Below are positions 1-64,000 of a stretch of DNA of 64,000 nt, piece by piece. Numbering within the stretch: the first letter of the stretch is position 1; every line of letters starts with the position of its first letter. The notes beneath the pieces are model-generated. The model worked only from the letters and a program-made list of their open reading frames with translations, was not told where the DNA came from and did no database searches. A program made the position numbers and the translations under genes. This DNA comes from Bacilli bacterium (GTDB lineage: Bacteria; Bacillota_I; Bacilli_A; RFN20; DUOF01): assembly GCA_017517765.1 (NCBI GenBank), contig JAFWYE010000006.1, forward strand, positions 434,001 to 498,000, read 5' to 3'.

Positions 1-846
1 TTCCTTTACTGCATCAGAAAAAGCTTTATGCCTATTTTGGTTATCTTTAGGATCATTACCTTGAAACATCCAAGTACATGTGGATAATTCACAATAATCC
101 ACTCCATTTTTTGCATAATTTTCCGCTATTTTTAATACATAGTTCTTAATTAAATTAGGATTATTACTGTCAAAAAATGGTCCTCTAGCATAATATAGCT
201 CATCCATATCCATAAATGTAATTTGATCTTGAATATTAACTTCCATGCTATTAATTATTTTTTCTCTAACACCCTTAATCTTATCTAAAACATCTAGTGT
301 AGTTTGTTCACCCAAACCATGATTCTCAGGTAATATACCATTTTTCACTAACTTTTCTGTGTTGAAAACAACTGTTTTAGGCGCAGTTTTTAATGCAATA
401 TCATAGACATCTCTAGCTGGCAATTGACCTGTGTAGTGGGTGTGTAAATCTGTTTTAGGAGAAGGTACTTTTTCACTTGAGGAAAAAACCCTATCATATG
501 AATCTCCACTTCTACCAAGAGATAACATTTTGACCTCCAAAGTTGTAAGCGGAGCATTTGAAATAAAACTCCCCTTACTAATGGTCCCTAAACTTCTAAC
601 AACTGCATTTGAATTTCCATCTTTACCAACAATATTCAAACTTAAAACTCCATTTTCTTCTTTTATACTAAGCAAATCTTTTAAATTATTTTTAAGTGTT
701 ATTAATCTTTCATTATCAACATCATGATGAATAAGAGGCTCAATTTCATACTTACCATTAACAAGTGATATTTGCGCCTCAATAAGCGGGCCTTTTCCAT
801 CTTGGCCTATATAAATTGGATTTTTCAATTTTATAACCTTAGACAT
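1..846 (-). CDS. Adenosine deaminase-like metal-dependent hydrolase (3' end beyond window)
   Basis: The reading frame starts at ATG 846 and is still open at base 1, so only the first 282 residues are visible. Residues 1-130 form a soluble extension I do not recognise. At residues 133-138 comes DLHTHYTG, the HxH metal-binding signature that opens the catalytic barrel of adenosine/AMP deaminases (compare ELHxHLxG), and about 100 residues later a VDYCELS segment fits the family's beta-strand with a conserved Glu. By family knowledge the product would be a zinc-dependent deaminase of adenosine or a related base, acting in purine salvage in the cytoplasm. The long N-terminal extension is unusual for bacterial Add (about 330 aa), so the substrate is uncertain. 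Confidence 0.6.
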   Translation of the reverse strand, partial: MSKVIKLKNPIYIGQDGKGPLIEAQISLVNGKYEIEPLIHHDVDNERLITLKNNLKDLLSIKEENGVLSLNIVGKDGNSNAVVRSLGTISKGSFISNAPLTTLEVKMLSLGRSGDSYDRVFSSSEKVPSPKTDLHTHYTGQLPARDVYDIALKTAPKTVVFNTEKLVKNGILPENHGLGEQTTLDVLDKIKGVREKIINSMEVNIQDQITFMDMDELYYARGPFFDSNNPNLIKNYVLKIAENYAKNGVDYCELSTCTWMFQGNDPKDNQNRHKAFSDAVKE

Positions 847-922
847 AACTCCCACCCAATCCTTTAATTAATTATATCAAATCTAACATTACACTTCAAT
901 TTTCTTCTAAAATTATAAACAA

Positions 923-945
923 TAAAAAAGAGGTATTTCTACCTC
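923..945 (-). terminator. Intrinsic terminator of the first cold-shock gene
   Basis: On the minus strand a 6-bp GAGGTA/TACCTC stem closes a GAAA tetraloop and runs into six T residues, directly after the stop codon of the gene at 951-1154. Confidence 0.85.
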
Positions 946-950
946 AAAAA

Positions 951-1154
951 TTACTCTTCAACTACAACAATATTAACAGCTCTTAAACCTTTTTCAGTTT
1001 CAATAAGTTCAAACTCAACTACTTTGTTAGCTTCAACTGTTTTAAAACCTTCCATTTTTAGTTCGCTATAATGAAAGAATACATCTTTACCTTCTTCAGT
1101 TTTGATAAAACCATATCCTTTTTCTTTGTTAAAGTTTTTAACTTTACCTATCAT
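951..1154 (-). CDS. Cold-shock domain protein 1 (CspA family)
   Basis: 67 residues, the usual length of a single cold-shock domain that binds single-stranded RNA/DNA in the cytoplasm and melts mRNA structure. RNP1 is seen as KGYGFI (residues 12-17) and RNP2 as VFFHYSEL (25-32). The usual bacterial RNP2 reads VFVHFSAI, so the FFHYSEL variant is distinctive and is shared with the second copy at 5932. The gene stands alone with its own terminator; a possible promoter (TTGAGT 1206-1211, TATACT 1185-1190, a short 15-bp spacer) precedes it. The family is secure; whether it responds to cold or acts as a general RNA chaperone cannot be told. Confidence 0.93.
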   Translation of the reverse strand: MIGKVKNFNKEKGYGFIKTEEGKDVFFHYSELKMEGFKTVEANKVVEFELIETEKGLRAVNIVVVEE

Positions 1155-1240
1155 TCTTTTAAAACCTAAACCTTTCTAAAAAAAAGTATATCATAAAAGA
1201 TTAATACTCAATATATTTCAAACGTTTTTTAGTATTAAAT

Positions 1241-1272
1241 AAAACAAGTCTAGAATAAACTAGACTTGTTTT
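1241..1272 (-). terminator. Terminator of the giant surface-protein gene
   Basis: A 12-bp stem (AAAACAAGTCTA with its complement), 8-nt loop, lies immediately 3' of the stop codon at 1275 and is followed by an AT-rich tail. It separates this transcript from the cold-shock gene downstream. Confidence 0.75.
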
Positions 1273-1274
1273 TT

Positions 1275-4200
1275 CTAACTGTTATTAGGAATTGCATCAA
1301 TTACTAATATCAAATCAATAATTTCATTTTGTGTATGATCATTTTTCGAAATCAATACATCATGATATATATATGACTTAGTAAATACACAGTTTTTTGA
1401 ATTTCCAATACCTAAAATTTTATATCCTGCTGCTCCCAATATATTATTAAGTTGCTCTAATGTCAGCGAAATAGCACCAGAGAAATTCTCCCTTTGAATA
1501 GTAACCATTAATGTTCTCTCCTTCAGTACAATTTCCACATTATATATATCAGCCTTACTTGCGGAATCCGAAACAAGCTTATCAGGATCTATTGGAACTG
1601 ATGAATTTCCATAATCTCCAACATTTACATTCATTGCAATTCTATACGTTGAGCCGCCACGAGGACTATTTCCAGAGTTATAGAAATCAATTCCACTTGG
1701 CAGACTGAGTACATTACCCGCATTATCTCTAGTAACAAAATCAGTTAACACATACAAATAATAACTTTGACCAGAAATATACATTGGGACATCATCTCCA
1801 GATGAGCATGATGAATTTGAGCCTTTAGCATCAATTGGAGTGACAGAGTTAAACATTACCGCATTAGATGTTGACATATAATATGAATAACATGTTCCTA
1901 ATTTTGATGGAGTAGATAAATAAGTGTCAGTAAAATTAACTATCGTAGTTTTTTTCTCTTGATCAGTTTGAACGTTAATTACCGGTCTTACGTTATCCAA
2001 TATTATCTTATCAGTTTTTTGCACGCTGTTACATGCTCTATCCCAAATAGTATATGTAAGCGTATGTGCACCATTTGTGTTAGTGGCTAAAGTTCCACTA
2101 GATGCCTTTGAGGTGCCTTTGGCATTAATTGTTGTGCCACCATCTGAAACTTGATACCAATAAACGCCTGATGTTGCATCTCCAATTCCCGAAGTATTAA
2201 ACGTAACAGAACGTGATCCTGTATATCCTGCATATGGAGTCAAACTATCCGCATATCCTGTTGTTCCAATAATATCAAAGTCAGTAAATGTTGGCTTCAC
2301 AGTATCTAGGACAATTCCAAATGTTGCTGAACCACTATTTCCAGCCTTATCAATCATGTTAACTACCACTAAGTGATTTCCATTTGTAGTATTAGCTAAC
2401 GTTCCACTTGTTGGAGCTGTTGAATTCCACGCATTAATGGTTGTTCCATTATCCGTCACTCTATACAAATATGGGTTAGCATCTATAGCAGACGCTCCAG
2501 AATAAGTAACATAAGTTTGATTTGTATATCCAGATAATGCACATGAGTTTCCAATAACTTTAAATGTGCTGTTAAATGATGGATTAATATCGTCATATAC
2601 TATTGTATATCCTTTATATGCAGTATTTCCTGCTTTATCATAAACATATGCATTTAATACATGATTTCCGTTTGTTTTGTCGTATAACAAATCACTAACG
2701 CCATTAGGGCTTGCTGTAGTCAAGCTGTATATTGTATTACTTCCGTCTAATATTTTATATTTCCATATATTTGTGTCAGACGCTGATAATGAATGCTTAA
2801 TATTTTGGCTATTTGTATAACCAGACAATGGTGTAGAAACATCATTTGATGAATCATTATCTACTGCACTGTATGAACTAATTATTGGATTAGTTGCATC
2901 GTAAATAATATTATATGATTTATAAACGCCATTTCCCGCTTTGTCGTAAACATACACTTTTAGTGTATGCGTTCCCTCAGTGGTATTTATTAGTGAATCA
3001 CCAACACCATTAGGACTTGTTGTAGTCAAACCATATATTGTATTACTTCCGTCTAATATTTTATATTTCCATATATTCGTATCAGATGCTGATAAAGTAT
3101 GCTTTATAGCTTGGCTATTTGTATATCCTGCTGCTGGAGTTATGCCATTATTTGATGAATCATTATCTGTAGCACTATATGAACTAATTGTTGGATCAGT
3201 CGCATCATAAACTATATTATATGCTTTGTTAGAACTATTACCAGCTCTATCAGTAACATATACAGTTAACGTGTGTGTGCCTGCAGTAGTGTTGGCTAAT
3301 GTATCCGCAACACCATTTGGATTAGATGTTGTAACAGAATATATTGTAGTAGAGCCATCTAATATCTTGAAACTGTATATGTTTGAATCAGATGCTGATA
3401 ATGAATGTTTAATAGCTTGGCTATTTGTATATCCTGCTGCTGGAGTTATATCATTGTTTGATGTATCATTATCTGCCGCACTAAACGAACTAATTGTTGG
3501 ATTTATGTCATCATATATTATTTCAAAATAATAATATGCATAGTTACCAGCATAATCATATACATAATACTCTATATAATGATATCCATTATATGTGGAA
3601 TTTAAATCAATTTCATATGGAATATAATAATCGTCTGAATATATACAACCACCTTCATCACTATATATTTCATAGAATGCCACACCTGTATCATCATCAT
3701 ATGATGATTCATATACATAAACGTCTGTTTGGTTGGTATATCCATATTGTGCACTACCATCTTCATCATATATTTCAAAATAATCTATATAAGGGTCATA
3801 TAAATCAAAAGTCAAGTCATAAAGATATTGATAGGATGCTTGTCCATAAATATTTTTCAAGCCCACTGTAGCGTACGTTTCAGGTGGAGAGCCATACATA
3901 TCCGTTAAATCCGATAGTGCGCTATAAAAACTACTATATTCACTATAGCTGAACCAATAATAACTACCAGATCCTATATATCCACTAGTAAATGGGTGAT
4001 ATAGACTGGCGTAATAATAATAGTCATAGTCATATGCTTCTATATAAAAATACGTACCCGCTGCAGTGCTTAAATATGAAGAATTTGCAGTTATTGAATA
4101 AACAGGAGCAAATCCTCCAGATGTAGTATATTGAGCGCCAATATAGTTATGGAGAAAAGCTCCATTTGCTTGAATACTAAATGAAGACAATGTTAGTACT

Positions 4201-5732
4201 CTTGAATTATCGATTCTGTAGAAAGAATAGACTGCGTATGAATAATTACCAGCATAATCGTATATGTAAACATATACGTATCTTATAGTTGTAAAGTTAA
4301 CAGGTATATTTGTTATATCACATTTATAACTTGGCGAAAATCTGGACGTCGACATCCCCGTGACGGAAGAAGAAGTTGTAGTACATGAGTTTCCAGTATA
4401 TGAGTCATAAACACTTAGTGTATATATACCATAATTGTCACTATATCTTGGATAGACGTATAGCGTATTAGTAGAAACATATCTGCCCCCGTTATCCCCT
4501 ATAGTTCCCGATGAAATATAAGAAGAGCTATCTATGACAGGAGAGCTTTTATCAATTATTATTGTATAAGTTTTTGTAGTAGTATTAGCTAAATTATCAT
4601 ATGCAGTTAATGTGATAGTATATGTTCCTGCGGCTGATACATTCATTGTTGCAGAAGTATTACTAAAACTAGAAGAAGCAGATGTATAGAATGTACCACT
4701 ACTATCAGCAAGTCCTACAGAATTATATCCACAGCCACCACTATTATCAGATATTGAGGCTGTAAATCTAATCGATGAAGAATTAGCATATCCTTTACCA
4801 TCATAAGTGGTTCCACTACTACCCTTAACAGAGAAGGAAGAAACAGTAGGTGATGTATGGTCCTTTTTTACTGTATATGTAAGACAAACCATAACCTGAG
4901 CAACATTAACCATACACATCTTATTTGTTGAATATCCTGTATAAACAGGAACATTCATATAATATGTTCCACCAACTTGAGAATATGGTGCAGTTAATGC
5001 AACTAACTCTAAAAGAGTAGAAGATCCATCATATAAAATATATCCAGCAAATGGAGCTTGAGACGCAATTGCAAATGTAACATATGGAGATGAATTTATT
5101 TTTGTACTATAGTAAAGTGTACTACCACTTATATAGGTTCCCATCGATGCCCCATATGCAACAGCAACAGACGGCAACGTGGATTCAATGTAAATTACTA
5201 AAACAAAGTCCGTATTTTTAGTTGCTCCAGAGTCTTTAAAAATATTACATGTACTTACAGAGTAAAATGTAACAACATATATAGAACCTGTTTGAGAAGT
5301 ATTATAATACTTAGATCCCGTACAGTGATCAGTTTCTGAATATGATGTAGTTGGAGTACCATATACTTCACTAACGCCTACAGCAAAGACCTTTTGAGAA
5401 GATGATGTCCATCCTGCAGAACTTAATGCAGAAACAAACTCACTATCCATTTCTCCAATAGTGGTAGAAGTAATACTTATATCTCCTACTGGATTATAAA
5501 CCGTAAATTTTTGTGAGTTCCATTGGCTATTTTCACACTCACCATTATCATTAATGTAAAAGTAGGCATAGCCTCCACTTGTATTTTTACAATAATCTAT
5601 AGCAGCCTTAGCAGTATCTTGACTACTAATAGCGCCTACAAATAAAAATGAAAAAAACAATGCTATGATCGACAATATACGAAATAAAGGTGATTTGAAT
5701 ACCTTATTTGAATTAATTCTATTCGATTTCAT
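1275..5732 (-). CDS. Giant secreted repeat protein with Ig-like domains
   Basis: 1485 residues. The N terminus has lysine/arginine followed by a hydrophobic stretch (residues 17-36) and a likely cleavage site after about A44, a typical Sec signal peptide. The rest is Ser/Thr/Tyr/Asn-rich: Ig-like units ending in YDxAGN-type motifs, a very tyrosine-rich part (about 540-740), then at least three near-identical ~102-residue units (about 739-1052) with IKHSLSASD and AGNxxxKxYNIVYD motifs, then more diverged copies. The AGN/DRAGN ends resemble bacterial Ig-like adhesin modules. No LPXTG motif, lipobox or C-terminal membrane helix is seen, so how it is held at the surface is unknown. Start supported by GGAGGTG 8 nt upstream. 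Role as adhesin or surface layer is inference. Confidence 0.75.
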   Translation of the reverse strand: MKSNRINSNKVFKSPLFRILSIIALFFSFLFVGAISSQDTAKAAIDYCKNTSGGYAYFYINDNGECENSQWNSQKFTVYNPVGDISITSTTIGEMDSEFVSALSSAGWTSSSQKVFAVGVSEVYGTPTTSYSETDHCTGSKYYNTSQTGSIYVVTFYSVSTCNIFKDSGATKNTDFVLVIYIESTLPSVAVAYGASMGTYISGSTLYYSTKINSSPYVTFAIASQAPFAGYILYDGSSTLLELVALTAPYSQVGGTYYMNVPVYTGYSTNKMCMVNVAQVMVCLTYTVKKDHTSPTVSSFSVKGSSGTTYDGKGYANSSSIRFTASISDNSGGCGYNSVGLADSSGTFYTSASSSFSNTSATMNVSAAGTYTITLTAYDNLANTTTKTYTIIIDKSSPVIDSSSYISSGTIGDNGGRYVSTNTLYVYPRYSDNYGIYTLSVYDSYTGNSCTTTSSSVTGMSTSRFSPSYKCDITNIPVNFTTIRYVYVYIYDYAGNYSYAVYSFYRIDNSRVLTLSSFSIQANGAFLHNYIGAQYTTSGGFAPVYSITANSSYLSTAAGTYFYIEAYDYDYYYYASLYHPFTSGYIGSGSYYWFSYSEYSSFYSALSDLTDMYGSPPETYATVGLKNIYGQASYQYLYDLTFDLYDPYIDYFEIYDEDGSAQYGYTNQTDVYVYESSYDDDTGVAFYEIYSDEGGCIYSDDYYIPYEIDLNSTYNGYHYIEYYVYDYAGNYAYYYFEIIYDDINPTISSFSAADNDTSNNDITPAAGYTNSQAIKHSLSASDSNIYSFKILDGSTTIYSVTTSNPNGVADTLANTTAGTHTLTVYVTDRAGNSSNKAYNIVYDATDPTISSYSATDNDSSNNGITPAAGYTNSQAIKHTLSASDTNIWKYKILDGSNTIYGLTTTSPNGVGDSLINTTEGTHTLKVYVYDKAGNGVYKSYNIIYDATNPIISSYSAVDNDSSNDVSTPLSGYTNSQNIKHSLSASDTNIWKYKILDGSNTIYSLTTASPNGVSDLLYDKTNGNHVLNAYVYDKAGNTAYKGYTIVYDDINPSFNSTFKVIGNSCALSGYTNQTYVTYSGASAIDANPYLYRVTDNGTTINAWNSTAPTSGTLANTTNGNHLVVVNMIDKAGNSGSATFGIVLDTVKPTFTDFDIIGTTGYADSLTPYAGYTGSRSVTFNTSGIGDATSGVYWYQVSDGGTTINAKGTSKASSGTLATNTNGAHTLTYTIWDRACNSVQKTDKIILDNVRPVINVQTDQEKKTTIVNFTDTYLSTPSKLGTCYSYYMSTSNAVMFNSVTPIDAKGSNSSCSSGDDVPMYISGQSYYLYVLTDFVTRDNAGNVLSLPSGIDFYNSGNSPRGGSTYRIAMNVNVGDYGNSSVPIDPDKLVSDSASKADIYNVEIVLKERTLMVTIQRENFSGAISLTLEQLNNILGAAGYKILGIGNSKNCVFTKSYIYHDVLISKNDHTQNEIIDLILVIDAIPNNS
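2575..3515 (-). repeat. Tandem ~306-bp repeats coding Ig-like units
   Basis: Three consecutive units start at about 3487, 3181 and 2875 with spacing of about 306 bases (102 codons); each begins with an SSxSAxDNDSSN-type segment and ends with AGNxxYKxYNIxYD. A less similar unit continues toward 2270. The close DNA similarity suggests recent duplication and scope for copy-number change. Confidence 0.75.
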
Positions 5733-5764
5733 AACAAAAACACCTCCATTCCCTAATACACTAA

Positions 5765-5793
5765 ATTATAACTAGTTTTTTTATTTTTTTTAA
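5765..5793 (-). promoter_or_regulatory. Likely promoter of the giant surface protein
   Basis: Minus strand: a perfect TATAAT (5770-5765) with a weak TTAAAA (5793-5788) 17 bp upstream, about 30 nt before the start codon. The poor -35 box suggests either A-tract help or an activator. Confidence 0.5.
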
Positions 5794-5867
5794 CCCTCTT
5801 TGCAAGAATTGTGAGTAAATTGTTATTTTCAATAAAACTATATTCTTACAAAAAAAACACAAATTTA

Positions 5868-5896
5868 TTTATACAAAAATTAATAATAGCTATAAT
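5868..5896 (+). promoter_or_regulatory. Likely promoter of cold-shock gene 2
   Basis: TATAAT at 5891-5896 with TTTATA 17 bp upstream (5868-5873). The predicted leader is only about 30 nt, too short for a classical cspA-type thermosensing leader. Confidence 0.55.
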
Positions 5897-5931
5897 GAAG
5901 ATGTGGAAACACAAGAAAGGGACTGAGGTAG

Positions 5932-6132
5932 ATGAAAGGAACAGTTAAAAGTTTCAACAAGCGTAAGGGGTATGGTTTCATTACTAATGAAGAAGGGAAA
6001 ACAGCTTTCTTCCATTATAGTGAACTAAAAATGGATGGATTTAAAACAATTCTTCCAGAAAAAACAGTATCATTTGATTTAATTGATACAGACAAAGGTC
6101 TAAGAGCAGTTAACATTTCAATTGATGAGTAA
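5932..6132 (+). CDS. Cold-shock domain protein 2 (CspA family)
   Basis: 66 residues with RNP1 KGYGFI and RNP2-like AFFHYSEL. By hand alignment about two thirds of positions match the protein at 951-1154, including the uncommon HYSELKM segment, so the two look like a lineage-specific duplication. It is a single-gene transcript: TATAAT at 5891, and a terminator right after the stop codon. Expected role is single-stranded RNA binding in the cytoplasm. It is divergent from the giant surface-protein gene. Confidence 0.93.
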   Translation: MKGTVKSFNKRKGYGFITNEEGKTAFFHYSELKMDGFKTILPEKTVSFDLIDTDKGLRAVNISIDE

Positions 6133-6134
6133 AA

Positions 6135-8249
6135 CTAATCCAGGGAAACCTGGATTTTTCTTTTGCTAATAATACAAAAAATTACAGTCAGCAATAAATA
6201 AATAAAAGCTAAAATACTATTCACAAATAGCAAAGGAACAAATAAGCATAGATACATATAATAAAAGATATAAAATAATCTGTTACCGCCTTTAACTAAA
6301 TTTACTTTTAATAGTAAAAACATTTTCTTGTACTTTATATTCCTTTTATACTCGATTAAAAACAGTAAAATTATACTAGCGATATATATAAGATAAAAAA
6401 TCCAGTTAGCAATGCCCATAAAAACTTTTATAATTTCTTTCGTTTCGTTAATTAAATCACTGTAAAGTAAGTTTTTATAGCTAAAATCCCCTTCTACACC
6501 ATAGGCGTATTTAATTCGATTAACATTTCCTGTTAATTTATACAAAAATTCATAAGAATATGCCGCCTCTTTATATATTACTATATTATTATTTTCCTCA
6601 ATTCCAATAACTGTTAATTCATCTATATATACCCTATCATCGATATAATAGATTAATTTAATATTATCTCCTTTTTTGTGCCCGCTTATTTTAGAAAGAT
6701 ATGATGATATAATTACTTGTTTATCCCCTATATCAGAAAATGCTTCAAATTTTACTTTTCCTTTTACATTTAAATCATCTATATAATATAGAGAATTAAT
6801 AACAGAGAAAGAGAAAGCAGTACAACTGACGCCATAATCACTACATCCAACAAAATTATTATCATTTAATTCTTGATACCCAAAATATTTATATTCCGAC
6901 TTTTCTACTACATAATAACTATAATGATCATCAAAATAATACTCAGTAAAATCATATTTGAGCAATGAATCTATATTAATTATTTTTCTTTTATAATCTT
7001 CCTTTTTATTATTTTCAATAACAAAATAATATCTACTTTTGTATTCTTTATACTCTTTTGAAATTTTTTCTTTAACACCACTTGGATTGCTAAAATATAC
7101 TCCATCATCACCTTCAATGATATCTTTTATCTTATAATGATATTCTTCTTCACCGACATATTTAAGTTGCTTACCCTCAATTGCTTCTCTTATATTTTCC
7201 TTACTACAAATTTCCATTTTATTATTAAAACAAAACTTTTGACTATTAATGCTTACAACCACTTCATCTTCTTTTAAGTTATCCATTTCATACATATTAG
7301 AAAATAAGAATCCATTTCCATAATAGTAAGAATCAAAAAATACTTTATGATTATACATATCACTACTAAAAATACTAGATCCATATCGATAAATCTCACT
7401 AGCCAGTGGGATAACTACATCTTTATAGAAAACATCATCATTTATAATAAAATCATTTTCTTTATAAAATAAATTTCCCTCACTATATGAATTATCAAAA
7501 GCATCTTCAACCTCTTTTAACTCACTTTTAAAAGAATCTATAAATACAGTGAGCGAAAACAAACTAATAATAAACATAAGTAAATAAATAAAATTCTTTT
7601 TTATTAATATAAATCCCCACTTACTTAAGTTTACTTTTTCTTCACTATTATCCTGGATATACTTATTATTTATCTCAAAAGAACTTTGACTATCTATTTT
7701 TCCATTATTAATTTCTAACAAGGTATAATTATCAAACATTTCTTTTTCATGACTAACCACAATAATTAATTTGTTTTTACTTTCTTTTTTTAATATAGAA
7801 GCTATTTTTCGCTTGTTTTCATAATCCAAATTAGATGTTGGCTCATCCAATAAAATTATCTTAGAGCACGAACACAAACTTATATAAAAGCATACTCTTT
7901 GCTTTTCTCCCCCAGATAAAGTATCAATTCGTTTCCTATGAAGCTCATTTATACCATAATTATCTTTTTTCAATTTAAACCCTTTAGTTATATCTTTTAT
8001 AAATTCTATGTTCTCTTTAACTGTAAAATTACTTATTAAAAATTCACTTTTAAAATAAAATATTTTTTTTCTTGATAGAACCTGGCCATTATAATCATTA
8101 TCCAATCCTGAGATAATGTTAAGCAAAGTGGTTTTTCCCACACCACTTTTCCCTACCACTAAATATAATCCAGAAGAAGAAAATGTATAGTTTATATTTT
8201 CTAAAATGCTTTTGTTGCCATAAACCTTTTTTATATTATTGAGTATCAT
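6135..8249 (-). CDS. ABC transporter with fused ATPase and FtsX/MacB-type permease (1)
   Basis: 704 residues. The ATPase is at residues 1-200: Walker A GKSGVGKTT (33-41), signature LSGGE (111-115), Walker B ILLDEP (132-137), H-loop His167. A first membrane helix follows at about 213-235, then a ~370-residue probably external domain rich in Tyr, Asp and Lys, and a hydrophobic C-terminal part with about three helices (610-690). ATPase, TM1, large outer domain and three TMs is the plan of MacB/FtsX-type proteins that pull substrates from the outer membrane leaflet rather than import. It starts 3 nt after the next gene's stop with GGTGG as ribosome site, so the two are co-translated and probably form a heterodimer. 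Substrate unknown; a surface peptide or bacteriocin is possible. Confidence 0.85.
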   Translation of the reverse strand: MILNNIKKVYGNKSILENINYTFSSSGLYLVVGKSGVGKTTLLNIISGLDNDYNGQVLSRKKIFYFKSEFLISNFTVKENIEFIKDITKGFKLKKDNYGINELHRKRIDTLSGGEKQRVCFYISLCSCSKIILLDEPTSNLDYENKRKIASILKKESKNKLIIVVSHEKEMFDNYTLLEINNGKIDSQSSFEINNKYIQDNSEEKVNLSKWGFILIKKNFIYLLMFIISLFSLTVFIDSFKSELKEVEDAFDNSYSEGNLFYKENDFIINDDVFYKDVVIPLASEIYRYGSSIFSSDMYNHKVFFDSYYYGNGFLFSNMYEMDNLKEDEVVVSINSQKFCFNNKMEICSKENIREAIEGKQLKYVGEEEYHYKIKDIIEGDDGVYFSNPSGVKEKISKEYKEYKSRYYFVIENNKKEDYKRKIINIDSLLKYDFTEYYFDDHYSYYVVEKSEYKYFGYQELNDNNFVGCSDYGVSCTAFSFSVINSLYYIDDLNVKGKVKFEAFSDIGDKQVIISSYLSKISGHKKGDNIKLIYYIDDRVYIDELTVIGIEENNNIVIYKEAAYSYEFLYKLTGNVNRIKYAYGVEGDFSYKNLLYSDLINETKEIIKVFMGIANWIFYLIYIASIILLFLIEYKRNIKYKKMFLLLKVNLVKGGNRLFYIFYYMYLCLFVPLLFVNSILAFIYLLLTVIFCIISKRKIQVSLD
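6137..6160 (+). terminator. Terminator of cold-shock gene 2
   Basis: AATCCAGG stem with a GAAA tetraloop followed by TTTCTTTT. The stem lies inside the last codons of the convergent ABC gene whose stop codon is at 6135, so one sequence serves as coding DNA on one strand and terminator on the other. Confidence 0.85.
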
Positions 8250-8252
8250 TTT

Positions 8253-9953
8253 CTACCACCTTATTAAATTAGAAACATTCTTTTTTCTATAATAAAAAGA
8301 CGTTTGTAACGTTATGAATAAAGTACATATTAAACATACAAATAGCCCCATGTACAGGTGAAAACCCAACATTTCACTTAATATTATTAAAAACAATGTA
8401 GCCAAAAACAATAATGTTATATTTATAACAACAGAGCTAAAAACACTCTTATTCACGCTTAGCGAATTAGCAATTAAAAAGGCATTAGTTTTTTGCTTAT
8501 CTATGAGTATGGATTTATTAAATTTACTAACGAAATATAAGCATAATAAAATAAGCATTAACTCTATATACCAAAAAACACGCTCTATGCCTATATATAA
8601 TTCCTTTAATGTGCTATAAAACTCATATTTATTATTTACCGCATCCACATTTTCTGGTTTTTTATTACTAAAACAAAGATACTTATAGGAGTCTATTGGT
8701 AGTTTGTTAAAGTATTCATATACACTATAACCATTATTTATCAATATTTCGTTTTCAAAATAATCTTTAGAGTATTTATAATCAAAATAAATATTTTTTT
8801 CACTCAAAAATTTCAATTCTTTGTATATTCCAACAACCTCTACCATTAGTGTTGTTTTATGCACATCAACATATTTATCGCTAACCATAAGATTTGATTT
8901 TAACTCTATTTTATCTCCAACATTATACTCATTACTTGCAATGACTTCATAATATCCCCGAGGATATCTACCACTTTCTAATCTGGCATTTTTATTATTT
9001 ATAACAGCCAAATCATTTCTGTTATAAAAAGCATTCAGTAAATAATCATAATTAAATTCATAATAAATACCTTTTTCTTTTAAATCATTTAACTCTTTTT
9101 CATTTAAATTCCTACAGTTTTTGATACTAATTCCTTTATCACTATTTGTTTCACATTTACTAAGATAAAACTTATTATAGTCAAGCGAATTTTCAATATC
9201 TGTATTCATGGATTTCAAAAATATATTTTTCATCGCTATAATTAAAAAAATAAATAACCCTAAAAACAAAAAACAAATAAACATTTTTATATTACTTTTC
9301 ATGTAATAACACCATTCTTTTTTTAAATATTTATAACTTAAACTAAAATTATTTTTATCGCTTTTAACTTCTCTTCCTTTGCAAAGAATATTTACATCAA
9401 TGTTTTTATTCTTTATAGATATTATTCCATTTACTTTTTTGATAATTTTCTTCCATTCATGGCAAACTAGTATAATCATTTTATTTTCAGCCATATTAAA
9501 AATATCTTTCATTACTACCTTTGCGCTACATTCATCTAAGTTCGTTGTGGGTTCATCAATCAATACAATACTATTATCTTTATACAAGCCCAATATAACT
9601 CCTATTCTTGCCTTTTCGCCAGTTGATAATTCACATGTTTTGGAATATAGTTTATCCTTTAAATCGTATTTTTTTAATACACAATAACTAATTCCATATA
9701 AATCCAAATGTTCTTTAACATTCAAATGCTCTATTAAACATGTATTTTGGAAAACATATGAAATATTTTTTCTATTGCATTCTATTTTTCCTTTATATCC
9801 ATCTATACCAGATATCATATTTAGTAAGGTTGTTTTTCCAACTCCACTTTTACCTTTAACTAAATATACCCCACAACCACTTATAGAAAAATTAACATTG
9901 TCAAATATTATCTTGTCATTATATTTCTTACTGACATTTAAAAATGTTATCAT
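8253..9953 (-). CDS. ABC transporter with fused ATPase and FtsX/MacB-type permease (2)
   Basis: 566 residues from ATG 9953, chosen because AGGTGA sits 5-6 nt upstream; a GTG at 9962 is also in frame but overlaps that site. Walker A GKSGVGKTT lies at residues 34-42, the signature is LSTGE instead of LSGGE, Walker B reads IVLIDEP and the H-loop CHEWKK. A membrane helix at about 220-240 is followed by a ~220-residue outer domain and three C-terminal helices. It is the first gene of a two-gene operon with the protein at 6135-8249. The Gly-to-Thr change in the signature may make one of the two ATP sites weaker, as in asymmetric ABC heterodimers (inference). Confidence 0.83.
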   Translation of the reverse strand: MITFLNVSKKYNDKIIFDNVNFSISGCGVYLVKGKSGVGKTTLLNMISGIDGYKGKIECNRKNISYVFQNTCLIEHLNVKEHLDLYGISYCVLKKYDLKDKLYSKTCELSTGEKARIGVILGLYKDNSIVLIDEPTTNLDECSAKVVMKDIFNMAENKMIILVCHEWKKIIKKVNGIISIKNKNIDVNILCKGREVKSDKNNFSLSYKYLKKEWCYYMKSNIKMFICFLFLGLFIFLIIAMKNIFLKSMNTDIENSLDYNKFYLSKCETNSDKGISIKNCRNLNEKELNDLKEKGIYYEFNYDYLLNAFYNRNDLAVINNKNARLESGRYPRGYYEVIASNEYNVGDKIELKSNLMVSDKYVDVHKTTLMVEVVGIYKELKFLSEKNIYFDYKYSKDYFENEILINNGYSVYEYFNKLPIDSYKYLCFSNKKPENVDAVNNKYEFYSTLKELYIGIERVFWYIELMLILLCLYFVSKFNKSILIDKQKTNAFLIANSLSVNKSVFSSVVINITLLFLATLFLIILSEMLGFHLYMGLFVCLICTLFITLQTSFYYRKKNVSNLIRW

Positions 9954-9998
9954 TAGCATCACCTAATAATAACATTACCTTTAGCACTTGATTTTACT

Positions 9999-10025
9999 AA
10001 AAAAGTGTCACTTTTTGTGACACTT
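9999..10025 (-). terminator. Terminator after the basic hypothetical protein
   Basis: An AAGTGTCA/TGACACTT stem with a 7-nt loop, followed on the minus strand by TTTTTT, overlaps the stop codon at 10024. It separates this gene from the ABC operon downstream. Confidence 0.8.
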
Positions 10026-10578
10026 ATCTCTTATTACTTGATTTTTTATCCTTTTTACTTTTCTTTTCTGTTTCAAAAGTTTGTTCTCTTTCTCTAACTT
10101 CATTCATTTCTTTAGACTTAGCTTGATCTCTTCTTTTTGCAAGTTCCATATTAATAGCTTGATAAGTTTTTAAAATTATCTTATCTTCATTTGATAAAGA
10201 TTTGCCAAGATCTACTTTTTCTTGTTTTATTTTATTAGCCTTCTTAGTATATTCTTTTTTCATATAATCTAATTGTTGCTTGCTCATATGTGGTAAAGAC
10301 CTTACCAAATTTTCCTCAACCATTCCTGGTCTTCTATCTTTTTCCTTGCCTTGAGATGGACCTGGATGTTCAGGAGTTCTTGCAAGCATAAAAATTTCTT
10401 GAAGAATATCTGCAATATCTCTTTTTCTTTGCTTTTCAACAGGAGTTGTATCAACTATCTGTCCCATAAGACGCCAAAACTCAGCATCTTCATGATGTCT
10501 TCTACGAGCCATTTCATGCTCTTTATCAGCTAGTGCATTAGGATTATAGCCTTGCTTTTTATCTTCTTTATGTTTCAT
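10024..10578 (-). CDS. Highly charged soluble protein, function unknown
   Basis: 184 residues from ATG 10578, which has AAGGTG 6 nt upstream; an in-frame GTG at 10587 falls inside that ribosome site and is rejected. No signal peptide or membrane helix. The N-terminal third is rich in His/Arg/Glu, a central part (LPHMSKQQLDYMKKEYTKKA, about 95-115) is amphipathic, and the C-terminal tail is almost entirely Lys/Glu/Arg, ending in KKSSNKR. A helical nucleic-acid- or ribosome-associated protein would fit the composition, but I recognise no domain. It is a monocistronic transcript bounded by a terminator. Confidence 0.7.
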   Translation of the reverse strand: MKHKEDKKQGYNPNALADKEHEMARRRHHEDAEFWRLMGQIVDTTPVEKQRKRDIADILQEIFMLARTPEHPGPSQGKEKDRRPGMVEENLVRSLPHMSKQQLDYMKKEYTKKANKIKQEKVDLGKSLSNEDKIILKTYQAINMELAKRRDQAKSKEMNEVREREQTFETEKKSKKDKKSSNKR

Positions 10579-10691
10579 AGCAAACACCTTCTTTATTTAT
10601 ATTTTATATAAATCCCCTATCTAAGTCAAAATAACCACTCACTTTATGCACAGTTATTTTAAAAAAATTAATCTCTTTTTTATAAAACTTG

Positions 10692-10720
10692 TTGATATTT
10701 AAATTATTTTGGTATATCAT
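10692..10720 (+). promoter_or_regulatory. Promoter of tRNA-Lys
   Basis: TTGATA (10692-10697), 17-bp spacer and TATCAT (10715-10720), placing the start point a few bases before the mature tRNA 5' end. Confidence 0.75.
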
Positions 10721-10730
10721 AGTAAAGCAT

Positions 10731-10806
10731 GGTTCCTTAGCTCAGCTGGTAGAGCAATTGACTCTTAATCAATGGGTCGCAGGTTCGAATCCTGTAGGAA
10801 TCACCA
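10731..10806 (+). tRNA. tRNA-Lys(CTT)
   Basis: 76 nt with encoded CCA. The acceptor GGTTCCT pairs with AGGAATC (one G-U), the D arm has GCTCAGCTGGTAGAGC, the anticodon loop CTCTTAA gives CTT (10764-10766), and the T arm is regular. It is a stand-alone unit with its own promoter and terminator. Confidence 0.96.
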
Positions 10807-10817
10807 TTTATAAAATC

Positions 10818-10847
10818 AAAAGTGGAGTTACCTCCACTTTTTTTATT
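10818..10847. terminator. Bidirectional terminator between tRNA-Lys and the HAD phosphatase
   Basis: A 10-bp AAAAGTGGAG stem with a TTAC loop has T-rich tails on both strands, serving the tRNA on plus and the phosphatase gene (stop at 10843) on minus. Confidence 0.85.
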
Positions 10848-11508
10848 TATTTATTTCTAAGTATCCTAAAATGTCTAACATATTTGTAGTGCCATCTATA
10901 ACACTATGCCATATAGTTGAATTTTCAAACCTTGTTCTTTTTCCAGGATTTAAGCAAATAGTATGACAACCACTAAGATAAACATATTCATCATTATCAC
11001 CATTACCAATAAATGTTATCTCGGTTGGATTTGTTCCTGTAGTAGAACAATATTCATCAATGAATAATTTTTTTCCTTCATCATCATATCTAGTAGGAAC
11101 AATATGAGTTAGTAAACCATTTTCGTCGAATTCAAATCCACATGCATAAATCCCATCAAAATATTTCACTAAATCTCCAAGTTTATCCCTAACAACAGCT
11201 TCTACTCCACCACTTATAATATATAAAGCATATCCATTGTCTTTTAGTGTTTTCAATGTCTCTTCTAGGTTTTCCATTAATTCCATACCTTGAGCAACTT
11301 TGAAAAGCATTTCCTTACTAAATCCTCTTTTTTTATACTCTATTTCAATAAGTTCACACCACTTGATATAATCTATTTCCTTATCTCTATATTTGCAATA
11401 AATTTCATAATCCACATCTAAAGCATCAATAATTTCCCACATCTTAGTCCAAATCTCATGAGATTTTTGAGTTAATGTGCCATCAAAATCAAATACTATT
11501 GTTTTCAT
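10843..11508 (-). CDS. HAD-family phosphatase, SerB-like
   Basis: 221 residues. Motif I DFDGT (residues 7-11, nucleophile Asp7), motif II SGG at about 99-101, and motif III GNGDND near 168-173 are all present, with a helical cap between motifs I and II. The layout matches the phosphoserine-phosphatase/SerB-like branch of HAD hydrolases that cleave small phosphomonoesters in the cytoplasm. Substrate cannot be fixed from sequence: phosphoserine, a nucleotide or a sugar phosphate are all possible, and no serA or serC neighbour supports the serine pathway. It is transcribed alone. Confidence 0.8.
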   Translation of the reverse strand: MKTIVFDFDGTLTQKSHEIWTKMWEIIDALDVDYEIYCKYRDKEIDYIKWCELIEIEYKKRGFSKEMLFKVAQGMELMENLEETLKTLKDNGYALYIISGGVEAVVRDKLGDLVKYFDGIYACGFEFDENGLLTHIVPTRYDDEGKKLFIDEYCSTTGTNPTEITFIGNGDNDEYVYLSGCHTICLNPGKRTRFENSTIWHSVIDGTTNMLDILGYLEINK

Positions 11509-11652
11509 TTAAATCACCAAAAATAGTATATCATAAATACGATGATTTAAAATTTAATTATCATATATTTTTAACCTGGCCCTTTTTATATAATTAAAGT
11601 GAATAAAATGTTATTATTTAATAAATGGTAAAAATAAATAATCAACATATTC

Positions 11653-11688
11653 AAAATGCCAACATTAACTTATGTTGACATTTTTTTT
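11653..11688 (+). terminator. Terminator-like hairpin in the leader of the gene at 11713
   Basis: A 13-bp stem with one C-A mismatch (11653-11665 with 11672-11684), loop TAACTT, ends in eight T residues on the plus strand. No plus-strand gene ends just upstream, so it terminates either a short RNA that starts near 11600 or the leader of the following gene. Confidence 0.65.
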
Positions 11689-11712
11689 AGAAATGTTATT
11701 ATGAAATTGTAG

Positions 11713-12183
11713 GTGATTAAAATGAGTTTAGAAGAATTACAAAAAGAAAGAGAAGAGTTAGATTCTAAAATTGCCAAATTAGAGGGCTATGTAGGAAAAA
11801 AAGAAAAGAAAGATATCTTACTAGGAGACTACATCGGTAGTGGATTAGAATTTATTCCTGAAGTATTACCTGTAGTTTTACTTCCAGCACTAATGGGATT
11901 CGAACTGTATGGTGAAGCTTTAGAGTGTGAAACTCTAGCTGGAAAGATTGCAATGTGTGCCTTATCTACACCTCTTGCAGTTCCTTGTATTGGGTTATCT
12001 TTAATACTTGCCGCTCCTTTTGCAATACCAACAATCGCATTATCCGCGGTTATGGGAGGAGTTCAATCTACATATGCAGGTGCTCACAATGCTAGACTTT
12101 CAAAAGCTGAAAAGAAATTACAAAAATTAAAAACTAAAAGGGAAGAATTAGAACAAAAAATCCAAAAAACAACTTCTCGTTAA
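11713..12183 (+). CDS. Small protein with coiled coils flanking a hydrophobic core, function unknown
   Basis: 156 residues. Residues 1-35 and 125-156 are charged heptad-like helices (LEELQKEREELDSKIAKLEG and KLQKLKTKREELEQKIQK) that could pair as an antiparallel coiled coil; the centre (about 45-120) is hydrophobic and Ala/Pro/Leu-rich with probably two membrane segments. The start is ATG at 11722 or TTG-type codon at 11713; AGGTGATTAAA precedes ATG 11722, which would give 153 residues and is preferred. The product would be a membrane hairpin with cytoplasmic coiled-coil arms. No family recognised. Confidence 0.7.
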   Translation: MIKMSLEELQKEREELDSKIAKLEGYVGKKEKKDILLGDYIGSGLEFIPEVLPVVLLPALMGFELYGEALECETLAGKIAMCALSTPLAVPCIGLSLILAAPFAIPTIALSAVMGGVQSTYAGAHNARLSKAEKKLQKLKTKREELEQKIQKTTSR

Positions 12184-12186
12184 TAA

Positions 12187-12217
12187 AAAAATGTATCACT
12201 ACCTGTGATACATTTTT
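12187..12217. terminator. Bidirectional terminator between convergent genes
   Basis: A 13-bp AAAAATGTATCAC stem with a 5-nt loop and T-rich ends on both strands, between the stop codons at 12183 and 12224. Confidence 0.85.
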
Positions 12218-12223
12218 ATTTTA

Positions 12224-12733
12224 TTAATTTGCTAAATTTGCCAATACTTCAATAGCTTGATTAACTGTCTTAGATTTTCTCATTCCACTAACGACATTGT
12301 TTTCATCAACATTATGTAAGTTCATTTCCAAACAATACATACCATTGTTACCTTTATTGAATAGTTGAAGCATATATTCATATCCTTTTGGAACTAAAAC
12401 TTTATTAATATTTAGATATAATAAATTTTTTTCTCCTTCTATATATCCATGAAATAAGCTCCTTGTAATAGCAGTACTTTCATAATCCTCATCATTAGGG
12501 TCTCCATCAATAAGCTCATTCATTTCTTCAATTTCATCATAGTAATCATTTAAAGTTTCTAGAAAACTTTCATCATTTTTTGAATAATCATAGAAATTAA
12601 TTAATGTAGGTTTTTCCTCACTATTTGATAAATATGATCCTAAGCAAATAACTTTTTCATTACTTGCAATTCCTAACTTTTTATAATTTCGTGGATCTAT
12701 TTTTCTCCATCCTGTTGGTACCTCTATAGCCAT
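12224..12733 (-). CDS. Soluble acidic hypothetical protein
   Basis: 169 residues with no signal peptide or membrane helix. It opens with IEVPTGWRKIDPRNYKKLG, and alternating beta-prone and helical stretches suggest a compact alpha/beta fold; a start such as 'VPxGWxxI' is seen in several small stress- or secretion-linked domains, but I cannot assign one. A strongly acidic segment (about 62-85) follows. It lies 12 nt downstream of pta on the same strand and is probably co-transcribed with it; that may be mere proximity. GAGGG ribosome site precedes the ATG. Confidence 0.65.
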   Translation of the reverse strand: MAIEVPTGWRKIDPRNYKKLGIASNEKVICLGSYLSNSEEKPTLINFYDYSKNDESFLETLNDYYDEIEEMNELIDGDPNDEDYESTAITRSLFHGYIEGEKNLLYLNINKVLVPKGYEYMLQLFNKGNNGMYCLEMNLHNVDENNVVSGMRKSKTVNQAIEVLANLAN

Positions 12734-12745
12734 ATTTTTCCCTCA

Positions 12746-13708
12746 CTAACCTTGATTAAGTGTAATGATAGCCATTTTATAAACATCATCTTCATTACAT
12801 CCTCTACTCAAATCATTAATTGGTTTTCTAATACCTTGTAATATAGGACCTAGAGCTTCATAATCTCCTAGTCTTTGAGCAATCTTATATCCTATGTTTC
12901 CTGCATTAAGAGTTGGGAAAATAAATACATTAGCATTTCCTGCAACACTGCTATTAGGTGCTTTTTGTTTTCCAACACTTTCTACAATTGCGGCATCAAA
13001 TTGAAGCTCTCCATCAAATTCAAAATTAGCCCCTTCTTCTTTTAAAAGTTTAACTGCTTCACTAACTTTACTAACATGTTCATGCTTAGCACTACCCATG
13101 CTAGAAAAACTTAAAAATGCTACTTTAGGCTCAATATTAAATACTCTAGCACTATCAGCACTATCCTTAGCTATATCTTTTAATTCTTCACTTGTTGGAT
13201 CTACATTAATAGCACAATCTGCAAAAATTAATGGTTCTTTACCTTCTTTATTCATATAGAAACAAGAAGAAACAATTTTAGAAGTCGGCTTAGTCTTAAT
13301 TATTTGAAGAGCAGGTCGAACTGTATCAGCAGTAGAGTATGTTGCTCCACCAAGTACAGCATCACACTCTCCTACTTCAAGCATCATAACCGCATAGTAA
13401 TTTCTACCAGTTAGCATCTTTTTGCAATCTTCCAAAGAATTCTTACCTTTTCTAATTTCTACCATTTTATTAGCATATTCTTCAAATCTAGAATCATTAA
13501 CAGGATCAACTATTTCCATGCCATTAATATCTAAATTATTGTCTCTTGCCAAATTATTTATAACTTCTTTATTTCCTAATAATATAGGATTTGCCACTTT
13601 TTCATTATAAAGTCTAACAGCAGCTTTTAATATTCTTATATCATCACCTTCAGGAAAGGCAATTTTCTTGCCCTTCCCAATGATTTTACTTTTCATCAAT
13701 TCTAGCAC
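12746..13708 (-). CDS. pta: Phosphate acetyltransferase
   Basis: 320 residues, the length of the short Pta/EutD class. It interconverts acetyl-CoA plus phosphate and acetyl phosphate plus CoA; with acetate kinase this yields ATP in fermentation. Family signatures are visible throughout: KKIAFPEGDDIRILKAA near the start, GGATYSTADTVRPALQII in the middle, VAFLSFSSMGSAKH, ELQFDAAIV, and the C-terminal FPTLNAGNIGYKIAQRLG segment. Start is GTG 13708 with GGAGG 7 nt upstream; the ATG four codons later is too far away. ackA is not in the window. It sits 11 nt after the large membrane protein and may share its transcript. Confidence 0.95.
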   Translation of the reverse strand: MLELMKSKIIGKGKKIAFPEGDDIRILKAAVRLYNEKVANPILLGNKEVINNLARDNNLDINGMEIVDPVNDSRFEEYANKMVEIRKGKNSLEDCKKMLTGRNYYAVMMLEVGECDAVLGGATYSTADTVRPALQIIKTKPTSKIVSSCFYMNKEGKEPLIFADCAINVDPTSEELKDIAKDSADSARVFNIEPKVAFLSFSSMGSAKHEHVSKVSEAVKLLKEEGANFEFDGELQFDAAIVESVGKQKAPNSSVAGNANVFIFPTLNAGNIGYKIAQRLGDYEALGPILQGIRKPINDLSRGCNEDDVYKMAIITLNQG

Positions 13709-13719
13709 TATAATTCCTC

Positions 13720-16700
13720 CTATGGTTGTGATGGATTTAATAACTTATCAAATGTTTCTTCCCAAGTACCCTCTTTGTCTATTTCATGACTATCACCATC
13801 ATTAATTATGTCCGTAACAATCTTATTAGCTACATTTTGAGAACTATTTTCATCAATAAGTGTAGATGAATCAATCGCATCTAATAAATCACCAATTATT
13901 TCTGCATCTGGATCACTCATATTTTCAAGCGCTTCCATACCATCTCTAATTGCAAGAAGTACATTTAGCTCAGCTTCCCAAGTATCTTTTGACCACTCTG
14001 TTGTGTCTACAGAATTATCAACATTAACTCCATACTCAGTGTTTGTAATGCCACTCTTTAAATCAGTTAAGAATGATTCATATTGAGGCACAAATATTTT
14101 ACTATCAGGCATACTATATAGCATCATTGCTACATTTCCAGTAACACTTGTAGTCATATTATCCATTGTTATTCCATCTAATGTAGATGCATTTATAAAG
14201 ATTGTTTTTTCATAATCATATTGAGTAATAAATCCCACCATAGTAGCTTTTAATTCGCCAACTGTAGGAACTCTCAATTGAACTCCACCTTGCTTATTAA
14301 CAGTTTCAACCATTAATATCATAATATTATGCTTACATCCACCTAGTAAGTCACTATTTTCAATTGTAGTAAATAAAGCATCGGTAACATCGCTAGAACC
14401 ACTAACTCCAGTCAATGTTTTAATTACATCTAATTCATCGCTCCATGATTCAACACCTTTAATTGCTGCTATTAAAGCTGCATTTTCACTATCAGTTGTA
14501 TCATCATCATGACTAATACCTGCATCTGTAAGAGTAGCTACAAGAGCATCAATTGCTGCATCAGCAAAAATATTTGAACTCATTACATTATCCAAAACAT
14601 AATCAATATCATCTCTTTGATCAGGTGTTAGATTAGCAAAATCAATATCCCCTAAACCTGTAATAACTTCTTGTTTTTCAATGATATTAAGCAATATTGT
14701 TTTTTCCTTTGTAAAGTCAACTTGTGACTTATCTATTTCACTTACATCAACAATTTCAGCACTCTTTATAGCATATAATAGTAAATCAACTTTAATATCT
14801 TTTAATAAGTACATAGCATCAACAGCATCTAAAATTGCAGATAATGTTGTTTTATCAGTTAAATCACCAGATGAAGTAATAGTATCTACCACTACAGCTA
14901 AATTATCAACTTCATGTAACCATACTCTATTAAGTGTATTAGCTACTAAATCTTCTTCATTTGCAGTATGTTCAATACCATCAATATAATATTTGTTATT
15001 TACATCAACATTATATTCAGCTTCATCAATTACAACGTAATTTGGATAAACTTCTACTAATGCATTTACATTAGCAATAGCTCCTTCATTTAATTCAATT
15101 TCATAACTTGCTAGCATATCGCTAACCATAGTATCTAAGAATTTAACAATACCATCCTTTAACAAATCCATTTCAAATGCAGTAGCTAAAATATTAGCAA
15201 TAATTGCTTCGTTCTTTTCTACTTTTAATAAATCTAAACTCACACTCTCTAAAGAAGTGATTTCAAGTTTAGCAAATTCTTCACTAATTGTTTCTAAAGA
15301 AACTAGTTGTTCTTTCCAATACGCATAGAATTTAGCTTCTTCTTCGTCTGCATTTGGAGCAGTATAATCAATATATTCAATCTTATTAGGATCAATTTCA
15401 ATATTTAACATCGGGAATAAAGTCTTATATGCTATTGGGAAAGCAAGTATCATAGCTTTAGTTTCCTTTAAGTCATTCATTAAGTTATTAACAGTTAAGA
15501 AATCAACTTTGTTTTCAGTTGTAAAGTCTTTGTATAATTTACAAATATCTTCTAATACAACAAGTTCATTCTTCCAATCTTGCTCTGTATTAACATTAAT
15601 TAGCATTTGTGCATTTAAGTTAATATCAAAATTCTTTAATACGTTATTAAGCTGAGCAACTAATATGTCATCAAATATGTTAGATGAGGTAACTTTTGCA
15701 AGTAATTTTGCTAATGCATCTACTGTATTAGTCTTTATTGTACCATTTACATATAAAGAATTAACAATGTTACCAACTATGTCACCCTCAGTTACTGAAG
15801 ACATAGATGCTAACTCAAGTGATTTAACTAAATTAACAGCATCTAAAATTAAAGTAACATATTCATTGTTATCACTTTGCTCTAAAGTTTCAACAAGACC
15901 ATAATCATCTAATAAATTTGTCATTAAGCTTGGCATAGCCTTAGATAAAATCTTTATCGTTAAAACCTTATTAAGAATAGTTTCTACTTCTTCACTACTA
16001 ACTGCATTAATTACTTTTATATAGTCACCTTGATTTTCATTATACTTCTCTAAAAGCTTTGCATTAATAATAGTTCTAAGTAATCCTGTTATTGCAAGTA
16101 ATTCTTGTTTTACTTCTTCTGAACTCTCGTACTTTATCTTACTAACAATATCAGTATCATTAGTTATGTTAACTAGTTGTTCAGATAAGAACGCTTCTAG
16201 AACATAGTTTACACCATTTCCCATTAGTGCATCTAATGACTTAGTTTCAAATAACAATGTTATAGCTTGATCTATTTTATCTAAATCTAATTGACTTAAA
16301 TCTAATTTTGAAATATCAGTTCCAGTACTAAGCACTGTTATAAGACCTGATTCTTCTACATATACAGCAGCTTTAACCATTGTAGCTAATTCTTCTTCAA
16401 CGTTAGTCTTCTCACCCTCAACTTCTACTTGAGTCAAATAATTTGAGATAGCTTCATTAAGTGGATTATCAGTTACAAATCCAATAAAACTATTGTTGTA
16501 GGCATCTAGATATAATAAATAATCTTTGAAGTTTTCAAAATAACTAATACTTCCTAAATTTTTAGATTCTGTAGCATCTTGTCCTGCTTTATAAATTCTT
16601 GTAACAAAACCTAGTGGAGTAAACAATAAACTTGTAACAACAACATATTGTGCACCTTTTAATACTCCCCCAATAATTCTATGATGCTTTTTCTTTTTAA

Positions 16701-17196
16701 TCTTCTTACCTTTTTCAGTTCTAAGGTATTCACCATTTTCATCAACTTCAAATCTTGTATATTTAAAGATAAGCTTACTAATAAGCGCGTAGATTGCCAT
16801 ATATATCCAATATAGTGGGAAAGATAGTGGCAAGCCTATTAGCATAAACACAAAAAACAATAAAAGTGAAATGATAGCGCTAGGATATTCTAATACAACA
16901 TCTAATAATCCTGGAATGCCATCAAAGAAACTTGTTATTGTTTCATTTGAAGTTATTGCATTATTTACATAGGCATCTAGAGTTACACCATTAACATTTA
17001 TAGTCATTGCAGCTCTAGTAGTCATTGGTAAAAGTAAAATAACTGCAGTTGTATAAATTGCAACATAAATTAATCTTCTAATTACCTTTCTATTTCCTTT
17101 AATCATACCAACGATAAGTCCCCACAAGAACACTATTAAGAAAAATAGTATAGGACCCCATTTGATGATTGCTAAAATATTTTCTTGATTTAACAT
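13720..17196 (-). CDS. Large membrane protein with CvpA-like N terminus and long helical repeat region
   Basis: 1158 residues. The first ~210 contain four hydrophobic segments (about 12-33, 39-57, 106-142, 178-200); the first two, with a short basic GMIKGNRKVIRR link, look like the start of CvpA-type proteins (tentative). A basic loop (RTEKGKKIKKKKHH) marks the cytoplasmic side before the last helix. The remaining ~950 residues are acidic, Ala/Leu/Ile-rich, predicted helical, and contain recurring Trp-x-x-Glu-Leu modules (WKNEL, WKEQL, WSDEL, WEAEL, WEETF). No enzyme motif is seen. The likely picture is a membrane-anchored protein with an extended helical-repeat domain outside the cell. It follows nusG after a terminator. 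Confidence 0.7.
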   Translation of the reverse strand: MLNQENILAIIKWGPILFFLIVFLWGLIVGMIKGNRKVIRRLIYVAIYTTAVILLLPMTTRAAMTINVNGVTLDAYVNNAITSNETITSFFDGIPGLLDVVLEYPSAIISLLLFFVFMLIGLPLSFPLYWIYMAIYALISKLIFKYTRFEVDENGEYLRTEKGKKIKKKKHHRIIGGVLKGAQYVVVTSLLFTPLGFVTRIYKAGQDATESKNLGSISYFENFKDYLLYLDAYNNSFIGFVTDNPLNEAISNYLTQVEVEGEKTNVEEELATMVKAAVYVEESGLITVLSTGTDISKLDLSQLDLDKIDQAITLLFETKSLDALMGNGVNYVLEAFLSEQLVNITNDTDIVSKIKYESSEEVKQELLAITGLLRTIINAKLLEKYNENQGDYIKVINAVSSEEVETILNKVLTIKILSKAMPSLMTNLLDDYGLVETLEQSDNNEYVTLILDAVNLVKSLELASMSSVTEGDIVGNIVNSLYVNGTIKTNTVDALAKLLAKVTSSNIFDDILVAQLNNVLKNFDINLNAQMLINVNTEQDWKNELVVLEDICKLYKDFTTENKVDFLTVNNLMNDLKETKAMILAFPIAYKTLFPMLNIEIDPNKIEYIDYTAPNADEEEAKFYAYWKEQLVSLETISEEFAKLEITSLESVSLDLLKVEKNEAIIANILATAFEMDLLKDGIVKFLDTMVSDMLASYEIELNEGAIANVNALVEVYPNYVVIDEAEYNVDVNNKYYIDGIEHTANEEDLVANTLNRVWLHEVDNLAVVVDTITSSGDLTDKTTLSAILDAVDAMYLLKDIKVDLLLYAIKSAEIVDVSEIDKSQVDFTKEKTILLNIIEKQEVITGLGDIDFANLTPDQRDDIDYVLDNVMSSNIFADAAIDALVATLTDAGISHDDDTTDSENAALIAAIKGVESWSDELDVIKTLTGVSGSSDVTDALFTTIENSDLLGGCKHNIMILMVETVNKQGGVQLRVPTVGELKATMVGFITQYDYEKTIFINASTLDGITMDNMTTSVTGNVAMMLYSMPDSKIFVPQYESFLTDLKSGITNTEYGVNVDNSVDTTEWSKDTWEAELNVLLAIRDGMEALENMSDPDAEIIGDLLDAIDSSTLIDENSSQNVANKIVTDIINDGDSHEIDKEGTWEETFDKLLNPSQP

Positions 17197-17261
17197 ATTA
17201 TCACCATCCTAAAATAATTATACAATTATTTTCAAATTATAAACATATATTTTTAAATTAA

Positions 17262-17291
17262 ACAAAAAAAATGTAGGTAAAACCTACATTT
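17262..17291 (-). terminator. Terminator after nusG
   Basis: Minus strand: a 10-bp AAATGTAGGT/ACCTACATTT stem with a TTT loop followed by a run of eight T residues, overlapping the nusG stop codon. Confidence 0.9.
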
Positions 17292-17844
17292 ATTCATTTA
17301 CTTTATCAACGTCTGTAAAATCTACTTCAACAATTGTTTCTCTTCCAAAGAATAAAGAAGATACTCTAACTGTCTTTTTAGCAACATCTACACTTAAGAT
17401 TGTTCCTTCACTACCCATAAGTGGTCCTCTTAGAATCTTAACTGTATCGCCTTCATTATAGTCTGAATACATTCCTTCTTCTACAATACCAACACCCTTA
17501 AGAACTGATTCAATTTGCTCTTTTGGTACTGGGAATGGCTTAGCACCTCTTCCACTAGATCCAATAAATCCTGTAACTCCAGGAGTATTTCTTACTACAT
17601 ACCATGCTTCATCAGTCATAATCATTTCAATGAATAGATATCCAGGATAAGTATTTTTCATCTTAATCTTATCAGTTGGCATACCATCTTTTAAAACAGG
17701 AACTGGATGCTCTGCAACAATTACTCTATAGATGTAATCTTGCATGTTCATTGTTTCTATTCTTCTTTCAAGATTAATCTTTACTTTATTTTCATGACCT
17801 GAATATGTGTTAACAACATACCATTTTTTCTCTACATTTTCCAT
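17290..17844 (-). CDS. nusG: Transcription termination/antitermination factor NusG
   Basis: 184 residues, typical length. The N-terminal NGN domain opens with KKWYVVNTYSGHENKVKINLERR and carries PGYLFIEMIMTDEAWYVVRNTPGVTGFIG, the family's most conserved stretch; the C-terminal KOW domain reads EGDTVKILRGPLMGSEGTILSVD. NusG binds the RNA polymerase clamp and modulates pausing, and its KOW domain can link to Rho or the ribosome. It sits directly after secE, the near-universal arrangement. Ribosome site GGAGG precedes ATG 17844. The terminator at 17262 ends this operon. Confidence 0.97.
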   Translation of the reverse strand: MENVEKKWYVVNTYSGHENKVKINLERRIETMNMQDYIYRVIVAEHPVPVLKDGMPTDKIKMKNTYPGYLFIEMIMTDEAWYVVRNTPGVTGFIGSSGRGAKPFPVPKEQIESVLKGVGIVEEGMYSDYNEGDTVKILRGPLMGSEGTILSVDVAKKTVRVSSLFFGRETIVEVDFTDVDKVNE

Positions 17845-17856
17845 TCTAACTTCCTC

Positions 17857-18111
17857 CTAGTAAATAACTTTAAATATTTGAGCAATAATGAAATCATCAA
17901 TTATGATATATACACCAAATAAAAATACAAATGACAATACGATACATGTTGCACTGACAATTGCTTTTTTACCAGGAAATCTTACTCTTGATAAATCTTG
18001 ATAAGTTCTTACAAAGAAACCTGCAATAGCAAATCCAACTTTCTTAAAAAAGTTACCTACTTTACTCCAAAATGAAGATTTATTTTTTGTCTCTACTTTT
18101 TCTTTAGCCAT
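17857..18111 (-). CDS. secE: Preprotein translocase subunit SecE
   Basis: 84 residues from ATG 18111, preferred over GTG 18114 because GGAGG lies 7 nt upstream. A basic N-terminal amphipathic part is followed by the SecE signature FVRTYQDLSRVRFPGKKAIVSAT and one C-terminal membrane helix (about 52-72). SecE clamps SecY in the SecYEG channel. An extra hydrophobic patch (about 18-35) may be an additional or re-entrant helix, longer than the minimal single-TM SecE of Bacilli. Confidence 0.93.
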   Translation of the reverse strand: MAKEKVETKNKSSFWSKVGNFFKKVGFAIAGFFVRTYQDLSRVRFPGKKAIVSATCIVLSFVFLFGVYIIIDDFIIAQIFKVIY

Positions 18112-18122
18112 CACATTTCCTC

Positions 18123-18272
18123 CTACTTACTTTCCTTATGAAGCGTATGTTCATTACACTTAGGGCAAAACTTAGTTACCTCTAATTTTTTACTAGAATC
18201 ATATTTTTTTCTAGTAGTGGTATAATTCCTAGACAAACATTTTTCACATATTAAAATAACTTTATCTCTCAT
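18123..18272 (-). CDS. rpmG: 50S ribosomal protein L33
   Basis: 49 residues from ATG 18272, which has GGGTGAT about 7 nt upstream; a longer in-frame extension to 18305 lacks a ribosome site. It has two CxxC pairs (ICEKC and FCPKC) and is therefore the zinc-binding type of L33, with the typical NYTTTRKK core. The position between sigH and secE is the conserved one in Bacilli. Confidence 0.94.
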
Positions 18273-18341
18273 TATTATCACCCATTCGCTTATAAACTTT
18301 ACCATATATGATTCATTTTTTCAAGAAACATTAGATATTAT

Positions 18342-18893
18342 CTAATGATAACCTCCTGTTTTGAGTATATTTTTTGCTTTATTCATACGATTATAGATTT
18401 GTTTTAAACTCAAATTAGTTAAATCACTTATTTCTTTGCTACTATATCCAAGATATTTGTAATAAATAATCTCCTTACTTTCCTTATCAATTTGTTCATT
18501 TATAAATTTATCTATCCCTGAATTTTCATATACACAAGTACTTTCACCAATGAAATCTTCTGATAATACTGTATGATAATCTTCTATACTGACTACATTT
18601 TTGTATCTATTTTCTTTTTCAAGTAATCTTTCTATAACATTCTCTATGGCAGCCATAACGTAACTGTAAAATATCCCTTCATTATTAAAATTATCAATAC
18701 ATTTTATAAGTGCAATATAGCAACTATGATAAAAATCATCAAAATCCAAATATTTAAGATGATTGACATTTTTAGCCTTTTCTATCATTCCATATATTCT
18801 TTTTTTGTATCTTGATAAAAGTGTCTCAAAAGCATAATAATTATTGTTTCTATATAAATAAATTAATTCACCATCACTTACATCATAATTCAC
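18342..18893 (-). CDS. sigH: SigH-like RNA polymerase sigma factor
   Basis: 183 residues, somewhat shorter than Bacillus SigH (about 218). Region 2 is visible as DFDDFYHSCYIALIKCIDNFN (about 50-70), which matches the core-binding and -10 recognition helices of sigma-70 proteins, and region 4 as YSSKEISDLTNLSLKQIYNRMNKAK (about 150-174), a helix-turn-helix for -35 contact. Identity as sigH rests on its place between rlmB and rpmG, the order of Bacilli genomes. SigH elsewhere controls stationary phase, competence and early sporulation; here the target set is unknown. The start is GTG, and its GGAGG is held in a hairpin (see 18898-18924), so expression may be limited or coupled to rlmB. Confidence 0.85.
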   Translation of the reverse strand: MNYDVSDGELIYLYRNNNYYAFETLLSRYKKRIYGMIEKAKNVNHLKYLDFDDFYHSCYIALIKCIDNFNNEGIFYSYVMAAIENVIERLLEKENRYKNVVSIEDYHTVLSEDFIGESTCVYENSGIDKFINEQIDKESKEIIYYKYLGYSSKEISDLTNLSLKQIYNRMNKAKNILKTGGYH

Positions 18894-18897
18894 AAAA

Positions 18898-18924
18898 AAA
18901 TCCTCCTTTTTTTAAAGAGGATTT
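18898..18924 (-). promoter_or_regulatory. Hairpin hiding the sigH ribosome site
   Basis: Minus-strand RNA: AAATCCTC pairs with GAGGATTT; the 3' arm holds the GGAGGA ribosome site and is followed by seven T residues and then the sigH GTG start. The rlmB stop codon falls inside the hairpin. It looks like a terminator and a ribosome-site lock in one. Confidence 0.6.
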
Positions 18925-19637
18925 CTATTATTGTAAACTTGATATAATAATACTGCAGTAGCAACAGATACATTTAAAGAAGTAATTTTCCCAACCATTG
19001 GAAGCCTAACTCTATAATCACAATTTTCTAATACTAATCGCGATATTCCCTTACCTTCACTTCCTAAAACAAGAGCAATTTTACCTTTATAATCAACTTG
19101 CCTATAGTCAACTGATTCTTTTGCTTCAGCTCCTACTATCCAATAACCTTCTTTTTTTAATTTAGCTATAGTATTAGTCAAATTACTAACTTTAGCAATA
19201 TTCACTAAATCAATGGCACCAGTAGAAGTTTTAGCAACCGTGGAATTTAGTGGACAAGAGTTATTTTTTGGAATAATTACCCCATTAACTCCAATTGCTT
19301 CACTTGTTCTTAAAATAGCACCCACATTATGAGGATCTACGACTCCATCTAAAATAACAAATAATGCATTTTCATTATCTTTATTTTCATTTAAAAGTTC
19401 CTCTAAAGATATAGAATCATATTCTTTCACTTTCAAGATAACTCCTTGATGAAAAGTGTTAGTAGCTATTTTATCTAATTTAGCCCTAGAACATTTAATT
19501 ACTTTTACTCTTTTCTTATCTAATAAAGACATTATTTTCTCATCTTTTAATCCTTCTAATATATAGGCTTCCTCAATTACTTCATCACTATTAAGTTTCT
19601 CTTTAACAGTATTCCTCCCATATATATATTGTGCCAT
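18912..19637 (-). CDS. rlmB: 23S rRNA 2'-O-methyltransferase RlmB (SpoU family)
   Basis: 241 residues: an N-terminal substrate-binding domain (1-75, starting YIYGRNTVKEKL) and a C-terminal SPOUT knot domain. SpoU motif 1 is DPHNVGAILRTSEAIGVNGVI (about 98-118) and motifs 2-3 read VLGSEGKGISRLVLENCD and RLPMVGKITSLNVSVA. The family methylates G2251 (E. coli numbering) of 23S rRNA using SAM. It is directly upstream of sigH; mrnC and yacP, usual neighbours in Bacillus, are missing here. Confidence 0.93.
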   Translation of the reverse strand: MAQYIYGRNTVKEKLNSDEVIEEAYILEGLKDEKIMSLLDKKRVKVIKCSRAKLDKIATNTFHQGVILKVKEYDSISLEELLNENKDNENALFVILDGVVDPHNVGAILRTSEAIGVNGVIIPKNNSCPLNSTVAKTSTGAIDLVNIAKVSNLTNTIAKLKKEGYWIVGAEAKESVDYRQVDYKGKIALVLGSEGKGISRLVLENCDYRVRLPMVGKITSLNVSVATAVLLYQVYNNRNPL

Positions 19638-19685
19638 ATTTCCACCTTCTTTTTATCTCAAATTTGTCTCAAGTTTGTCTCAAAC

Positions 19686-20414
19686 TTATTTCTTCTCTTT
19701 TCTTGTTTTTGATGCCACTTCGCTAGCACTAACTTTGCATTGATACATTTCAAATTCCTTGTCAAAATTCATTAATAATTCATTTAATTCTTGAACTTGT
19801 ACATGTTTATCAATATCAAGAGTAACTCTAACTACCTTTTCTCCTTCATATGTTGTATTTCTATAGTCTAAGCTTGTTAAAACAACCTTACTTTCATCTA
19901 ATAATGATTTGACCCTATCAATTACTTTAGCGTCATACTTAATAATAGCAACTACATTAGATTTATATTTTCTTTTCTTAGAAAGATCATTTTCTAACCA
20001 GTTAAAACAAGTAAGAATAACTAATGCAGATATTGTAGCAATAATTGCGCCAAAATAATACCCATTACCACACGCAAGACCAATAATTGCACAAATCCAA
20101 ATTGTAGAAGCTGTAGTAATACCTGTGATATCTTTATCTCCTCTAGTAATAATAGCACCTGCTCCAATAAAACCAATACCACTTATAACTTGTGCTGCAA
20201 GTCTTGCTGGGTCGCCCCCTTCAAACCCATATATAGAAACAAGCATTGCAAGAGATGAAGCCACACAAACTATCATGTGAGTTCTCAGTCCTGCAGGTCT
20301 ACCATATTTTTCTCTTTCAAATCCAATTGCGGCACCTAATAAACATGCTATAACGATTCTAAAAAGTTGAACAAGTTCATTAAAGTGAAGAAAATTATCA
20401 ATAACTGAATTCAT
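19686..20414 (-). CDS. mgtC: MgtC/SapB family membrane protein
   Basis: 242 residues. The N-terminal ~140 hold four or five membrane helices with the family signatures IACLLGAAIGFEREKYGRPAGLRTH and VISGIGFIGAGAIIT...ITGITTASTIW, followed by a ~95-residue cytoplasmic domain. MgtC proteins in pathogens regulate ATP synthase or magnesium stress; in gut Bacillota the role is open. Its start ATG shares one base with the cysS stop codon (TAATG), so it is translationally coupled to cysS. Its presence inside the cysS-rlmB-sigH block is a departure from the usual order. Confidence 0.9.
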   Translation of the reverse strand: MNSVIDNFLHFNELVQLFRIVIACLLGAAIGFEREKYGRPAGLRTHMIVCVASSLAMLVSIYGFEGGDPARLAAQVISGIGFIGAGAIITRGDKDITGITTASTIWICAIIGLACGNGYYFGAIIATISALVILTCFNWLENDLSKKRKYKSNVVAIIKYDAKVIDRVKSLLDESKVVLTSLDYRNTTYEGEKVVRVTLDIDKHVQVQELNELLMNFDKEFEMYQCKVSASEVASKTRKEKK

Positions 20415-21748
20415 TATAAAACACCTCTTTCCATTAAGATATTTCTGTATTCATCAGCTTTTGCAAAGTCTTTTTCTTTCTTTGAATCTTCCCACTTAAA
20501 ATACAATTCTTTATCTTCTTTACTAAGTTCTTTAAGACCTAAATCAAAACTCAAAATCTTGTTCAGTTCTAGTAATGTGTTCAAGTACTTACTAGTGTTT
20601 TCTAAATCATTACTTCTAACACTCATATTAATCCTCTTAACCAAGTCAAATACAATTGTAAATCCATTAGCGATATTTAAATCATTACTAAGTTCATTTA
20701 AGAATTTATCAATAATTTCTTCATCAACCTTGTCACTAACATAATCATTAAGTTGTAACTTAGTATGTGCCATTTTAGAAGCATTGATAATCTTAGTTAA
20801 CTCCATCTTTGAACTATTTAATAAATCGCTAGTAAAATTAACAGGGCTTCTATAAGGTGCACTTAAAAGAGCCATTCTAATAACATTACCTGAATATTCC
20901 TCAATTAAATCTTTAGCAAGTTTAAAGTTATTTAAACTTTTAGACATTTTTTCTCCATTTATATTAATCATTGCATTATGAATCCAATAAGAAGCTATAT
21001 CAGTCCCATATAAAGCTTTACTTTGAGCCATTTCATTAACGTGATGAGGAAACTTTAAATCATTTCCTCCACCATGAATATCTATCATATGCTCTGGATA
21101 ATTTTTATTTATCATAACAACACACTCTGTGTGCCATCCAGGTCTGCCTTCTCCAAATGGAGCATCCCATTTTATTCCTTTGTCTGTGTTTTTCCATAAA
21201 GCAAAATCTAATGGGTTTTCCTTTTCATCGTTTTCTTCAATTCTTGCCCCAACATCTAACTCTTCAATATTGATATTTGCTAGCTTTCCATAATCCTCAA
21301 CTTTACTAACCCTAAAATAAACGTTTCCATTAACTTCATAAGCATAACCAGCATCTAATAACTCTTTTACAAATGCAATTATCTCATCCATGGTTTCAGT
21401 AACTCTAGGAATAATATTGGGTCTAGAAGAATGTAAATCATCTACCATCTTAAAATAAGCCGCTATATACTTATCAGTGATATCTTTTTCTCTACAATTT
21501 TCTTTTATTGCTTCATTAATAATTTTATCATCAACATCAGTCAAGTTTGACATATGGGTTACCTTATACCCTATATATCTTAAAAACTTAACAAGTATAT
21601 CAAATACAACATTAGGCCTAGCATTCCCAATATGAGGGTGGTTATAAACAGTAGGTCCACACACATATATAGAAACCTCCCCTTCTTTAATTGGTTTAAA
21701 TACTTCTAAAGAATTTGTAAGGCTATTATAAAATTTAACTTCTCTCAT
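20414..21748 (-). CDS. cysS: Cysteinyl-tRNA synthetase
   Basis: 444 residues, about 20 shorter than Bacillus CysS, with the loss in the C-terminal anticodon region. Signature HIGN in GPTVYNHPHIGNARPN replaces HIGH; zinc ligands appear as YVCGPTVY, WHTECVVM and HGGGNDLKFPHHVNE; the ATP loop is KMSKS. The enzyme charges tRNA-Cys, whose gene is at 55748. No T-box leader precedes it: only 11 nt separate it from the gene upstream. Confidence 0.96.
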   Translation of the reverse strand: MREVKFYNSLTNSLEVFKPIKEGEVSIYVCGPTVYNHPHIGNARPNVVFDILVKFLRYIGYKVTHMSNLTDVDDKIINEAIKENCREKDITDKYIAAYFKMVDDLHSSRPNIIPRVTETMDEIIAFVKELLDAGYAYEVNGNVYFRVSKVEDYGKLANINIEELDVGARIEENDEKENPLDFALWKNTDKGIKWDAPFGEGRPGWHTECVVMINKNYPEHMIDIHGGGNDLKFPHHVNEMAQSKALYGTDIASYWIHNAMININGEKMSKSLNNFKLAKDLIEEYSGNVIRMALLSAPYRSPVNFTSDLLNSSKMELTKIINASKMAHTKLQLNDYVSDKVDEEIIDKFLNELSNDLNIANGFTIVFDLVKRINMSVRSNDLENTSKYLNTLLELNKILSFDLGLKELSKEDKELYFKWEDSKKEKDFAKADEYRNILMERGVL

Positions 21749-21759
21749 TTTATTTCCTC

Positions 21760-22698
21760 CTATTTGGTAATAGTATAACTATATACACTATTTCCTGCTT
21801 TTATTACAAATAATACACTATCTTCTTTTTTAGAATACAAAATTGGCAAGGATACACTATTTTGAACTTTTAATAATTCTTTAAAGCTTGTTAGAGCAAA
21901 ACCTAAATCAATATTAGTCAAATCAGATTCCACCAAAATTCCTCTATTAAGTTTGAAAATAACAAAGATATTTCTCGTATATTTATCCATTTTAGATAAT
22001 TTATAAGCAATAGCAAAACAAATAGCAAAACATATACTTATAAAGGCACTTGCAAAAGATCCTATTAATAATAACTTATAATTTGAATCTAAAATACTTT
22101 CATTTGTCGTTAAAGTTTTACTAATTGATATAGTTACTACATCCTCTAGTAAACTAATACTAACTAATGCTTGTTTTTCAATTTCATCCTTTCCTGTAGC
22201 AATCAAAGATAAATCAAGCTTTCCTGCATATGTAGAAGAACCATTTAATCCCGCAACATAATTTCTTACATCAGTTTGATACTTTTGATAATCAATTGTA
22301 AAAATAACTGTTGTTTTATCATCACTTATCGCTCTATTTTCCTCTACATATTCAACATTTCCAAACACGCCATACACTGTTTGCCCAGAAAAATCCTTTG
22401 TCTTAATATAAGTGGTTTTTGTAGCATCTATGTAACCCCTGTTGTCTTTGTTATTATTATAGTAGTCAATTGTTACAACAATACTATTTACCTCACCACT
22501 AGCAAATGATATTGCATCATCTTCATTATAGATTCCATTTATAACATAGGAAATATCAGTTGTTTCCTTAAATGGAACAACATCTTTTCCTTTTTCAACA
22601 AAAGAAAAAATCCCCATCAAAATAGATGCAATTAAAAAAATTACAGTACATCCTGCAAAACCAATATTAGCTAATTTGAATTTTTTATTGATATTCAT
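21760..22698 (-). CDS. Two-helix membrane protein, function unknown
   Basis: 312 residues. One membrane helix at about 11-32, a ~175-residue probably external domain with YVINGIYNEDDAISFASGEVNSIVV-type beta-prone segments, a second helix at about 210-232, then an ~80-residue cytoplasmic tail. No catalytic motif seen. It precedes cysS by 11 nt and probably shares its mRNA. A TATAAT lies close upstream (about 22713-22718). Topology suggests a sensor or quality-control protein, but I cannot name a family. Confidence 0.65.
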   Translation of the reverse strand: MNINKKFKLANIGFAGCTVIFLIASILMGIFSFVEKGKDVVPFKETTDISYVINGIYNEDDAISFASGEVNSIVVTIDYYNNNKDNRGYIDATKTTYIKTKDFSGQTVYGVFGNVEYVEENRAISDDKTTVIFTIDYQKYQTDVRNYVAGLNGSSTYAGKLDLSLIATGKDEIEKQALVSISLLEDVVTISISKTLTTNESILDSNYKLLLIGSFASAFISICFAICFAIAYKLSKMDKYTRNIFVIFKLNRGILVESDLTNIDLGFALTSFKELLKVQNSVSLPILYSKKEDSVLFVIKAGNSVYSYTITK

Positions 22699-22750
22699 TA
22701 TAAATCACCAAGAATATTATAACTAATAAATTGTTTTTATAAAACAATTA

Positions 22751-23611
22751 TTAAAAGATTATTGGCAAAGCAACCCCCAATAACATAATAAGTAAAATTC
22801 CTATTTTCTTTAGTAAATGTTTTTCCTTTAAAAAGATGCTCGCCATGATTGTAGCAAGTACTACATTTAGCTTTCTTAAAATAGAAATGAATGATATTTG
22901 TGCTCCATCTAAGCTTATGGCATAAAAATATAATGTATCAGCCAAACATATTCCAAGTCCTACTAATATAGGAAAATAATTATCTTTTAATTTTTTGAAA
23001 TCTATTTTTTTGTTTTTTATAAAATAAATAACACCATAAATAAGAGAATTAAACATTAAATACCAAGAAAGTATATTTGCATTGCTAACCCCTCTATAAC
23101 TAATAAGATACTTGTCTAACATAGCGCTACACGACCCCAAAAAAGCCCCCGCAACAAGCAAAGCAATATATATGTAATGATTCTTTTTTTCTTCTTTGTG
23201 ATCCTTACTACTTAAAAGAGTAATCAAAGATATACCTATCCCCATTAGTATTAGACTAACAATGTGTACCCAAGTTATAACTTCCCCAAAAAATATTGCG
23301 GATTCAAACAAGACAAAAACAGTATTAAGCATTGAAAATGAAGTTACTACCCCTACATCTAATTTCTTAGTAGCAATGAGTACTAACATCCAGTTAACAA
23401 CTAAAATACAACTCTTCAAAAAGAAAAATAAAACATCTATAAATCCAACGTTAAAGAAATTAATATTAGAAAAGATTAATGAAAATAAAAAGCCAAACAA
23501 GCAGTAAAAAAACAAAACTTCATACACGCTTGATTTCTTTAAACTTACTTTTTTAAAAACATCATAGCAAGCTAAACATATTGCACTTAATAAAGTAAAC
23601 AGAATATACAT
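22751..23611 (-). CDS. EamA/DMT-superfamily transporter
   Basis: 286 residues arranged as ten short hydrophobic helices in two halves, with the second-half signature GLGICLADTLYFYAISLDGAQISFISILRKLNVVLATIMA typical of EamA repeats. These proteins export or exchange metabolites, often amino acids or nucleosides, in the cytoplasmic membrane. The substrate is not evident; neighbours (rfbA upstream, a two-helix membrane protein downstream) do not help. AGGTGA precedes ATG 23611. Confidence 0.85.
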   Translation of the reverse strand: MYILFTLLSAICLACYDVFKKVSLKKSSVYEVLFFYCLFGFLFSLIFSNINFFNVGFIDVLFFFLKSCILVVNWMLVLIATKKLDVGVVTSFSMLNTVFVLFESAIFFGEVITWVHIVSLILMGIGISLITLLSSKDHKEEKKNHYIYIALLVAGAFLGSCSAMLDKYLISYRGVSNANILSWYLMFNSLIYGVIYFIKNKKIDFKKLKDNYFPILVGLGICLADTLYFYAISLDGAQISFISILRKLNVVLATIMASIFLKEKHLLKKIGILLIMLLGVALPIIF

Positions 23612-23656
23612 TAAATCACCTTTTACTTATTATTCCCCCATAAAAAATAAAAAGCA

Positions 23657-23678
23657 ATAAAAAAACTCCCGAAGGAGT
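23657..23678 (-). terminator. Terminator after rfbA with TTCG tetraloop
   Basis: Minus strand: ACTCC, TTCG loop, GGAGT, then seven T residues. The C(TTCG)G closing pair is the extra-stable tetraloop form. Confidence 0.93.
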
Positions 23679-23685
23679 ATTTTTA

Positions 23686-24582
23686 TTATCTTTTAGCGTT
23701 TTTTGTGTTTGCTGCTTTTGCAAACTTTAACAAATCTTTAGCGTAATCAGATGGGTGTAATTCACTTGCCCTAGCTAGTAGTTGATCTTTAGAAATCCAT
23801 TTATTTTTGTAAGCCTCTATGTCAGGGCTACCATATTTTCTATCATGAGCTTTCTCTAAATCTCTAACTGCTATTGTAGATTCAATTAAAGAATCTTTAG
23901 TACCAGCATCTAACCAAGCAACTTCATCTTGAAGAGTTACTACATCTAATAAATCATTAGCCAAATAAATCTTATTAATATCAGTTATTTCTAACTCACC
24001 TCTAGCAGATGGCTTCAATGTGTATGCATGCTTAACAACATCATTTGTATAGAAATATAATCCTGTTACTGCATAATTAGATTTAGGATCAAGTGGTTTT
24101 TCTTCGATTGATAAAGCTTTTCCTTTTTCATCAAATTCAACCACACCAAATCTTTCAGGATCTGGAACTTTATATCCAAATACTGTAGATCTTCTATTTT
24201 CCTCAGCATTTTTAACAGCGAATAATAATTCACTCTTCATATCTCCAATAAAGATATTATCTCCTAAAATTAAACATACATCATCATTACCAATAAATTC
24301 CTCTCCTAGCATAAATGCTTGAGCAATACCTTTGCTACTTGTTTCATATGTATATTCAATATTCATTCCATACTTCTTTCCATCACCTAATAACTTATTG
24401 TATCTTCCAACAAATTCTTCTGTAGAAATAACAAGTACATCTCTAATACCAGCTTCCATTAATGTTGATAAAGCATAATAAATCATTGGCTTATCATATA
24501 CTGGTAATAATTGTTTATGTGTAGATATTGTAAGTGGATATAATCTACTTCCCTTACCTCCAACTAATATAATTCCCTTCAT
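23686..24582 (-). CDS. rfbA: Glucose-1-phosphate thymidylyltransferase
   Basis: 298 residues from ATG 24582; an ATG two codons earlier would leave only 2 nt to the GGAGG site. The nucleotide-binding start GIILVGGKGSRLYPLT, the substrate segments PVYDKPMIYYALSTLMEAGI, LILGDNIF and EEKPLDPKSNYAVTGLYFY identify the RfbA/RmlA family: dTTP plus glucose-1-phosphate to dTDP-glucose, first step to dTDP-rhamnose. rfbB, C and D are not adjacent, so a rhamnose pathway is not proven here; dTDP-glucose may feed surface glycans. It is a single-gene transcript between its own promoter and terminator. Confidence 0.93.
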   Translation of the reverse strand: MKGIILVGGKGSRLYPLTISTHKQLLPVYDKPMIYYALSTLMEAGIRDVLVISTEEFVGRYNKLLGDGKKYGMNIEYTYETSSKGIAQAFMLGEEFIGNDDVCLILGDNIFIGDMKSELLFAVKNAEENRRSTVFGYKVPDPERFGVVEFDEKGKALSIEEKPLDPKSNYAVTGLYFYTNDVVKHAYTLKPSARGELEITDINKIYLANDLLDVVTLQDEVAWLDAGTKDSLIESTIAVRDLEKAHDRKYGSPDIEAYKNKWISKDQLLARASELHPSDYAKDLLKFAKAANTKNAKR

Positions 24583-24608
24583 CTGCATTACCTCCTATGC
24601 GCTATTTC

Positions 24609-24637
24609 ATTTTACATCAATCATTAACATTTAACAA
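24609..24637 (-). promoter_or_regulatory. Promoter of rfbA
   Basis: Minus strand TTGTTA (24637-24632), 17-bp spacer, TAAAAT (24614-24609), about 27 nt before the start codon. Confidence 0.6.
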
Positions 24638-24654
24638 CACTTATTTTAAGGGAA

Positions 24655-24678
24655 AATAAAAGGGACACATTATCCCTT
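24655..24678 (-). terminator. Terminator of the glycolytic operon
   Basis: AAGGGA/TCCCTT stem with a 7-nt loop just after the gpmI stop codon, followed on the minus strand by TTTTATTTT. Confidence 0.65.
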
Positions 24679-24679
24679 A

Positions 24680-26248
24680 TTATTTTGTTTTTACTAAAAT
24701 ATCTCCATCCATTTCACTTGGAACACCATATTCCATAAGTGTTAACAAAGTAGGTGCTATATCTGCAAGTTTTCCTCTTTGTAATTTAAATTCCACTTCC
24801 TTATCAGTTATAACAAATGGCACAGGACTTGTTGTATGACTAGTAACAAGATTTCCTTCATTGTCATAAACAATATCTGCATTACCATGATCTGCTGTAA
24901 GTAACATTACTCCACCAACTTTTTTATTAGCTTCATAAACTCTTCCAACACATTCATCAACTGACTCAACAGCTTTTACAATAGCATCCCAAACCGCAGT
25001 ATGGCCAACCATATCACAATTTGCAAAATTAACTATTATTACATCATATTTTTCACTTTCAATTGCCTCTACTAGTTTATCAGTAACTTCATATACTGAC
25101 ATTTCTGGCTTTAAATCATATGTGGCAACTTTTGGTGAATTAACAAGTATTCTATCCGCATTATTAAGCGCTTCTCTTTCTACTCCATCATAATTTTTAG
25201 TTCCATCAAAAAAGAATGTAACGTGAGCATATTTCTCCGTTTCTGCAATTCTAAGTTGACTATGACCAGTTTGAGCCAAATATTCACCTAAAATATTTTC
25301 TAATTCATCAAGTTTAAAAGCAATTTCTCCATTAACTGATTCAGCATATTTCATCATACAAGTATAATGAATATTCTTTAAAATTGTCTCAGGTACTAAT
25401 TTATCTTTATAAAAATATGGATTAGTTATTAAAGTAGAAATTTGAATTGCCCTATCAGGTCTAAAATTAAGAAATATAATTGAATCATTATCACTTATAC
25501 CATCTTTTAAAGCTTCATTATAAGCAGGACTAAGGAATTCATCACTAGAATCAAATCCTAATTCTTTTAACGATTCATATTGGTTTTTTACATACTCATA
25601 AGGATCACTAAAAGAATTACCTTCTAAATCAACCATTGCCTTATATGATTTATAATTTCTATCAATATTCTTATCTCTATCCATCGCATAATATCTACCT
25701 GAAACAGAAGCAACAGTTCCTATGCCAACTTCTTTTATCTTATCTTCAAGCAATTTATAATACTCTAAAAAACCATGAACATCAGTATCTCTACCATCAC
25801 CAAAAAGATGAAGCATTACGTCATTTAATCCTTCTTTTTTAGCAAGTTCTAATGCCGCAAATAGATGATTAATATGAGAATGTACCCCACCATCACTAAA
25901 CAAAGTAAATAAATGTAATTTTGAATTATTACTCTTAACGTGTTTAATTGCATTCAATAATTTCTCATTGCTATAAAAAGAACCATCTTTAATAGCTTTA
26001 TTAATAAGAGTAAGAGATTGATATACAACTCTTCCTGCTCCAATATTCATATGGCCAACTTCGCTATTACCCATTTGCCCTTCAGGAAGCCCTACTGATT
26101 CTCCACTAGCCTCAAGTAAAATATTAGGATATTCTTTAAGTAATTTATCAATATTAAAAGTATTAGCGGCTTTTATTGCATTACCGTTATTCTCACTTCT
26201 AATACCATATCCATCCATAATACATAAAACTAAATGTTTATAACTCAT
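24680..26248 (-). CDS. gpmI: 2,3-bisphosphoglycerate-independent phosphoglycerate mutase
   Basis: 522 residues, close to the usual 510. It converts 3-phosphoglycerate to 2-phosphoglycerate using two Mn ions and a phosphoserine intermediate. Metal and active-site stretches are visible: CIMDGYGIR near the start, GQMGNSEVGHMNIGAGR with the catalytic Ser (about 62), SDGGVHSH, FGDGRDTD, NFRPDRAIQ, and the C-terminal ADHGNADI. It is the last gene of the gap-pgk-tpiA-gpmI operon, 2 nt after tpiA; eno, often next, is absent from the window. Confidence 0.97.
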   Translation of the reverse strand: MSYKHLVLCIMDGYGIRSENNGNAIKAANTFNIDKLLKEYPNILLEASGESVGLPEGQMGNSEVGHMNIGAGRVVYQSLTLINKAIKDGSFYSNEKLLNAIKHVKSNNSKLHLFTLFSDGGVHSHINHLFAALELAKKEGLNDVMLHLFGDGRDTDVHGFLEYYKLLEDKIKEVGIGTVASVSGRYYAMDRDKNIDRNYKSYKAMVDLEGNSFSDPYEYVKNQYESLKELGFDSSDEFLSPAYNEALKDGISDNDSIIFLNFRPDRAIQISTLITNPYFYKDKLVPETILKNIHYTCMMKYAESVNGEIAFKLDELENILGEYLAQTGHSQLRIAETEKYAHVTFFFDGTKNYDGVEREALNNADRILVNSPKVATYDLKPEMSVYEVTDKLVEAIESEKYDVIIVNFANCDMVGHTAVWDAIVKAVESVDECVGRVYEANKKVGGVMLLTADHGNADIVYDNEGNLVTSHTTSPVPFVITDKEVEFKLQRGKLADIAPTLLTLMEYGVPSEMDGDILVKTK

Positions 26249-26250
26249 AA

Positions 26251-27009
26251 TTAACCTCTTATATTTTCTATCATTTCAATAAATGATTCAGGTTTAAGCG
26301 AAGCGCCTCCAACTAAAGCACCATCTATATGTTCATCATCTAGATATTCTTTAATATTATTAGGCTTTACACTACCACCATATAAAACATAAACTCCACT
26401 AGCTACTTCATCACCATATTTATCAGCAATTACATCAACAATGTATTTACAAATATCACTTGCGATTTCTTTACTAGCATTTTTCCCAGTACCAATAGAC
26501 CATACAGGTTCATATGCAATTGTAAGTTCAGAAATATATTCTTCACTTAATCCCTCTAATCCCTTCAATACTTGTTTTTTAATAACGCTCTTTGTTTTAT
26601 CTTCTTCATACTCTTTTAAAGTTTCTCCAACACAATAAATAGCATTCATATCATGTTTTTCTAATGCCTTTAATTTTAAATTACAAGTTTCATTAGTTTC
26701 TTTAAAATAAGTTCTTCTTTCACTATGTCCAATTAATGAAGCGCTAACACCAATTTCTTCAAGCATAGGAATTGATACTTCTCCAGTAAATGCTCCACTT
26801 TCTTCATAGTGAACATTTTGAGCATAAGTAATTAAGCTTCCACCTAATTTTTGAACTATAGGTAAACACAAGTAACTTGGTGCTATACCTAGAATAATAT
26901 TTTCTTTTTCAACCTCTATAGACTTATCTTTTAAAGCATTAGCAAACTCTATTGCTTCTTTCATAGTCTTATTCATTTTCCAGTTGCCTACTAAAATTTT
27001 TCTTTTCAT
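26251..27009 (-). CDS. tpiA: Triosephosphate isomerase
   Basis: 252 residues. Catalytic residues stand in their usual motifs: Lys in GNWKMN (about 12), His in SLIGHSERR (about 97), Glu in AYEPVWSIGTG (about 168), phosphate loop YGGSVKPNN. It interconverts dihydroxyacetone phosphate and glyceraldehyde 3-phosphate in the cytoplasm. The stop of pgk and the start of tpiA are adjacent, consistent with coupled translation. Confidence 0.97.
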   Translation of the reverse strand: MKRKILVGNWKMNKTMKEAIEFANALKDKSIEVEKENIILGIAPSYLCLPIVQKLGGSLITYAQNVHYEESGAFTGEVSIPMLEEIGVSASLIGHSERRTYFKETNETCNLKLKALEKHDMNAIYCVGETLKEYEEDKTKSVIKKQVLKGLEGLSEEYISELTIAYEPVWSIGTGKNASKEIASDICKYIVDVIADKYGDEVASGVYVLYGGSVKPNNIKEYLDDEHIDGALVGGASLKPESFIEMIENIRG

Positions 27010-28218
27010 TTATTTATCCTCTATTACTTCAATTCCTGGTAATACACCATTATTTTCAATCATTTCTAAAGATGCTCCTCCACCTGTAGAAACATGAGAA
27101 AACTTCTCTTTACAATTGAATTGTTTACTAGCAGCAGCACTATCTCCACCACCAATAACAGTAAATGCACTATCCAAAGATGCTAAATATTCACAAATAC
27201 TTCTTGTGCCTTTTTCATATCTAGAATCTTCAAATACACCCATAGGTCCATTCCAAAATACTACTTTAGCATCACTTAATGCTTCTTTATATAATTCGAT
27301 TGTCTTATCACCAATATCTAATCCCATAAAACCTTCATCAATATTAATATCACTTGGTTTTATTACATCAGGATTTTCAAAATCATCAGCAACAACATGG
27401 TCAACAGGTAAAATGATCTTTCCATTTGCTTTTTCTAAACATGTCTTAGCAAAATCTAATTGATCAAGTTCAACTCTACTATTACCAACTTCTACTCCAT
27501 TTGCTTTTAAGAAAGTATAAGCCATTGCTCCACCAACAATAATCTTATCTACTTTTTCAAGTAAAGCTTCAATAACTTTAATCTTATCGCTAACTTTAGC
27601 TCCACCCAAAACAGCAACATAAGGATGCTCACTAGCTTCTACACACTTGCTTAAAGATTCTACCTCTTTTTCCATTAAGAAACCTAATGCAGTTTCTTTT
27701 CCTTCTGCTTTAAGTACTTCAGCCACACCATAAGTAGAACTATGACTTCTATGAGCACTACCAAATGCATCCATAACAAATACATCTTTATTTTTAGCAA
27801 GCTCTTTTGCTAATGTTTCATCATTTTTAGTTTCACCTTTGATGTATCTAGTATTTTGAATTAACATAACTTCTCCAGCTTTTAAATTAGCCCATGTCTC
27901 TTCTACTTTACTTCCATATACTTCATCTACATAATAAACATGTTGACCAAGTAGTTCCTCTAATTTAGGAGCAACAAATTTCATGTCATTTTTAGCCATA
28001 TCTTTAGGTGTTTTTTCTGCATCCTTAAAATCAATTTTACCTAGATGTGAACATAAGCAAACTCTTGCTCCACGTTCAATTAAATATTTTATTGTAGGTA
28101 AAGCTTCTCTAATTCTATTATCATCTTTTACTACACCATCTTTTAAAGGTACATTAAAGTCAACTCTTAGTAAAACCCCTTTACCTTCAAAGTTAATATC
28201 TTTTATAGTTTTCTTCAT
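27010..28218 (-). CDS. pgk: Phosphoglycerate kinase
   Basis: 402 residues, standard length. Motifs: RVDFNVPLKDG (substrate binding), SHLGK, GSAHRSHSST, GGAKVSDKI, NGPMGVFE and the nucleotide loop GGGDSAAA. It forms ATP and 3-phosphoglycerate from 1,3-bisphosphoglycerate. AAGGAG at 28228-28233 precedes the ATG and directly abuts the T-run of an intercistronic terminator, so pgk receives only transcripts that read through from gap, or has a promoter I do not see. Confidence 0.97.
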   Translation of the reverse strand: MKKTIKDINFEGKGVLLRVDFNVPLKDGVVKDDNRIREALPTIKYLIERGARVCLCSHLGKIDFKDAEKTPKDMAKNDMKFVAPKLEELLGQHVYYVDEVYGSKVEETWANLKAGEVMLIQNTRYIKGETKNDETLAKELAKNKDVFVMDAFGSAHRSHSSTYGVAEVLKAEGKETALGFLMEKEVESLSKCVEASEHPYVAVLGGAKVSDKIKVIEALLEKVDKIIVGGAMAYTFLKANGVEVGNSRVELDQLDFAKTCLEKANGKIILPVDHVVADDFENPDVIKPSDINIDEGFMGLDIGDKTIELYKEALSDAKVVFWNGPMGVFEDSRYEKGTRSICEYLASLDSAFTVIGGGDSAAASKQFNCKEKFSHVSTGGGASLEMIENNGVLPGIEVIEDK

Positions 28219-28233
28219 TTAATATTTCTCCTT

Positions 28234-28258
28234 AAAAAAAGGTACCCTTGTGGGTACC
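28234..28258 (-). terminator. Intercistronic terminator between gap and pgk
   Basis: Minus strand GGTACCC/GGGTACC stem (7 bp, ACAA loop) followed by seven T residues that run straight into the pgk ribosome site. Confidence 0.8.
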
Positions 28259-28265
28259 CATTAAA

Positions 28266-29297
28266 TTATTTTAAATTAAGTACTTCAGCAAGTTTCTTAG
28301 CCATTCTTACGTATTGGCAAGTATATGAATATTCATTGTCATACCAAGAAACTACTTTTACATATTGCTTTCCATCTGGATTAGTTAAAACAACTGTTTG
28401 AGTAGCATCGAATAAAGAACCATTTTCTAATCCAATAATATCGCTAGAAACAATAGGTTCCTCTGTATAACCTAAAACATCTTTTAAGTAAGTTTCGCTT
28501 GCTTCTTTCATAGCAGCATTAATTTCTTCTTTAGTAACATCTTTCTTTAAAGTCAAAGTTAAGTCTACTAAAGATCCATCATTTACAGGAACTCTAATGG
28601 CTCCACCTTGTAACTTTCCTTTTAACTCAGGGATAACAAGATGTAATGCTTTAGCAGCACCAGTTGTTGTAGGAATAATGTTTGTAGCACTTGCTCTTCC
28701 TCTTCTGAAATCTTTTTCTTTAACTAAGTCTAGAGTTGTTTGGTCATTAGTGTAAGCATGAACTGTAGTCATAAATCCACCTTCAACACCAAATTTTTCT
28801 TCTAAAACTTTCATAACTGGAGCTAAACAGTTAGTAGTACAACTAGCACCACTGATAACTGTCATATCTTTAGTTAATTTTTCATCATTTACTCCATATA
28901 CAAATGTAGGAGTTTCTGCATCAGCTGGAGCACTGATTACTACACCTTTAACTCCACCAACACTAATATGAACACCAGCATCAGCTTTACCCTTGAATCT
29001 ACCAGTACATTCAAGAACTAATTCTGCTCCATATTCACTCCATTTAATATTATTAGGATCTTTTTCCCCAATTACTGGAATCTTTCTTCCATCAAAAATA
29101 ATATTCTTATCATCAGCTTCGATAGTGTGACCTTTAAATTGTTTGTGAGCACTATCATATTTTAATAAGTATGCTAAGTTTTTAGCACTTGATAAATCGT
29201 TGATAGCAACAACTTCAAAATCTCCTGTCTCTACTCCTCTTCTGAACGCTAAACGTCCAATTCTTCCAAATCCATTAATTGCAATTTTAACTGCCAT
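28266..29297 (-). CDS. gap: Glyceraldehyde-3-phosphate dehydrogenase
   Basis: 343 residues. NAD-binding start INGFGRIGRLAFR with the Asp of NDLSS that favours NAD over NADP, the catalytic Cys in SGASCTTNCLAPV (about 154) and His in the following TVHAYTNDQ region. It oxidises glyceraldehyde 3-phosphate to 1,3-bisphosphoglycerate. It is the first gene of the glycolytic operon, with a strong promoter and a GGGGG ribosome site, and a terminator just after it, consistent with the higher dose usually needed for Gap. Confidence 0.97.
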   Translation of the reverse strand: MAVKIAINGFGRIGRLAFRRGVETGDFEVVAINDLSSAKNLAYLLKYDSAHKQFKGHTIEADDKNIIFDGRKIPVIGEKDPNNIKWSEYGAELVLECTGRFKGKADAGVHISVGGVKGVVISAPADAETPTFVYGVNDEKLTKDMTVISGASCTTNCLAPVMKVLEEKFGVEGGFMTTVHAYTNDQTTLDLVKEKDFRRGRASATNIIPTTTGAAKALHLVIPELKGKLQGGAIRVPVNDGSLVDLTLTLKKDVTKEEINAAMKEASETYLKDVLGYTEEPIVSSDIIGLENGSLFDATQTVVLTNPDGKQYVKVVSWYDNEYSYTCQYVRMAKKLAEVLNLK

Positions 29298-29321
29298 ATT
29301 AATTTCCCCCTTATAATTATC

Positions 29322-29350
29322 ATTATAATTTTTTTGATATTCATAATCAA
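29322..29350 (-). promoter_or_regulatory. Promoter of the glycolytic operon
   Basis: Minus strand TTGATT (29350-29345), 17-bp spacer, TATAAT (29327-29322), leader about 20 nt. Confidence 0.8.
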
Positions 29351-29376
29351 TTTTAGAGGTTAATTATTTATATAAT

Positions 29377-29400
29377 TAAAAAAAGGATGATTTCTCATCC
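29377..29400 (-). terminator. Terminator after the Sel1-repeat gene
   Basis: GGATGA stem with GAAA loop and a TTTTTTT tail on the minus strand, between the stop at 29416 and the gap promoter. Confidence 0.85.
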
Positions 29401-29415
29401 CCTTTTATATTAAAT

Positions 29416-31125
29416 TTATTGAGCCATCATTTCTTTTATGTAATTTAACTTATCTTCATCATAATAAGCTTCACTACCATAAATCTTAGCTAATAGTTCA
29501 TATGCTTTCTTATTACCTTTTTCCATAGCAATATTTAACCAATAAATAGCACTTTGATAATCCTTTAATGTCTCATCATTCATATAAACTTCGCCAAGTC
29601 TTAAGCAAGAATCAACATGACCATCTCTACCAGCACTGCTATATAAGTTAACTGCAGCATGAATATCCTTGCTAGTACCTACACCCATTTCATAACAATA
29701 AGCAAGATTGAATCTAGCACTAACAATATCACCCTCAACAGCTTTTTTAAACCAATATACACCAAGTTCTGGACAAACCTTAGTTCCAATACCATTTACA
29801 TAAGCAATACCCAAATTACACATTGCACTATAATTTCCAGCTTCACTTGCTTTAGTATAGTATTTAAATGCTTTAGTTTCATCTTTTTCTGCAATATATC
29901 CTTTACCATACCATTTAGCCAAAGTATAGTAAGCATCTGCATCTCCTGCATTTGCACATTTTTCAAGAAGCTCAAGTGCCTTGCCTGGATTAGTTTCTTG
30001 AATCTTACTAGCATATAACATCATAGCACCAACATGTTCTCTATCTGAGGCAATAGCAAGTAATGCCATAGCCTTATCTTCATCAGCATCTACTCCATGA
30101 CCTTCTAAATAAGAAACAGCCAAATAATATGTACTAGTAACATCACCTTGTCCACTAGCTTTATAGAAGCACTCAAATGATTTTTTATAATCTAATTGAG
30201 CAATTTCGCCCTCATAACATAAAATTCCAAGTTCTCTTAGACAATCAACATCATTTTGTCCTTTTAGTAACCATTCAATTTGTCTTAAATGATCCTCTTT
30301 TGTTTCATATATTTTGCTTAAATGATAACAAGCTTTATATGAGCCTTGAGCATATGCGTTTTCATAGCAATCAATAATAACTTGCTCATCAGCACCATTT
30401 AATGCATAACATTCTGCTAAATATGTATAAGATAGAGAGTGTTCTTTGTCTGCACAAACTTTGAATAATTCAATAGCTTTTTCTATATTCTTTGTACAAC
30501 CAAATCCTTCTTTATAACAAACTGCTAAGTTAAATGTAGCAATAACACTTCCACCTTCACTAGCTTTCACATAACAATCAAATGCCATTTTAGCATCTTT
30601 AGCAACACCACTACCATTAGCATAGCAATATCCTAAATTAGCTGTAGCCTTTACATGTCCTAAATCACTAGCTTTTTTAAACCAAACAAAAGCACTTTGA
30701 ATATCACTAGTTGTTCCTAAACCATGTTTAGCCATAATAGCTAATTGGTAAAGCGCATCTGCATCTTCACAATTTGAACTTGCTCTATGATACAAATCAT
30801 AAGCTAACTTTAAATCCTTTTCTGTACCTAAACCATCCTTATATAAATTAGCTAACTTTATTAAAGCTTCACTATTTCCATAAGTACTAGCTCTTGTATA
30901 CCATAAAACTGACTTAGAGTAATCTTGCTTAATGAATGTTCCATTAGCATAATAATCACCAATTTTAATTTGAGCTTCAATATGCCCATCATTAGCAGAC
31001 TCTAAAAACCATCTGAAAGCCTCTCTAAATTTTTCTTCTTTTTCAAAACTAATACCTGCTAGATATTTCGATTCAGCACCATTATTCTTGGCAACTCTTA
31101 CAACTTCTTTTAAATCTTTGTCCAT
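29416..31125 (-). CDS. Sel1-like (TPR-type) repeat protein
   Basis: 569 residues built almost wholly of ~36-residue Sel1-like repeats, each with the A-xx-L-G-x-x-Y-x-x-G-x-G core, for example LANLYKDGLGTEKDLKLAYD and LAVCYKEGFGCTKNIEKAIE; about 14-15 copies fit. No signal peptide or membrane helix, so a cytoplasmic scaffold for protein-protein contacts is expected. It is divergent from clpP, which makes an adaptor or quality-control role conceivable but unproven. GGAGATGGAGATG precedes the start; a terminator follows. Confidence 0.9.
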   Translation of the reverse strand: MDKDLKEVVRVAKNNGAESKYLAGISFEKEEKFREAFRWFLESANDGHIEAQIKIGDYYANGTFIKQDYSKSVLWYTRASTYGNSEALIKLANLYKDGLGTEKDLKLAYDLYHRASSNCEDADALYQLAIMAKHGLGTTSDIQSAFVWFKKASDLGHVKATANLGYCYANGSGVAKDAKMAFDCYVKASEGGSVIATFNLAVCYKEGFGCTKNIEKAIELFKVCADKEHSLSYTYLAECYALNGADEQVIIDCYENAYAQGSYKACYHLSKIYETKEDHLRQIEWLLKGQNDVDCLRELGILCYEGEIAQLDYKKSFECFYKASGQGDVTSTYYLAVSYLEGHGVDADEDKAMALLAIASDREHVGAMMLYASKIQETNPGKALELLEKCANAGDADAYYTLAKWYGKGYIAEKDETKAFKYYTKASEAGNYSAMCNLGIAYVNGIGTKVCPELGVYWFKKAVEGDIVSARFNLAYCYEMGVGTSKDIHAAVNLYSSAGRDGHVDSCLRLGEVYMNDETLKDYQSAIYWLNIAMEKGNKKAYELLAKIYGSEAYYDEDKLNYIKEMMAQ

Positions 31126-31303
31126 TTTATCATCTCCATCTCCAACTGCCCTTTTATTTTAAACTACCGAAACGCTAATTTCAATAACTATTTTTGCGAC
31201 AAAGCCTATTCATTCTATACTTTTCAAGGTCACATCTCAACTTTTTAAAAATAAAAGTTATAAATTTTAATAAATTTACCATATTTATTATTGAGGCGAT
31301 AAA

Positions 31304-31879
31304 ATGAACTTAATACCAACAGTATCACATTACATTAACGATAAAGAGAGAGTTATGGACATTTATTCCTTACTTCTTGAAGAGAGAATTATCATTTTAA
31401 ATGGTGAAATAGATGACAATGTGGCAATGAATGTAGTTGCACAACTTCTATATTTGTATAACAAAAATTCCTCCAAAGATATTAGTTTATATATTAATTC
31501 TCCTGGTGGAAGTATTACTGCAGGTATGGCAATATATGATACCATGAATTTTATTAAATGCGATGTTTCCACAATTGGAATAGGAATGTGCGCTAGTATG
31601 GGTGCTTTTTTATTGTCATGTGGAGCAAGAGGAAAACGTTATGCTCTCTCTAACACAGAAGTCATGATTCATCAACCTCTAGGAGGAGCAAAGGGACAAG
31701 TAACTGATATAGAAGTAGTAACCAAAAGACTACTTACAATAAAAAACAAAATAAATAAAATCCTTGCTAGTAATACTAACAAGGATATAAATCAAATCTC
31801 TAATGATTGTGAAAGAGATTATTATATGGATGCTATTGAAGCAAAGGAATATGGATTAATCGATAAAGTTATTGATTAA
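31304..31879 (+). CDS. clpP: ATP-dependent Clp protease proteolytic subunit
   Basis: 191 residues. The catalytic triad is in place: Ser98 in [11 protein letters not shown], His123 in EVMIHQP and Asp172 in CERDYYMDA. The conserved [15 protein letters not shown] turn is also seen. ClpP forms a tetradecameric barrel that degrades proteins fed by ClpX/ClpC. I find no clear CtsR box in the 178-nt upstream region. Its last 11 bases overlap the 3' end of the convergent flavoprotein gene. Start ATG 31304 has GAGGCGAT upstream. Confidence 0.96.
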
Positions 31880-32954
31880 TCTTTTTTATTGAATCACTTA
31901 TAACTTTTGCACAAGAGAATGCAAATTGTAAATTGTATCCTCCACACAATCCATCGCAATCAATAAGTTCTCCACCCAAATAAATTCTATTGTCTTTTTT
32001 CCAAGATAAATTATTATTTAACTCCTCTATTTTAACACCACCACAAATAACTTGAGCATTTTCATGTTTTGATGTAGATGTGACAATAAAATTCAAATTA
32101 GTTATGTCATTCAAATTATTGGCTATCATATAATCTTTTATTTTAGGATGAACCATTCCTATTAAATCATTATTACTAGAATAGTTACATGCCCCATATG
32201 ATAAATCAAGGCTTATTTTATAATTTCCTTTTTCCCTATTTATAATACTTGAAACATTAAGTATTACAATACCACCTATTCCATCTTCTTTAAATAAGAC
32301 TTCTCCATATTCTTTATAAACATGAATATCATCTTTATACAAATTAACTAAACACTTACATCTTATGCCATTTAAAGATGAAACATTTTCTTTTAAAACG
32401 AGCGAAGACAGTCCAGAATTAAGATCAGTTATATTGATATTTAAACTTTTCAAATATGAATATGCGTACTCACTACCCAAATTAGAAGCTAAACTTCCAC
32501 TCGCGCAAATAACATAATCAAACGACTCTATAACATCTTTATAAAATACCTCTATATCATTTTCATTTACTACAATTCTATTCACTCTAGAATCCAATAA
32601 TATTCTTACACCATTTAAATTCTTCTTTAAAACATCTAATACTGTTTGACTAGACTCACTAAGTGGATATACTCTATTTTCCTCATCAATTTTATAAACT
32701 AGTCCTAAATTAGAAAAAAACTCTAATGTTTTTTGGCTATCAAAATAATTTACAATATCAAGTGCAAAATCATTATTATATTTCCCTTTTTTATCACTAA
32801 TATTAGTAAAGTTACATTTTCCATTACCACTTGCCAAAATCTTTTTACCTAGCTTATTATTTTTTTCTATTAGTGTTACTTTAAAATTATCTTTAAGCAT
32901 TATAGCACTAACTATTCCAAGTGCTCCTGCCCCTATAATCGCAACCTTTTTCAT
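31869..32954 (-). CDS. BaiN/HI0933-type FAD-dependent oxidoreductase
   Basis: 361 residues, shorter than the usual ~400. The dinucleotide-binding fold opens with [16 protein letters not shown] and the family hallmark [16 protein letters not shown] follows; the C terminus carries a second flavin contact, [24 protein letters not shown]. Family members are flavoproteins of mostly unknown substrate (some reduce bile-acid intermediates); annotated widely as NAD(P)/FAD-dependent oxidoreductase. It is downstream of the S66 peptidase with 2 nt between them, and its 3' end overlaps clpP convergently. Confidence 0.9.
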
Positions 32955-32956
32955 AA

Positions 32957-33979
32957 TTACTCCAAAATATACTCAATATCACATTTTCCATCTTTATAAG
33001 AAACTTTAGCAATACTGCCACTTATAACAGAAAAATTAGGTGATATGTGTCCAAAACTGGCATCAATTAACACAGGAACATTTAATTCCTCTAATTCCTT
33101 AAAATTCGCTTCTTTATAATCAACATCAAACAAAGTATCTTTTACCATAGGTCTTCCTATTACAAATCCTTTTACATGATCAAACCATCCTGCACTTTTA
33201 AGTTGATAAAGTGCTCTTTGTTGAGCTAAAACATTTAACTCACAACTCTCAATAAAGAAGATGATTCCATCATCTTTATATTTTTCATTAAATTCTTTTA
33301 CATGATCATACTTAGTTCCTACTAAATTACTAAGTACATCTAAGCATCCAACAAGAACTCTCCCTTTTACTTCAAGTTCTTTTTCCCCGCTTAAACACAA
33401 AACCGGTGAAGTCTCGGTTAAATTATATGAATCAAGATAATGTCCTTCTTCCTTTTTGCTACTTTCTACTTCATATTCCTCTAAATGAGAAACTTTAAGT
33501 AAGTTTCCTCTCAATATTTCATAACTGTCACTAACATTTTTATACCATTTCTTCATTCCATACTCAGGGAAATTAACCCCATAAATACTCGCTGTATCTA
33601 AAAGAGTAGTAAGTAAGAATACTAATACAGTATTATCACTATATCCTTGAAACCATTTTGACTCTACACTAGATAATAAATCCATGTCTAGATGTCTAAG
33701 AATTTCATATTCAACTTCTCCTCCAGCTTCACTAATAATAACATCAACATCATTATCTAAATATAATTTCATAAATTCTTTTGCCCTATTTTCACCAGTG
33801 TCACTGCTTGCTTTAAAATTCTTTCTTACGCCCTCAGTTAAAACAACTTCATGTCCTAAATCACTAAATGTTTTTATGGCATTATCTAATCTAGAAACAT
33901 ATGGTTCTATTACACTACCAAAAGAAGGGGCGCAAACCCCTATCTTACCATTTTTACTCAGAAACTTCGGATACTTCAT
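32957..33979 (-). CDS. S66-family peptidase (LD-carboxypeptidase/MccF-like)
   Basis: 340 residues from ATG 33979, which has GGAGG 9 nt upstream; the longer TTG-started frame at 34003 would translate that ribosome site and is rejected. Family motifs: IGVCAPSFG near the N terminus, GYSD with the nucleophile Ser (about 113), a Glu in FFIESCE and His in FGHISPN, completing the Ser-Glu-His triad. S66 enzymes either trim the tetrapeptide stem of peptidoglycan (LdcA) or inactivate microcin C-type peptides (MccF); the usual GGYGS motif is changed to AGGEVE, which leaves the choice open. Its start overlaps the DUF368 gene by 26 nt. Confidence 0.85.
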   Translation of the reverse strand: MKYPKFLSKNGKIGVCAPSFGSVIEPYVSRLDNAIKTFSDLGHEVVLTEGVRKNFKASSDTGENRAKEFMKLYLDNDVDVIISEAGGEVEYEILRHLDMDLLSSVESKWFQGYSDNTVLVFLLTTLLDTASIYGVNFPEYGMKKWYKNVSDSYEILRGNLLKVSHLEEYEVESSKKEEGHYLDSYNLTETSPVLCLSGEKELEVKGRVLVGCLDVLSNLVGTKYDHVKEFNEKYKDDGIIFFIESCELNVLAQQRALYQLKSAGWFDHVKGFVIGRPMVKDTLFDVDYKEANFKELEELNVPVLIDASFGHISPNFSVISGSIAKVSYKDGKCDIEYILE

Positions 33980-34886
33980 TTTTAGCTTCCTCCTTCTTTT
34001 CAAGTTCTACTAAATTGTGTTGTACTTTTTCTGCATAATAAGACGCAACAACGCCTGCAACTAAAGTAGCAATACCTAGAAGATACATCCACCAAGGAGA
34101 TCCAAATAAAACACCACTATATTCTTTATTAGTAGCAATTAAGATAGCTACTGGTGAAGCTGCAAGTAATCCTACAACTGCAACATTAAATGCATTAGGG
34201 CACTTTGTGTAAAATACTCTAACAAGTTTAGAAACTGCAACAAAGCCAAAAACACTACCAATCAAAAATGCAACAATTGGTATCATTGTATATCCAAATA
34301 AAGCAAAATCTAGTCCCACTAAACACACAACCGCATTTTTTAAACTTTTAATTATATATGTATAATAACCAAATGCCATCAAAAGCATACTTCCACTAAG
34401 ACCTGGTAAAACCATGGCACTAGCACTAATAATCCCCATTAAAACAGATAATAAGATAAACCAAATATCTAGCGCTTCATCACCTAAACTGTTTTCGCTA
34501 AGAAGCGGCATTGTAACAACAATGCCAAACATAATGGCCATTATGATAAGATATCTTATTTTAAAGTGGTCAAAATTAGCTTTTTTAAATGATACTGGAA
34601 CATTTGCAATAATTATCCCTACAAAGAAGATTGTCGTAGGAAGTGGGGCAATATCCAGTAAATTAACAATAGTAAATAAAGCAATTACTACTCCTACTGC
34701 TAATCCTACAAATATAATTCCTGATTTTTTTATAGCTTGAAGAGGATGTTTTAAAATATCTGCAAACATACCAACAAAATCATCATAAATATTTAGCATA
34801 ATAGCCATTGTACCACCACTAAAACCAGGAACAATATTTGCTATTCCTAATGCTATTCCTTTCAAAAATTTAATAAACATCTTCAT
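33954..34886 (-). CDS. DUF368 membrane protein
   Basis: 310 residues, about nine membrane helices. The opening KFLKGIALGIANIVPGFSGGTMAIMLNIYDDF and the internal repeat SASAMVLPGLSGSMLLMAFGYY are the two signature halves of the DUF368 family, recently linked to undecaprenyl-phosphate (C55-P) flipping across the membrane for the PopT/UptA class. That would support a peptidoglycan or wall-glycan cycle in this organism (inference). The short charged tail is cytoplasmic. It is the first gene of a three-gene minus-strand operon. Confidence 0.88.
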   Translation of the reverse strand: MKMFIKFLKGIALGIANIVPGFSGGTMAIMLNIYDDFVGMFADILKHPLQAIKKSGIIFVGLAVGVVIALFTIVNLLDIAPLPTTIFFVGIIIANVPVSFKKANFDHFKIRYLIIMAIMFGIVVTMPLLSENSLGDEALDIWFILLSVLMGIISASAMVLPGLSGSMLLMAFGYYTYIIKSLKNAVVCLVGLDFALFGYTMIPIVAFLIGSVFGFVAVSKLVRVFYTKCPNAFNVAVVGLLAASPVAILIATNKEYSGVLFGSPWWMYLLGIATLVAGVVASYYAEKVQHNLVELEKKEEAKNEVSEVSE

Positions 34887-34961
34887 TTTTTTACCTCACA
34901 CATAAAATACTAATCATAACTTATCATATATTCAAATTAAAAACCACTACTTATTGATTTA

Positions 34962-34993
34962 AAAATAAAAAAGCCAGTTATTTCTAACTGACT
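34962..34993 (-). terminator. Terminator of tRNA-Ser(GCT)
   Basis: AGTCAGTTA pairs with TAACTGGCT around a GAAA loop, followed by TTTTTATTTT on the minus strand. Confidence 0.87.
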
Positions 34994-35005
34994 TTAATTT
35001 TTAAA

Positions 35006-35096
35006 TGGCGGAATGGGCGGGACTCGAACCCGCGCGCCAGTTTCCCGACCTATATCCTTAGCAGGGATACCTCTTCACCAACTTGAGTACCATTCC
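35006..35096 (-). tRNA. tRNA-Ser(GCT)
   Basis: 91 nt with encoded CCA and the long variable arm of serine tRNAs. Acceptor GGAATGG/CCATTCC, discriminator G, anticodon loop CTGCTAA giving GCT. It has its own promoter and terminator. Confidence 0.96.
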
Positions 35097-35112
35097 AACT
35101 TAATGCCTTTAG

Positions 35113-35141
35113 ATATTAACACACTTAAAGGCACTTTTCAA
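35113..35141 (-). promoter_or_regulatory. Promoter of tRNA-Ser(GCT)
   Basis: Minus strand TTGAAA (35141-35136), 17-bp spacer, TAATAT (35118-35113). An 8-bp inverted repeat (TGCCTTTA at 35104-35111 with TAAAGGCA at 35126-35133) spans the -10 box. Confidence 0.75.
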
Positions 35142-35150
35142 CAATAAAGA

Positions 35151-36101
35151 TTAATTTTTATTAATGGAATTTTTATTTAAATCATTTAATGCATCATTTA
35201 GCATCATATTTTGCTCTTTATGGAACATTTGATTCACATCTACACAATATTTTCTATAGTATAATTCAACTGCCATTAATCCAGGACATATTCCAATAAA
35301 GAAAGCAACTGCACTTATAAGAGTTACTGTATCTAAAGAATAAGTTGGATTTTTAGACATAAAATAATATACAAGTCCAGCAGCTACTATAGGGATGATA
35401 TAGAGCAAATGACACAATGTAGAATACAAATAATAGCTCCATCTTTTAGCACTTACCACTCTTTTTGTATGAGCAATAACTCCTTCCATTGATTTACCTT
35501 CTAAATTGTTAAGCCTTAAGAAACTTACATAAGGTAAAATAGCTCTTTGAAGTTTAACAATATAGAAAACTAGAATTGCAACAGCAAATGCTATAGCTTC
35601 CATTATAATAACAGCCTTAGCAAACCCTGGCAAAGCAACCATTTGATTAGTTTTTTCCACAATAGAAACTCCAACTTGATCATAAATCGCATATAATTCA
35701 GAACCAAACATTCTTAAAATAAAAGCCATTCCAACACTCTCACCTAGAATCATCGAAGCAATTGCCCCAAGTAAAGCATTAGTATTTGTAGTAACAAAAA
35801 TTTTAATGTACGAAATAAAATTTAAATACCCACAAATAAGACTAACCTTAAATCCATCTAAAAGTGTTTCTCCTGATGCTGGCCCAAACCAAATAAAATG
35901 TTTATAGCCCATTAAAAGCGGAATATCAACAAATAAAATAATAAAAATTGCTAGCGCTGGTAGTAAATATGAAACAACGAATGTAACATATAATACAAGG
36001 CAAAATATAAGAGTTAAAGTTATGTATTCAAGTTTATTGTCCTTAAATGATTTTCTCTTTAAAGCTTCTTGTATTTTTTGTTCAATATTAATTTCAGGCA
36101 T
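35151..36101 (-). CDS. Polytopic membrane protein, function unknown
   Basis: 316 residues from ATG 36101, which has GGGGTGA upstream; the longer frame to 36140 would translate that site. After a ~25-residue charged N terminus there are six or seven hydrophobic segments (about 28-66, 88-110, 115-135, 160-185, 215-240, 255-278), with a short polar C-terminal tail. The region between the fourth and fifth segments is basic and probably cytoplasmic. No transporter signature recognised. It is upstream of tRNA-Ser on the same strand but the tRNA has its own promoter. Confidence 0.65.
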   Translation of the reverse strand: MPEINIEQKIQEALKRKSFKDNKLEYITLTLIFCLVLYVTFVVSYLLPALAIFIILFVDIPLLMGYKHFIWFGPASGETLLDGFKVSLICGYLNFISYIKIFVTTNTNALLGAIASMILGESVGMAFILRMFGSELYAIYDQVGVSIVEKTNQMVALPGFAKAVIIMEAIAFAVAILVFYIVKLQRAILPYVSFLRLNNLEGKSMEGVIAHTKRVVSAKRWSYYLYSTLCHLLYIIPIVAAGLVYYFMSKNPTYSLDTVTLISAVAFFIGICPGLMAVELYYRKYCVDVNQMFHKEQNMMLNDALNDLNKNSINKN

Positions 36102-36192
36102 AGACTCACCCCACATGAAACAATTATTGCAAAAAATCACTAAAATTACAATTTTAATTTATACTTAAATATCAAAAACTTTAAATAAATTT

Positions 36193-36217
36193 AAAAAAGG
36201 CCATAATATGACCCTTT
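36193..36217 (-). terminator. Terminator after the LolA-like gene
   Basis: An AAGGGTCAT/ATGGCCTT stem (including G-U pairs) ending in TTTTTT on the minus strand just after the stop codon at 36223. Confidence 0.7.
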
Positions 36218-36222
36218 TTCCC

Positions 36223-37227
36223 TTATTTTGCGCTACTAACTTCCATTCCGTTTGCAATATTTAAATACGTAGAAACATCTAGACTATCCCCATAAATAAC
36301 AACATCTATTCCATTATAATTATAGCTAACTTTACTCTCTTCTAAAATAGCAAACCCATTTATTGTCATCACTATATCTCCGCTTGTTTCTATAACTTCA
36401 ATTTCATCATAAACATTGCTTACTTTTTCAATAACCGTAAAATTGCTATCTCCTTTATAAACTAGCATATGTAAATTTTCATCTTCTATATTTACAACAA
36501 CACTATCTAATAGCTCTATATTAAGATCACTACCTGTAAGCATATATGGCAAATCATCGCTTGGAGCAACTACGTCTTCACTAATATTTTCTCTTGAAAT
36601 ATTCATAGTGTTATTCAAGTCAAAATAACCTTCTTCAAAACTAACCCCAATATCAACTTTAGTAAAATTGATGCTCAATACTACTTCATCTTTATCATTA
36701 TAGATATTTACCCACACTGGAACTAATTCATTTGAAAACTTAATTTCTTGTTTAGAATATATTGGTGAATTTTTATAGGAAATATTACTTCTAACAAGAA
36801 TACCATCATCCATTTTCTCCACTTCATACTCTCCATCAAAAACAGATAATAATGATTGATAAATATATGGTTTTGCACTAGACATAGGCCACCCAGATTT
36901 AAATTTATGAGCAGTGTTTAAACTAGGAGTAAGAACATAAACCCCATCATTATTTCTAAGTAATATTTGCTCTTGATTAATATTTGTATCATAAAGACTA
37001 ACTTTAAAATAGTCTTGTTCTCCTTTTAAATATGATACTTTCACATTAAAATTTCTTTTTTCCTCACCATTTATAATTTCCATATTTCCCTCAATATTAT
37101 ATGAAGTCAAACTTTCACTAATGTTTTCCACTTTATCCTTAATTGTTTCTCCTCCAAAAAATATTTTCCAAACACCAAGACCAACAACTAAAAGTATACA
37201 AATTGATATAAGCGCTTTCTTTAACAT
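36223..37227 (-). CDS. Membrane-anchored LolA/RseB-like protein
   Basis: 334 residues. A single N-terminal hydrophobic helix (about 4-22) without lipobox acts as signal anchor. Residues 35-205 have the pattern of an outer-membrane-lipoprotein-carrier-like half-barrel: short beta strands with KVSYLKGEQDYFKVSLYD, GVYVLTPSLNTAHKF and EVVLSINFTKVDIG; Gram-positive relatives (GerS, YdcC-like) are extracytoplasmic lipid- or precursor-binding proteins. A second ~110-residue beta-rich domain follows. I see no sporulation neighbours, so the function is open. It is divergent from the DUF378 gene and probably monocistronic. Confidence 0.65.
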   Translation of the reverse strand: MLKKALISICILLVVGLGVWKIFFGGETIKDKVENISESLTSYNIEGNMEIINGEEKRNFNVKVSYLKGEQDYFKVSLYDTNINQEQILLRNNDGVYVLTPSLNTAHKFKSGWPMSSAKPYIYQSLLSVFDGEYEVEKMDDGILVRSNISYKNSPIYSKQEIKFSNELVPVWVNIYNDKDEVVLSINFTKVDIGVSFEEGYFDLNNTMNISRENISEDVVAPSDDLPYMLTGSDLNIELLDSVVVNIEDENLHMLVYKGDSNFTVIEKVSNVYDEIEVIETSGDIVMTINGFAILEESKVSYNYNGIDVVIYGDSLDVSTYLNIANGMEVSSAK

Positions 37228-37331
37228 AAAAAATCCCCTTTCACTACTTAATACATATGCTGTTAATTTTCAAAAAATGATGCATTATTTTAAAAAAACT
37301 ACACATATTAAATATAAAGAGGAGGTTAATT

Positions 37332-37565
37332 ATGAATATTGTACAAAAAACTTGTTTATTTTTTACAATAGTTGGAGCAGTCAACTGGGGTTTAATTGGT
37401 TTATTTGGTTTTGATTTAGTCGCATCTATTTTTGGATACATGACTATTGCTACCAGAGTTATTTATACACTTGTGGGTATTACTGCCCTTATAAATGTAA
37501 TGCTATTCTTTGTTGATCTAGATGACTTAGCAGTACTTGAAACACCTAGAGCAAGAGCAAAATAA
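37332..37565 (+). CDS. DUF378 small membrane protein
   Basis: 77 residues with two membrane helices (about 8-30 and 40-62). The VGAVNWGLIGLFGFDLVASIFG signature identifies the DUF378 (YuzA-like) family, whose function is not known. A strong GAGGAGG site precedes ATG 37332. It is a single-gene transcript that ends in the terminator at 37569-37610. Confidence 0.88.
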   Translation: MNIVQKTCLFFTIVGAVNWGLIGLFGFDLVASIFGYMTIATRVIYTLVGITALINVMLFFVDLDDLAVLETPRARAK

Positions 37566-37568
37566 AAA

Positions 37569-37610
37569 AACTTATAAAGGCTACACTAAGGTGTAGTTTT
37601 TTTATAAGTT
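37569..37610. terminator. Nested bidirectional terminator
   Basis: An inner CTACAC/GTGTAG hairpin (TAAG loop) with a TTTTTTT tail serves the plus strand; a perfect outer 10-bp stem, AACTTATAAA/TTTATAAGTT, followed on the minus strand by seven T residues serves the convergent gene. Confidence 0.8.
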
Positions 37611-38272
37611 TATTTTATAATGCTTTTATTTTCTATTTTCTTAAAATTTTCCATTGATTCTAGATGATAATCATAAATCTTTTGAGTAGCTTCTTCGATT
37701 GATTTACTTGAGAAGGAATTTAACACACATTTCTTTTCATATTTTTCTATACGTCTAGCAAAGTTCTTTTCAAGTAAGATTAATTCTCCTGGTTTACTAA
37801 CAACCATCTTAGATACTACTACAGGTCTAGATAAAAAGACCACATTCACAAAATTATCCATTGTTTCATCTAATAAATTAGCTAATATTCTAACCCTTTT
37901 TTCATTAATCTTTAACGGGTTATCTAAATGTATTAATTTATCTTTTCTATATAATAACCATTTCCCATCATCAGCATTCGCACATAAATACCCATAATAA
38001 CATTTACTATTTATGACATATATATATTTATTTCCAAAAAGAATATGTTCTATTTTTATAAACTTATCTTCTCTTACTTGAATAACTATATTACTAAGAA
38101 GAGGAAAGTCATGATCAATTGCAAATTTTTTTAATTTAGAAGCAATTCTTTTACTCTTAAATAAACTAGATAAAACATTAGATATATCATCAAAGAAAAT
38201 AAAAATCAAAGTATATACTAGAAGCCTGACAAGAAACATTATTGTACTAAATATTCCTGTCGCTGTAACCAT
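37610..38272 (-). CDS. NERD-like membrane protein
   Basis: 220 residues with an N-terminal membrane helix (about 6-27). The segment IEHILFGNKYIYVINSKCYYG...NPLKINEKRVRILANLL (about 73-130) follows the pattern of the nuclease-related NERD domain (IDHI..., a hydrophobic strand with ExK, then NPL-Q). Here the strand reads INSK, so the conserved acidic residue of the ExK motif is replaced by Asn; nuclease activity is doubtful. GGAG precedes the ATG and overlaps the deoD stop, so it is co-translated after deoD. Confidence 0.6.
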   Translation of the reverse strand: MVTATGIFSTIMFLVRLLVYTLIFIFFDDISNVLSSLFKSKRIASKLKKFAIDHDFPLLSNIVIQVREDKFIKIEHILFGNKYIYVINSKCYYGYLCANADDGKWLLYRKDKLIHLDNPLKINEKRVRILANLLDETMDNFVNVVFLSRPVVVSKMVVSKPGELILLEKNFARRIEKYEKKCVLNSFSSKSIEEATQKIYDYHLESMENFKKIENKSIIK

Positions 38273-38275
38273 ATA

Positions 38276-38986
38276 TTATTCTCCTATAGCAACCTCTAAA
38301 GCAACTTCCATCATACTAGTGAAACCATTTTGTCTCTCTTCTGGAGTTGTTTCTACTTTTGTTACTAAACTATCACTTACACTCATAATAGTTAATGCTT
38401 TTTTATTTGCTCTACTTGCATTAATGTATAAAGCATAAGATTCCATTTCACAAGCTAAAACGCCAAGTTTAGCCCATCTTTTATAATATTCTTTATCCTC
38501 ATCATAGAAAGTGTCAGTAGTTAAAATATTTCCAAAGTGAGCAGTAAGTCCTAATTTTTCACAAGCCTTATCTGCTGCTCTAAGTAAAGAGAAATCAGCA
38601 TTAGCACTATAAATTCCTCTTAAATTAAATTGATCTCCATAATTAGAGTTTGTGCTTGCTGCAACACCAACAACAATATCTCTAACATGAACATTTTCTT
38701 GATATGATCCACAAGTTCCTACTCTAATAATTGTATCAACATCATAGAAATTATATAGTTCATAAGAGTAAATTCCAATTGATGGAACTCCCATTCCACT
38801 ACCCATTACACTAACTTCTTTTCCTTTATATGTACCTGTATAACAATACATATTTCTAACTTCATTAACTAATTTTGCATCGCTTAAATAATTTTCTGCA
38901 ATGTATTTAGCTCTAAGTGGATCTCCACACATTAAAACTACTTTTGCTATTTCACCTTGTTTTGCTTTATTATGCGCTGTAGCCAT
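38276..38986 (-). CDS. deoD: Purine-nucleoside phosphorylase DeoD type
   Basis: 236 residues from ATG 38986, which has GGAGG 9 nt upstream; the ATG three codons earlier touches that site. Family stretches: VLMCGDPLRAKYIAENYL, GSGMGVPSIGIYSYEL, GTCGSYQ, and CEMESYALYINA with the nucleoside-binding Glu, then the catalytic Asp in SVSDS. It splits purine (deoxy)nucleosides with phosphate into base and (deoxy)ribose 1-phosphate, and could act with the adenosine-deaminase-like gene at the window's start. It starts 1 nt after the RDD gene ends. Confidence 0.95.
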   Translation of the reverse strand: MATAHNKAKQGEIAKVVLMCGDPLRAKYIAENYLSDAKLVNEVRNMYCYTGTYKGKEVSVMGSGMGVPSIGIYSYELYNFYDVDTIIRVGTCGSYQENVHVRDIVVGVAASTNSNYGDQFNLRGIYSANADFSLLRAADKACEKLGLTAHFGNILTTDTFYDEDKEYYKRWAKLGVLACEMESYALYINASRANKKALTIMSVSDSLVTKVETTPEERQNGFTSMMEVALEVAIGE

Positions 38987-38987
38987 A

Positions 38988-39452
38988 TTAATCATCCTCC
39001 TTTAAATCAATGACTTTTGTTTTTGCAAACACATCTGATAAATTTTTATTATCATCTCTAATAATCATTATAATGCATGATATTAAATCCGATAGTCCAA
39101 AAGACACACTTCTTAATAAAATTCTACAAATTGCTTCTCTAAAGAAAAGCACTTTATAATCAACATCGCTACCATCATCATTAACAATTTTAATCTTCAA
39201 GAATTTTTTACTAAATGTTTGCCCTTTAATATAAATTGGCACAACCATATAATATAGTAAAACAATAAATGTATATACAATAGCCATCCTAATAAATCTA
39301 AGTACCATCCACATAGTTAATGGTTCTAGTGTCACAATAGAAACTATAATCCCTGGCCACACAGTAATAAATAATACTAGTGTAAGCGCACTAATTATTA
39401 ATTGGTCAAAAATAGATGAAACTATTCTATGTCTTACTTTTGCTAACTTCAT
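38988..39452 (-). CDS. RDD-family membrane protein
   Basis: 154 residues with three membrane helices (about 15-35, 50-72, 105-125). The N-terminal R-x-x-x-S-x-x-D pattern (RHRIVSSIFDQLIIS) and the GQTFSKKFLKIKIVNDDGSDVDY stretch before the last helix mark the RDD family. Some RDD proteins are Na+/H+ antiporters; most are uncharacterised. It lies between mgtE and deoD in an operon with very short spacing. Confidence 0.85.
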   Translation of the reverse strand: MKLAKVRHRIVSSIFDQLIISALTLVLFITVWPGIIVSIVTLEPLTMWMVLRFIRMAIVYTFIVLLYYMVVPIYIKGQTFSKKFLKIKIVNDDGSDVDYKVLFFREAICRILLRSVSFGLSDLISCIIMIIRDDNKNLSDVFAKTKVIDLKEDD

Positions 39453-39461
39453 ATAAACCTC

Positions 39462-40841
39462 CTAGATAAATAACGGCAACAAGAATTGCTTTGCCACAGA
39501 AAAATAAATAAGTATTGCTATTGCATCTGCCACAGTAGTAACAAGTGGCCCTGCCATAACTGCTGGATCCAGTCTTACTAATTTAGCAATAATTGGTAAG
39601 CTAGTTGCTATTAGTTTTGCCACCACTACTACTAAAAATACACTAGCTGCCACTACTAAGAAAACAAAATTAGCATTTTTTTCTACTACAACAATTCCAG
39701 TTACTTGCTCTAGCCATAGCCAAGCATAACAAAATACCCCTAAACATGCTCCAACCATAACACCAACAAAAAGCTCTTTTAATAGTGCCCTAAAGAAATC
39801 TGTTGTCTTTATAGTACCTAATGAAAGTCCTCTTATTAAAAGTGCAGTAGTTTGGCTTCCAGCATTTCCTGCAGTACCTGTAATCATTGGCATAAATGTT
39901 GTAAGTATACCAACAGTAGCAATTGTTGCCTCAGCGCTATTTAAAACCATTGCACTAAGAGTAGATGCAGCAAGCAAAATAACTAACCAACCTATTCTTT
40001 TTTTAAACATGCTAAACGAACTAACTTCAAAATAATCTTCTTCAAGTGGAATCATCTTAGCCATTTTTTCAATATCTTCAGTTGCTTCTTCTTCGATAAC
40101 ATCGATGATATCGTCTGCTGTAATAATACCTAACATTTTATTTTCTTTACTAACAACAGCTAAAGTAGATAAGTCATACTTTTTAAATGTTGCAGCAACA
40201 TCTTCTCTATCATCATCTACATGAACACAAATAATATCTTTTTCCATGATTTCTGTAATTAATTCATCATCTTCACAACTAAGAATTGTTTTCAAAGATA
40301 CATATCCAAGTAAATCTCTTTTTGTATTAACAACATATCCCCAAGATACAGTTTCAACCTCTTTTGCAAGTTTTCTAATCTTAGCAATAGCACTAGCACA
40401 AGTATCACTTGACTTAAGCTCAACATATTCAATTCCCATCAAGCTACCAGCACTATCTTCTTTATATGAAAGTAGTTTATTGATATCTGCTCTCATTGTT
40501 TTATCAACAGAGCGTAAAATCTTTCTAACAATATTAGTAGGCATCTCTTCTACTACATCTACAATATCATCAGTATATAATTCTGCTAAAATCTTTTTTA
40601 AGTCAGCATCCTTTAATGACTCAATAACACTTTGTTGATAATCATCATCAAGGTATGCAAAAACATCTGCAGTAAGTGAAGATGGTACTGTAGTAAATGC
40701 ATATATAGCTTTATTAATCGGTAGTTCTTTTAAAAGATCAGCAATATCGACACTATTATACTCGTTAAAAACATTTCTAAGTTCACTAACGTTTCTAGCA
40801 TCAATAACTGATAATAAATATTCTTGAGTTAAAGCTTCCAT
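39462..40841 (-). CDS. mgtE: Magnesium transporter MgtE
   Basis: 459 residues with the classic order: N-terminal helical domain (1-130, LLKELPINKAIYAF...LYTDDIVDVVEEMPTN), two CBS domains (about 130-255, GYVSLKTIL and LGIITADDIIDVIEEE), a linking helix, and five C-terminal membrane helices with PMITGTAGNAGSQTTALLIRGL and a conserved Asp in VRLDPAVMAGPLVTTVAD that lines the Mg2+ pore. The CBS and N domains sense cytoplasmic Mg2+ and gate the channel. No M-box riboswitch fits the ~75-nt leader. It heads the mgtE-RDD-deoD-NERD group. Confidence 0.95.
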   Translation of the reverse strand: MEALTQEYLLSVIDARNVSELRNVFNEYNSVDIADLLKELPINKAIYAFTTVPSSLTADVFAYLDDDYQQSVIESLKDADLKKILAELYTDDIVDVVEEMPTNIVRKILRSVDKTMRADINKLLSYKEDSAGSLMGIEYVELKSSDTCASAIAKIRKLAKEVETVSWGYVVNTKRDLLGYVSLKTILSCEDDELITEIMEKDIICVHVDDDREDVAATFKKYDLSTLAVVSKENKMLGIITADDIIDVIEEEATEDIEKMAKMIPLEEDYFEVSSFSMFKKRIGWLVILLAASTLSAMVLNSAEATIATVGILTTFMPMITGTAGNAGSQTTALLIRGLSLGTIKTTDFFRALLKELFVGVMVGACLGVFCYAWLWLEQVTGIVVVEKNANFVFLVVAASVFLVVVVAKLIATSLPIIAKLVRLDPAVMAGPLVTTVADAIAILIYFSVAKQFLLPLFI

Positions 40842-40916
40842 AGTATCATCCTCCTCTTTTTTATTATAAATAAAAAACCACTCAAAAAAAATCCTATTAT
40901 AACTATTTTTTTGTTT

Positions 40917-40955
40917 TTAAAAAACGCTAAGGTTTTTGTATATCCCTTAGCGTTT
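40917..40955 (-). terminator. Terminator after the hypothetical gene at 40947
   Basis: A 10-bp AACGCTAAGG/CCTTAGCGTT stem with a 12-nt loop, ending in TTTTTT on the minus strand and overlapping the stop codon; it insulates mgtE from the ddl operon. Confidence 0.82.
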
Positions 40956-41780
40956 ATTATTATCTAAAATTCTTGTTTCAATTTTATTTACAGCATCATT
41001 AAATATTTCTGCATCTGAAGCAAACATTATTCTTTCAACCTGCGCTTTTGTTTTTTTAAATCCCACCATATTTTTTCTTATTAGATTTAAACCTTCTTCT
41101 TTTTTGCCATTAATAATATAGCAAAGCCCTAAACACACTGCACAAGATGGAGATTTATCTGCACCTTGAGAAAACTTATATTCAGCCATATCAAAATAAT
41201 ACTTATTTTCGATAACTGGACGTTTATCTTTTAAAACTCTACTAGCATTATCTACAAGTGAAGGAAAATCCACAAATAGGCTTCCTAAACTAAAGAAAAT
41301 TTCTACATCTTCTTTTACATGAGGTAAACCTATATCTTCAGTTCTATATGGTTCACTTGACCATTTAGATTTAAAGTCCATCATTTCACTTATCGCAGGG
41401 ACATAACCACTGCTATATGCTTTTTCAAATATAGACATAGCAAGTTTTCTATATCTATTTTGATTCTCTATATTTTTAGAAAGTAAAGATAAATATCCAT
41501 ACGCCTTAGCAATCATACAATCTAAAAAACCTATTGCTTCCTGGGTTAAATATTTTTTTCCATATCTACTCTTAATTGTATTAGCAACATTAATGAGTTG
41601 TATCGGGGAATTATTTGAAAGGGCGAGAGTGGCAAAACTATATGTGAATGAGTTTTTAACTTCTTCAACACTAGCTTTATGATTCGCATTAACCTTATGC
41701 TCTTTTAAATATTTTTCAAATGATTCAGTAAAACCATCGATTTTAGTAATATTTTCTTCATACTTTATACCCTTTGCCAT
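40947..41780 (-). CDS. Helical hypothetical protein (TPR-like)
   Basis: 277 residues from ATG 41780, where GGGGTG lies 8 nt upstream; a longer frame to 41831 would overlap ddl and has no ribosome site. No signal or membrane helix. Mostly helical, with stretches such as AISEMMDFKSKW and CAVCLGLCYIINGKKEEGLNLIRKN that recall degenerate Sel1/TPR units, similar in style to the protein at 29416. It is the last gene of the operon containing the ddl-like, MurF-like and hydrolase genes (47 nt after ddl). Function unknown. Confidence 0.65.
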   Translation of the reverse strand: MAKGIKYEENITKIDGFTESFEKYLKEHKVNANHKASVEEVKNSFTYSFATLALSNNSPIQLINVANTIKSRYGKKYLTQEAIGFLDCMIAKAYGYLSLLSKNIENQNRYRKLAMSIFEKAYSSGYVPAISEMMDFKSKWSSEPYRTEDIGLPHVKEDVEIFFSLGSLFVDFPSLVDNASRVLKDKRPVIENKYYFDMAEYKFSQGADKSPSCAVCLGLCYIINGKKEEGLNLIRKNMVGFKKTKAQVERIMFASDAEIFNDAVNKIETRILDNNKR

Positions 41781-41827
41781 TTTTAACACCCCACTTACCT
41801 CTATTTTACTCAAACTCTTTTCACATT

Positions 41828-42892
41828 TCAATAATTATTTAGTCCTGGAAAAATCAAATTTTCACTCAATGTTGTTTTCTCTTTATTCAAAAAGAATAAA
41901 CTTCTTTTACTCTCTTTAATAACAATATCTAACAATTCCAAAAAATCATATTTTTCATCCCATAAATAATAAGCATATGATCCTGGTATTGCATTTATTT
42001 CATTAACATATAATTTGTCTTTATACAAAAAATCAATTCGGATAACTCCACTAGCTCCCAATTCTTTATAAATGATTTTTGATTTATTTTCTATTTCATT
42101 TTTTATATCTTCCTCAATCTCAAAATTACTCTTTTGGGTATAGTTCATCCCCTTTTTCTTATTTCCAGATAAATACTTATCTTCATAACTATAAATTTCA
42201 TCTTTTATAACTTCTTCGATTTTACTAGTTTCAATTACTCCATTATTATTTAAAACTGCTATATTAAACTCTCTAGAATTCTCCAAATACTTTTCTGCTA
42301 GTATTAAATTATCCAGCTTAAATATTTCTCTAGAATATCTTTCTAATTCTTTATAATTTTTAGCAATTTTAATCCCAACTGAAGATCCTAAATTATTTGG
42401 TTTTAAAATAACAGGAAAATCCACTTCTTTTATTATTTCTCCCCTTGATATAGTTAGATACTCCACATTGTCAATTCCTAACTCAGATAATAACATTTTG
42501 CTAAACTTCTTATTTTGTGAAGCTGCATAAAAAGATAAATTATCTCCAATTATGTCAAAACCTTTAAATCTAAAATATGCTAGGACGCTACCATCCTCTA
42601 CCCCTTTACCATGAACTATTGGCAATATTAAATCAAATTTAATTTTCTTTCTTCCTTTAATATAAAAGCCATCTTTATTAACAAATTCTACAATCTCTTT
42701 TTTGCTATATTTATGATTTTTAAATTCCTCAATATTATTTACCTTATTACTATAATAGAACTTATTAGATTTAGATATGTAAACAGGAAATACTTCATAT
42801 TTAGTTTTTAAAGCTTCTATAACTTGAAAAGCACTAATAATACTAATTTCATGCTCTACACTATTGCCACCAAAAACAACAACAACTCTCAT
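41828..42892 (-). CDS. D-alanine--D-alanine ligase-like ATP-grasp enzyme
   Basis: 354 residues. VVVFGGNSVEHEISIISA opens the N domain; the ATP-grasp part shows VILKPNNLGSSVGI, a Tyr-x-Tyr-Glu-x-Lys-Tyr specificity segment, IRIDF and the metal loop VNEINAIPGS. The typical substrate-loop DK of 'amDKxxxK' reads SQNKKFSK, and the normal NEINTxPG motif has Ala for Thr with an altered C-terminal end. It would join two D-amino or hydroxy acids, with ATP. It follows the MurF-like gene by 9 nt. It could be the organism's only Ddl or a paralogue dedicated to the MurF-like partner; I therefore give no symbol. Confidence 0.85.
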   Translation of the reverse strand: MRVVVVFGGNSVEHEISIISAFQVIEALKTKYEVFPVYISKSNKFYYSNKVNNIEEFKNHKYSKKEIVEFVNKDGFYIKGRKKIKFDLILPIVHGKGVEDGSVLAYFRFKGFDIIGDNLSFYAASQNKKFSKMLLSELGIDNVEYLTISRGEIIKEVDFPVILKPNNLGSSVGIKIAKNYKELERYSREIFKLDNLILAEKYLENSREFNIAVLNNNGVIETSKIEEVIKDEIYSYEDKYLSGNKKKGMNYTQKSNFEIEEDIKNEIENKSKIIYKELGASGVIRIDFLYKDKLYVNEINAIPGSYAYYLWDEKYDFLELLDIVIKESKRSLFFLNKEKTTLSENLIFPGLNNY

Positions 42893-42901
42893 TCTTTCAC
42901 C

Positions 42902-44359
42902 TCAATTTAAATATATGTCAGGCAAATCATTTTCTATTAGCACTATTTTTTCTTTTTCTAATCCCTTGGTATATTCAAATGCCTCAAAAAAAGAATTAAA
43001 TATTTTGTATTCTTTATATCCCATTAAATCTAATTCTTCTTTTATATTAGTAGTATTATTTGTAACTAAGCATACAAAATCACACCCTAATAAATAATGA
43101 GCTAATCTTTTATTCACCAATATATTATTTTTTCCTTGCTCTATTATTCCAGGGGTTATTACAATCTTATATTTATCTGATTTTTTAATTAACTCTATTG
43201 CATCTTTAAATCCTTTTTCATTGCTATTAAATGAATCATCTATAACATTAACCCCATCAATAATTTTCGGTTCTAATCTATGCTCTAAACAGGATACACT
43301 TTCAATATATTTAACAATAAATTCAATATCTAAGTTAAGTGAAAGAAGCACACACACCACCGCTAATGTGTTTTCTACTCCATGTATAGATAAAACAGGA
43401 ATACTTACTCTTTTTATTTTTATCCCTTTAATATACAAATCAAATTCACTATGGCTAGTATCTAAAATTATATTTTTCCCCATAACATCAGAATCACTAT
43501 TAATTCCATATCTTAATACTCTTTTATTTTTATAATCATAATTTTTTAACAAAATATCATCATTATTAATGATTGCGCAACCATCTTTATCCAAAGCTTC
43601 TATTAGTTTTATTTTTTCTTTTAAAATGTTTTCTTTTCTTTTAAATGTTAAAAGGTGTTGACTCCCAATATAGGTAATAATAGCAATGTTAGGTTTAACC
43701 ACTTTTAATATCTTGTCCATTCCTTTAACCCTATCTACTCCATACTCACAAACAAAATAATCATCATAATCTTTTACATGTTCATTAATGGATTTTACAA
43801 TCCCAACTTTATTATTAAATGACTTAGGTGTTTTAGTTACATTAAATTCATTTATTAAAACATCATAAATCATATTTTTAACACTAGTTTTTCCACCACT
43901 ACCCGTAATACCAATCACAAATTTATCCTTTATTTTATTTCTTGCACTTTTTAAATATCTTGTAAAAAGAATCTCTTCTAGTAAACAAGATATAAAGTGT
44001 AAGAAGCACAAATAAAAAAAACTAAAAATATAGATATACTTTATTAAATTTAAAACCATAATAATAACAGAAATTAATAAATTCAAACAAATAACTCTCT
44101 TTACTCTATTAGTATAACTTAGTTTACTTTTTTTAATAATCAGTGCCAAAAAGGGTAAAGCAAATATAATAAATAAAAAATCAAATTTAATCACAAAAAT
44201 AAATAATAAACAATATAAATATAGGCAATATCCTTTATTACTTTTTATATGATATAAATATCTACTTAGCTCATAATGATAATTTTGAAATATTGTGTAT
44301 TCTTTAACAACTAAAAAATGCATTATTAATAGTAATAAAAAATTAGAGATAATAGACAC
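42902..44359 (-). CDS. Membrane-anchored MurF-like Mur ligase
   Basis: 485 residues from GTG 44359, which has AAGGAG upstream; the longer frame to 44401 would translate that site. Residues 1-135 are about five hydrophobic helices in place of the N-terminal UDP-substrate domain of MurF. The Mur core follows: P-loop GITGSGGKTS (about 150), a CEYGVD acidic motif, YIGSQHLLTFKRKENILKEK with the conserved His and carbamoylatable Lys region, SIHGVENTLAVV, LEHRLE and DDSFNSN, all in MurF order. So an ATP-dependent amide ligase at the membrane is expected, with a membrane-bound or lipid-linked acceptor (inference). Its start overlaps the hydrolase gene by 17 nt. Confidence 0.82.
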   Translation of the reverse strand: MSIISNFLLLLIMHFLVVKEYTIFQNYHYELSRYLYHIKSNKGYCLYLYCLLFIFVIKFDFLFIIFALPFLALIIKKSKLSYTNRVKRVICLNLLISVIIMVLNLIKYIYIFSFFYLCFLHFISCLLEEILFTRYLKSARNKIKDKFVIGITGSGGKTSVKNMIYDVLINEFNVTKTPKSFNNKVGIVKSINEHVKDYDDYFVCEYGVDRVKGMDKILKVVKPNIAIITYIGSQHLLTFKRKENILKEKIKLIEALDKDGCAIINNDDILLKNYDYKNKRVLRYGINSDSDVMGKNIILDTSHSEFDLYIKGIKIKRVSIPVLSIHGVENTLAVVCVLLSLNLDIEFIVKYIESVSCLEHRLEPKIIDGVNVIDDSFNSNEKGFKDAIELIKKSDKYKIVITPGIIEQGKNNILVNKRLAHYLLGCDFVCLVTNNTTNIKEELDLMGYKEYKIFNSFFEAFEYTKGLEKEKIVLIENDLPDIYLN

Positions 44360-45053
44360 GTTTTTCTCTCTCCTTAAAGAAATCATTAATCTCAATTCCA
44401 ATAATTTCTCTATTACTTAAATATGCAAAATGATCTCCATTGATAACCCTCAATTTACTTCTCAACAATTTTTTGTTAATTTTTTTTGCATTAGCAAAAC
44501 TAACTTTTTCGTCTTCTTTAGAATATACTAGTAATACTGGTATCCTTAATCTTTTTATTATTTTGTTGTAATGAGTATTTACTACTTTAATAAAAAATCC
44601 TTTCATTTCACTAGAAGTATTTTTATAGTCTTCGCTTCCCATATTAGTATTAAGTTTCAATCTTTTTTTTATTTTATAAAGCAAAATACTAAAGTAACAC
44701 TTCAAACTTCTTTTTGGTTTTAATAAAGGAGAAGCAATAAATGCAATTGATTTAACACCAAATAGCAAATGATATTCTAAAGCCACTTTTCCCCCAAAAG
44801 AGTGCCCAATGATATAACTAACTTTTATATTTTTATTAATTAAGAAATCATGAATACTTCTAGCATATTCTGATATGTCTTTACTATGATTAAATTCACT
44901 ATTTCCAAATCCAGGCATATCTATAGCAACACATGTGTATTTATTTCTTAATACTTTTATTAAAGGATACATCATTTCTTTATTTTGACCCCAGCCATGT
45001 AAAAACAAAACAACAGGTCCATTTCCTTCAATAAAAAAATCTAGATTAGGCAT
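44343..45053 (-). CDS. Alpha/beta hydrolase
   Basis: 236 residues. Oxyanion loop VLFLHGWGQNKEMM, nucleophile elbow GHSFGG (Ser about 93), acid in VYSKEDEKVS, and His in NGDHFAYL make a complete Ser-Asp-His triad. The small cap region (about 125-165) is basic and hydrophobic. No signal peptide, so it acts in the cytoplasm, possibly at the membrane. Translational overlap with the MurF-like ligase and proximity to the Ddl-like gene suggest it edits or hydrolyses their product or an ester/peptide intermediate (inference). The start codon and GAGGTG site lie in the loop of a 10-bp hairpin. Confidence 0.87.
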   Translation of the reverse strand: MPNLDFFIEGNGPVVLFLHGWGQNKEMMYPLIKVLRNKYTCVAIDMPGFGNSEFNHSKDISEYARSIHDFLINKNIKVSYIIGHSFGGKVALEYHLLFGVKSIAFIASPLLKPKRSLKCYFSILLYKIKKRLKLNTNMGSEDYKNTSSEMKGFFIKVVNTHYNKIIKRLRIPVLLVYSKEDEKVSFANAKKINKKLLRSKLRVINGDHFAYLSNREIIGIEINDFFKEREKRVYYL

Positions 45054-45074
45054 ATATTCACCTCAATCTAGATT
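45033..45074 (-). promoter_or_regulatory. Hairpin enclosing the hydrolase start site
   Basis: Minus-strand RNA: AATCTAGATT (45074-45065) can pair with AATCTAGATT (45047-45038); the 17-nt loop holds GAGGTG and the ATG, and seven T residues follow the stem. It therefore looks like both a translation lock and a terminator. Confidence 0.55.
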
Positions 45075-45094
45075 ATGTTTATATTTATAAAACG

Positions 45095-45952
45095 TTACTT
45101 AAGAGTATCTATTTTCTTTTCTGCTAAACCTATAATTCTATCTTTTTCAGCATCTTCAATATACTTATCAAGTCCAACAGTTTTTCCTTTTAAAGCTTTT
45201 ACTTGCTTAAATAAATCTAATGCTTTGTTAACATCATACTTCTCATATGACTTATTTAAATATACTAGCCCTAATGCATATAAAGCTAAATAGTTTTGGT
45301 CATCCCACTTAGTTGCATAAATCAAATCTTTCTCAATTGTCTTTAATCTTGTTTCTGGAGACATATCCAATACATCTCCATCAATTATAAATCTATATGC
45401 TCTTAATGAAAGCACATATGCCTTTAATGCTCTTACATCTGTATATCTCTCTAATCTAGTAACATAATCATTACCTAGTAAAATATTAGTCTTTCTATTA
45501 TGTCCTTCTAAACTAAAAGCAATTGTAGTTTGTCCATATAGGGCTTTAATGTAATAAAGCATAGACATAACTCTAAAATATGGTTTTCTAGTACCCGCCA
45601 CTAATCTTTCTCTAGCAAACTCTACATATTCTTTTTTCTTCCCATTAAGTTCAGAATCATCAAAATTAAAATCTTCAGCAATTATTATTGCCATCTCTTC
45701 TCCTAGAATAACCATTTTTTCTCTATCTTCCTTACTAGGAGTTAATATTTCAGTTAACTTTTTATACTTTATATATTTTTCATTAAATGTTTTATATTCC
45801 TTCCTAGAAGGTTTTTGTATTTCATAATCTGTAAAATCTGTAATAATTACATCATCTTTTTTATCACCAAGTAATTCACTAAAATCTCCAAATGAATCTA
45901 GAGTTAAATCAAAATCATCCACTAACATTTCTTCTTCATTAATTTTTGTCAT
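45095..45952 (-). CDS. Acidic hypothetical protein with helical C terminus
   Basis: 285 residues from ATG 45952, with GGGG 9 nt upstream; a TTG three codons earlier is too near that site. No signal peptide or membrane helix. The first ~50 residues are very acidic (DDFDLTLDSFGDFSELLGDKKDD), then helices dominate; the last ~80 residues (NYLALYALGLVYLNKSYEKYDVNKALDLFKQVKAL) resemble a single TPR-like unit. Cytoplasmic and probably involved in protein contacts; family unknown. It is separated from the hydrolase by about 40 nt and is likely to be the first gene of that operon. Confidence 0.65.
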   Translation of the reverse strand: MTKINEEEMLVDDFDLTLDSFGDFSELLGDKKDDVIITDFTDYEIQKPSRKEYKTFNEKYIKYKKLTEILTPSKEDREKMVILGEEMAIIIAEDFNFDDSELNGKKKEYVEFARERLVAGTRKPYFRVMSMLYYIKALYGQTTIAFSLEGHNRKTNILLGNDYVTRLERYTDVRALKAYVLSLRAYRFIIDGDVLDMSPETRLKTIEKDLIYATKWDDQNYLALYALGLVYLNKSYEKYDVNKALDLFKQVKALKGKTVGLDKYIEDAEKDRIIGLAEKKIDTLK

Positions 45953-46071
45953 ATTAATCAACCCCTAATGTTAATTTTATTTTAATAAAACATATTTAAT
46001 AAAGCAATTTATTACCATTTTTATTAATCTAAGATTTAAAAATTGTTATAATTTCAATATGGAGTGATTAT

Positions 46072-46521
46072 ATGGACACTATATTAACTTTTGCCCCATG
46101 GATTTGGGCTGCAGTATTTATTATAACAACACTTATTACATTAAAAGTAAAAGATATAGATGCCTTATGGTTTTCTTGTGGTTCTATATTAACGTTAATC
46201 ATCTCTATCATTTTTAGAAACCTTCATTTCTTATTCCAATTACTAATCTTTATTGTATTAACAATCGTTCCTTTATTAACTTTGTCAAAAGTAATAAAAC
46301 GCAGACACAAAAAAGATAATCTTAAAGAAACAAGTGATGCGCTAATTGGAAAAAAAGTTCTTGTTGTAGAAGATTGCAATGAATTCAAAAAAGGTAGCGG
46401 TACTATCGATAACACTGTTTGGAAGATAATTTGTCAATCAGGCAACTCAATAAAAAAAGGTGAAGAAGCAATAATTGTTGCAGTAGAAAAACATGCATTA
46501 ATAGTAAAGCAGGCCGAATAG
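46072..46521 (+). CDS. NfeD-like membrane protein
   Basis: 149 residues: three membrane helices in the first 75 residues (about 5-25, 30-48, 52-72) and a C-terminal OB-fold domain (about 90-149, DALIGKKVLVVEDCNEFKKGSGTI...VWKIIC). This is the short NfeD/YuaF class that normally partners an SPFH/flotillin protein next door; no SPFH gene is nearby. A perfect TATAAT lies about 25 nt upstream and GGAGTG precedes the start. Expected at the cytoplasmic membrane, in membrane-domain organisation or quality control. Confidence 0.85.
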   Translation: MDTILTFAPWIWAAVFIITTLITLKVKDIDALWFSCGSILTLIISIIFRNLHFLFQLLIFIVLTIVPLLTLSKVIKRRHKKDNLKETSDALIGKKVLVVEDCNEFKKGSGTIDNTVWKIICQSGNSIKKGEEAIIVAVEKHALIVKQAE

Positions 46522-46531
46522 CCTGCTTTTT
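46506..46531 (+). terminator. Terminator of the NfeD-like gene
   Basis: AAAGCAGGC/GCCTGCTTT stem with a 6-nt loop containing the TAG stop, followed by T residues; the stem begins within the last coding codons. Confidence 0.85.
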
Positions 46532-46536
46532 CAATA

Positions 46537-46800
46537 TTAAGATTTTATTTTACTTTCTTCATATGCTTTTCTAACTGCCTTAGCTAATTGATCTGCGCAT
46601 GAAGTATTTCTTCTTCCGCATAGATTTCCAGATAATTTTTCTTCTATATATTCTACAGTTTGTCCATCAATTAATTTTGATATAGCTTTTAAATTACCAT
46701 TGCATCCTCCTAAAAATTCCACATTAGTAATAACATTTTCTTCTATGTCAAAAGAAATTTCTATTGAACAAACACCATTTGTTTTATATTTATATCTCAT
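46537..46800 (-). CDS. TSCPD-domain protein (TIGR03905 type)
   Basis: 87 residues from ATG 46800, which has GAGGTG 6-7 nt upstream. The open frame continues to 46863, but that part lies inside a tRNA gene and is rejected. The sequence YKTNGVCSIEISFDIEENVITNVEFLGGCNGNLKAI and the closing NTSCADQLAKAV match the small TSCPD family, related to a C-terminal module of some vitamin-B12-dependent ribonucleotide reductases; conserved Cys residues may bind metal. Its role is unknown. It is transcribed with the tRNA-Thr gene only 19 nt upstream. Confidence 0.87.
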   Translation of the reverse strand: MRYKYKTNGVCSIEISFDIEENVITNVEFLGGCNGNLKAISKLIDGQTVEYIEEKLSGNLCGRRNTSCADQLAKAVRKAYEESKIKS

Positions 46801-46819
46801 ATTATTCACCTCAAAAACA

Positions 46820-46893
46820 TGGTGCTCTTTACCAGAATTGAACTGATACTTAAGCCTTACCATGGCTTTGGTCTACCATTAACCTAAAAGAGC
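46820..46893 (-). tRNA. tRNA-Thr(GGT)
   Basis: 74 nt with encoded CCA: acceptor GCTCTTT/AAAGAGC, D stem GGTT/GACC, anticodon stem AAGCC/GGCTT with loop ATGGTAA giving GGT, T stem ATCAG/CTGGT, loop TTCAATT, discriminator A. All stems pair. A TTGACA promoter lies just upstream and a protein gene 19 nt downstream. Confidence 0.92.
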
Positions 46894-46906
46894 ACTATGT
46901 ACAATA

Positions 46907-46935
46907 ATTATGTAAAAAATACTCTCCCTTGTCAA
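46907..46935 (-). promoter_or_regulatory. Promoter of tRNA-Thr and the TSCPD gene
   Basis: Minus strand perfect TTGACA (46935-46930), 17-bp spacer, CATAAT (46912-46907), about 14 nt before the tRNA. Confidence 0.82.
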
Positions 46936-46963
46936 TTCTTATAAATCCAAAATAACTTTCACA

Positions 46964-46986
46964 TAAAAAAAGAGCTTTTGCTCTTT
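46964..46986 (-). terminator. Terminator after the LURP-one-like gene
   Basis: AAAGAGC/GCTCTTT stem with AAAA loop and a TTTTTTT tail on the minus strand, just before the tRNA-Thr promoter. Confidence 0.85.
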
Positions 46987-46995
46987 CTTTTTTTA

Positions 46996-47496
46996 TTAAT
47001 TACTATAGATATCTTTTTTGTTTTTATCACTAATATTATCAACTGCAATAACAATAGCAGCAACCATAGCTACATCTTTTTCATTAGCACAATCAACATT
47101 ATATCTATCATTAACAAAGCCACTACCATACTTATTAAAAGTTGCAATTACTTGTTCATCTTTAAAAATAGCCACACCATAACCATCTGGATTTTTACCA
47201 ACAGTGTAATTATATCCTGCTCCAGTTAAAGTATAGAAAGTTTTAAAAGACATCTTTGTTTTTAACTTCATTTTATTGCCTTGAGAATCTTTTATAATCG
47301 CAGAGTTGAATAAAAACCTGAACCATTTATTTCTAATGGTATATATAGTGTTACCTTGTGCATCGTTAATAAATTTCTTTCTTGTTGGGGAAAATATTTT
47401 TAATTTTCCCTTAACAAAGTAGATATCTTCTTCTGCTTCATTTTTTACTATTGAGTTTCCTCTTACTAAATTTGTGTTTTGAATAGTTATATGCAT
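46996..47496 (-). CDS. LURP-one-related (tubby-like fold) protein
   Basis: 166 residues, soluble, beta-rich, with the order expected of the LOR/DUF567 fold: YFVKGKLKIFSPTRKKFINDAQGNTIYTIRNKWFRFL..., a second sheet SFKTFYTLTGAGYNYTVGKN, and a hydrophobic C-terminal helix (DVAMVAAIVIAVDNI). Tubby-like folds bind phosphoinositides in eukaryotes and serve as scramblase-like proteins; the bacterial role is not known. It is the last of three genes in an operon with two membrane proteins (spacing 12 nt), suggesting membrane association. Strong GGAGG precedes ATG. Confidence 0.82.
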   Translation of the reverse strand: MHITIQNTNLVRGNSIVKNEAEEDIYFVKGKLKIFSPTRKKFINDAQGNTIYTIRNKWFRFLFNSAIIKDSQGNKMKLKTKMSFKTFYTLTGAGYNYTVGKNPDGYGVAIFKDEQVIATFNKYGSGFVNDRYNVDCANEKDVAMVAAIVIAVDNISDKNKKDIYSN

Positions 47497-47508
47497 ATTA
47501 ATTCCTCC

Positions 47509-48018
47509 TTACACTATTATTATCACTAAAGCCGTAACCACTAGTATTATCCCTATTGTTAAAAACTTCTTTATTGTTTTTGCTTCCTTTCTTCTTGATA
47601 TAACAAGTTCATCTTCAAAATATTTGTTAGAGTCATTATCTTCAATAATTTGATCTCCTGCCACTCCAAAAGCAAGTTCATTTGCCACATAATCTGCCAT
47701 AACAATTTTTGTATTATATTCTTTATCTTCAGGTAACAACATTTTCCCCTTATATTTTAAAGATCTACAAAACTTTTCTTTTTTAATATCAAGTATTCCA
47801 AATAAACTAATTAGATAAAATACAATTGTCATAAGTAACCATAATTTACTTTCTTCTTCATACCACTTATATATATCTAATTCTAATTCAGACTTTTCTG
47901 TCTCTATAACATAAACCATACGCTTTTCTTTATTCTTTTTTGCTCTTATTAATTTACCATCAACTCTGATTTCTGGCTCAAATTTATATCCAGCCACTTC
48001 TAAAGTTACTTTTCTCAT
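47509..48018 (-). CDS. Two-helix membrane protein, function unknown
   Basis: 169 residues: a beta-rich N-terminal ~55 residues (YKFEPEIRVDGKLIRAKK), a membrane helix at about 60-78, a polar middle portion with a basic KYKGKMLLPEDKEYN loop, and a C-terminal helix (about 150-168). Its ATG overlaps the TGA stop of the upstream gene (ATGA), so the two are translationally coupled. No family recognised. Confidence 0.65.
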   Translation of the reverse strand: MRKVTLEVAGYKFEPEIRVDGKLIRAKKNKEKRMVYVIETEKSELELDIYKWYEEESKLWLLMTIVFYLISLFGILDIKKEKFCRSLKYKGKMLLPEDKEYNTKIVMADYVANELAFGVAGDQIIEDNDSNKYFEDELVISRRKEAKTIKKFLTIGIILVVTALVIIIV

Positions 48019-48512
48019 TGTGCCATCCCTCCTATAATTGCTAGCACTCCTAATGCAGCTAGTAGTAAAACAGCAATTGTAATAATAGAGACTGTAATTA
48101 ATGTTACTATTCTAGACTTTGCAGGTCTCCAGTTTTTATCCACTATTAAACAAGCAAGAGAAATAATAGATAAAGCAACGGTAATGATAGCAAGATAAGG
48201 TATACAATCTATCATTTTTGGAATAATTTCATTCATGTTGTTACCAACATCACCAACCCACTCAATAAACTCAGTATTATATAATCCTCTATATTCCTCA
48301 TTTAACAAAAGTAATCCCAAGGTAAATATAGTAGATATAATAAGAAAGCCATAATATAAAATTGCAACCATTGCAAGTAATGCAACTAGCATTGGAAAAA
48401 TTACTATGGATAAGGCAACTAATAGAGTAATTGCAAAAGCAACCATCGCATAGTTAAACACAATCGCCCCAAAATGAGCTGTATATCTTTTCACTTCTTC
48501 TGACTTCTTCAT
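48015..48512 (-). CDS. Four-helix membrane protein, function unknown
   Basis: 165 residues with helices at about 15-38, 40-65, 105-125 and 135-160, and a polar loop (about 70-100, EEYRGLYNTEFIEWVGDVGNN) between the second and third, probably outside. It opens the three-gene operon with the LURP-one-like protein, has a 17-bp-spaced promoter and a GGGGTGA ribosome site. Its TGA stop confirms that TGA is not read as Trp here. No family recognised. Confidence 0.65.
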   Translation of the reverse strand: MKKSEEVKRYTAHFGAIVFNYAMVAFAITLLVALSIVIFPMLVALLAMVAILYYGFLIISTIFTLGLLLLNEEYRGLYNTEFIEWVGDVGNNMNEIIPKMIDCIPYLAIITVALSIISLACLIVDKNWRPAKSRIVTLITVSIITIAVLLLAALGVLAIIGGMAQ

Positions 48513-48546
48513 TTAATCACCCCTTATTTAGGCATACCTTATTTTT

Positions 48547-48575
48547 AGTATAGACATTAAAATTATCTCATTCAA
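48547..48575 (-). promoter_or_regulatory. Promoter of the LURP-one-like operon
   Basis: Minus strand TTGAAT (48575-48570), 17-bp spacer, TATACT (48552-48547), leader about 30 nt. Confidence 0.7.
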
Positions 48576-48591
48576 GAAATGATAATTTTTT

Positions 48592-49173
48592 TCATCCATT
48601 GTCTATGTGATAAGCGATGTAATTAAGTATTTCTAAATTATTATTATAGATTTTATATGTATCCTCGATAAAAAAATTATATATATGTTTTTTTACTAAC
48701 CTTATCCTATCTTTATCTAACTCTATTTTCCCCAACTTACTACTAGCAATTTTTGCTATTCTTCTTTTAGAAACACTTCTTATTGCATCTAGTTTCAAAT
48801 AAGAATTAGTAGGTTTTTCCACATTCAAGCCTTCAATAATTCCTAGATTAAGACATAGTGGTGAGTTACAAGAGTTTCTGCTAGTAAGTGGAATAACTAC
48901 CACATTTCCAAAATCCACTTCCCACACAAGAGCATAATGGCCATTTGTAAATATATCACTAAGCTCTGTGCCTATATTTATCCCAAACTCTACCCAAACA
49001 ATATCTCCTCTTTTTAAATCATTTGGTAACAATCCATATCCATGCCTTAAAACACCATCTCTAAAATACATTGTTTGTTTATCTAACCACAAAAGATATT
49101 CCATAGCTAATGCTGGATCAATATTATTTAAATTCTTTTTGATATTCTTTAATAAAAAATCTTTATTAAGCAT
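48592..49173 (-). CDS. PemK/MazF-like protein without a visible antitoxin
   Basis: 193 residues. After a ~48-residue helical extension comes the MazF fold: RGDIVWVEFG (about 54-63), NGHYALVWEVD, VVVIPLTSRN and IRSVSKRRI. In active MazF the NGHYALV position is R-P-x-L-V with a catalytic Arg; here His stands there, while the second catalytic site Thr (PLTS) is kept. MazF toxins are ribosome-independent RNases. No small antitoxin gene lies on either side: rimO is 41 nt upstream and a promoter follows downstream. So it may be a toxin-derived regulator or an orphan RNase. Confidence 0.75.
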   Translation of the reverse strand: MLNKDFLLKNIKKNLNNIDPALAMEYLLWLDKQTMYFRDGVLRHGYGLLPNDLKRGDIVWVEFGINIGTELSDIFTNGHYALVWEVDFGNVVVIPLTSRNSCNSPLCLNLGIIEGLNVEKPTNSYLKLDAIRSVSKRRIAKIASSKLGKIELDKDRIRLVKKHIYNFFIEDTYKIYNNNLEILNYIAYHIDNG

Positions 49174-49214
49174 ATACTCACCTAATAAAGATTATGTTTT
49201 ATTTATTTCAATTA

Positions 49215-50516
49215 TTAATTAATCTCTTCTCCATATAAATCATGGCTTGTCGCACTTGTTATTTTCACATTAACTAAACTTCCTCTAGTTAATCTATTAT
49301 TACTTGTAAAGTAAACATAACCATCAATATTATCTGGAGCACTCATATATGATTGTCCTCTATAAACCTTTTTAATAGGATTATAAATTTCCACTCTAAC
49401 TTCATATGTATTACCAATTCTTTTTTCATTTAACTTTTTAGAAATCTCTTCTTGCTTCTTCATTAACCTTCTTAATCTATCTTCTTTAATGTCTTCATCA
49501 ATTTGTTTCATATCATAAGCTTTGGTATTTTCTTCTCTTGAATAAGCAAATGCGCCTAAAAGATCAAATGGATATTTCTCTATAAAATCCATTAACTCTT
49601 CAAATTCTTTTTCTCCCTCACCTGGATATCCCACAATAAAAGTTGTACGAATTATAGCATTTCTAACTTTACTTCTAATTTTAGTAATTATATCTATTAT
49701 TTCTTCCTTGCTTCCTCTTCTATTCATACTCTTAAGAATATCATTATTTATGTGTTGAAGTGGTAAATCAAAATAAGGAATTAATCTAGACTCTTGGTTA
49801 GCTAAGTTAATTAATTCATCACTAACTTCATCAGGATACAAATAAAGAAGTCTTACATTCTTTACACCATTTACTTTTAACACATCTTCAATTAGATTAT
49901 GTATTCTATAGTTGTCATATAAATCGTAACCATATGCAGTAGTGTCTTGAGCAATAAGTACAATTTCTTCTTTTCCTGCTAGTATTGCATTTTCAACAGA
50001 TTTAATGATATCTTCTTTTTTATAACTTACTAAAGTTCCTCTAATTAAAGGAATTGCACAATAGCTACAATTGTTTTTACAACCCTCACCTATTTTAATA
50101 TAAGCAAAATGAGGATTAGTAAGATATAATTTATCAATAATATTAAAATCTCTTGTTAATTTTGTATTTAATAATTTTTCAAATGTACTCTTAAGTTCCT
50201 TATAATCCTTAATAGGTACAATTGCATCAATAGTATTTTTAAATTCTTTTTTTAGTCTATCTTCATAGCGTTGAGCAAAACAACCACACACCATTATTTT
50301 TGCATCTTCTTTTTTATCTCTTATACATTCATAAATTGTATCAATTGCTTCTTGCTTAGCGCTCTCTATAAATCCACAAGTATTAATAATGATAAGGTCA
50401 CATTCTTTTATTCGCGAAGAAAACAATATGTTAGGGCTTTTTAAAACTCCTAATATATTTTCAGAATCTGTTAAATTTTTACAACACCCTAAAGAAATCA
50501 TTCCTACTATTTTCAT
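49215..50516 (-). CDS. rimO: Ribosomal protein S12 methylthiotransferase
   Basis: 433 residues. N-terminal MTTase domain with cluster cysteines in SLGCCKNLTDSE, INTCGFIESAKQEA and VCGCFAQRYE, the radical-SAM motif CKNNCSYCAIP (about 147-157), and a C-terminal TRAM domain. The DSE and CGFIESAKQE forms are characteristic of RimO rather than MiaB. It methylthiolates Asp of ribosomal protein S12 with two [4Fe-4S] clusters. It overlaps the upstream membrane-protein gene by one base. Confidence 0.93.
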   Translation of the reverse strand: MKIVGMISLGCCKNLTDSENILGVLKSPNILFSSRIKECDLIIINTCGFIESAKQEAIDTIYECIRDKKEDAKIMVCGCFAQRYEDRLKKEFKNTIDAIVPIKDYKELKSTFEKLLNTKLTRDFNIIDKLYLTNPHFAYIKIGEGCKNNCSYCAIPLIRGTLVSYKKEDIIKSVENAILAGKEEIVLIAQDTTAYGYDLYDNYRIHNLIEDVLKVNGVKNVRLLYLYPDEVSDELINLANQESRLIPYFDLPLQHINNDILKSMNRRGSKEEIIDIITKIRSKVRNAIIRTTFIVGYPGEGEKEFEELMDFIEKYPFDLLGAFAYSREENTKAYDMKQIDEDIKEDRLRRLMKKQEEISKKLNEKRIGNTYEVRVEIYNPIKKVYRGQSYMSAPDNIDGYVYFTSNNRLTRGSLVNVKITSATSHDLYGEEIN

Positions 50517-50977
50517 TACTTATTATCCTCATCATTTTCGTGCATTTTAGAATCTAAAATATCACTAATATCTATATTATAAATATCTTTAAAATCATCT
50601 TCATTAAATTCACTATCACTATATTGTTTTACGTGCATAATCTTACCACTTTTTATTTCTTCTACAATTTGTTTACGTGGAGTATATGTTTCTTCATCAT
50701 CAGCAAATATAAATGATCTTTTCTTTTTACGTAACTTAGCCATTTTTTTAGAAAAGAAGCCAATTGGTTTTCCTTTACTATTTCTATCTAGTGCTTTACC
50801 AAGCATTACTCCCAAGGTGAAAACACATACAAAAGCAATAAAAGGAAATATAGTATAACGATAAACATATCTTTCAAGATTTTCACAAATGTAATATGTT
50901 GCTACAATTATTCCTAAGAAAAGCATAGTTTGAGTTATCATATCTACATAATTCCAAAATTTCTTTGATACTTTCAC
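50516..50977 (-). CDS. Two-helix membrane protein, function unknown
   Basis: 153 residues from GTG 50977, supported by AAGGTGAGA upstream. Two membrane helices (about 10-30 and 38-60) form a hairpin, followed by a basic stretch (KKMAKLRKKKRSFIF) and a ~65-residue acidic cytoplasmic tail. It overlaps rimO by one base, so it is coupled to rimO translation. No family recognised. Confidence 0.65.
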   Translation of the reverse strand: MKVSKKFWNYVDMITQTMLFLGIIVATYYICENLERYVYRYTIFPFIAFVCVFTLGVMLGKALDRNSKGKPIGFFSKKMAKLRKKKRSFIFADDEETYTPRKQIVEEIKSGKIMHVKQYSDSEFNEDDFKDIYNIDISDILDSKMHENDEDNK

Positions 50978-51040
50978 AATCTCACCTTCTTAGCCAATTA
51001 TAACACTAATTCACGACACAATAAAATAGATTTTAAATGA

Positions 51041-51063
51041 AAAAGAGAAGTCTAGCTTCTCTT
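51041..51063 (-). terminator. Terminator of the repeat lipoprotein
   Basis: AAGAGAAG/CTTCTCTT stem with a 5-nt loop and a TTTTT-rich tail on the minus strand, overlapping the stop codon. Confidence 0.75.
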
Positions 51064-54000
51064 ATTCTTCCTCTACTATTCCAGTTCCACCAATATAATT
51101 TCCAGTAACAACTTGGCTGCCTGTTTTTGTTTCATATTGGCCAGTAGTTTGAGTAGATATCATAATGTTTTCAACTTCGCCTGAAGTATAAACAAACTTA
51201 GCACTCTTTCCTTCATCATATTCAACGTATACATTCGTAATAGTTCCACCATCTAATACAAATACTCCACCATCTAAAGTTTGATATGAATTTGCATTTA
51301 CAAATACATTACCTACTATTGCTCCATCTCCTACTGTAGCAACTGTTCCTGACGCCTCAGATCCTATCCATAAATCTGTTGCGTATTGTAAGTAATCAGT
51401 TTTTGGGGCAATTGTATTGTTAGTAATGCTTCCACCATGCATAACAAATGTTGATTCTTCTGTAACATAAACACCTGCAACATATGATGCGCTATATCCT
51501 CCAGTAACATGAGTATCTCTTAGTTCAAGTTGTCCCCCTGTTATTTTAATAACTCTAGCTTTAGAATTTCCATGTAATGTTAAATAATTGAACACTATTT
51601 CCTTGCCAATAGCATTAATTTCAAACATAACGGTTCCTTCAAAATCATCACTGGCCTTTAAAACCTCTTCATTTCCTGTTATAAGCAGTGACTTATTAAT
51701 TGTTATAGTTCTTTCAATGCTACTGCTTGCTAAAATATGTATTGTATCACCATCATTTGCCTCTTCAACAGCGTCTTCTAAATTGTCGTAATATTGGTCT
51801 TCTATTTTAACAAGTTTTCCACCATAGTAAGTTCCAAATGCACATCCATTAGAAATACCATATACACCTGTTGTCTTAGTCGATATTCTCAAATTATCTA
51901 CCATTCCACCGGCATAATTAAACGTTGCAAAAGCCCCACTTTCATCATCATATTCAACATATACATTTTCAATTCTACCATTTTGAAGAGTAAATACTCC
52001 CCCATCTTGAGTTTTATATGAATTAGCATTAATGAAAGCGCTTCCTACATGCACATTACCGCTAAGATTTGCAACTGTTCCCGAAGCTTCAGATCCTATC
52101 CATAAGTCTGTTGCATATTGTAAATAATCGCTACGCTCTTTTATTGTATTTCCATTGATTATTCCTGAATCCATTTCAAAAGTTGCTTCTTCAGTTATAT
52201 ATACACCTGCAACATATGCTGAACTATATCCACCTGTTATAGTACAACCGACCAATTTCAAGTGCCCTGCAACAGCTTTTATAACTCTACTTTTAGATTG
52301 AGCATCTATTATTGTTTCATTGAACACAACATTTTCTGCCCCATTATCTATAAGAACCATTACTGCTGCACCATAGTTTGAACTTGGTATTATCGCATGA
52401 GAATTTCCTTCAAAAGTCAAATTTTTGTTGACCATTAATGTGTCTGAAATCTCCTCATCTCTTATAAGCGATATTGTATCTCCTGAAGTTGCAGCCAAAA
52501 CCGCATCATTAAGAGTTTTATACCAATTTTCTCCAGCTTGTACTGTATGTCCTCCTTTATAACTTCCTTTGCTAGGGTTATAAATAGATTCATAAGCGCC
52601 TGTAGTAGATGTAGAAATCATCAAATTATTTAATTCTCCATTTAAATAATTCAATACTGCATATTTGTCACATGTGTCATCATATTCAACATATACATTA
52701 TTTACGCTTCCTCCATCTAAGGCAAATACCCCTCCACCTTCAACTTTATAAGAGTTTGCGTTGATGAATATGTTTCCTACATAGGCTTCTTCACCAAGCG
52801 AAGCAATTGTTCCAGAAGCCTCAGATCCTATCCACAAATCTGTTGCGTATTGTAAGTAATCAGTTCTTGAGGCAATTGTATTGTTAGAAATACTTCCTCC
52901 TATCATTTCAAAAGTTGCTTCTTCTGTTATATATACTCCTGCAATATATGAAGAACTGTATCCACCCGTTATAACTGTATTCTTTAAACTCAAATGGCCT
53001 GCAACAGCTTTTATAACTCTACTCTTAGAATTTGCATCAATTACAATATCACTAAATTCAACTGTTCTGCCTTGAGCATTAACAATAAACATAGCAGCCC
53101 CTTCAAAAGTCTCACTTGCTTCAATTGTTGCTCCCTTACTAGCTAAAGTAATATTTCTATTAATAGTAATTGTTTCATTAATTAAAACATTTCCAAATAC
53201 TTCTACAATATCGCCATCTTTTGCTGAACTAATTGCATCAGAAAGTTCTTCATAATAAACTCCATTCACTGAGGCTTGAATAAATCTAGCATATAAAGTT
53301 AAATCTCTAGGATCATTATCATAAACAAATAAATTATTATATTCTGCATCAGTATACCAACCAATAAATTTATATCCTTCTTTTTCAGGTTCATTTAATG
53401 CTAATTCCGTATCAATATCATAAGTTTCTGGATTGTCCTTATGATTTACTCCTCCATTCATAACATATTCTATATCATATGTTCCTTTAGCGTATGTAAA
53501 TTCAACTAGCACAGATTCTCCAGGCATAGTAAAGCTTCTATCATTAGCGTTAATTGGTTGTCCATTAATTGTTATGCTTGTGATCTCATATCCAGGATCT
53601 TCATCAACAGTGAAATATACTGTTTCTCCATATGATGCCGTTCCATCGATTTCAACATTTCCATGGGCACTTCTATATTCAATATCATACATTCCTACAG
53701 ACCATACCGCTATATATTTACGATTACCAGTTGATCCTTTACCTACAGTAAATGAGAAAGATTGACTTCCTGTTGATTCTTCTTTCCATCCCACGAACAC
53801 ATGTCCTTCTTTAGTAGGTTCCAATATATCAAATGATTCTGTTTCAACTGTATATGTTGATTTATTGTCAACATTATTTACTCCACCATCTAATTCATAT
53901 GTGATTGTATAATTAACTAGCTTGTACTCAACCTCAATTTCAACGTCTTCATTTGGCATAACAAAAGAATTTTTTGTTTCATCGAATGATTCACCATTGA

Positions 54001-54676
54001 TTATTATTTCATCAACTTCATATCCAGGAGAAGGAATAATATTAAATGATATATTATCTCCAAGGTTTGCTCCTTCTACAACTTCAACTTGTCCATACTC
54101 AGAAATAGTTGTTATGTTGTAAACTGTTAATACCCATTGTGCTGTATATCTTTTATTTCCTGTTGTTCCTTTTAGAATCCTTCTAAATTGAACAATAGAT
54201 CCATTATCTTCATCTTTCCAACCAGCAAAAGTATGACCATATTTTGTTGGATTATTAATTGTTATATTGTTGCTATCAATATTATATGTTGTTGGATTTG
54301 ACTTATTAAGTTCTCCACCATCCAAATTGTAGGTAATTGTATAGTCAATTGGTACAAACTTTGCATAAAGTTCAAGATGCCCTTTATCACCTTTTTCAAT
54401 TGTAGTAACTTGGTTTTCAAAAGTACTTTCCTCATACCAACCAGCAAATGTATAGCCTGTCTTTGTAGCGTCTTTTAAAGAAAAAGTGTTGTCGCTTGCT
54501 TTGTATGAACTTGGATTATCATTGTTATTAATACCACCATCTAAAAAATACTTAATATTGTATACTGACTCAACTCCTTGCTCTTGGTTAGGATCATCAC
54601 AACCCGTCAAAACATATGCACCAGTAGCGATAGTAAGCGTAAGTAGTCCCGTAACTAACTTTTTATTTTTTTTCAT
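51062..54676 (-). CDS. Large repeat lipoprotein with InlB-type B-repeats and pectin-lyase-like repeats
   Basis: 1204 residues from ATG 54676, with GAAAGGATG upstream; the longer frame to 54712 is rejected. A type II signal peptide ends in LTGC, lipidated Cys26. Residues ~35-470 hold four Listeria-Bacteroides repeats (each with FxGWxxE and an ADGG/LDGG-type start) interleaved with two divergent InlB B-repeats (Flg_new_2-like, GYEVDEIIINGES). Residues ~474-1200 are three ~245-residue right-handed beta-helix-like repeats, each containing RVIKA, GVYITEEATF, DYLQYATDLWIGSEASGT and NANSY. It would be a membrane-anchored adhesin or glycan-binding protein outside the cell. No catalytic motif is seen. 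Confidence 0.85.
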   Translation of the reverse strand: MKKNKKLVTGLLTLTIATGAYVLTGCDDPNQEQGVESVYNIKYFLDGGINNNDNPSSYKASDNTFSLKDATKTGYTFAGWYEESTFENQVTTIEKGDKGHLELYAKFVPIDYTITYNLDGGELNKSNPTTYNIDSNNITINNPTKYGHTFAGWKDEDNGSIVQFRRILKGTTGNKRYTAQWVLTVYNITTISEYGQVEVVEGANLGDNISFNIIPSPGYEVDEIIINGESFDETKNSFVMPNEDVEIEVEYKLVNYTITYELDGGVNNVDNKSTYTVETESFDILEPTKEGHVFVGWKEESTGSQSFSFTVGKGSTGNRKYIAVWSVGMYDIEYRSAHGNVEIDGTASYGETVYFTVDEDPGYEITSITINGQPINANDRSFTMPGESVLVEFTYAKGTYDIEYVMNGGVNHKDNPETYDIDTELALNEPEKEGYKFIGWYTDAEYNNLFVYDNDPRDLTLYARFIQASVNGVYYEELSDAISSAKDGDIVEVFGNVLINETITINRNITLASKGATIEASETFEGAAMFIVNAQGRTVEFSDIVIDANSKSRVIKAVAGHLSLKNTVITGGYSSSYIAGVYITEEATFEMIGGSISNNTIASRTDYLQYATDLWIGSEASGTIASLGEEAYVGNIFINANSYKVEGGGVFALDGGSVNNVYVEYDDTCDKYAVLNYLNGELNNLMISTSTTGAYESIYNPSKGSYKGGHTVQAGENWYKTLNDAVLAATSGDTISLIRDEEISDTLMVNKNLTFEGNSHAIIPSSNYGAAVMVLIDNGAENVVFNETIIDAQSKSRVIKAVAGHLKLVGCTITGGYSSAYVAGVYITEEATFEMDSGIINGNTIKERSDYLQYATDLWIGSEASGTVANLSGNVHVGSAFINANSYKTQDGGVFTLQNGRIENVYVEYDDESGAFATFNYAGGMVDNLRISTKTTGVYGISNGCAFGTYYGGKLVKIEDQYYDNLEDAVEEANDGDTIHILASSSIERTITINKSLLITGNEEVLKASDDFEGTVMFEINAIGKEIVFNYLTLHGNSKARVIKITGGQLELRDTHVTGGYSASYVAGVYVTEESTFVMHGGSITNNTIAPKTDYLQYATDLWIGSEASGTVATVGDGAIVGNVFVNANSYQTLDGGVFVLDGGTITNVYVEYDEGKSAKFVYTSGEVENIMISTQTTGQYETKTGSQVVTGNYIGGTGIVEEE
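51090..53270 (-). repeat. Three ~735-bp tandem repeats in the lipoprotein gene
   Basis: The segment for DYLQYATDLWIGSEASGT occurs at about 51355, 52090 and 52820, spacing about 730-735 bases, with GVYITEEATF and NANSY copies in phase. The repeats are similar enough for recombination to change copy number. Confidence 0.8.
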
Positions 54677-54718
54677 AAAATCATCCTTTCTATAATCAAT
54701 ACAATATCTCACGCATTA

Positions 54719-54748
54719 ATTTTACACACTTAACATGGTACCATGCAA
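54719..54748 (-). promoter_or_regulatory. Likely promoter of the repeat lipoprotein
   Basis: Minus strand TTGCAT (54748-54743), 18-bp spacer, TAAAAT (54724-54719). The spacer contains most of the perfect palindrome CATGGTACCATG. Confidence 0.5.
54734..54745. promoter_or_regulatory. 12-bp palindrome inside the promoter spacer
   Basis: CATGGTACCATG is a perfect inverted repeat that overlaps the -35/-10 spacer of the lipoprotein promoter, a typical place for a repressor operator. Confidence 0.5.
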
Positions 54749-54758
54749 TATGGTTAAA

Positions 54759-54788
54759 TTAAATAATTTTATTAATAAAATTATTTAA
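54759..54788. promoter_or_regulatory. 30-bp perfect AT palindrome
   Basis: TTAAATAATTTTATT and its exact reverse complement make a perfect 30-bp palindrome about 10 bp upstream of the lipoprotein -35 box. It could be a regulator site or a cruciform-prone element. Confidence 0.6.
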
Positions 54789-54838
54789 AATGTTGAAAAT
54801 ACAGTTAAATTGTAATTTTTTGGGAATATGCCAAATAA

Positions 54839-54860
54839 AAAAAACGCCCCTTAGGGCGTT
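54839..54860 (-). terminator. Second terminator of the tRNA cluster
   Basis: Minus strand AACGCCC/GGGCGTT stem with TAAG loop followed by eight T residues. With the hairpin at 54885-54904 it forms a tandem pair. Confidence 0.9.
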
Positions 54861-54880
54861 ATAATTTAGGTATGATAATT

Positions 54881-54904
54881 AAAAAAATGGCCTTTCAGCC
54901 ATTT
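54881..54904 (-). terminator. First terminator of the tRNA cluster
   Basis: Minus strand AAATGGC/GCCATTT stem with a 6-nt loop followed by TTTTTTT, 10 nt after tRNA-Phe. Confidence 0.85.
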
Positions 54905-54914
54905 ATTTACAAAA

Positions 54915-54990
54915 TGGTGGCGCAAGGCGGAATCGAACCGCCGACACAAGGATTTTCAGTCCTTTGCTCTACCAACTGAGCTATCGAGCC
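54915..54990 (-). tRNA. tRNA-Phe(GAA)
   Basis: 76 nt with CCA; anticodon loop CTGAAAA. Acceptor GGCTCGA against TTGCGCC has a T4-C69 mismatch; all other stems are regular. Last gene of the nine-tRNA cluster. Confidence 0.93.
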
Positions 54991-54998
54991 AAAAAAAA

Positions 54999-55074
54999 TG
55001 GCGGTCTTGACGAGGATCGAACTCGCGATCTTCTCCGTGACAGGGAGACATGTTAACCACTACACCACAAGACC
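54999..55074 (-). tRNA. tRNA-Asp(GTC)
   Basis: 76 nt with CCA; acceptor GGTCTTG/CAAGACC, anticodon loop CTGTCAC, discriminator G. Confidence 0.97.
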
Positions 55075-55151
<77 letters not shown>

Positions 55152-55174
55152 ATATAATATTTTGTTTTCAAAAA

Positions 55175-55265
55175 TGGCGGAGGAACAGGGATTCGAACCC
55201 TGGCTAGACTCTCATCTACTACCGGTTTTCAAGACCGGACCCTTCAACCACTTGGGTATTCCTCC
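55175..55265 (-). tRNA. tRNA-Ser(TGA)
   Basis: 91 nt with CCA and a long variable arm; acceptor GGAGGAA/TTCCTCC, discriminator G, anticodon loop CTTGAAA giving TGA. Confidence 0.96.
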
Positions 55266-55274
55266 ATATATAAG

Positions 55275-55351
55275 TGGTGGACCCTGTAGGACTCGAACCT
55301 ACGACCGCCCGGTTATGAGCCGGAAGCTCTAACCAACTGAGCTAAGGGTCC
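55275..55351 (-). tRNA. tRNA-Ile(CAT, lysidine type)
   Basis: 77 nt with CCA; anticodon CAT in loop CTCATAA. The body GGACCCTTAGCTCAGTTGG and the T arm TCGTAGGTTCGAGTCCTAC closely resemble the Bacillus minor tRNA-Ile whose C34 becomes lysidine by TilS, rather than elongator Met. Without a search the assignment to Ile is likely, not certain. Confidence 0.8.
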
Positions 55352-55354
55352 ACA

Positions 55355-55431
55355 TGGTAGCGAAGATAGGACTTGAACCTACGACCTGCCGGGTATGAAC
55401 CGGATGCTCTAGCCAACTGAGCTACTTCGCC
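55355..55431 (-). tRNA. Elongator tRNA-Met(CAT)
   Basis: 77 nt with CCA; loop TTCATAC, acceptor GGCGAAG against CTTCGCT with the G1-T72 wobble also seen in Bacillus elongator Met tRNA. Confidence 0.93.
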
Positions 55432-55513
55432 ATAAATCGGAAGTAAACGCTAAACCTTCTGAAGTTATTCATACACGCTAATAACATATAAATAACGTTT
55501 TTAAAAAAAATAA

Positions 55514-55590
55514 TGGTGGAGCGTAGGGGACTCGAACCCCTGACCCTCTGCGTGCAAGGCAGATGCTCTAGCCAACTGAGCTAACACCCC
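55514..55590 (-). tRNA. tRNA-Ala(TGC)
   Basis: 77 nt with CCA; anticodon loop CTTGCAC and the G3-T70 wobble in the acceptor stem, the key alanine identity element. An 82-nt spacer without recognised content separates it from tRNA-Met. Confidence 0.96.
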
Positions 55591-55596
55591 ACTAAA

Positions 55597-55673
55597 TGGT
55601 CGGAACGGCAGGATTTGAACCTGTAACCCTCTGGTCCCAAACCAGATGCTCTACCAAGTTAAGCTACGTTCCG
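55597..55673 (-). tRNA. tRNA-Pro(TGG)
   Basis: 77 nt with CCA; acceptor CGGAACG/CGTTCCG, anticodon loop TTTGGGA giving TGG. Confidence 0.96.
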
Positions 55674-55691
55674 TTTTATCAGCGCCTAACT

Positions 55692-55720
55692 ATAATAACA
55701 AAGAGTTACATCAATTTCAA
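55692..55720 (-). promoter_or_regulatory. Internal promoter of the tRNA cluster
   Basis: Minus strand TTGAAA (55720-55715), 17-bp spacer, TATTAT (55697-55692), upstream of tRNA-Pro and the seven tRNAs after it. Confidence 0.65.
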
Positions 55721-55747
55721 TACTTTTTTATTTTTTTTACAAAAAAG

Positions 55748-55822
55748 TGGAGGTTCCTATCGGACTCGAACCGGTGATCAGTGAGTTGCAGTCACTTGCC
55801 TTACCAACTTGGCTAAGGAACC
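55748..55822 (-). tRNA. tRNA-Cys(GCA)
   Basis: 75 nt with CCA; acceptor GGTTCCT/AGGAACC, discriminator T (cysteine identity), anticodon loop CTGCAAC. The T stem ACCGG/CCGAT contains a C50-A64 mismatch. First gene of the cluster. Confidence 0.92.
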
Positions 55823-55831
55823 AACGCGATT

Positions 55832-55860
55832 ATTATAGCAAAGGTTTTGCCCTTTTACAA
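55832..55860 (-). promoter_or_regulatory. Main promoter of the tRNA cluster
   Basis: Minus strand TTGTAA (55860-55855), 17-bp spacer, perfect TATAAT (55837-55832), 10 nt before tRNA-Cys. Confidence 0.8.
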
Positions 55861-55956
55861 CAAAATGTTTTAAAATATTAAAAATTAAACATTATATATT
55901 AATTATATGAATATATATTTATTAATTATACTTTTTAATCACTTCTATAATTTTTC

Positions 55957-55985
55957 TTTACATAAATTTTCTTTAATAATATAAT
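55957..55985 (+). promoter_or_regulatory. Promoter of rnjA
   Basis: TTTACA (55957-55962), 17-bp spacer, TATAAT (55980-55985), giving a leader of about 60 nt. Confidence 0.75.
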
Positions 55986-56053
55986 ATATCTAGTTTTAGA
56001 AGCTCATAATTAATTTATTAAATAATTATAATTTTAAAAGGAGAGATTTTTTG

Positions 56054-57820
56054 ATGAGAGATTTGGTAAAAAACACTACCAAAACCGCCGTTTTTGCACT
56101 TGGCGGTCTTGGTGAAGTTGGAAAAAATATGTATTGTATAGAGCATGGTGGTTCTATTATTATTCTGGATTCAGGCGTTATGTTTGGTGATGAATATCTT
56201 CCTGGAGTAGATTATATACTTCCTGACTATAGCTATTTAATAGAGCACGCTGATAAAGTTAAAGCTTTATTTATAACTCATGGTCATGAGGACCACATTG
56301 GTGGTATTCCATTTTTATTAAAAAGCATTAATATACCTTGTATATATGCTCCTAAATTGGCATGTGCTTTTATAAGAAATAAACTTGAAGAGCAAAAAAT
56401 GGAAAGAAGAACTAAAATAATTGAAATAGATGATAATAGTGTAATCAAAGAAGATGTATTTGTAGTAAGCTTCTTCTCTACTACTCACTCTATTCCTGAT
56501 AGTTTTGGAATAATTGTTAATACTCCAAATGGTAATGTTGTTTCTACTGGTGACTTTAAAATAGATTTGACTCCTGTAGGAAAAGATATCGATTTATTAA
56601 AGATTACAAAATTACAAGAAACTGGTGTCACTTTACTTCTTAGTGAGTCAACAAACATTGAAGTAAAAGGTCACACTTTAAGCGAAAAAGCTGTTATATC
56701 TTCTATCCATGACGTATTTAGAAATGCAACAGGAAGAATTATTATTGGAACATTCTCTAGTAATGTTCATAGAATTCAACAAATTATTGAAGCAGCAGTT
56801 TTATTCAAGAGAAAAATTTTAGTTTTCGGTAGATCAATGGAGAAAAATATTCAATTAAGCAGACAACTTGGATATATTAAATGTCCGGATAACTATTTTA
56901 TATCTCCAGAAATGGCAAATACACTTAGGCCAGATGAAATATTAATATTCTGCACAGGTACTCAAGGTGAAAGTATGGCTGCACTATCTAGAATAGCAGC
57001 TAATCAACACAAGCACGTAAAACCAATGCCTGGAGATGTTGTTGTATTCTCTTCTAGTGCAATACCTGGAAATACCGCTAATATTAATAAACTTATAAAT
57101 CAATTAAGTAGACATGGAGTTACTGTACTAACTAATTCAGTATTATCCAACCTACACACATCAGGCCATGCCGCAAGAGAAGAATTAAAACTTATGTTAA
57201 AACTAATTAAACCTGATTATTTAATGCCAATACATGGTGAATACAGAATGCTTAGAATGCATGCTGAATTAGCTCAAGAACTTGGCATGAAAAAAGATCA
57301 CACGTTTGTTTTAGCTAATGGTGATGTACTTTACATGGATAAAGGTACAGTAGAGTTAGCAGATGCTCGTATCCAAGCTGACGATGTTTATGTTGATGGC
57401 CATGACATAAATGGCATTTCAACTGCAGTAATTAAAGATAGAAAATTATTATCTAACGATGGGCTAGTAGCAGTACTTGTAAGTATAGATTCAAAAAATA
57501 ACAGATTATTAACTTCCCCTAGTGTTCTGTCTAGAGGATTCATCTACATAAAAGAAAACGGACAATTAATAAGAGAAATAGAAAAATTAGCAGATCAAAC
57601 TCTAAATGAATTATTTGCCAAAGGAAAATTAACTTTCTTAGAAATAAAAAATACAATTAGAAATACTGTTTCAACCTTTATATATAGAAAAACAAGAAGA
57701 AACCCTATGGTAATACCTGTTATTATGAATAAAGTTGAATATAACGCAGATAACTTCTCATTTGTAAAAAAAGAAACTAGAAGAAAAAAATCATCAACTG
57801 CAACAGTTGAAGAAGAATAA
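56054..57820 (+). CDS. rnjA: Ribonuclease J
   Basis: 588 residues from ATG 56054 (an adjacent TTG at 56051 is also in frame); AAGGAGAG is upstream. Metallo-beta-lactamase core with HGHEDHIGG (HxHxDH zinc motif, about 73-81), the STGDFKID segment, beta-CASP part with GTQGESMAAL and LHTSGHAAREELK, and a C-terminal dimerisation domain. It is a 5'-to-3' exo- and endoribonuclease that matures rRNA and degrades mRNA in Bacillota. The C-terminal Lys/Thr-rich tail (KKETRRKKSSTATVEEE) is flexible. RnjA versus RnjB cannot be separated with certainty. Confidence 0.95.
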   Translation: MRDLVKNTTKTAVFALGGLGEVGKNMYCIEHGGSIIILDSGVMFGDEYLPGVDYILPDYSYLIEHADKVKALFITHGHEDHIGGIPFLLKSINIPCIYAPKLACAFIRNKLEEQKMERRTKIIEIDDNSVIKEDVFVVSFFSTTHSIPDSFGIIVNTPNGNVVSTGDFKIDLTPVGKDIDLLKITKLQETGVTLLLSESTNIEVKGHTLSEKAVISSIHDVFRNATGRIIIGTFSSNVHRIQQIIEAAVLFKRKILVFGRSMEKNIQLSRQLGYIKCPDNYFISPEMANTLRPDEILIFCTGTQGESMAALSRIAANQHKHVKPMPGDVVVFSSSAIPGNTANINKLINQLSRHGVTVLTNSVLSNLHTSGHAAREELKLMLKLIKPDYLMPIHGEYRMLRMHAELAQELGMKKDHTFVLANGDVLYMDKGTVELADARIQADDVYVDGHDINGISTAVIKDRKLLSNDGLVAVLVSIDSKNNRLLTSPSVLSRGFIYIKENGQLIREIEKLADQTLNELFAKGKLTFLEIKNTIRNTVSTFIYRKTRRNPMVIPVIMNKVEYNADNFSFVKKETRRKKSSTATVEEE

Positions 57821-57847
57821 AAAAAGAAGGAGCTATTCTCCTTCTTT
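57821..57847. terminator. Bidirectional terminator between rnjA and the GH13-like gene
   Basis: AAAAAGAAGGAG pairs with CTCCTTCTTTTT around a 5-nt loop that holds the minus-strand stop codon; T runs on both strands. Confidence 0.88.
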
Positions 57848-59968
57848 TTTATTATCGTCATCATTATTTTTTTGTTCTTTCTTTTGAGCTTTCTTTTTTT
57901 CTTTCTCAGCTTTTCTCATTTCTCTTCTTTCCTTGATTAATGGATCGCTTGCTACAAAGGTTTCAAAGATTGAAGGTTCTTGAGGTTTCTTTTCTTCTTT
58001 TTCACCTTTTTTCTTTCTAAAGAACCATCTGCTATCTGGCTTTATTTCGTTATAATCAATGCCATGCTTTTTCTTTAATAAATATATACCTAATTGCCTA
58101 ACACCTATCACCACACCAATAAGACTTAGAACAACAACAATGTATACCCATTGTGGCAAAGAAACATTTTTAACTTGTGTATATGTATAAAGTGTTATAG
58201 GTGCAACACTAGTATTCCCTTCCACGTCCTTAACTCTTCCTAAAAGTGCGCTTACTTTAGTATAGTCATTTTCAGAAATTGCCCCCATTGTAATTTCCTC
58301 ATCAGAATAGTTTATAATTAAAATTGACTTTTCTATATCGCCATTATTTCTTGCTCTATACATAAATGTCACAAATAGGACACCTTTTGATAATAATTCC
58401 TCATTAACTATTATATTACCTGCATATGTCATTGAATATAATGATGGATATTGATAATAGTATGAATTTCTATAATTAATCATTATTCTAGATATGTTTC
58501 CATTATCTTTTAAACTATTCCAATTTATACTTTTTTCTGTTCCTTTTAAGTAGCATAGTGAAGATGTAATACACGCTTTGTTTTCATCATCAACACCTAC
58601 ACCATCATTCATACTTGTATTCAAAAATTCATTACCAGCAACAACTCTTGGAGTCCCTGCTGAAGCATATATAGTGTATAAAGCTAATTTTATTTTATTA
58701 ATAACATCAGTATTATTAGCTGCCATTCCTAGAGACCCCTTGATCTTTGAATAAACATCTAATTCCTCTAAATCTCCAAAGTTATTAATCGTTTTAACTG
58801 AATTATATAAATTTTCATTACGTCCATAATAGCCACTAAACATTGCTTGATACAAGCTTGTTAACTTTTCTTGATCATAGGCACCATTTAAAATTCCAGC
58901 ATTATCAAATCTTTCTAGTGAGCCAAGTAGCAAATTTTGTAACTTATCACTTGCAGTAAATTCACCAGCATCACTACCAGTATAGATGAATGAATCTTTT
59001 TTAATTTCTTTTATATCACTTATTAAAGAAGCTAAATATTCACTACCATAATCTATAGAATCCTCTATATAAAATCCATCAACTTTATACTCAGTTACCC
59101 AACGCAAATAAACTTCTTTGATATATCTTTGCACTATCGGATTTAAAAAATTAAGTTTTCCTTCATTAACTGCCCCAGGAGAAATAGCATTTAATGCTTT
59201 CCCCAGTTCTGGTGAAGCGGTAGAAAAAGTGGTTCTTAAAATTACATTTAAATTGTATCCTTTATAAGCTTTAATCATTGCCTGATATTCTTTAAGGGCA
59301 TCATTTTCATTAACTTTATTTGAATAATTAGGATTAATATTAAAATAATAATGATTATTATACAAATGTGACATTTCTATATATGTATAACCTGTTGTTT
59401 TTATATATTCCATTCCTATAGCAGTATTAGCTATGTTTAATGGTGCTATCATCTTGTCAAATACAGAGAAAGTTGTTTTACCATCAACCACAGGATTTGG
59501 AAGATTTGCAACAAACTCAGCAGGATCAAGAGCATAAATACTTCTTGAATAATCATTAACAGGATTTGTCTCAATAACTCCCCAATCAGACTCTATAAGA
59601 GAAACATCTAAAATAACATTTGCTGTTTCAGCATTATTTAAATATGGTGAGAATGGATCTACTACAGTTTCGCAAGGGCTACCGCCTGCTTGACAAATTG
59701 TATAGTTATATTCATCCCCTACTGACGCATTATAAGCTAAAACATATACGCCATTTTCTTTTGCCATTGCTCTATTAGCATCACCATTACTAGAATATAT
59801 ATTTAAAGTAACAGTTACATCTGGTTGCTCAGTATAGTAATAAAAGATATATGACCCTCCAGTAGATTCATATCCAACTTTCCCCTCATATCCATCAGCA
59901 TTTACAATCCCAGAAGAAAAAATAAACATAGAAATCATTGTAAATAACATTAATAAGTATTTTTTCAC
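57833..59968 (-). CDS. GH13/pullulanase-like membrane protein with altered catalytic positions
   Basis: 711 residues from GTG 59968, spaced 5 nt from AGGTGA; the upstream GTG at 59977 touches that site. Signal peptide (1-24), an N-terminal beta domain ending in VVDPFSPYLNNA like pullulanases, then a barrel with GYTYIEMSHLYNNHYYFNINPNYS, VDGFYIEDS, and GTPRVVAGNEFLNT...INWNSL in GH13 order. The GFRxD nucleophile Asp position reads Glu (GFYIE), the acid-Glu strand reads IYTGSDAGE, and the HD pair before the last strand is missing (MAANNTD). A membrane helix (about 613-633) and a ~75-residue very charged cytoplasmic tail end the protein. Probably a glycan-binding surface protein rather than an active amylase. 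Confidence 0.75.
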   Translation of the reverse strand: MKKYLLMLFTMISMFIFSSGIVNADGYEGKVGYESTGGSYIFYYYTEQPDVTVTLNIYSSNGDANRAMAKENGVYVLAYNASVGDEYNYTICQAGGSPCETVVDPFSPYLNNAETANVILDVSLIESDWGVIETNPVNDYSRSIYALDPAEFVANLPNPVVDGKTTFSVFDKMIAPLNIANTAIGMEYIKTTGYTYIEMSHLYNNHYYFNINPNYSNKVNENDALKEYQAMIKAYKGYNLNVILRTTFSTASPELGKALNAISPGAVNEGKLNFLNPIVQRYIKEVYLRWVTEYKVDGFYIEDSIDYGSEYLASLISDIKEIKKDSFIYTGSDAGEFTASDKLQNLLLGSLERFDNAGILNGAYDQEKLTSLYQAMFSGYYGRNENLYNSVKTINNFGDLEELDVYSKIKGSLGMAANNTDVINKIKLALYTIYASAGTPRVVAGNEFLNTSMNDGVGVDDENKACITSSLCYLKGTEKSINWNSLKDNGNISRIMINYRNSYYYQYPSLYSMTYAGNIIVNEELLSKGVLFVTFMYRARNNGDIEKSILIINYSDEEITMGAISENDYTKVSALLGRVKDVEGNTSVAPITLYTYTQVKNVSLPQWVYIVVVLSLIGVVIGVRQLGIYLLKKKHGIDYNEIKPDSRWFFRKKKGEKEEKKPQEPSIFETFVASDPLIKERREMRKAEKEKKKAQKKEQKNNDDDNKKEGE

Positions 59969-60031
59969 ATTAATCACCTAATTAAAATTATACCCAATCA
60001 TTTTATTATTAACAATAATAAGTTTTTAAAT

Positions 60032-60060
60032 AAAAAAATAGATGAACTAATCATCTATTT
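60032..60060 (-). terminator. Terminator after topA
   Basis: AAATAGATGA/TCATCTATTT stem with a 5-nt loop followed by TTTTTTT on the minus strand; it overlaps the topA stop codon. Confidence 0.85.
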
Positions 60061-62022
60061 CTTTTTATAATATGTTGTCTTTTTAAATGCTTCCATATAA
60101 TCGCACTCAGGATATCTAGAGCAACCAAGGAAATTTCCATATTTTCCTTTTCTAACAACAAGCTTGCCTTCTTTACATTTTGGACAATCTTTTGCATGTT
60201 CGCTAATAGTTACCTCTTTTGGCTTTACATAATCGCACGTTCTAGGTTTGTTTTCACAACAAACATACTCTCCATATCTTCCTTGTTTCTTTACAAGTCT
60301 ACCACCACATTTTGGGCAAATCTCATCTGTATATATTTCGTTTGCACCAGTCATGTTCTTGTAGGCAAATGCCATTTTTTCTTCAAATGGAGCATAAAAC
60401 GCATTAAGAGCATCAAGTCTTGTTTTTTCTCCCTCAGCAATTAAGTCTAAACCCTTTTCCATATTGGCAGTATACTCCACATTAACAATATCCGAGAAAA
60501 ACTCATCTAATTTAATAGAGGCATTTAACCCATTAAGCGTTGGAGATATATAATTCTTTTCTATTGAAATATATGCACTTTTCTTTAAAGAATCGATAGT
60601 AGAGGCATAAGTAGATGGTCTACCTATTCCTAACTCTTCCATATCCTTAATCAAACTACCTTCACTATATTTATATGGAGGTCTTGTATTATGCTCTTCT
60701 ATATCTAATGAAGCTATAGAATACACATTGTCTATAATCATATTTTTAGGCTTACTATATTTTTCTTTTTCATACTCTGCATATAATTTTTTATATCCAT
60801 CAAACTTCAATTCGCTTGATTTAGAAACAAAAGTATAGTTATCAGATGTAAAAATATTTTTAGTTGTAGCTATGATGCTTGGTTTTACAATACTCGCAAC
60901 TGCCCTAGTCCATATCAATTTATATAGTTTATATTCATCTCTACCTAAGTATTCCTTAACTTTTTCTGGAGTTAATTCCACCTTAGTTGGTCGTATCGCT
61001 TCATGAGCATCTTGAACATTACTATCTTCTTTTTGCACTCTAGCAACACCCACATAGTCTTCTCCTAATTCATTTTTAATATATTCTTTAGCAGTATAAA
61101 TGAATAGTGGACTAAGCCTTATTGAGTCAGTTCTCATATAGGTGATAAGACCAGTTGTTTCTTCACCTATACTAACACCTTCGTATAATTTTTGAGCTAA
61201 TTGGCTAGTTTTAGAAGCACTAAAGTGGAATTGAGAAAACGCTTCTTGTTGTAATGAGGAAGTAGTAAATGGTGGCTTAGCATATCTAGTTGTATCATCT
61301 ACTACAATATCTTGTAATGTTAAACCCTTACCCTTAACCTTTAAAACCTCATTAAGTTCGTCTTGCCCATTAACTCTAACAGGCTGTAATTTTTCATTAT
61401 CAACTAATTCAAACTCAATCTTTGGATCTGTTAATTTTCCTTTTATTCCATAACTTGTTTCTACAACAAATGAATCTATTTCTTTTTGTCTATCAACAAT
61501 TAATTTTAAGGCTACAGATTGTACTCTTCCAGCACTTCTTGTATAAATCTTTTTTTGAAGTAACCCAGAAAGTTCAAAACCTATAATTCTATCTAATATT
61601 CTTCTAGTTTCTTGACTAGAAACTAAATTCATATCAATAGTTCTAGGCTTCTCTATTGCTTCAAGTACTGTCTTTTTTGTAATTTCATGAAACTCTAAAC
61701 GTTTTGTTGTATTAATATCCAACCCTAAAACATCCGCTAAATGCCAAGCAATAGCTTCTCCTTCTCTATCAGGGTCAGTTGCTAAATATACATCTTCTGC
61801 GCTATCAACCAATTTTTTCAAATAATTGATAGTGCCGATTTTATATGTGTCAGTAACATAATCAGGAGCAAAATTATTTTTAACATCTACGCCAAGAGAC
61901 TTTTCTCCAGTAAAAGCTAAATCTCTAATATGGCCTTTAGATGCAACAACTTTGTAACCATTACCTAAATACTTTTGTATAGTTTTTGCTTTAGTTGGTG
62001 ATTCTACTATTATTAATTTCAA
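60055..62022 (-). CDS. topA: DNA topoisomerase I
   Basis: 655 residues. TOPRIM domain starts IVESPTKAKTIQKYLG and has the DPDREGEAIAWHL acidic motif; the active-site Tyr lies in LITYMRTDS (about 295). Two C4 zinc ribbons close the protein (CPKCGGRLVKKQGRYGEYVC... and CPKCKEGKLVVRKGKYGNFLGC). It relaxes negative supercoils. The start is TTG 62022 with AAAGGAG upstream and no closer ATG. Order dprA-topA is conserved in Bacillota; the usual trmFO next to topA is replaced by the GH13-like gene. Confidence 0.96.
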   Translation of the reverse strand: MKLIIVESPTKAKTIQKYLGNGYKVVASKGHIRDLAFTGEKSLGVDVKNNFAPDYVTDTYKIGTINYLKKLVDSAEDVYLATDPDREGEAIAWHLADVLGLDINTTKRLEFHEITKKTVLEAIEKPRTIDMNLVSSQETRRILDRIIGFELSGLLQKKIYTRSAGRVQSVALKLIVDRQKEIDSFVVETSYGIKGKLTDPKIEFELVDNEKLQPVRVNGQDELNEVLKVKGKGLTLQDIVVDDTTRYAKPPFTTSSLQQEAFSQFHFSASKTSQLAQKLYEGVSIGEETTGLITYMRTDSIRLSPLFIYTAKEYIKNELGEDYVGVARVQKEDSNVQDAHEAIRPTKVELTPEKVKEYLGRDEYKLYKLIWTRAVASIVKPSIIATTKNIFTSDNYTFVSKSSELKFDGYKKLYAEYEKEKYSKPKNMIIDNVYSIASLDIEEHNTRPPYKYSEGSLIKDMEELGIGRPSTYASTIDSLKKSAYISIEKNYISPTLNGLNASIKLDEFFSDIVNVEYTANMEKGLDLIAEGEKTRLDALNAFYAPFEEKMAFAYKNMTGANEIYTDEICPKCGGRLVKKQGRYGEYVCCENKPRTCDYVKPKEVTISEHAKDCPKCKEGKLVVRKGKYGNFLGCSRYPECDYMEAFKKTTYYKKK

Positions 62023-62083
62023 TGTCTTCTTCTCCTTTTCTTATAGATATTATTTCATATATTTTGTTAAGTCAATAAAAATA

Positions 62084-62839
62084 TCATAACTCATTTAAAA
62101 TGTCATTAGCATTTTCAACTAACTTAGCGCCCTCTTTTATAAGAGTATTACACCCACTCTCATCATAAAGATTATTTGGCACGCAAAATACTTCTTTTCC
62201 CATTTCTAGTGCTCTAGCCACCGTTATCATAGTTCCACTTTTCTTTTTAGCTTCAGTTACAAGAACTCCACTACTAAGACCCGCAACTATTCTATTTCGT
62301 ATAGGAAAATTCTCCTTATTAGGTTGCACTTTATTAGGATATTCACTTATTACTAATCCTTTTAATTCTATTTCTTTTTGCAATTCCTTATTACAATTTG
62401 GATAAAACACATCTAACCCATTTCCTAAAACAGCAATAGTTTTACCATTTTTTTCTAAAGCCGTTTTGTGAGCTATTGCATCTATCCCTTGAGCCAGTCC
62501 ACTTATTATTGAACATTTTTTGTCTACTAATTGGGCAGTTAAATCCTTAGTAACTTTTTCTCCATACTCACTATTTTCTCTGCTTCCAATAACTGCAATA
62601 GACATCTCTTCAAGCAATGATTCATCGCCTCTATAAAAGAGAACAAAAGGCGGCTTATAAATGTTCTTTAACTTACTAGGATAATTATCGCTTATTAAAG
62701 TAATATACTTTTCATTATGGTTTTCTAACATACTGTCCATCTCATCGCTATCAACTTTTTCTTTCATATTAATAGCCTTATAAATCCTATCCCAATCTCC
62801 TTCATATTTAATTGCAAAATAAACTAAAATTTTTTCCAT
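62084..62839 (-). CDS. dprA: DNA-processing protein DprA (core type)
   Basis: 251 residues, shorter than Bacillus DprA (about 300). The extended Rossmann core is complete: AVIGSRENSEYG, SGLAQGIDAIAHKTAL, VLGNGLDVFYPNCN, ISEYP, FPIRNRIVAGLS and EAKKKSGTMITVARALEMGKEV. The N-terminal SAM-like part is reduced to about 75 residues and the C-terminal winged-helix domain is absent. DprA loads RecA on incoming single strands in transformation and is widely kept even in non-competent bacteria. AGGAGGG precedes ATG; topA follows about 60 nt downstream. Confidence 0.92.
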   Translation of the reverse strand: MEKILVYFAIKYEGDWDRIYKAINMKEKVDSDEMDSMLENHNEKYITLISDNYPSKLKNIYKPPFVLFYRGDESLLEEMSIAVIGSRENSEYGEKVTKDLTAQLVDKKCSIISGLAQGIDAIAHKTALEKNGKTIAVLGNGLDVFYPNCNKELQKEIELKGLVISEYPNKVQPNKENFPIRNRIVAGLSSGVLVTEAKKKSGTMITVARALEMGKEVFCVPNNLYDESGCNTLIKEGAKLVENANDILNEL

Positions 62840-62891
62840 TTTTCTTCCCTCCTAATAATAATCATTACTTGGAGGGAGGAAAATTTTCCCT

Positions 62892-64000
62892 TTAATCTTT
62901 AAAAAGAGATAAACCAACTCTGTTTTTCTTTAAATCAACATCAATAACGTATACTTTTACAATGTCACCAACGCTTACAATATCAAGAGGGTGGTTGACT
63001 TTATTTCTAGACATCTTAGACTTATGAACTAGACCATCATCATGTAATCCAATATCTACAAATGCTCCAAAATCAACTACGCTTCTAACACTACCTTCCA
63101 ACTCCATGCCAACTTTCAAATCTTCAATATGTAAAACATCACTTTTTAATACAGGAGTAGGATAGTCATCTCTAATATCTCTTAATGGCTTTGTAAGTTC
63201 TTCAACAATATCATTTAGAGTATATTCACCAAGCGAAGACACATTAGATAATGTTTTACTTGTTAAAACCTCATTGAACTTATCACTACCAATATCTTTT
63301 GCATCTAAGTTAAGTGATGTTAAGATTTTTTCAACTTCACCATAACTTTCAGGGTGAATAAAAGTTTTATCAAGAGGATTATTGCTTTCATATATCTTTA
63401 AGAAACCTATAGCTTGAGTATAAGTTTTTTCACCTATACCTTTAATTTTAGCTATTTCTTCTCTATTTTTTATAAGCCCTTGCTTACTTCTATAATCAAT
63501 TAAACTCTTAGCACTTTTCTTATTTAATCCAGAGACATAGCTAAGAAGCTCTAAAGAAGCAGTGTTAACATTAACACCAACATTATTTACAACCTTAGAG
63601 ATAGTAAAATCTAAAGCTTCAGATAATTTTGATTGATTAACATCATGTTGATATTGCCCTACCCCAATAGACTTTGGATCTATTTTGATAAGTTCACTTA
63701 AAGGGTCAAGTACACGTCTAGCAATAGAAATAGCACTTCTTTCCTCTACATGAAGATCTGGGAATTCATCTATAGCAAGCTTACTAGCACTATAAACACT
63801 AGCTCCAGCTTCACTTACTGTTACATATGCACAATCTAAATTGTACTTTTTAATAACATTAGCTATAAACTCTTGGCTTTCTCTAGAAGCAGTACCATTT
63901 CCTATTGCAATTAATTCAACATTAAACTTTTTAACTAAATTAACAACCTTAGTTTCACTTGCAGTAATTCTTTCTTCACTAACGACTTCATTTTCATTTT
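62892..64000 (-). CDS. tex: Tex family RNA-binding protein (5' end beyond window)
   Basis: The frame is open from the window edge to the stop at 62892, about 369 residues of the C-terminal half. It contains the YqgF-like end (VSEAGASVYSASKLAIDEFPD), the HhH core (IDPKSIGVGQYQHDVNQ, then VNTASLELLSYVSGLN and KIKGIGEKTYTQA) and a C-terminal S1 domain (LKVGMELEGSVRSVVDFGAFVDIG...VGLSLFKD). Tex binds RNA and nucleoprotein complexes and affects transcription. An internal ATG-like codon at 63242 is not the start. It is upstream of dprA on the same strand. Confidence 0.95.
   Translation of the reverse strand, partial: NENEVVSEERITASETKVVNLVKKFNVELIAIGNGTASRESQEFIANVIKKYNLDCAYVTVSEAGASVYSASKLAIDEFPDLHVEERSAISIARRVLDPLSELIKIDPKSIGVGQYQHDVNQSKLSEALDFTISKVVNNVGVNVNTASLELLSYVSGLNKKSAKSLIDYRSKQGLIKNREEIAKIKGIGEKTYTQAIGFLKIYESNNPLDKTFIHPESYGEVEKILTSLNLDAKDIGSDKFNEVLTSKTLSNVSSLGEYTLNDIVEELTKPLRDIRDDYPTPVLKSDVLHIEDLKVGMELEGSVRSVVDFGAFVDIGLHDDGLVHKSKMSRNKVNHPLDIVSVGDIVKVYVIDVDLKKNRVGLSLFKD

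Follow-up and report, generated by a model that had tools for sequence, protein, structure and literature searches.

A MurF-type ligase with a membrane domain, encoded with a short-loop Ddl and an EstV-like hydrolase: a putative variant of the step that adds D-Ala-D-Ala in peptidoglycan synthesis

Introduction

MurF and Ddl catalyze textbook steps of peptidoglycan synthesis and are drug targets. In a stretch of 64,000 nucleotides from a Bacilli bacterium (hereafter the window), an operon encodes relatives of both enzymes together with an alpha/beta hydrolase, and the MurF-like protein begins with a membrane domain. Is this operon an addition to the housekeeping machinery, or is it that machinery in another form, and what would a MurF do in the membrane? 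The initial annotation proposed an additional cassette that builds and edits a dipeptide-like group on a membrane-bound acceptor, for example a lipid-linked wall or teichoic precursor, and perhaps gives antibiotic tolerance. We consider it likely instead that the operon provides an alternative D-Ala-D-Ala-adding step of peptidoglycan synthesis, that it is the genome's only such equipment, and that it acts at the membrane with a coupled hydrolase. The sequence-based parts of this reading are the unit itself, its sole-copy status, the loss of a domain, the single clade, the strict co-inheritance and the special Ddl.

Organization of the operon

The three genes lie on the minus strand in the order hydrolase, MurF-like ligase, Ddl, and form one operon. 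They encode an EstV-like hydrolase of 236 residues (44343..45053), a MurF-type ligase of 485 residues (42902..44359) and a D-Ala-D-Ala ligase of 354 residues (41828..42892). The hydrolase and MurF genes overlap by 17 nt (44343..44359, minus strand) when the MurF gene is read from its GTG start, and the 9-nt gap between the MurF and Ddl genes (42893..42901, minus strand) contains the ribosome-binding site of ddl; reading frames and sequence thus agree with the layout first described. The GTG at 44359 is preceded by AAGGAG, while the longest open reading frame begins at a TTG at 44401 and would yield 499 residues. Residues of the MurF-type protein (Tyr30, Arg86 and others) are numbered here from the codon at 44362, which is one more than in the protein starting at GTG. 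The overlap between the hydrolase and MurF genes recurs in 15 of 17 relatives of the order. The open reading frames flanking the operon on the same strand (40947-41831 and 45095-45961) have no Pfam or NCBIfam match.

The operon holds the only MurF and Ddl of its genome

The source genome (1.55 Mb, with estimated completeness of about 97% and contamination of 6.9%) holds one Ddl, that of the operon, and four Mur ligase middle domains, which belong to MurE, MurD, MurC and the operon ligase. MurE and MurD exceed their model cut-offs and MurC lies just under its own (325 versus 335.1 bits); the MraY gene sits between MurE and MurD. No second MurF or Ddl was found in this genome, 97% complete by estimate. 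Because the genome has no other copy of either, the operon pair is, judged by gene content, the housekeeping MurF and Ddl in variant form. This sole-copy status is what the initial annotation had itself named as speaking against a cassette additional to the housekeeping pair. As a counterpoint, both proteins fall under the curated NCBIfam cut-offs: the MurF-type ligase scores 208 bits with TIGR01143 (MurF; cut-off 288.6), in a match that begins at profile position 68, and the Ddl scores 208.8 bits with TIGR01205 (cut-off 245.65).

A MurF with a membrane domain in place of its nucleotide-binding domain

In the MurF-type ligase, Pfam recognizes Mur_ligase_M (E 3e-37) and, weakly, Mur_ligase_C; the N-terminal Mur_ligase domain is absent. 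The ATP-binding and C-terminal domains are encoded at 42905..43921 (minus strand), with the MurF structure 4qf5 as the best Foldseek match (E 4e-27). They are preceded by about 145 residues of hydrophobic helices (43924..44359, minus strand), after which the P-loop follows. An AlphaFold2 model (pLDDT 90) places the helices at residues 2-27, 45-76, 85-103 and 107-144, and every relative compared has 3-6 hydrophobic segments before the P-loop, which bears out the earlier description of a membrane-embedded MurF homologue. The model aligns with MurF over about 350 of 486 residues, consistent with the absence of the first domain.

In solved MurFs, the first domain binds the uridine nucleotide, and two of the structures matched by Foldseek, 4cvk and 4cvm, are MurF complexes with UDP-MurNAc-tripeptide. 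The Pfam model of this UDP-binding domain, PF01225, matched none of 47 membrane MurFs, as opposed to 8 of 10 soluble MurF controls. All 47 nevertheless match TIGR01143, and the membrane MurF has the P-loop middle and C-terminal domains of a Mur ligase, with MurF as its best match. In a maximum-likelihood tree, 44 membrane MurFs form one clade apart from soluble MurF with a support of 100/100; its members from Bacteroidales and Chloroflexota adjoin those from Clostridia, as horizontal transfer would give. A plasmid search returned partial MurF matches only, none covering 80% of the query.

Within the membrane domain, Tyr30 is present in all 47 sequences and Arg86 in 46, followed by Arg89 (35) and Arg34 (33). 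That a membrane domain with one invariant tyrosine and one near-invariant arginine stands where the UDP-binding domain would be suggests that the membrane is where the acceptor is presented. Conserved basic residues are few, and binding of a lipid pyrophosphate is not evident from the sequence. It is possible, though we would lean against it, that the membrane MurF uses ordinary UDP-MurNAc-tripeptide, with the membrane domain as an anchor beside MraY and the uridine bound in some other way. MurC, MurD, MurE and MraY of this genome look canonical and the catalytic domains of the ligase are MurF-like in fold, as such a substrate would have it; yet the uridine-binding domain is missing from 47 of 47 proteins, and no other gene encoding one accompanies the module. 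We prefer a lipid-linked tripeptide as the putative acceptor, with a confidence that comes close to even, and regard a nucleotide tripeptide channelled to MraY as its main rival.

Conservation and distribution of the three genes

Membrane-MurF loci of the order carry the same trio in the same gene order in 17 of 18 cases, and the eighteenth ends at a contig edge. Of 296 genomes of the class, 103 have the membrane MurF, the hydrolase or both: each gene occurs in 102 and the pair in 101, and both genomes with a single one of them are incomplete draft assemblies. Among named species, a scan recovered 80 loci, from Bacilli, Clostridia, Mycoplasmatota, Bacteroidales and one Anaerolineales assembly, with the hydrolase directly upstream in 73 and Ddl downstream in 74. 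Soluble MurF controls of the class (20 loci) have an adjacent Ddl in 13 cases and an adjacent hydrolase in none. By these comparisons the trio is a distinct, conserved and co-inherited module, in keeping with the dedicated co-occurrence that the initial annotation had proposed to look for in related genomes. Flanking genes were discarded as a functional clue, as none outside the trio is conserved across loci.

Departures from this arrangement are few. In two Lachnospiraceae the hydrolase gene is located after ddl, and a Bacteroidales assembly (L074) gave no hydrolase match. The membrane MurF of three Bacilli genomes stands apart, beside other Mur ligases, while hydrolase and Ddl remain paired elsewhere (L137-L139). 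The membrane MurF directly precedes a Mur ligase gene in L086:562-4874, L079:6992-9960 and L048; the ligase that follows is of the MurE type in L079 and L086, and L086 has two in tandem.

The membrane MurF was found in 29 of 195 genomes sampled from the phylum (about 15%; 32 matches, of which three are canonical by coverage) and in 39 of 245 sampled from Clostridia (about 16%). In the class of an Alistipes carrier it occurs in 1 of 149, namely the centre genome itself, and the module is sporadic in Bacteroidales and Chloroflexota.

Not every carrier relies on the module alone. Nine genomes of the class have it alongside a separate, verified soluble MurF, several with their own Ddl (L117-L125). 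Conversely, for 79 of the 102 carriers of the class the matches listed at E<=1e-30 include no second MurF-like ligase, in a listing where soluble MurFs usually score 1e-47 to 1e-65, so that up to about one-fifth of module genomes may retain one. Three isolates, Marinococcus luteus, Pseudalkalibacillus decolorationis and Anaeromicropila populeti, have no strong Ddl besides that of the module, and there is no obvious separate soluble MurF among their listed Mur ligases. Families of the order without MurC, MurD and MurE also lack the module, and every walled member of the order that was fetched with a membrane MurF has the trio (one locus being cut by a contig end). That module and MurC/D/E are missing together in lineages without wall genes points to peptidoglycan rather than teichoic acid. 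Of the acceptor first proposed, its membrane-bound nature stands as a possibility and its teichoic variant is disfavoured.

These data also bear on the proposal that the genes are an extra cassette, by which a lipid-linked or teichoic acceptor is decorated. A membrane MurF, strict three-gene co-inheritance and the genomes that combine the module with a soluble murF, which often has a ddl of its own, would all suit it, and in genomes that keep a second MurF-like ligase the module could be doing something extra. Given the lack of any other murF or ddl seen here and in most carriers, and the joint absence of the module and MurC/D/E, we judge this proposal very improbable; for this genome, the sole-copy result contradicts it.

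As an observation on the order itself, most sampled members of families f2, f4 and f5 and of genus g6 have no Mur ligase middle domain or a single one, which is possibly FolC; wall synthesis seems, by gene content, to have been lost several times inside this one order and kept in its other members.

The hydrolase

The hydrolase matches Abhydrolase_1 (E 7e-20) and has an esterase fold, the solved relatives being generic esterases only. Its catalytic triad, Ser85, Asp181 and His208, and the cap residues Ser140 and Asp142 are invariant in 46 hydrolase sequences, all of which match the EstV family lipase model NF058580. The window protein scores 138.6 bits, which is under the equivalog cut-off of 300, in a near full-length match (13-217). 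From these matches, the hydrolase appears to belong near the EstV family. H. pylori EstV cleaves short-chain esters in vitro (PMC3741291).

Because enzymes of the EstV type cleave such simple esters (PMC3741291), the hydrolase could be a bystander lipase, an operon-mate with no functional coupling to the ligases. This is hard to reconcile with its presence together with the membrane MurF in 101 of 103 genomes, its absence beside every soluble murF-ddl pair, its retention in the three genomes in which the operon is split, the invariance of its triad and cap residues and the possible essentiality of the C. jejuni homologue (PMC5530802); we think it very unlikely. The hydrolase is apparently an obligatory third partner of the MurF-Ddl step. 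Since it is strictly tied to the membrane MurF and never accompanies soluble murF-ddl, its substrate in the cell may be an ester that arises, or is encountered, when ligation takes place at the membrane.

About ten genomes in family f17 encode a further hydrolase of this protein family, away from murF and ddl (L126-L134). As stand-alone genes, these paralogues proved uninformative about function and were set aside.

A Ddl with a shortened substrate loop

The Ddl meets the Pfam cut-offs for both domains (Dala_Dala_lig_N, E 3e-23; Dala_Dala_lig_C, E 4e-33) and keeps the conserved catalytic residues as well as the omega-loop K-Y that is typical of D-Ala-D-Ala ligases. The residues SQNKKFSK and NEINAIPG, first singled out as changes in the substrate loops, vary among close relatives, and S. 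aureus Ddl carries NETNAMPG; both motifs were therefore dropped as specificity markers. The real departure, which had been missed, is a deletion of four residues directly after NEINAIPG that removes the canonical NExNxxPG-[FM]TxxS loop; the resulting NEINAIPG-SYAYYLW motif is encoded at 41960..42004 (minus strand).

This deletion is typical of the module. Of 91 Ddls encoded beside a membrane MurF, 86 have a shortened S-type loop, three have a shortened C-type loop and two do not match the motif; the short loop is thus present in at least 89 of 91, versus none of 13 Ddls beside a soluble MurF, all of which carry [FM]TxxS after NExNxxPG. These loop counts were made separately from alignment A5, in which the L078 row is a hydrolase. 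In one locus (L040:1664-2852), the Ddl frame 3' of the membrane MurF is split into two open reading frames. The same short loop is found in the H. pylori Ddl (NEINPIPGSLANYLF), whose structure, 2PVP, was deposited as that of a D-Ala-D-Ala ligase.

An altered C-terminal substrate loop and weak matches to VanG-type and VanC-type models might suggest that the module makes a depsipeptide or a D-Ala-D-Ser end and confers glycopeptide tolerance like Van ligases, a reading we regard as highly improbable since the Ddl keeps the omega-loop K-Y, scores only 80-139 bits with Van ligase models whose cut-offs of 495-775 are nowhere reached, shares its loop with the H. pylori enzyme and has no conserved neighbours besides the trio. 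For antibiotic tolerance, as first suggested, no support was found.

Proposed function

In the mechanism that we propose, we infer the dipeptide and its acceptor, and likewise that the esterase is active and what it contributes. Since the operon's Ddl and MurF are both sole copies, the pathway would have them make and attach the dipeptide: the short-loop Ddl would produce D-Ala-D-Ala, and the membrane MurF would join it, on the cytoplasmic side of the membrane, to the tripeptide stem. The membrane domain would most likely hold the acceptor, either as a tripeptide already linked to lipid (lipid I or II), in which case MurF would act after MraY, or as a nucleotide precursor passed on to MraY. 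The hydrolase is predicted to be an active serine esterase with an obligatory link to the membrane MurF, and it probably clears or processes an ester made at this step.

We put forward tentatively, as something short of an even call, the more specific proposal that D-Ala-D-Ala is added once the precursor is on the lipid carrier: MraY would use UDP-MurNAc-tripeptide for the transfer, the membrane MurF would extend lipid I or II to the pentapeptide, and the dedicated esterase would be its obligatory partner. Whether D-Ala-D-Ala is added before or after the lipid carrier is a question that this module raises and that is directly testable. Should the lipid-carrier reading be true, the textbook order in which the precursor is assembled would be reversed in about one-sixth of Clostridia and of the window's phylum.

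Relation to known systems

The module belongs to an ordinary pathway but gives its MurF-Ddl step an unusual form. With canonical MurF-Ddl pairs (TIGR01143, TIGR01205) it shares the ATP-binding and C-terminal domains of MurF, an ATP-grasp Ddl and the adjacency of the genes; in the canonical pairs, however, the soluble MurF carries PF01225 and is free of membrane helices, the Ddl loop is FTxxS, and the hydrolase is absent. In a literature search, outside of which most subscription journals lay, we found no paper on a membrane MurF lacking the nucleotide domain. The earlier statement that no system of this exact form has been described is nearly right, with the reservation that a C. jejuni paper notes a neighbouring murF, hydrolase and ddl, naming no system: Cj0795c (MurF), Cj0796c (alpha/beta hydrolase) and Cj0798c (Ddl), of which Cj0796c is suspected to be essential and to take part in peptidoglycan synthesis (PMC5530802). 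These are the same three gene kinds as in the operon described here, and the likeness lies in gene kinds and neighbourhood.

The likeness to H. pylori comprises the short loop of its Ddl (2PVP) and the EstV model matched by all 46 hydrolases compared. H. pylori murF (HP0740) has 1485 bp, more than the length of a soluble MurF, and we take EstV to be HP0739, adjoining murF and ddl. The trio of Campylobacterota has been noticed in the literature without an explanation.

MurT/GatD, which acts on a lipid-linked precursor (lipid II), likewise combines a Mur ligase with a hydrolase-type partner, and the fold match has a TMq of 0.57. The window module differs in its membrane domain, its MurF-type sequence and the lack of GatD; at 1e-10, the MurT model matches 1 of 47 membrane MurFs, and neither the MurF nor the hydrolase appears from sequence to be a member of the MurT/GatD family. 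The pseudomurein ligases pMurC and pMurE are related to Mur ligases, and an ATP-grasp gene is part of their gene clusters (PMC11915815); they are archaeal, come with another gene set, and are matched by the window MurF less well than is MurF itself.

If the proposed function is true, the final precursor step is altered in many gut bacteria, in that MurF has no nucleotide domain, resides in the membrane and needs an esterase. An explanation would then be on offer for the unexplained, possibly essential Campylobacter hydrolase, and inhibitors designed against soluble MurF may not fit membrane MurFs.

Elsewhere in the window, positions 51062-54712 encode a protein of 1216 residues, probably located at the surface, with a lipoprotein-like start and long similar repeats (which contain LQYATDLWIGSEASGT) that follow shorter repeats of the GYTFAGWY type.
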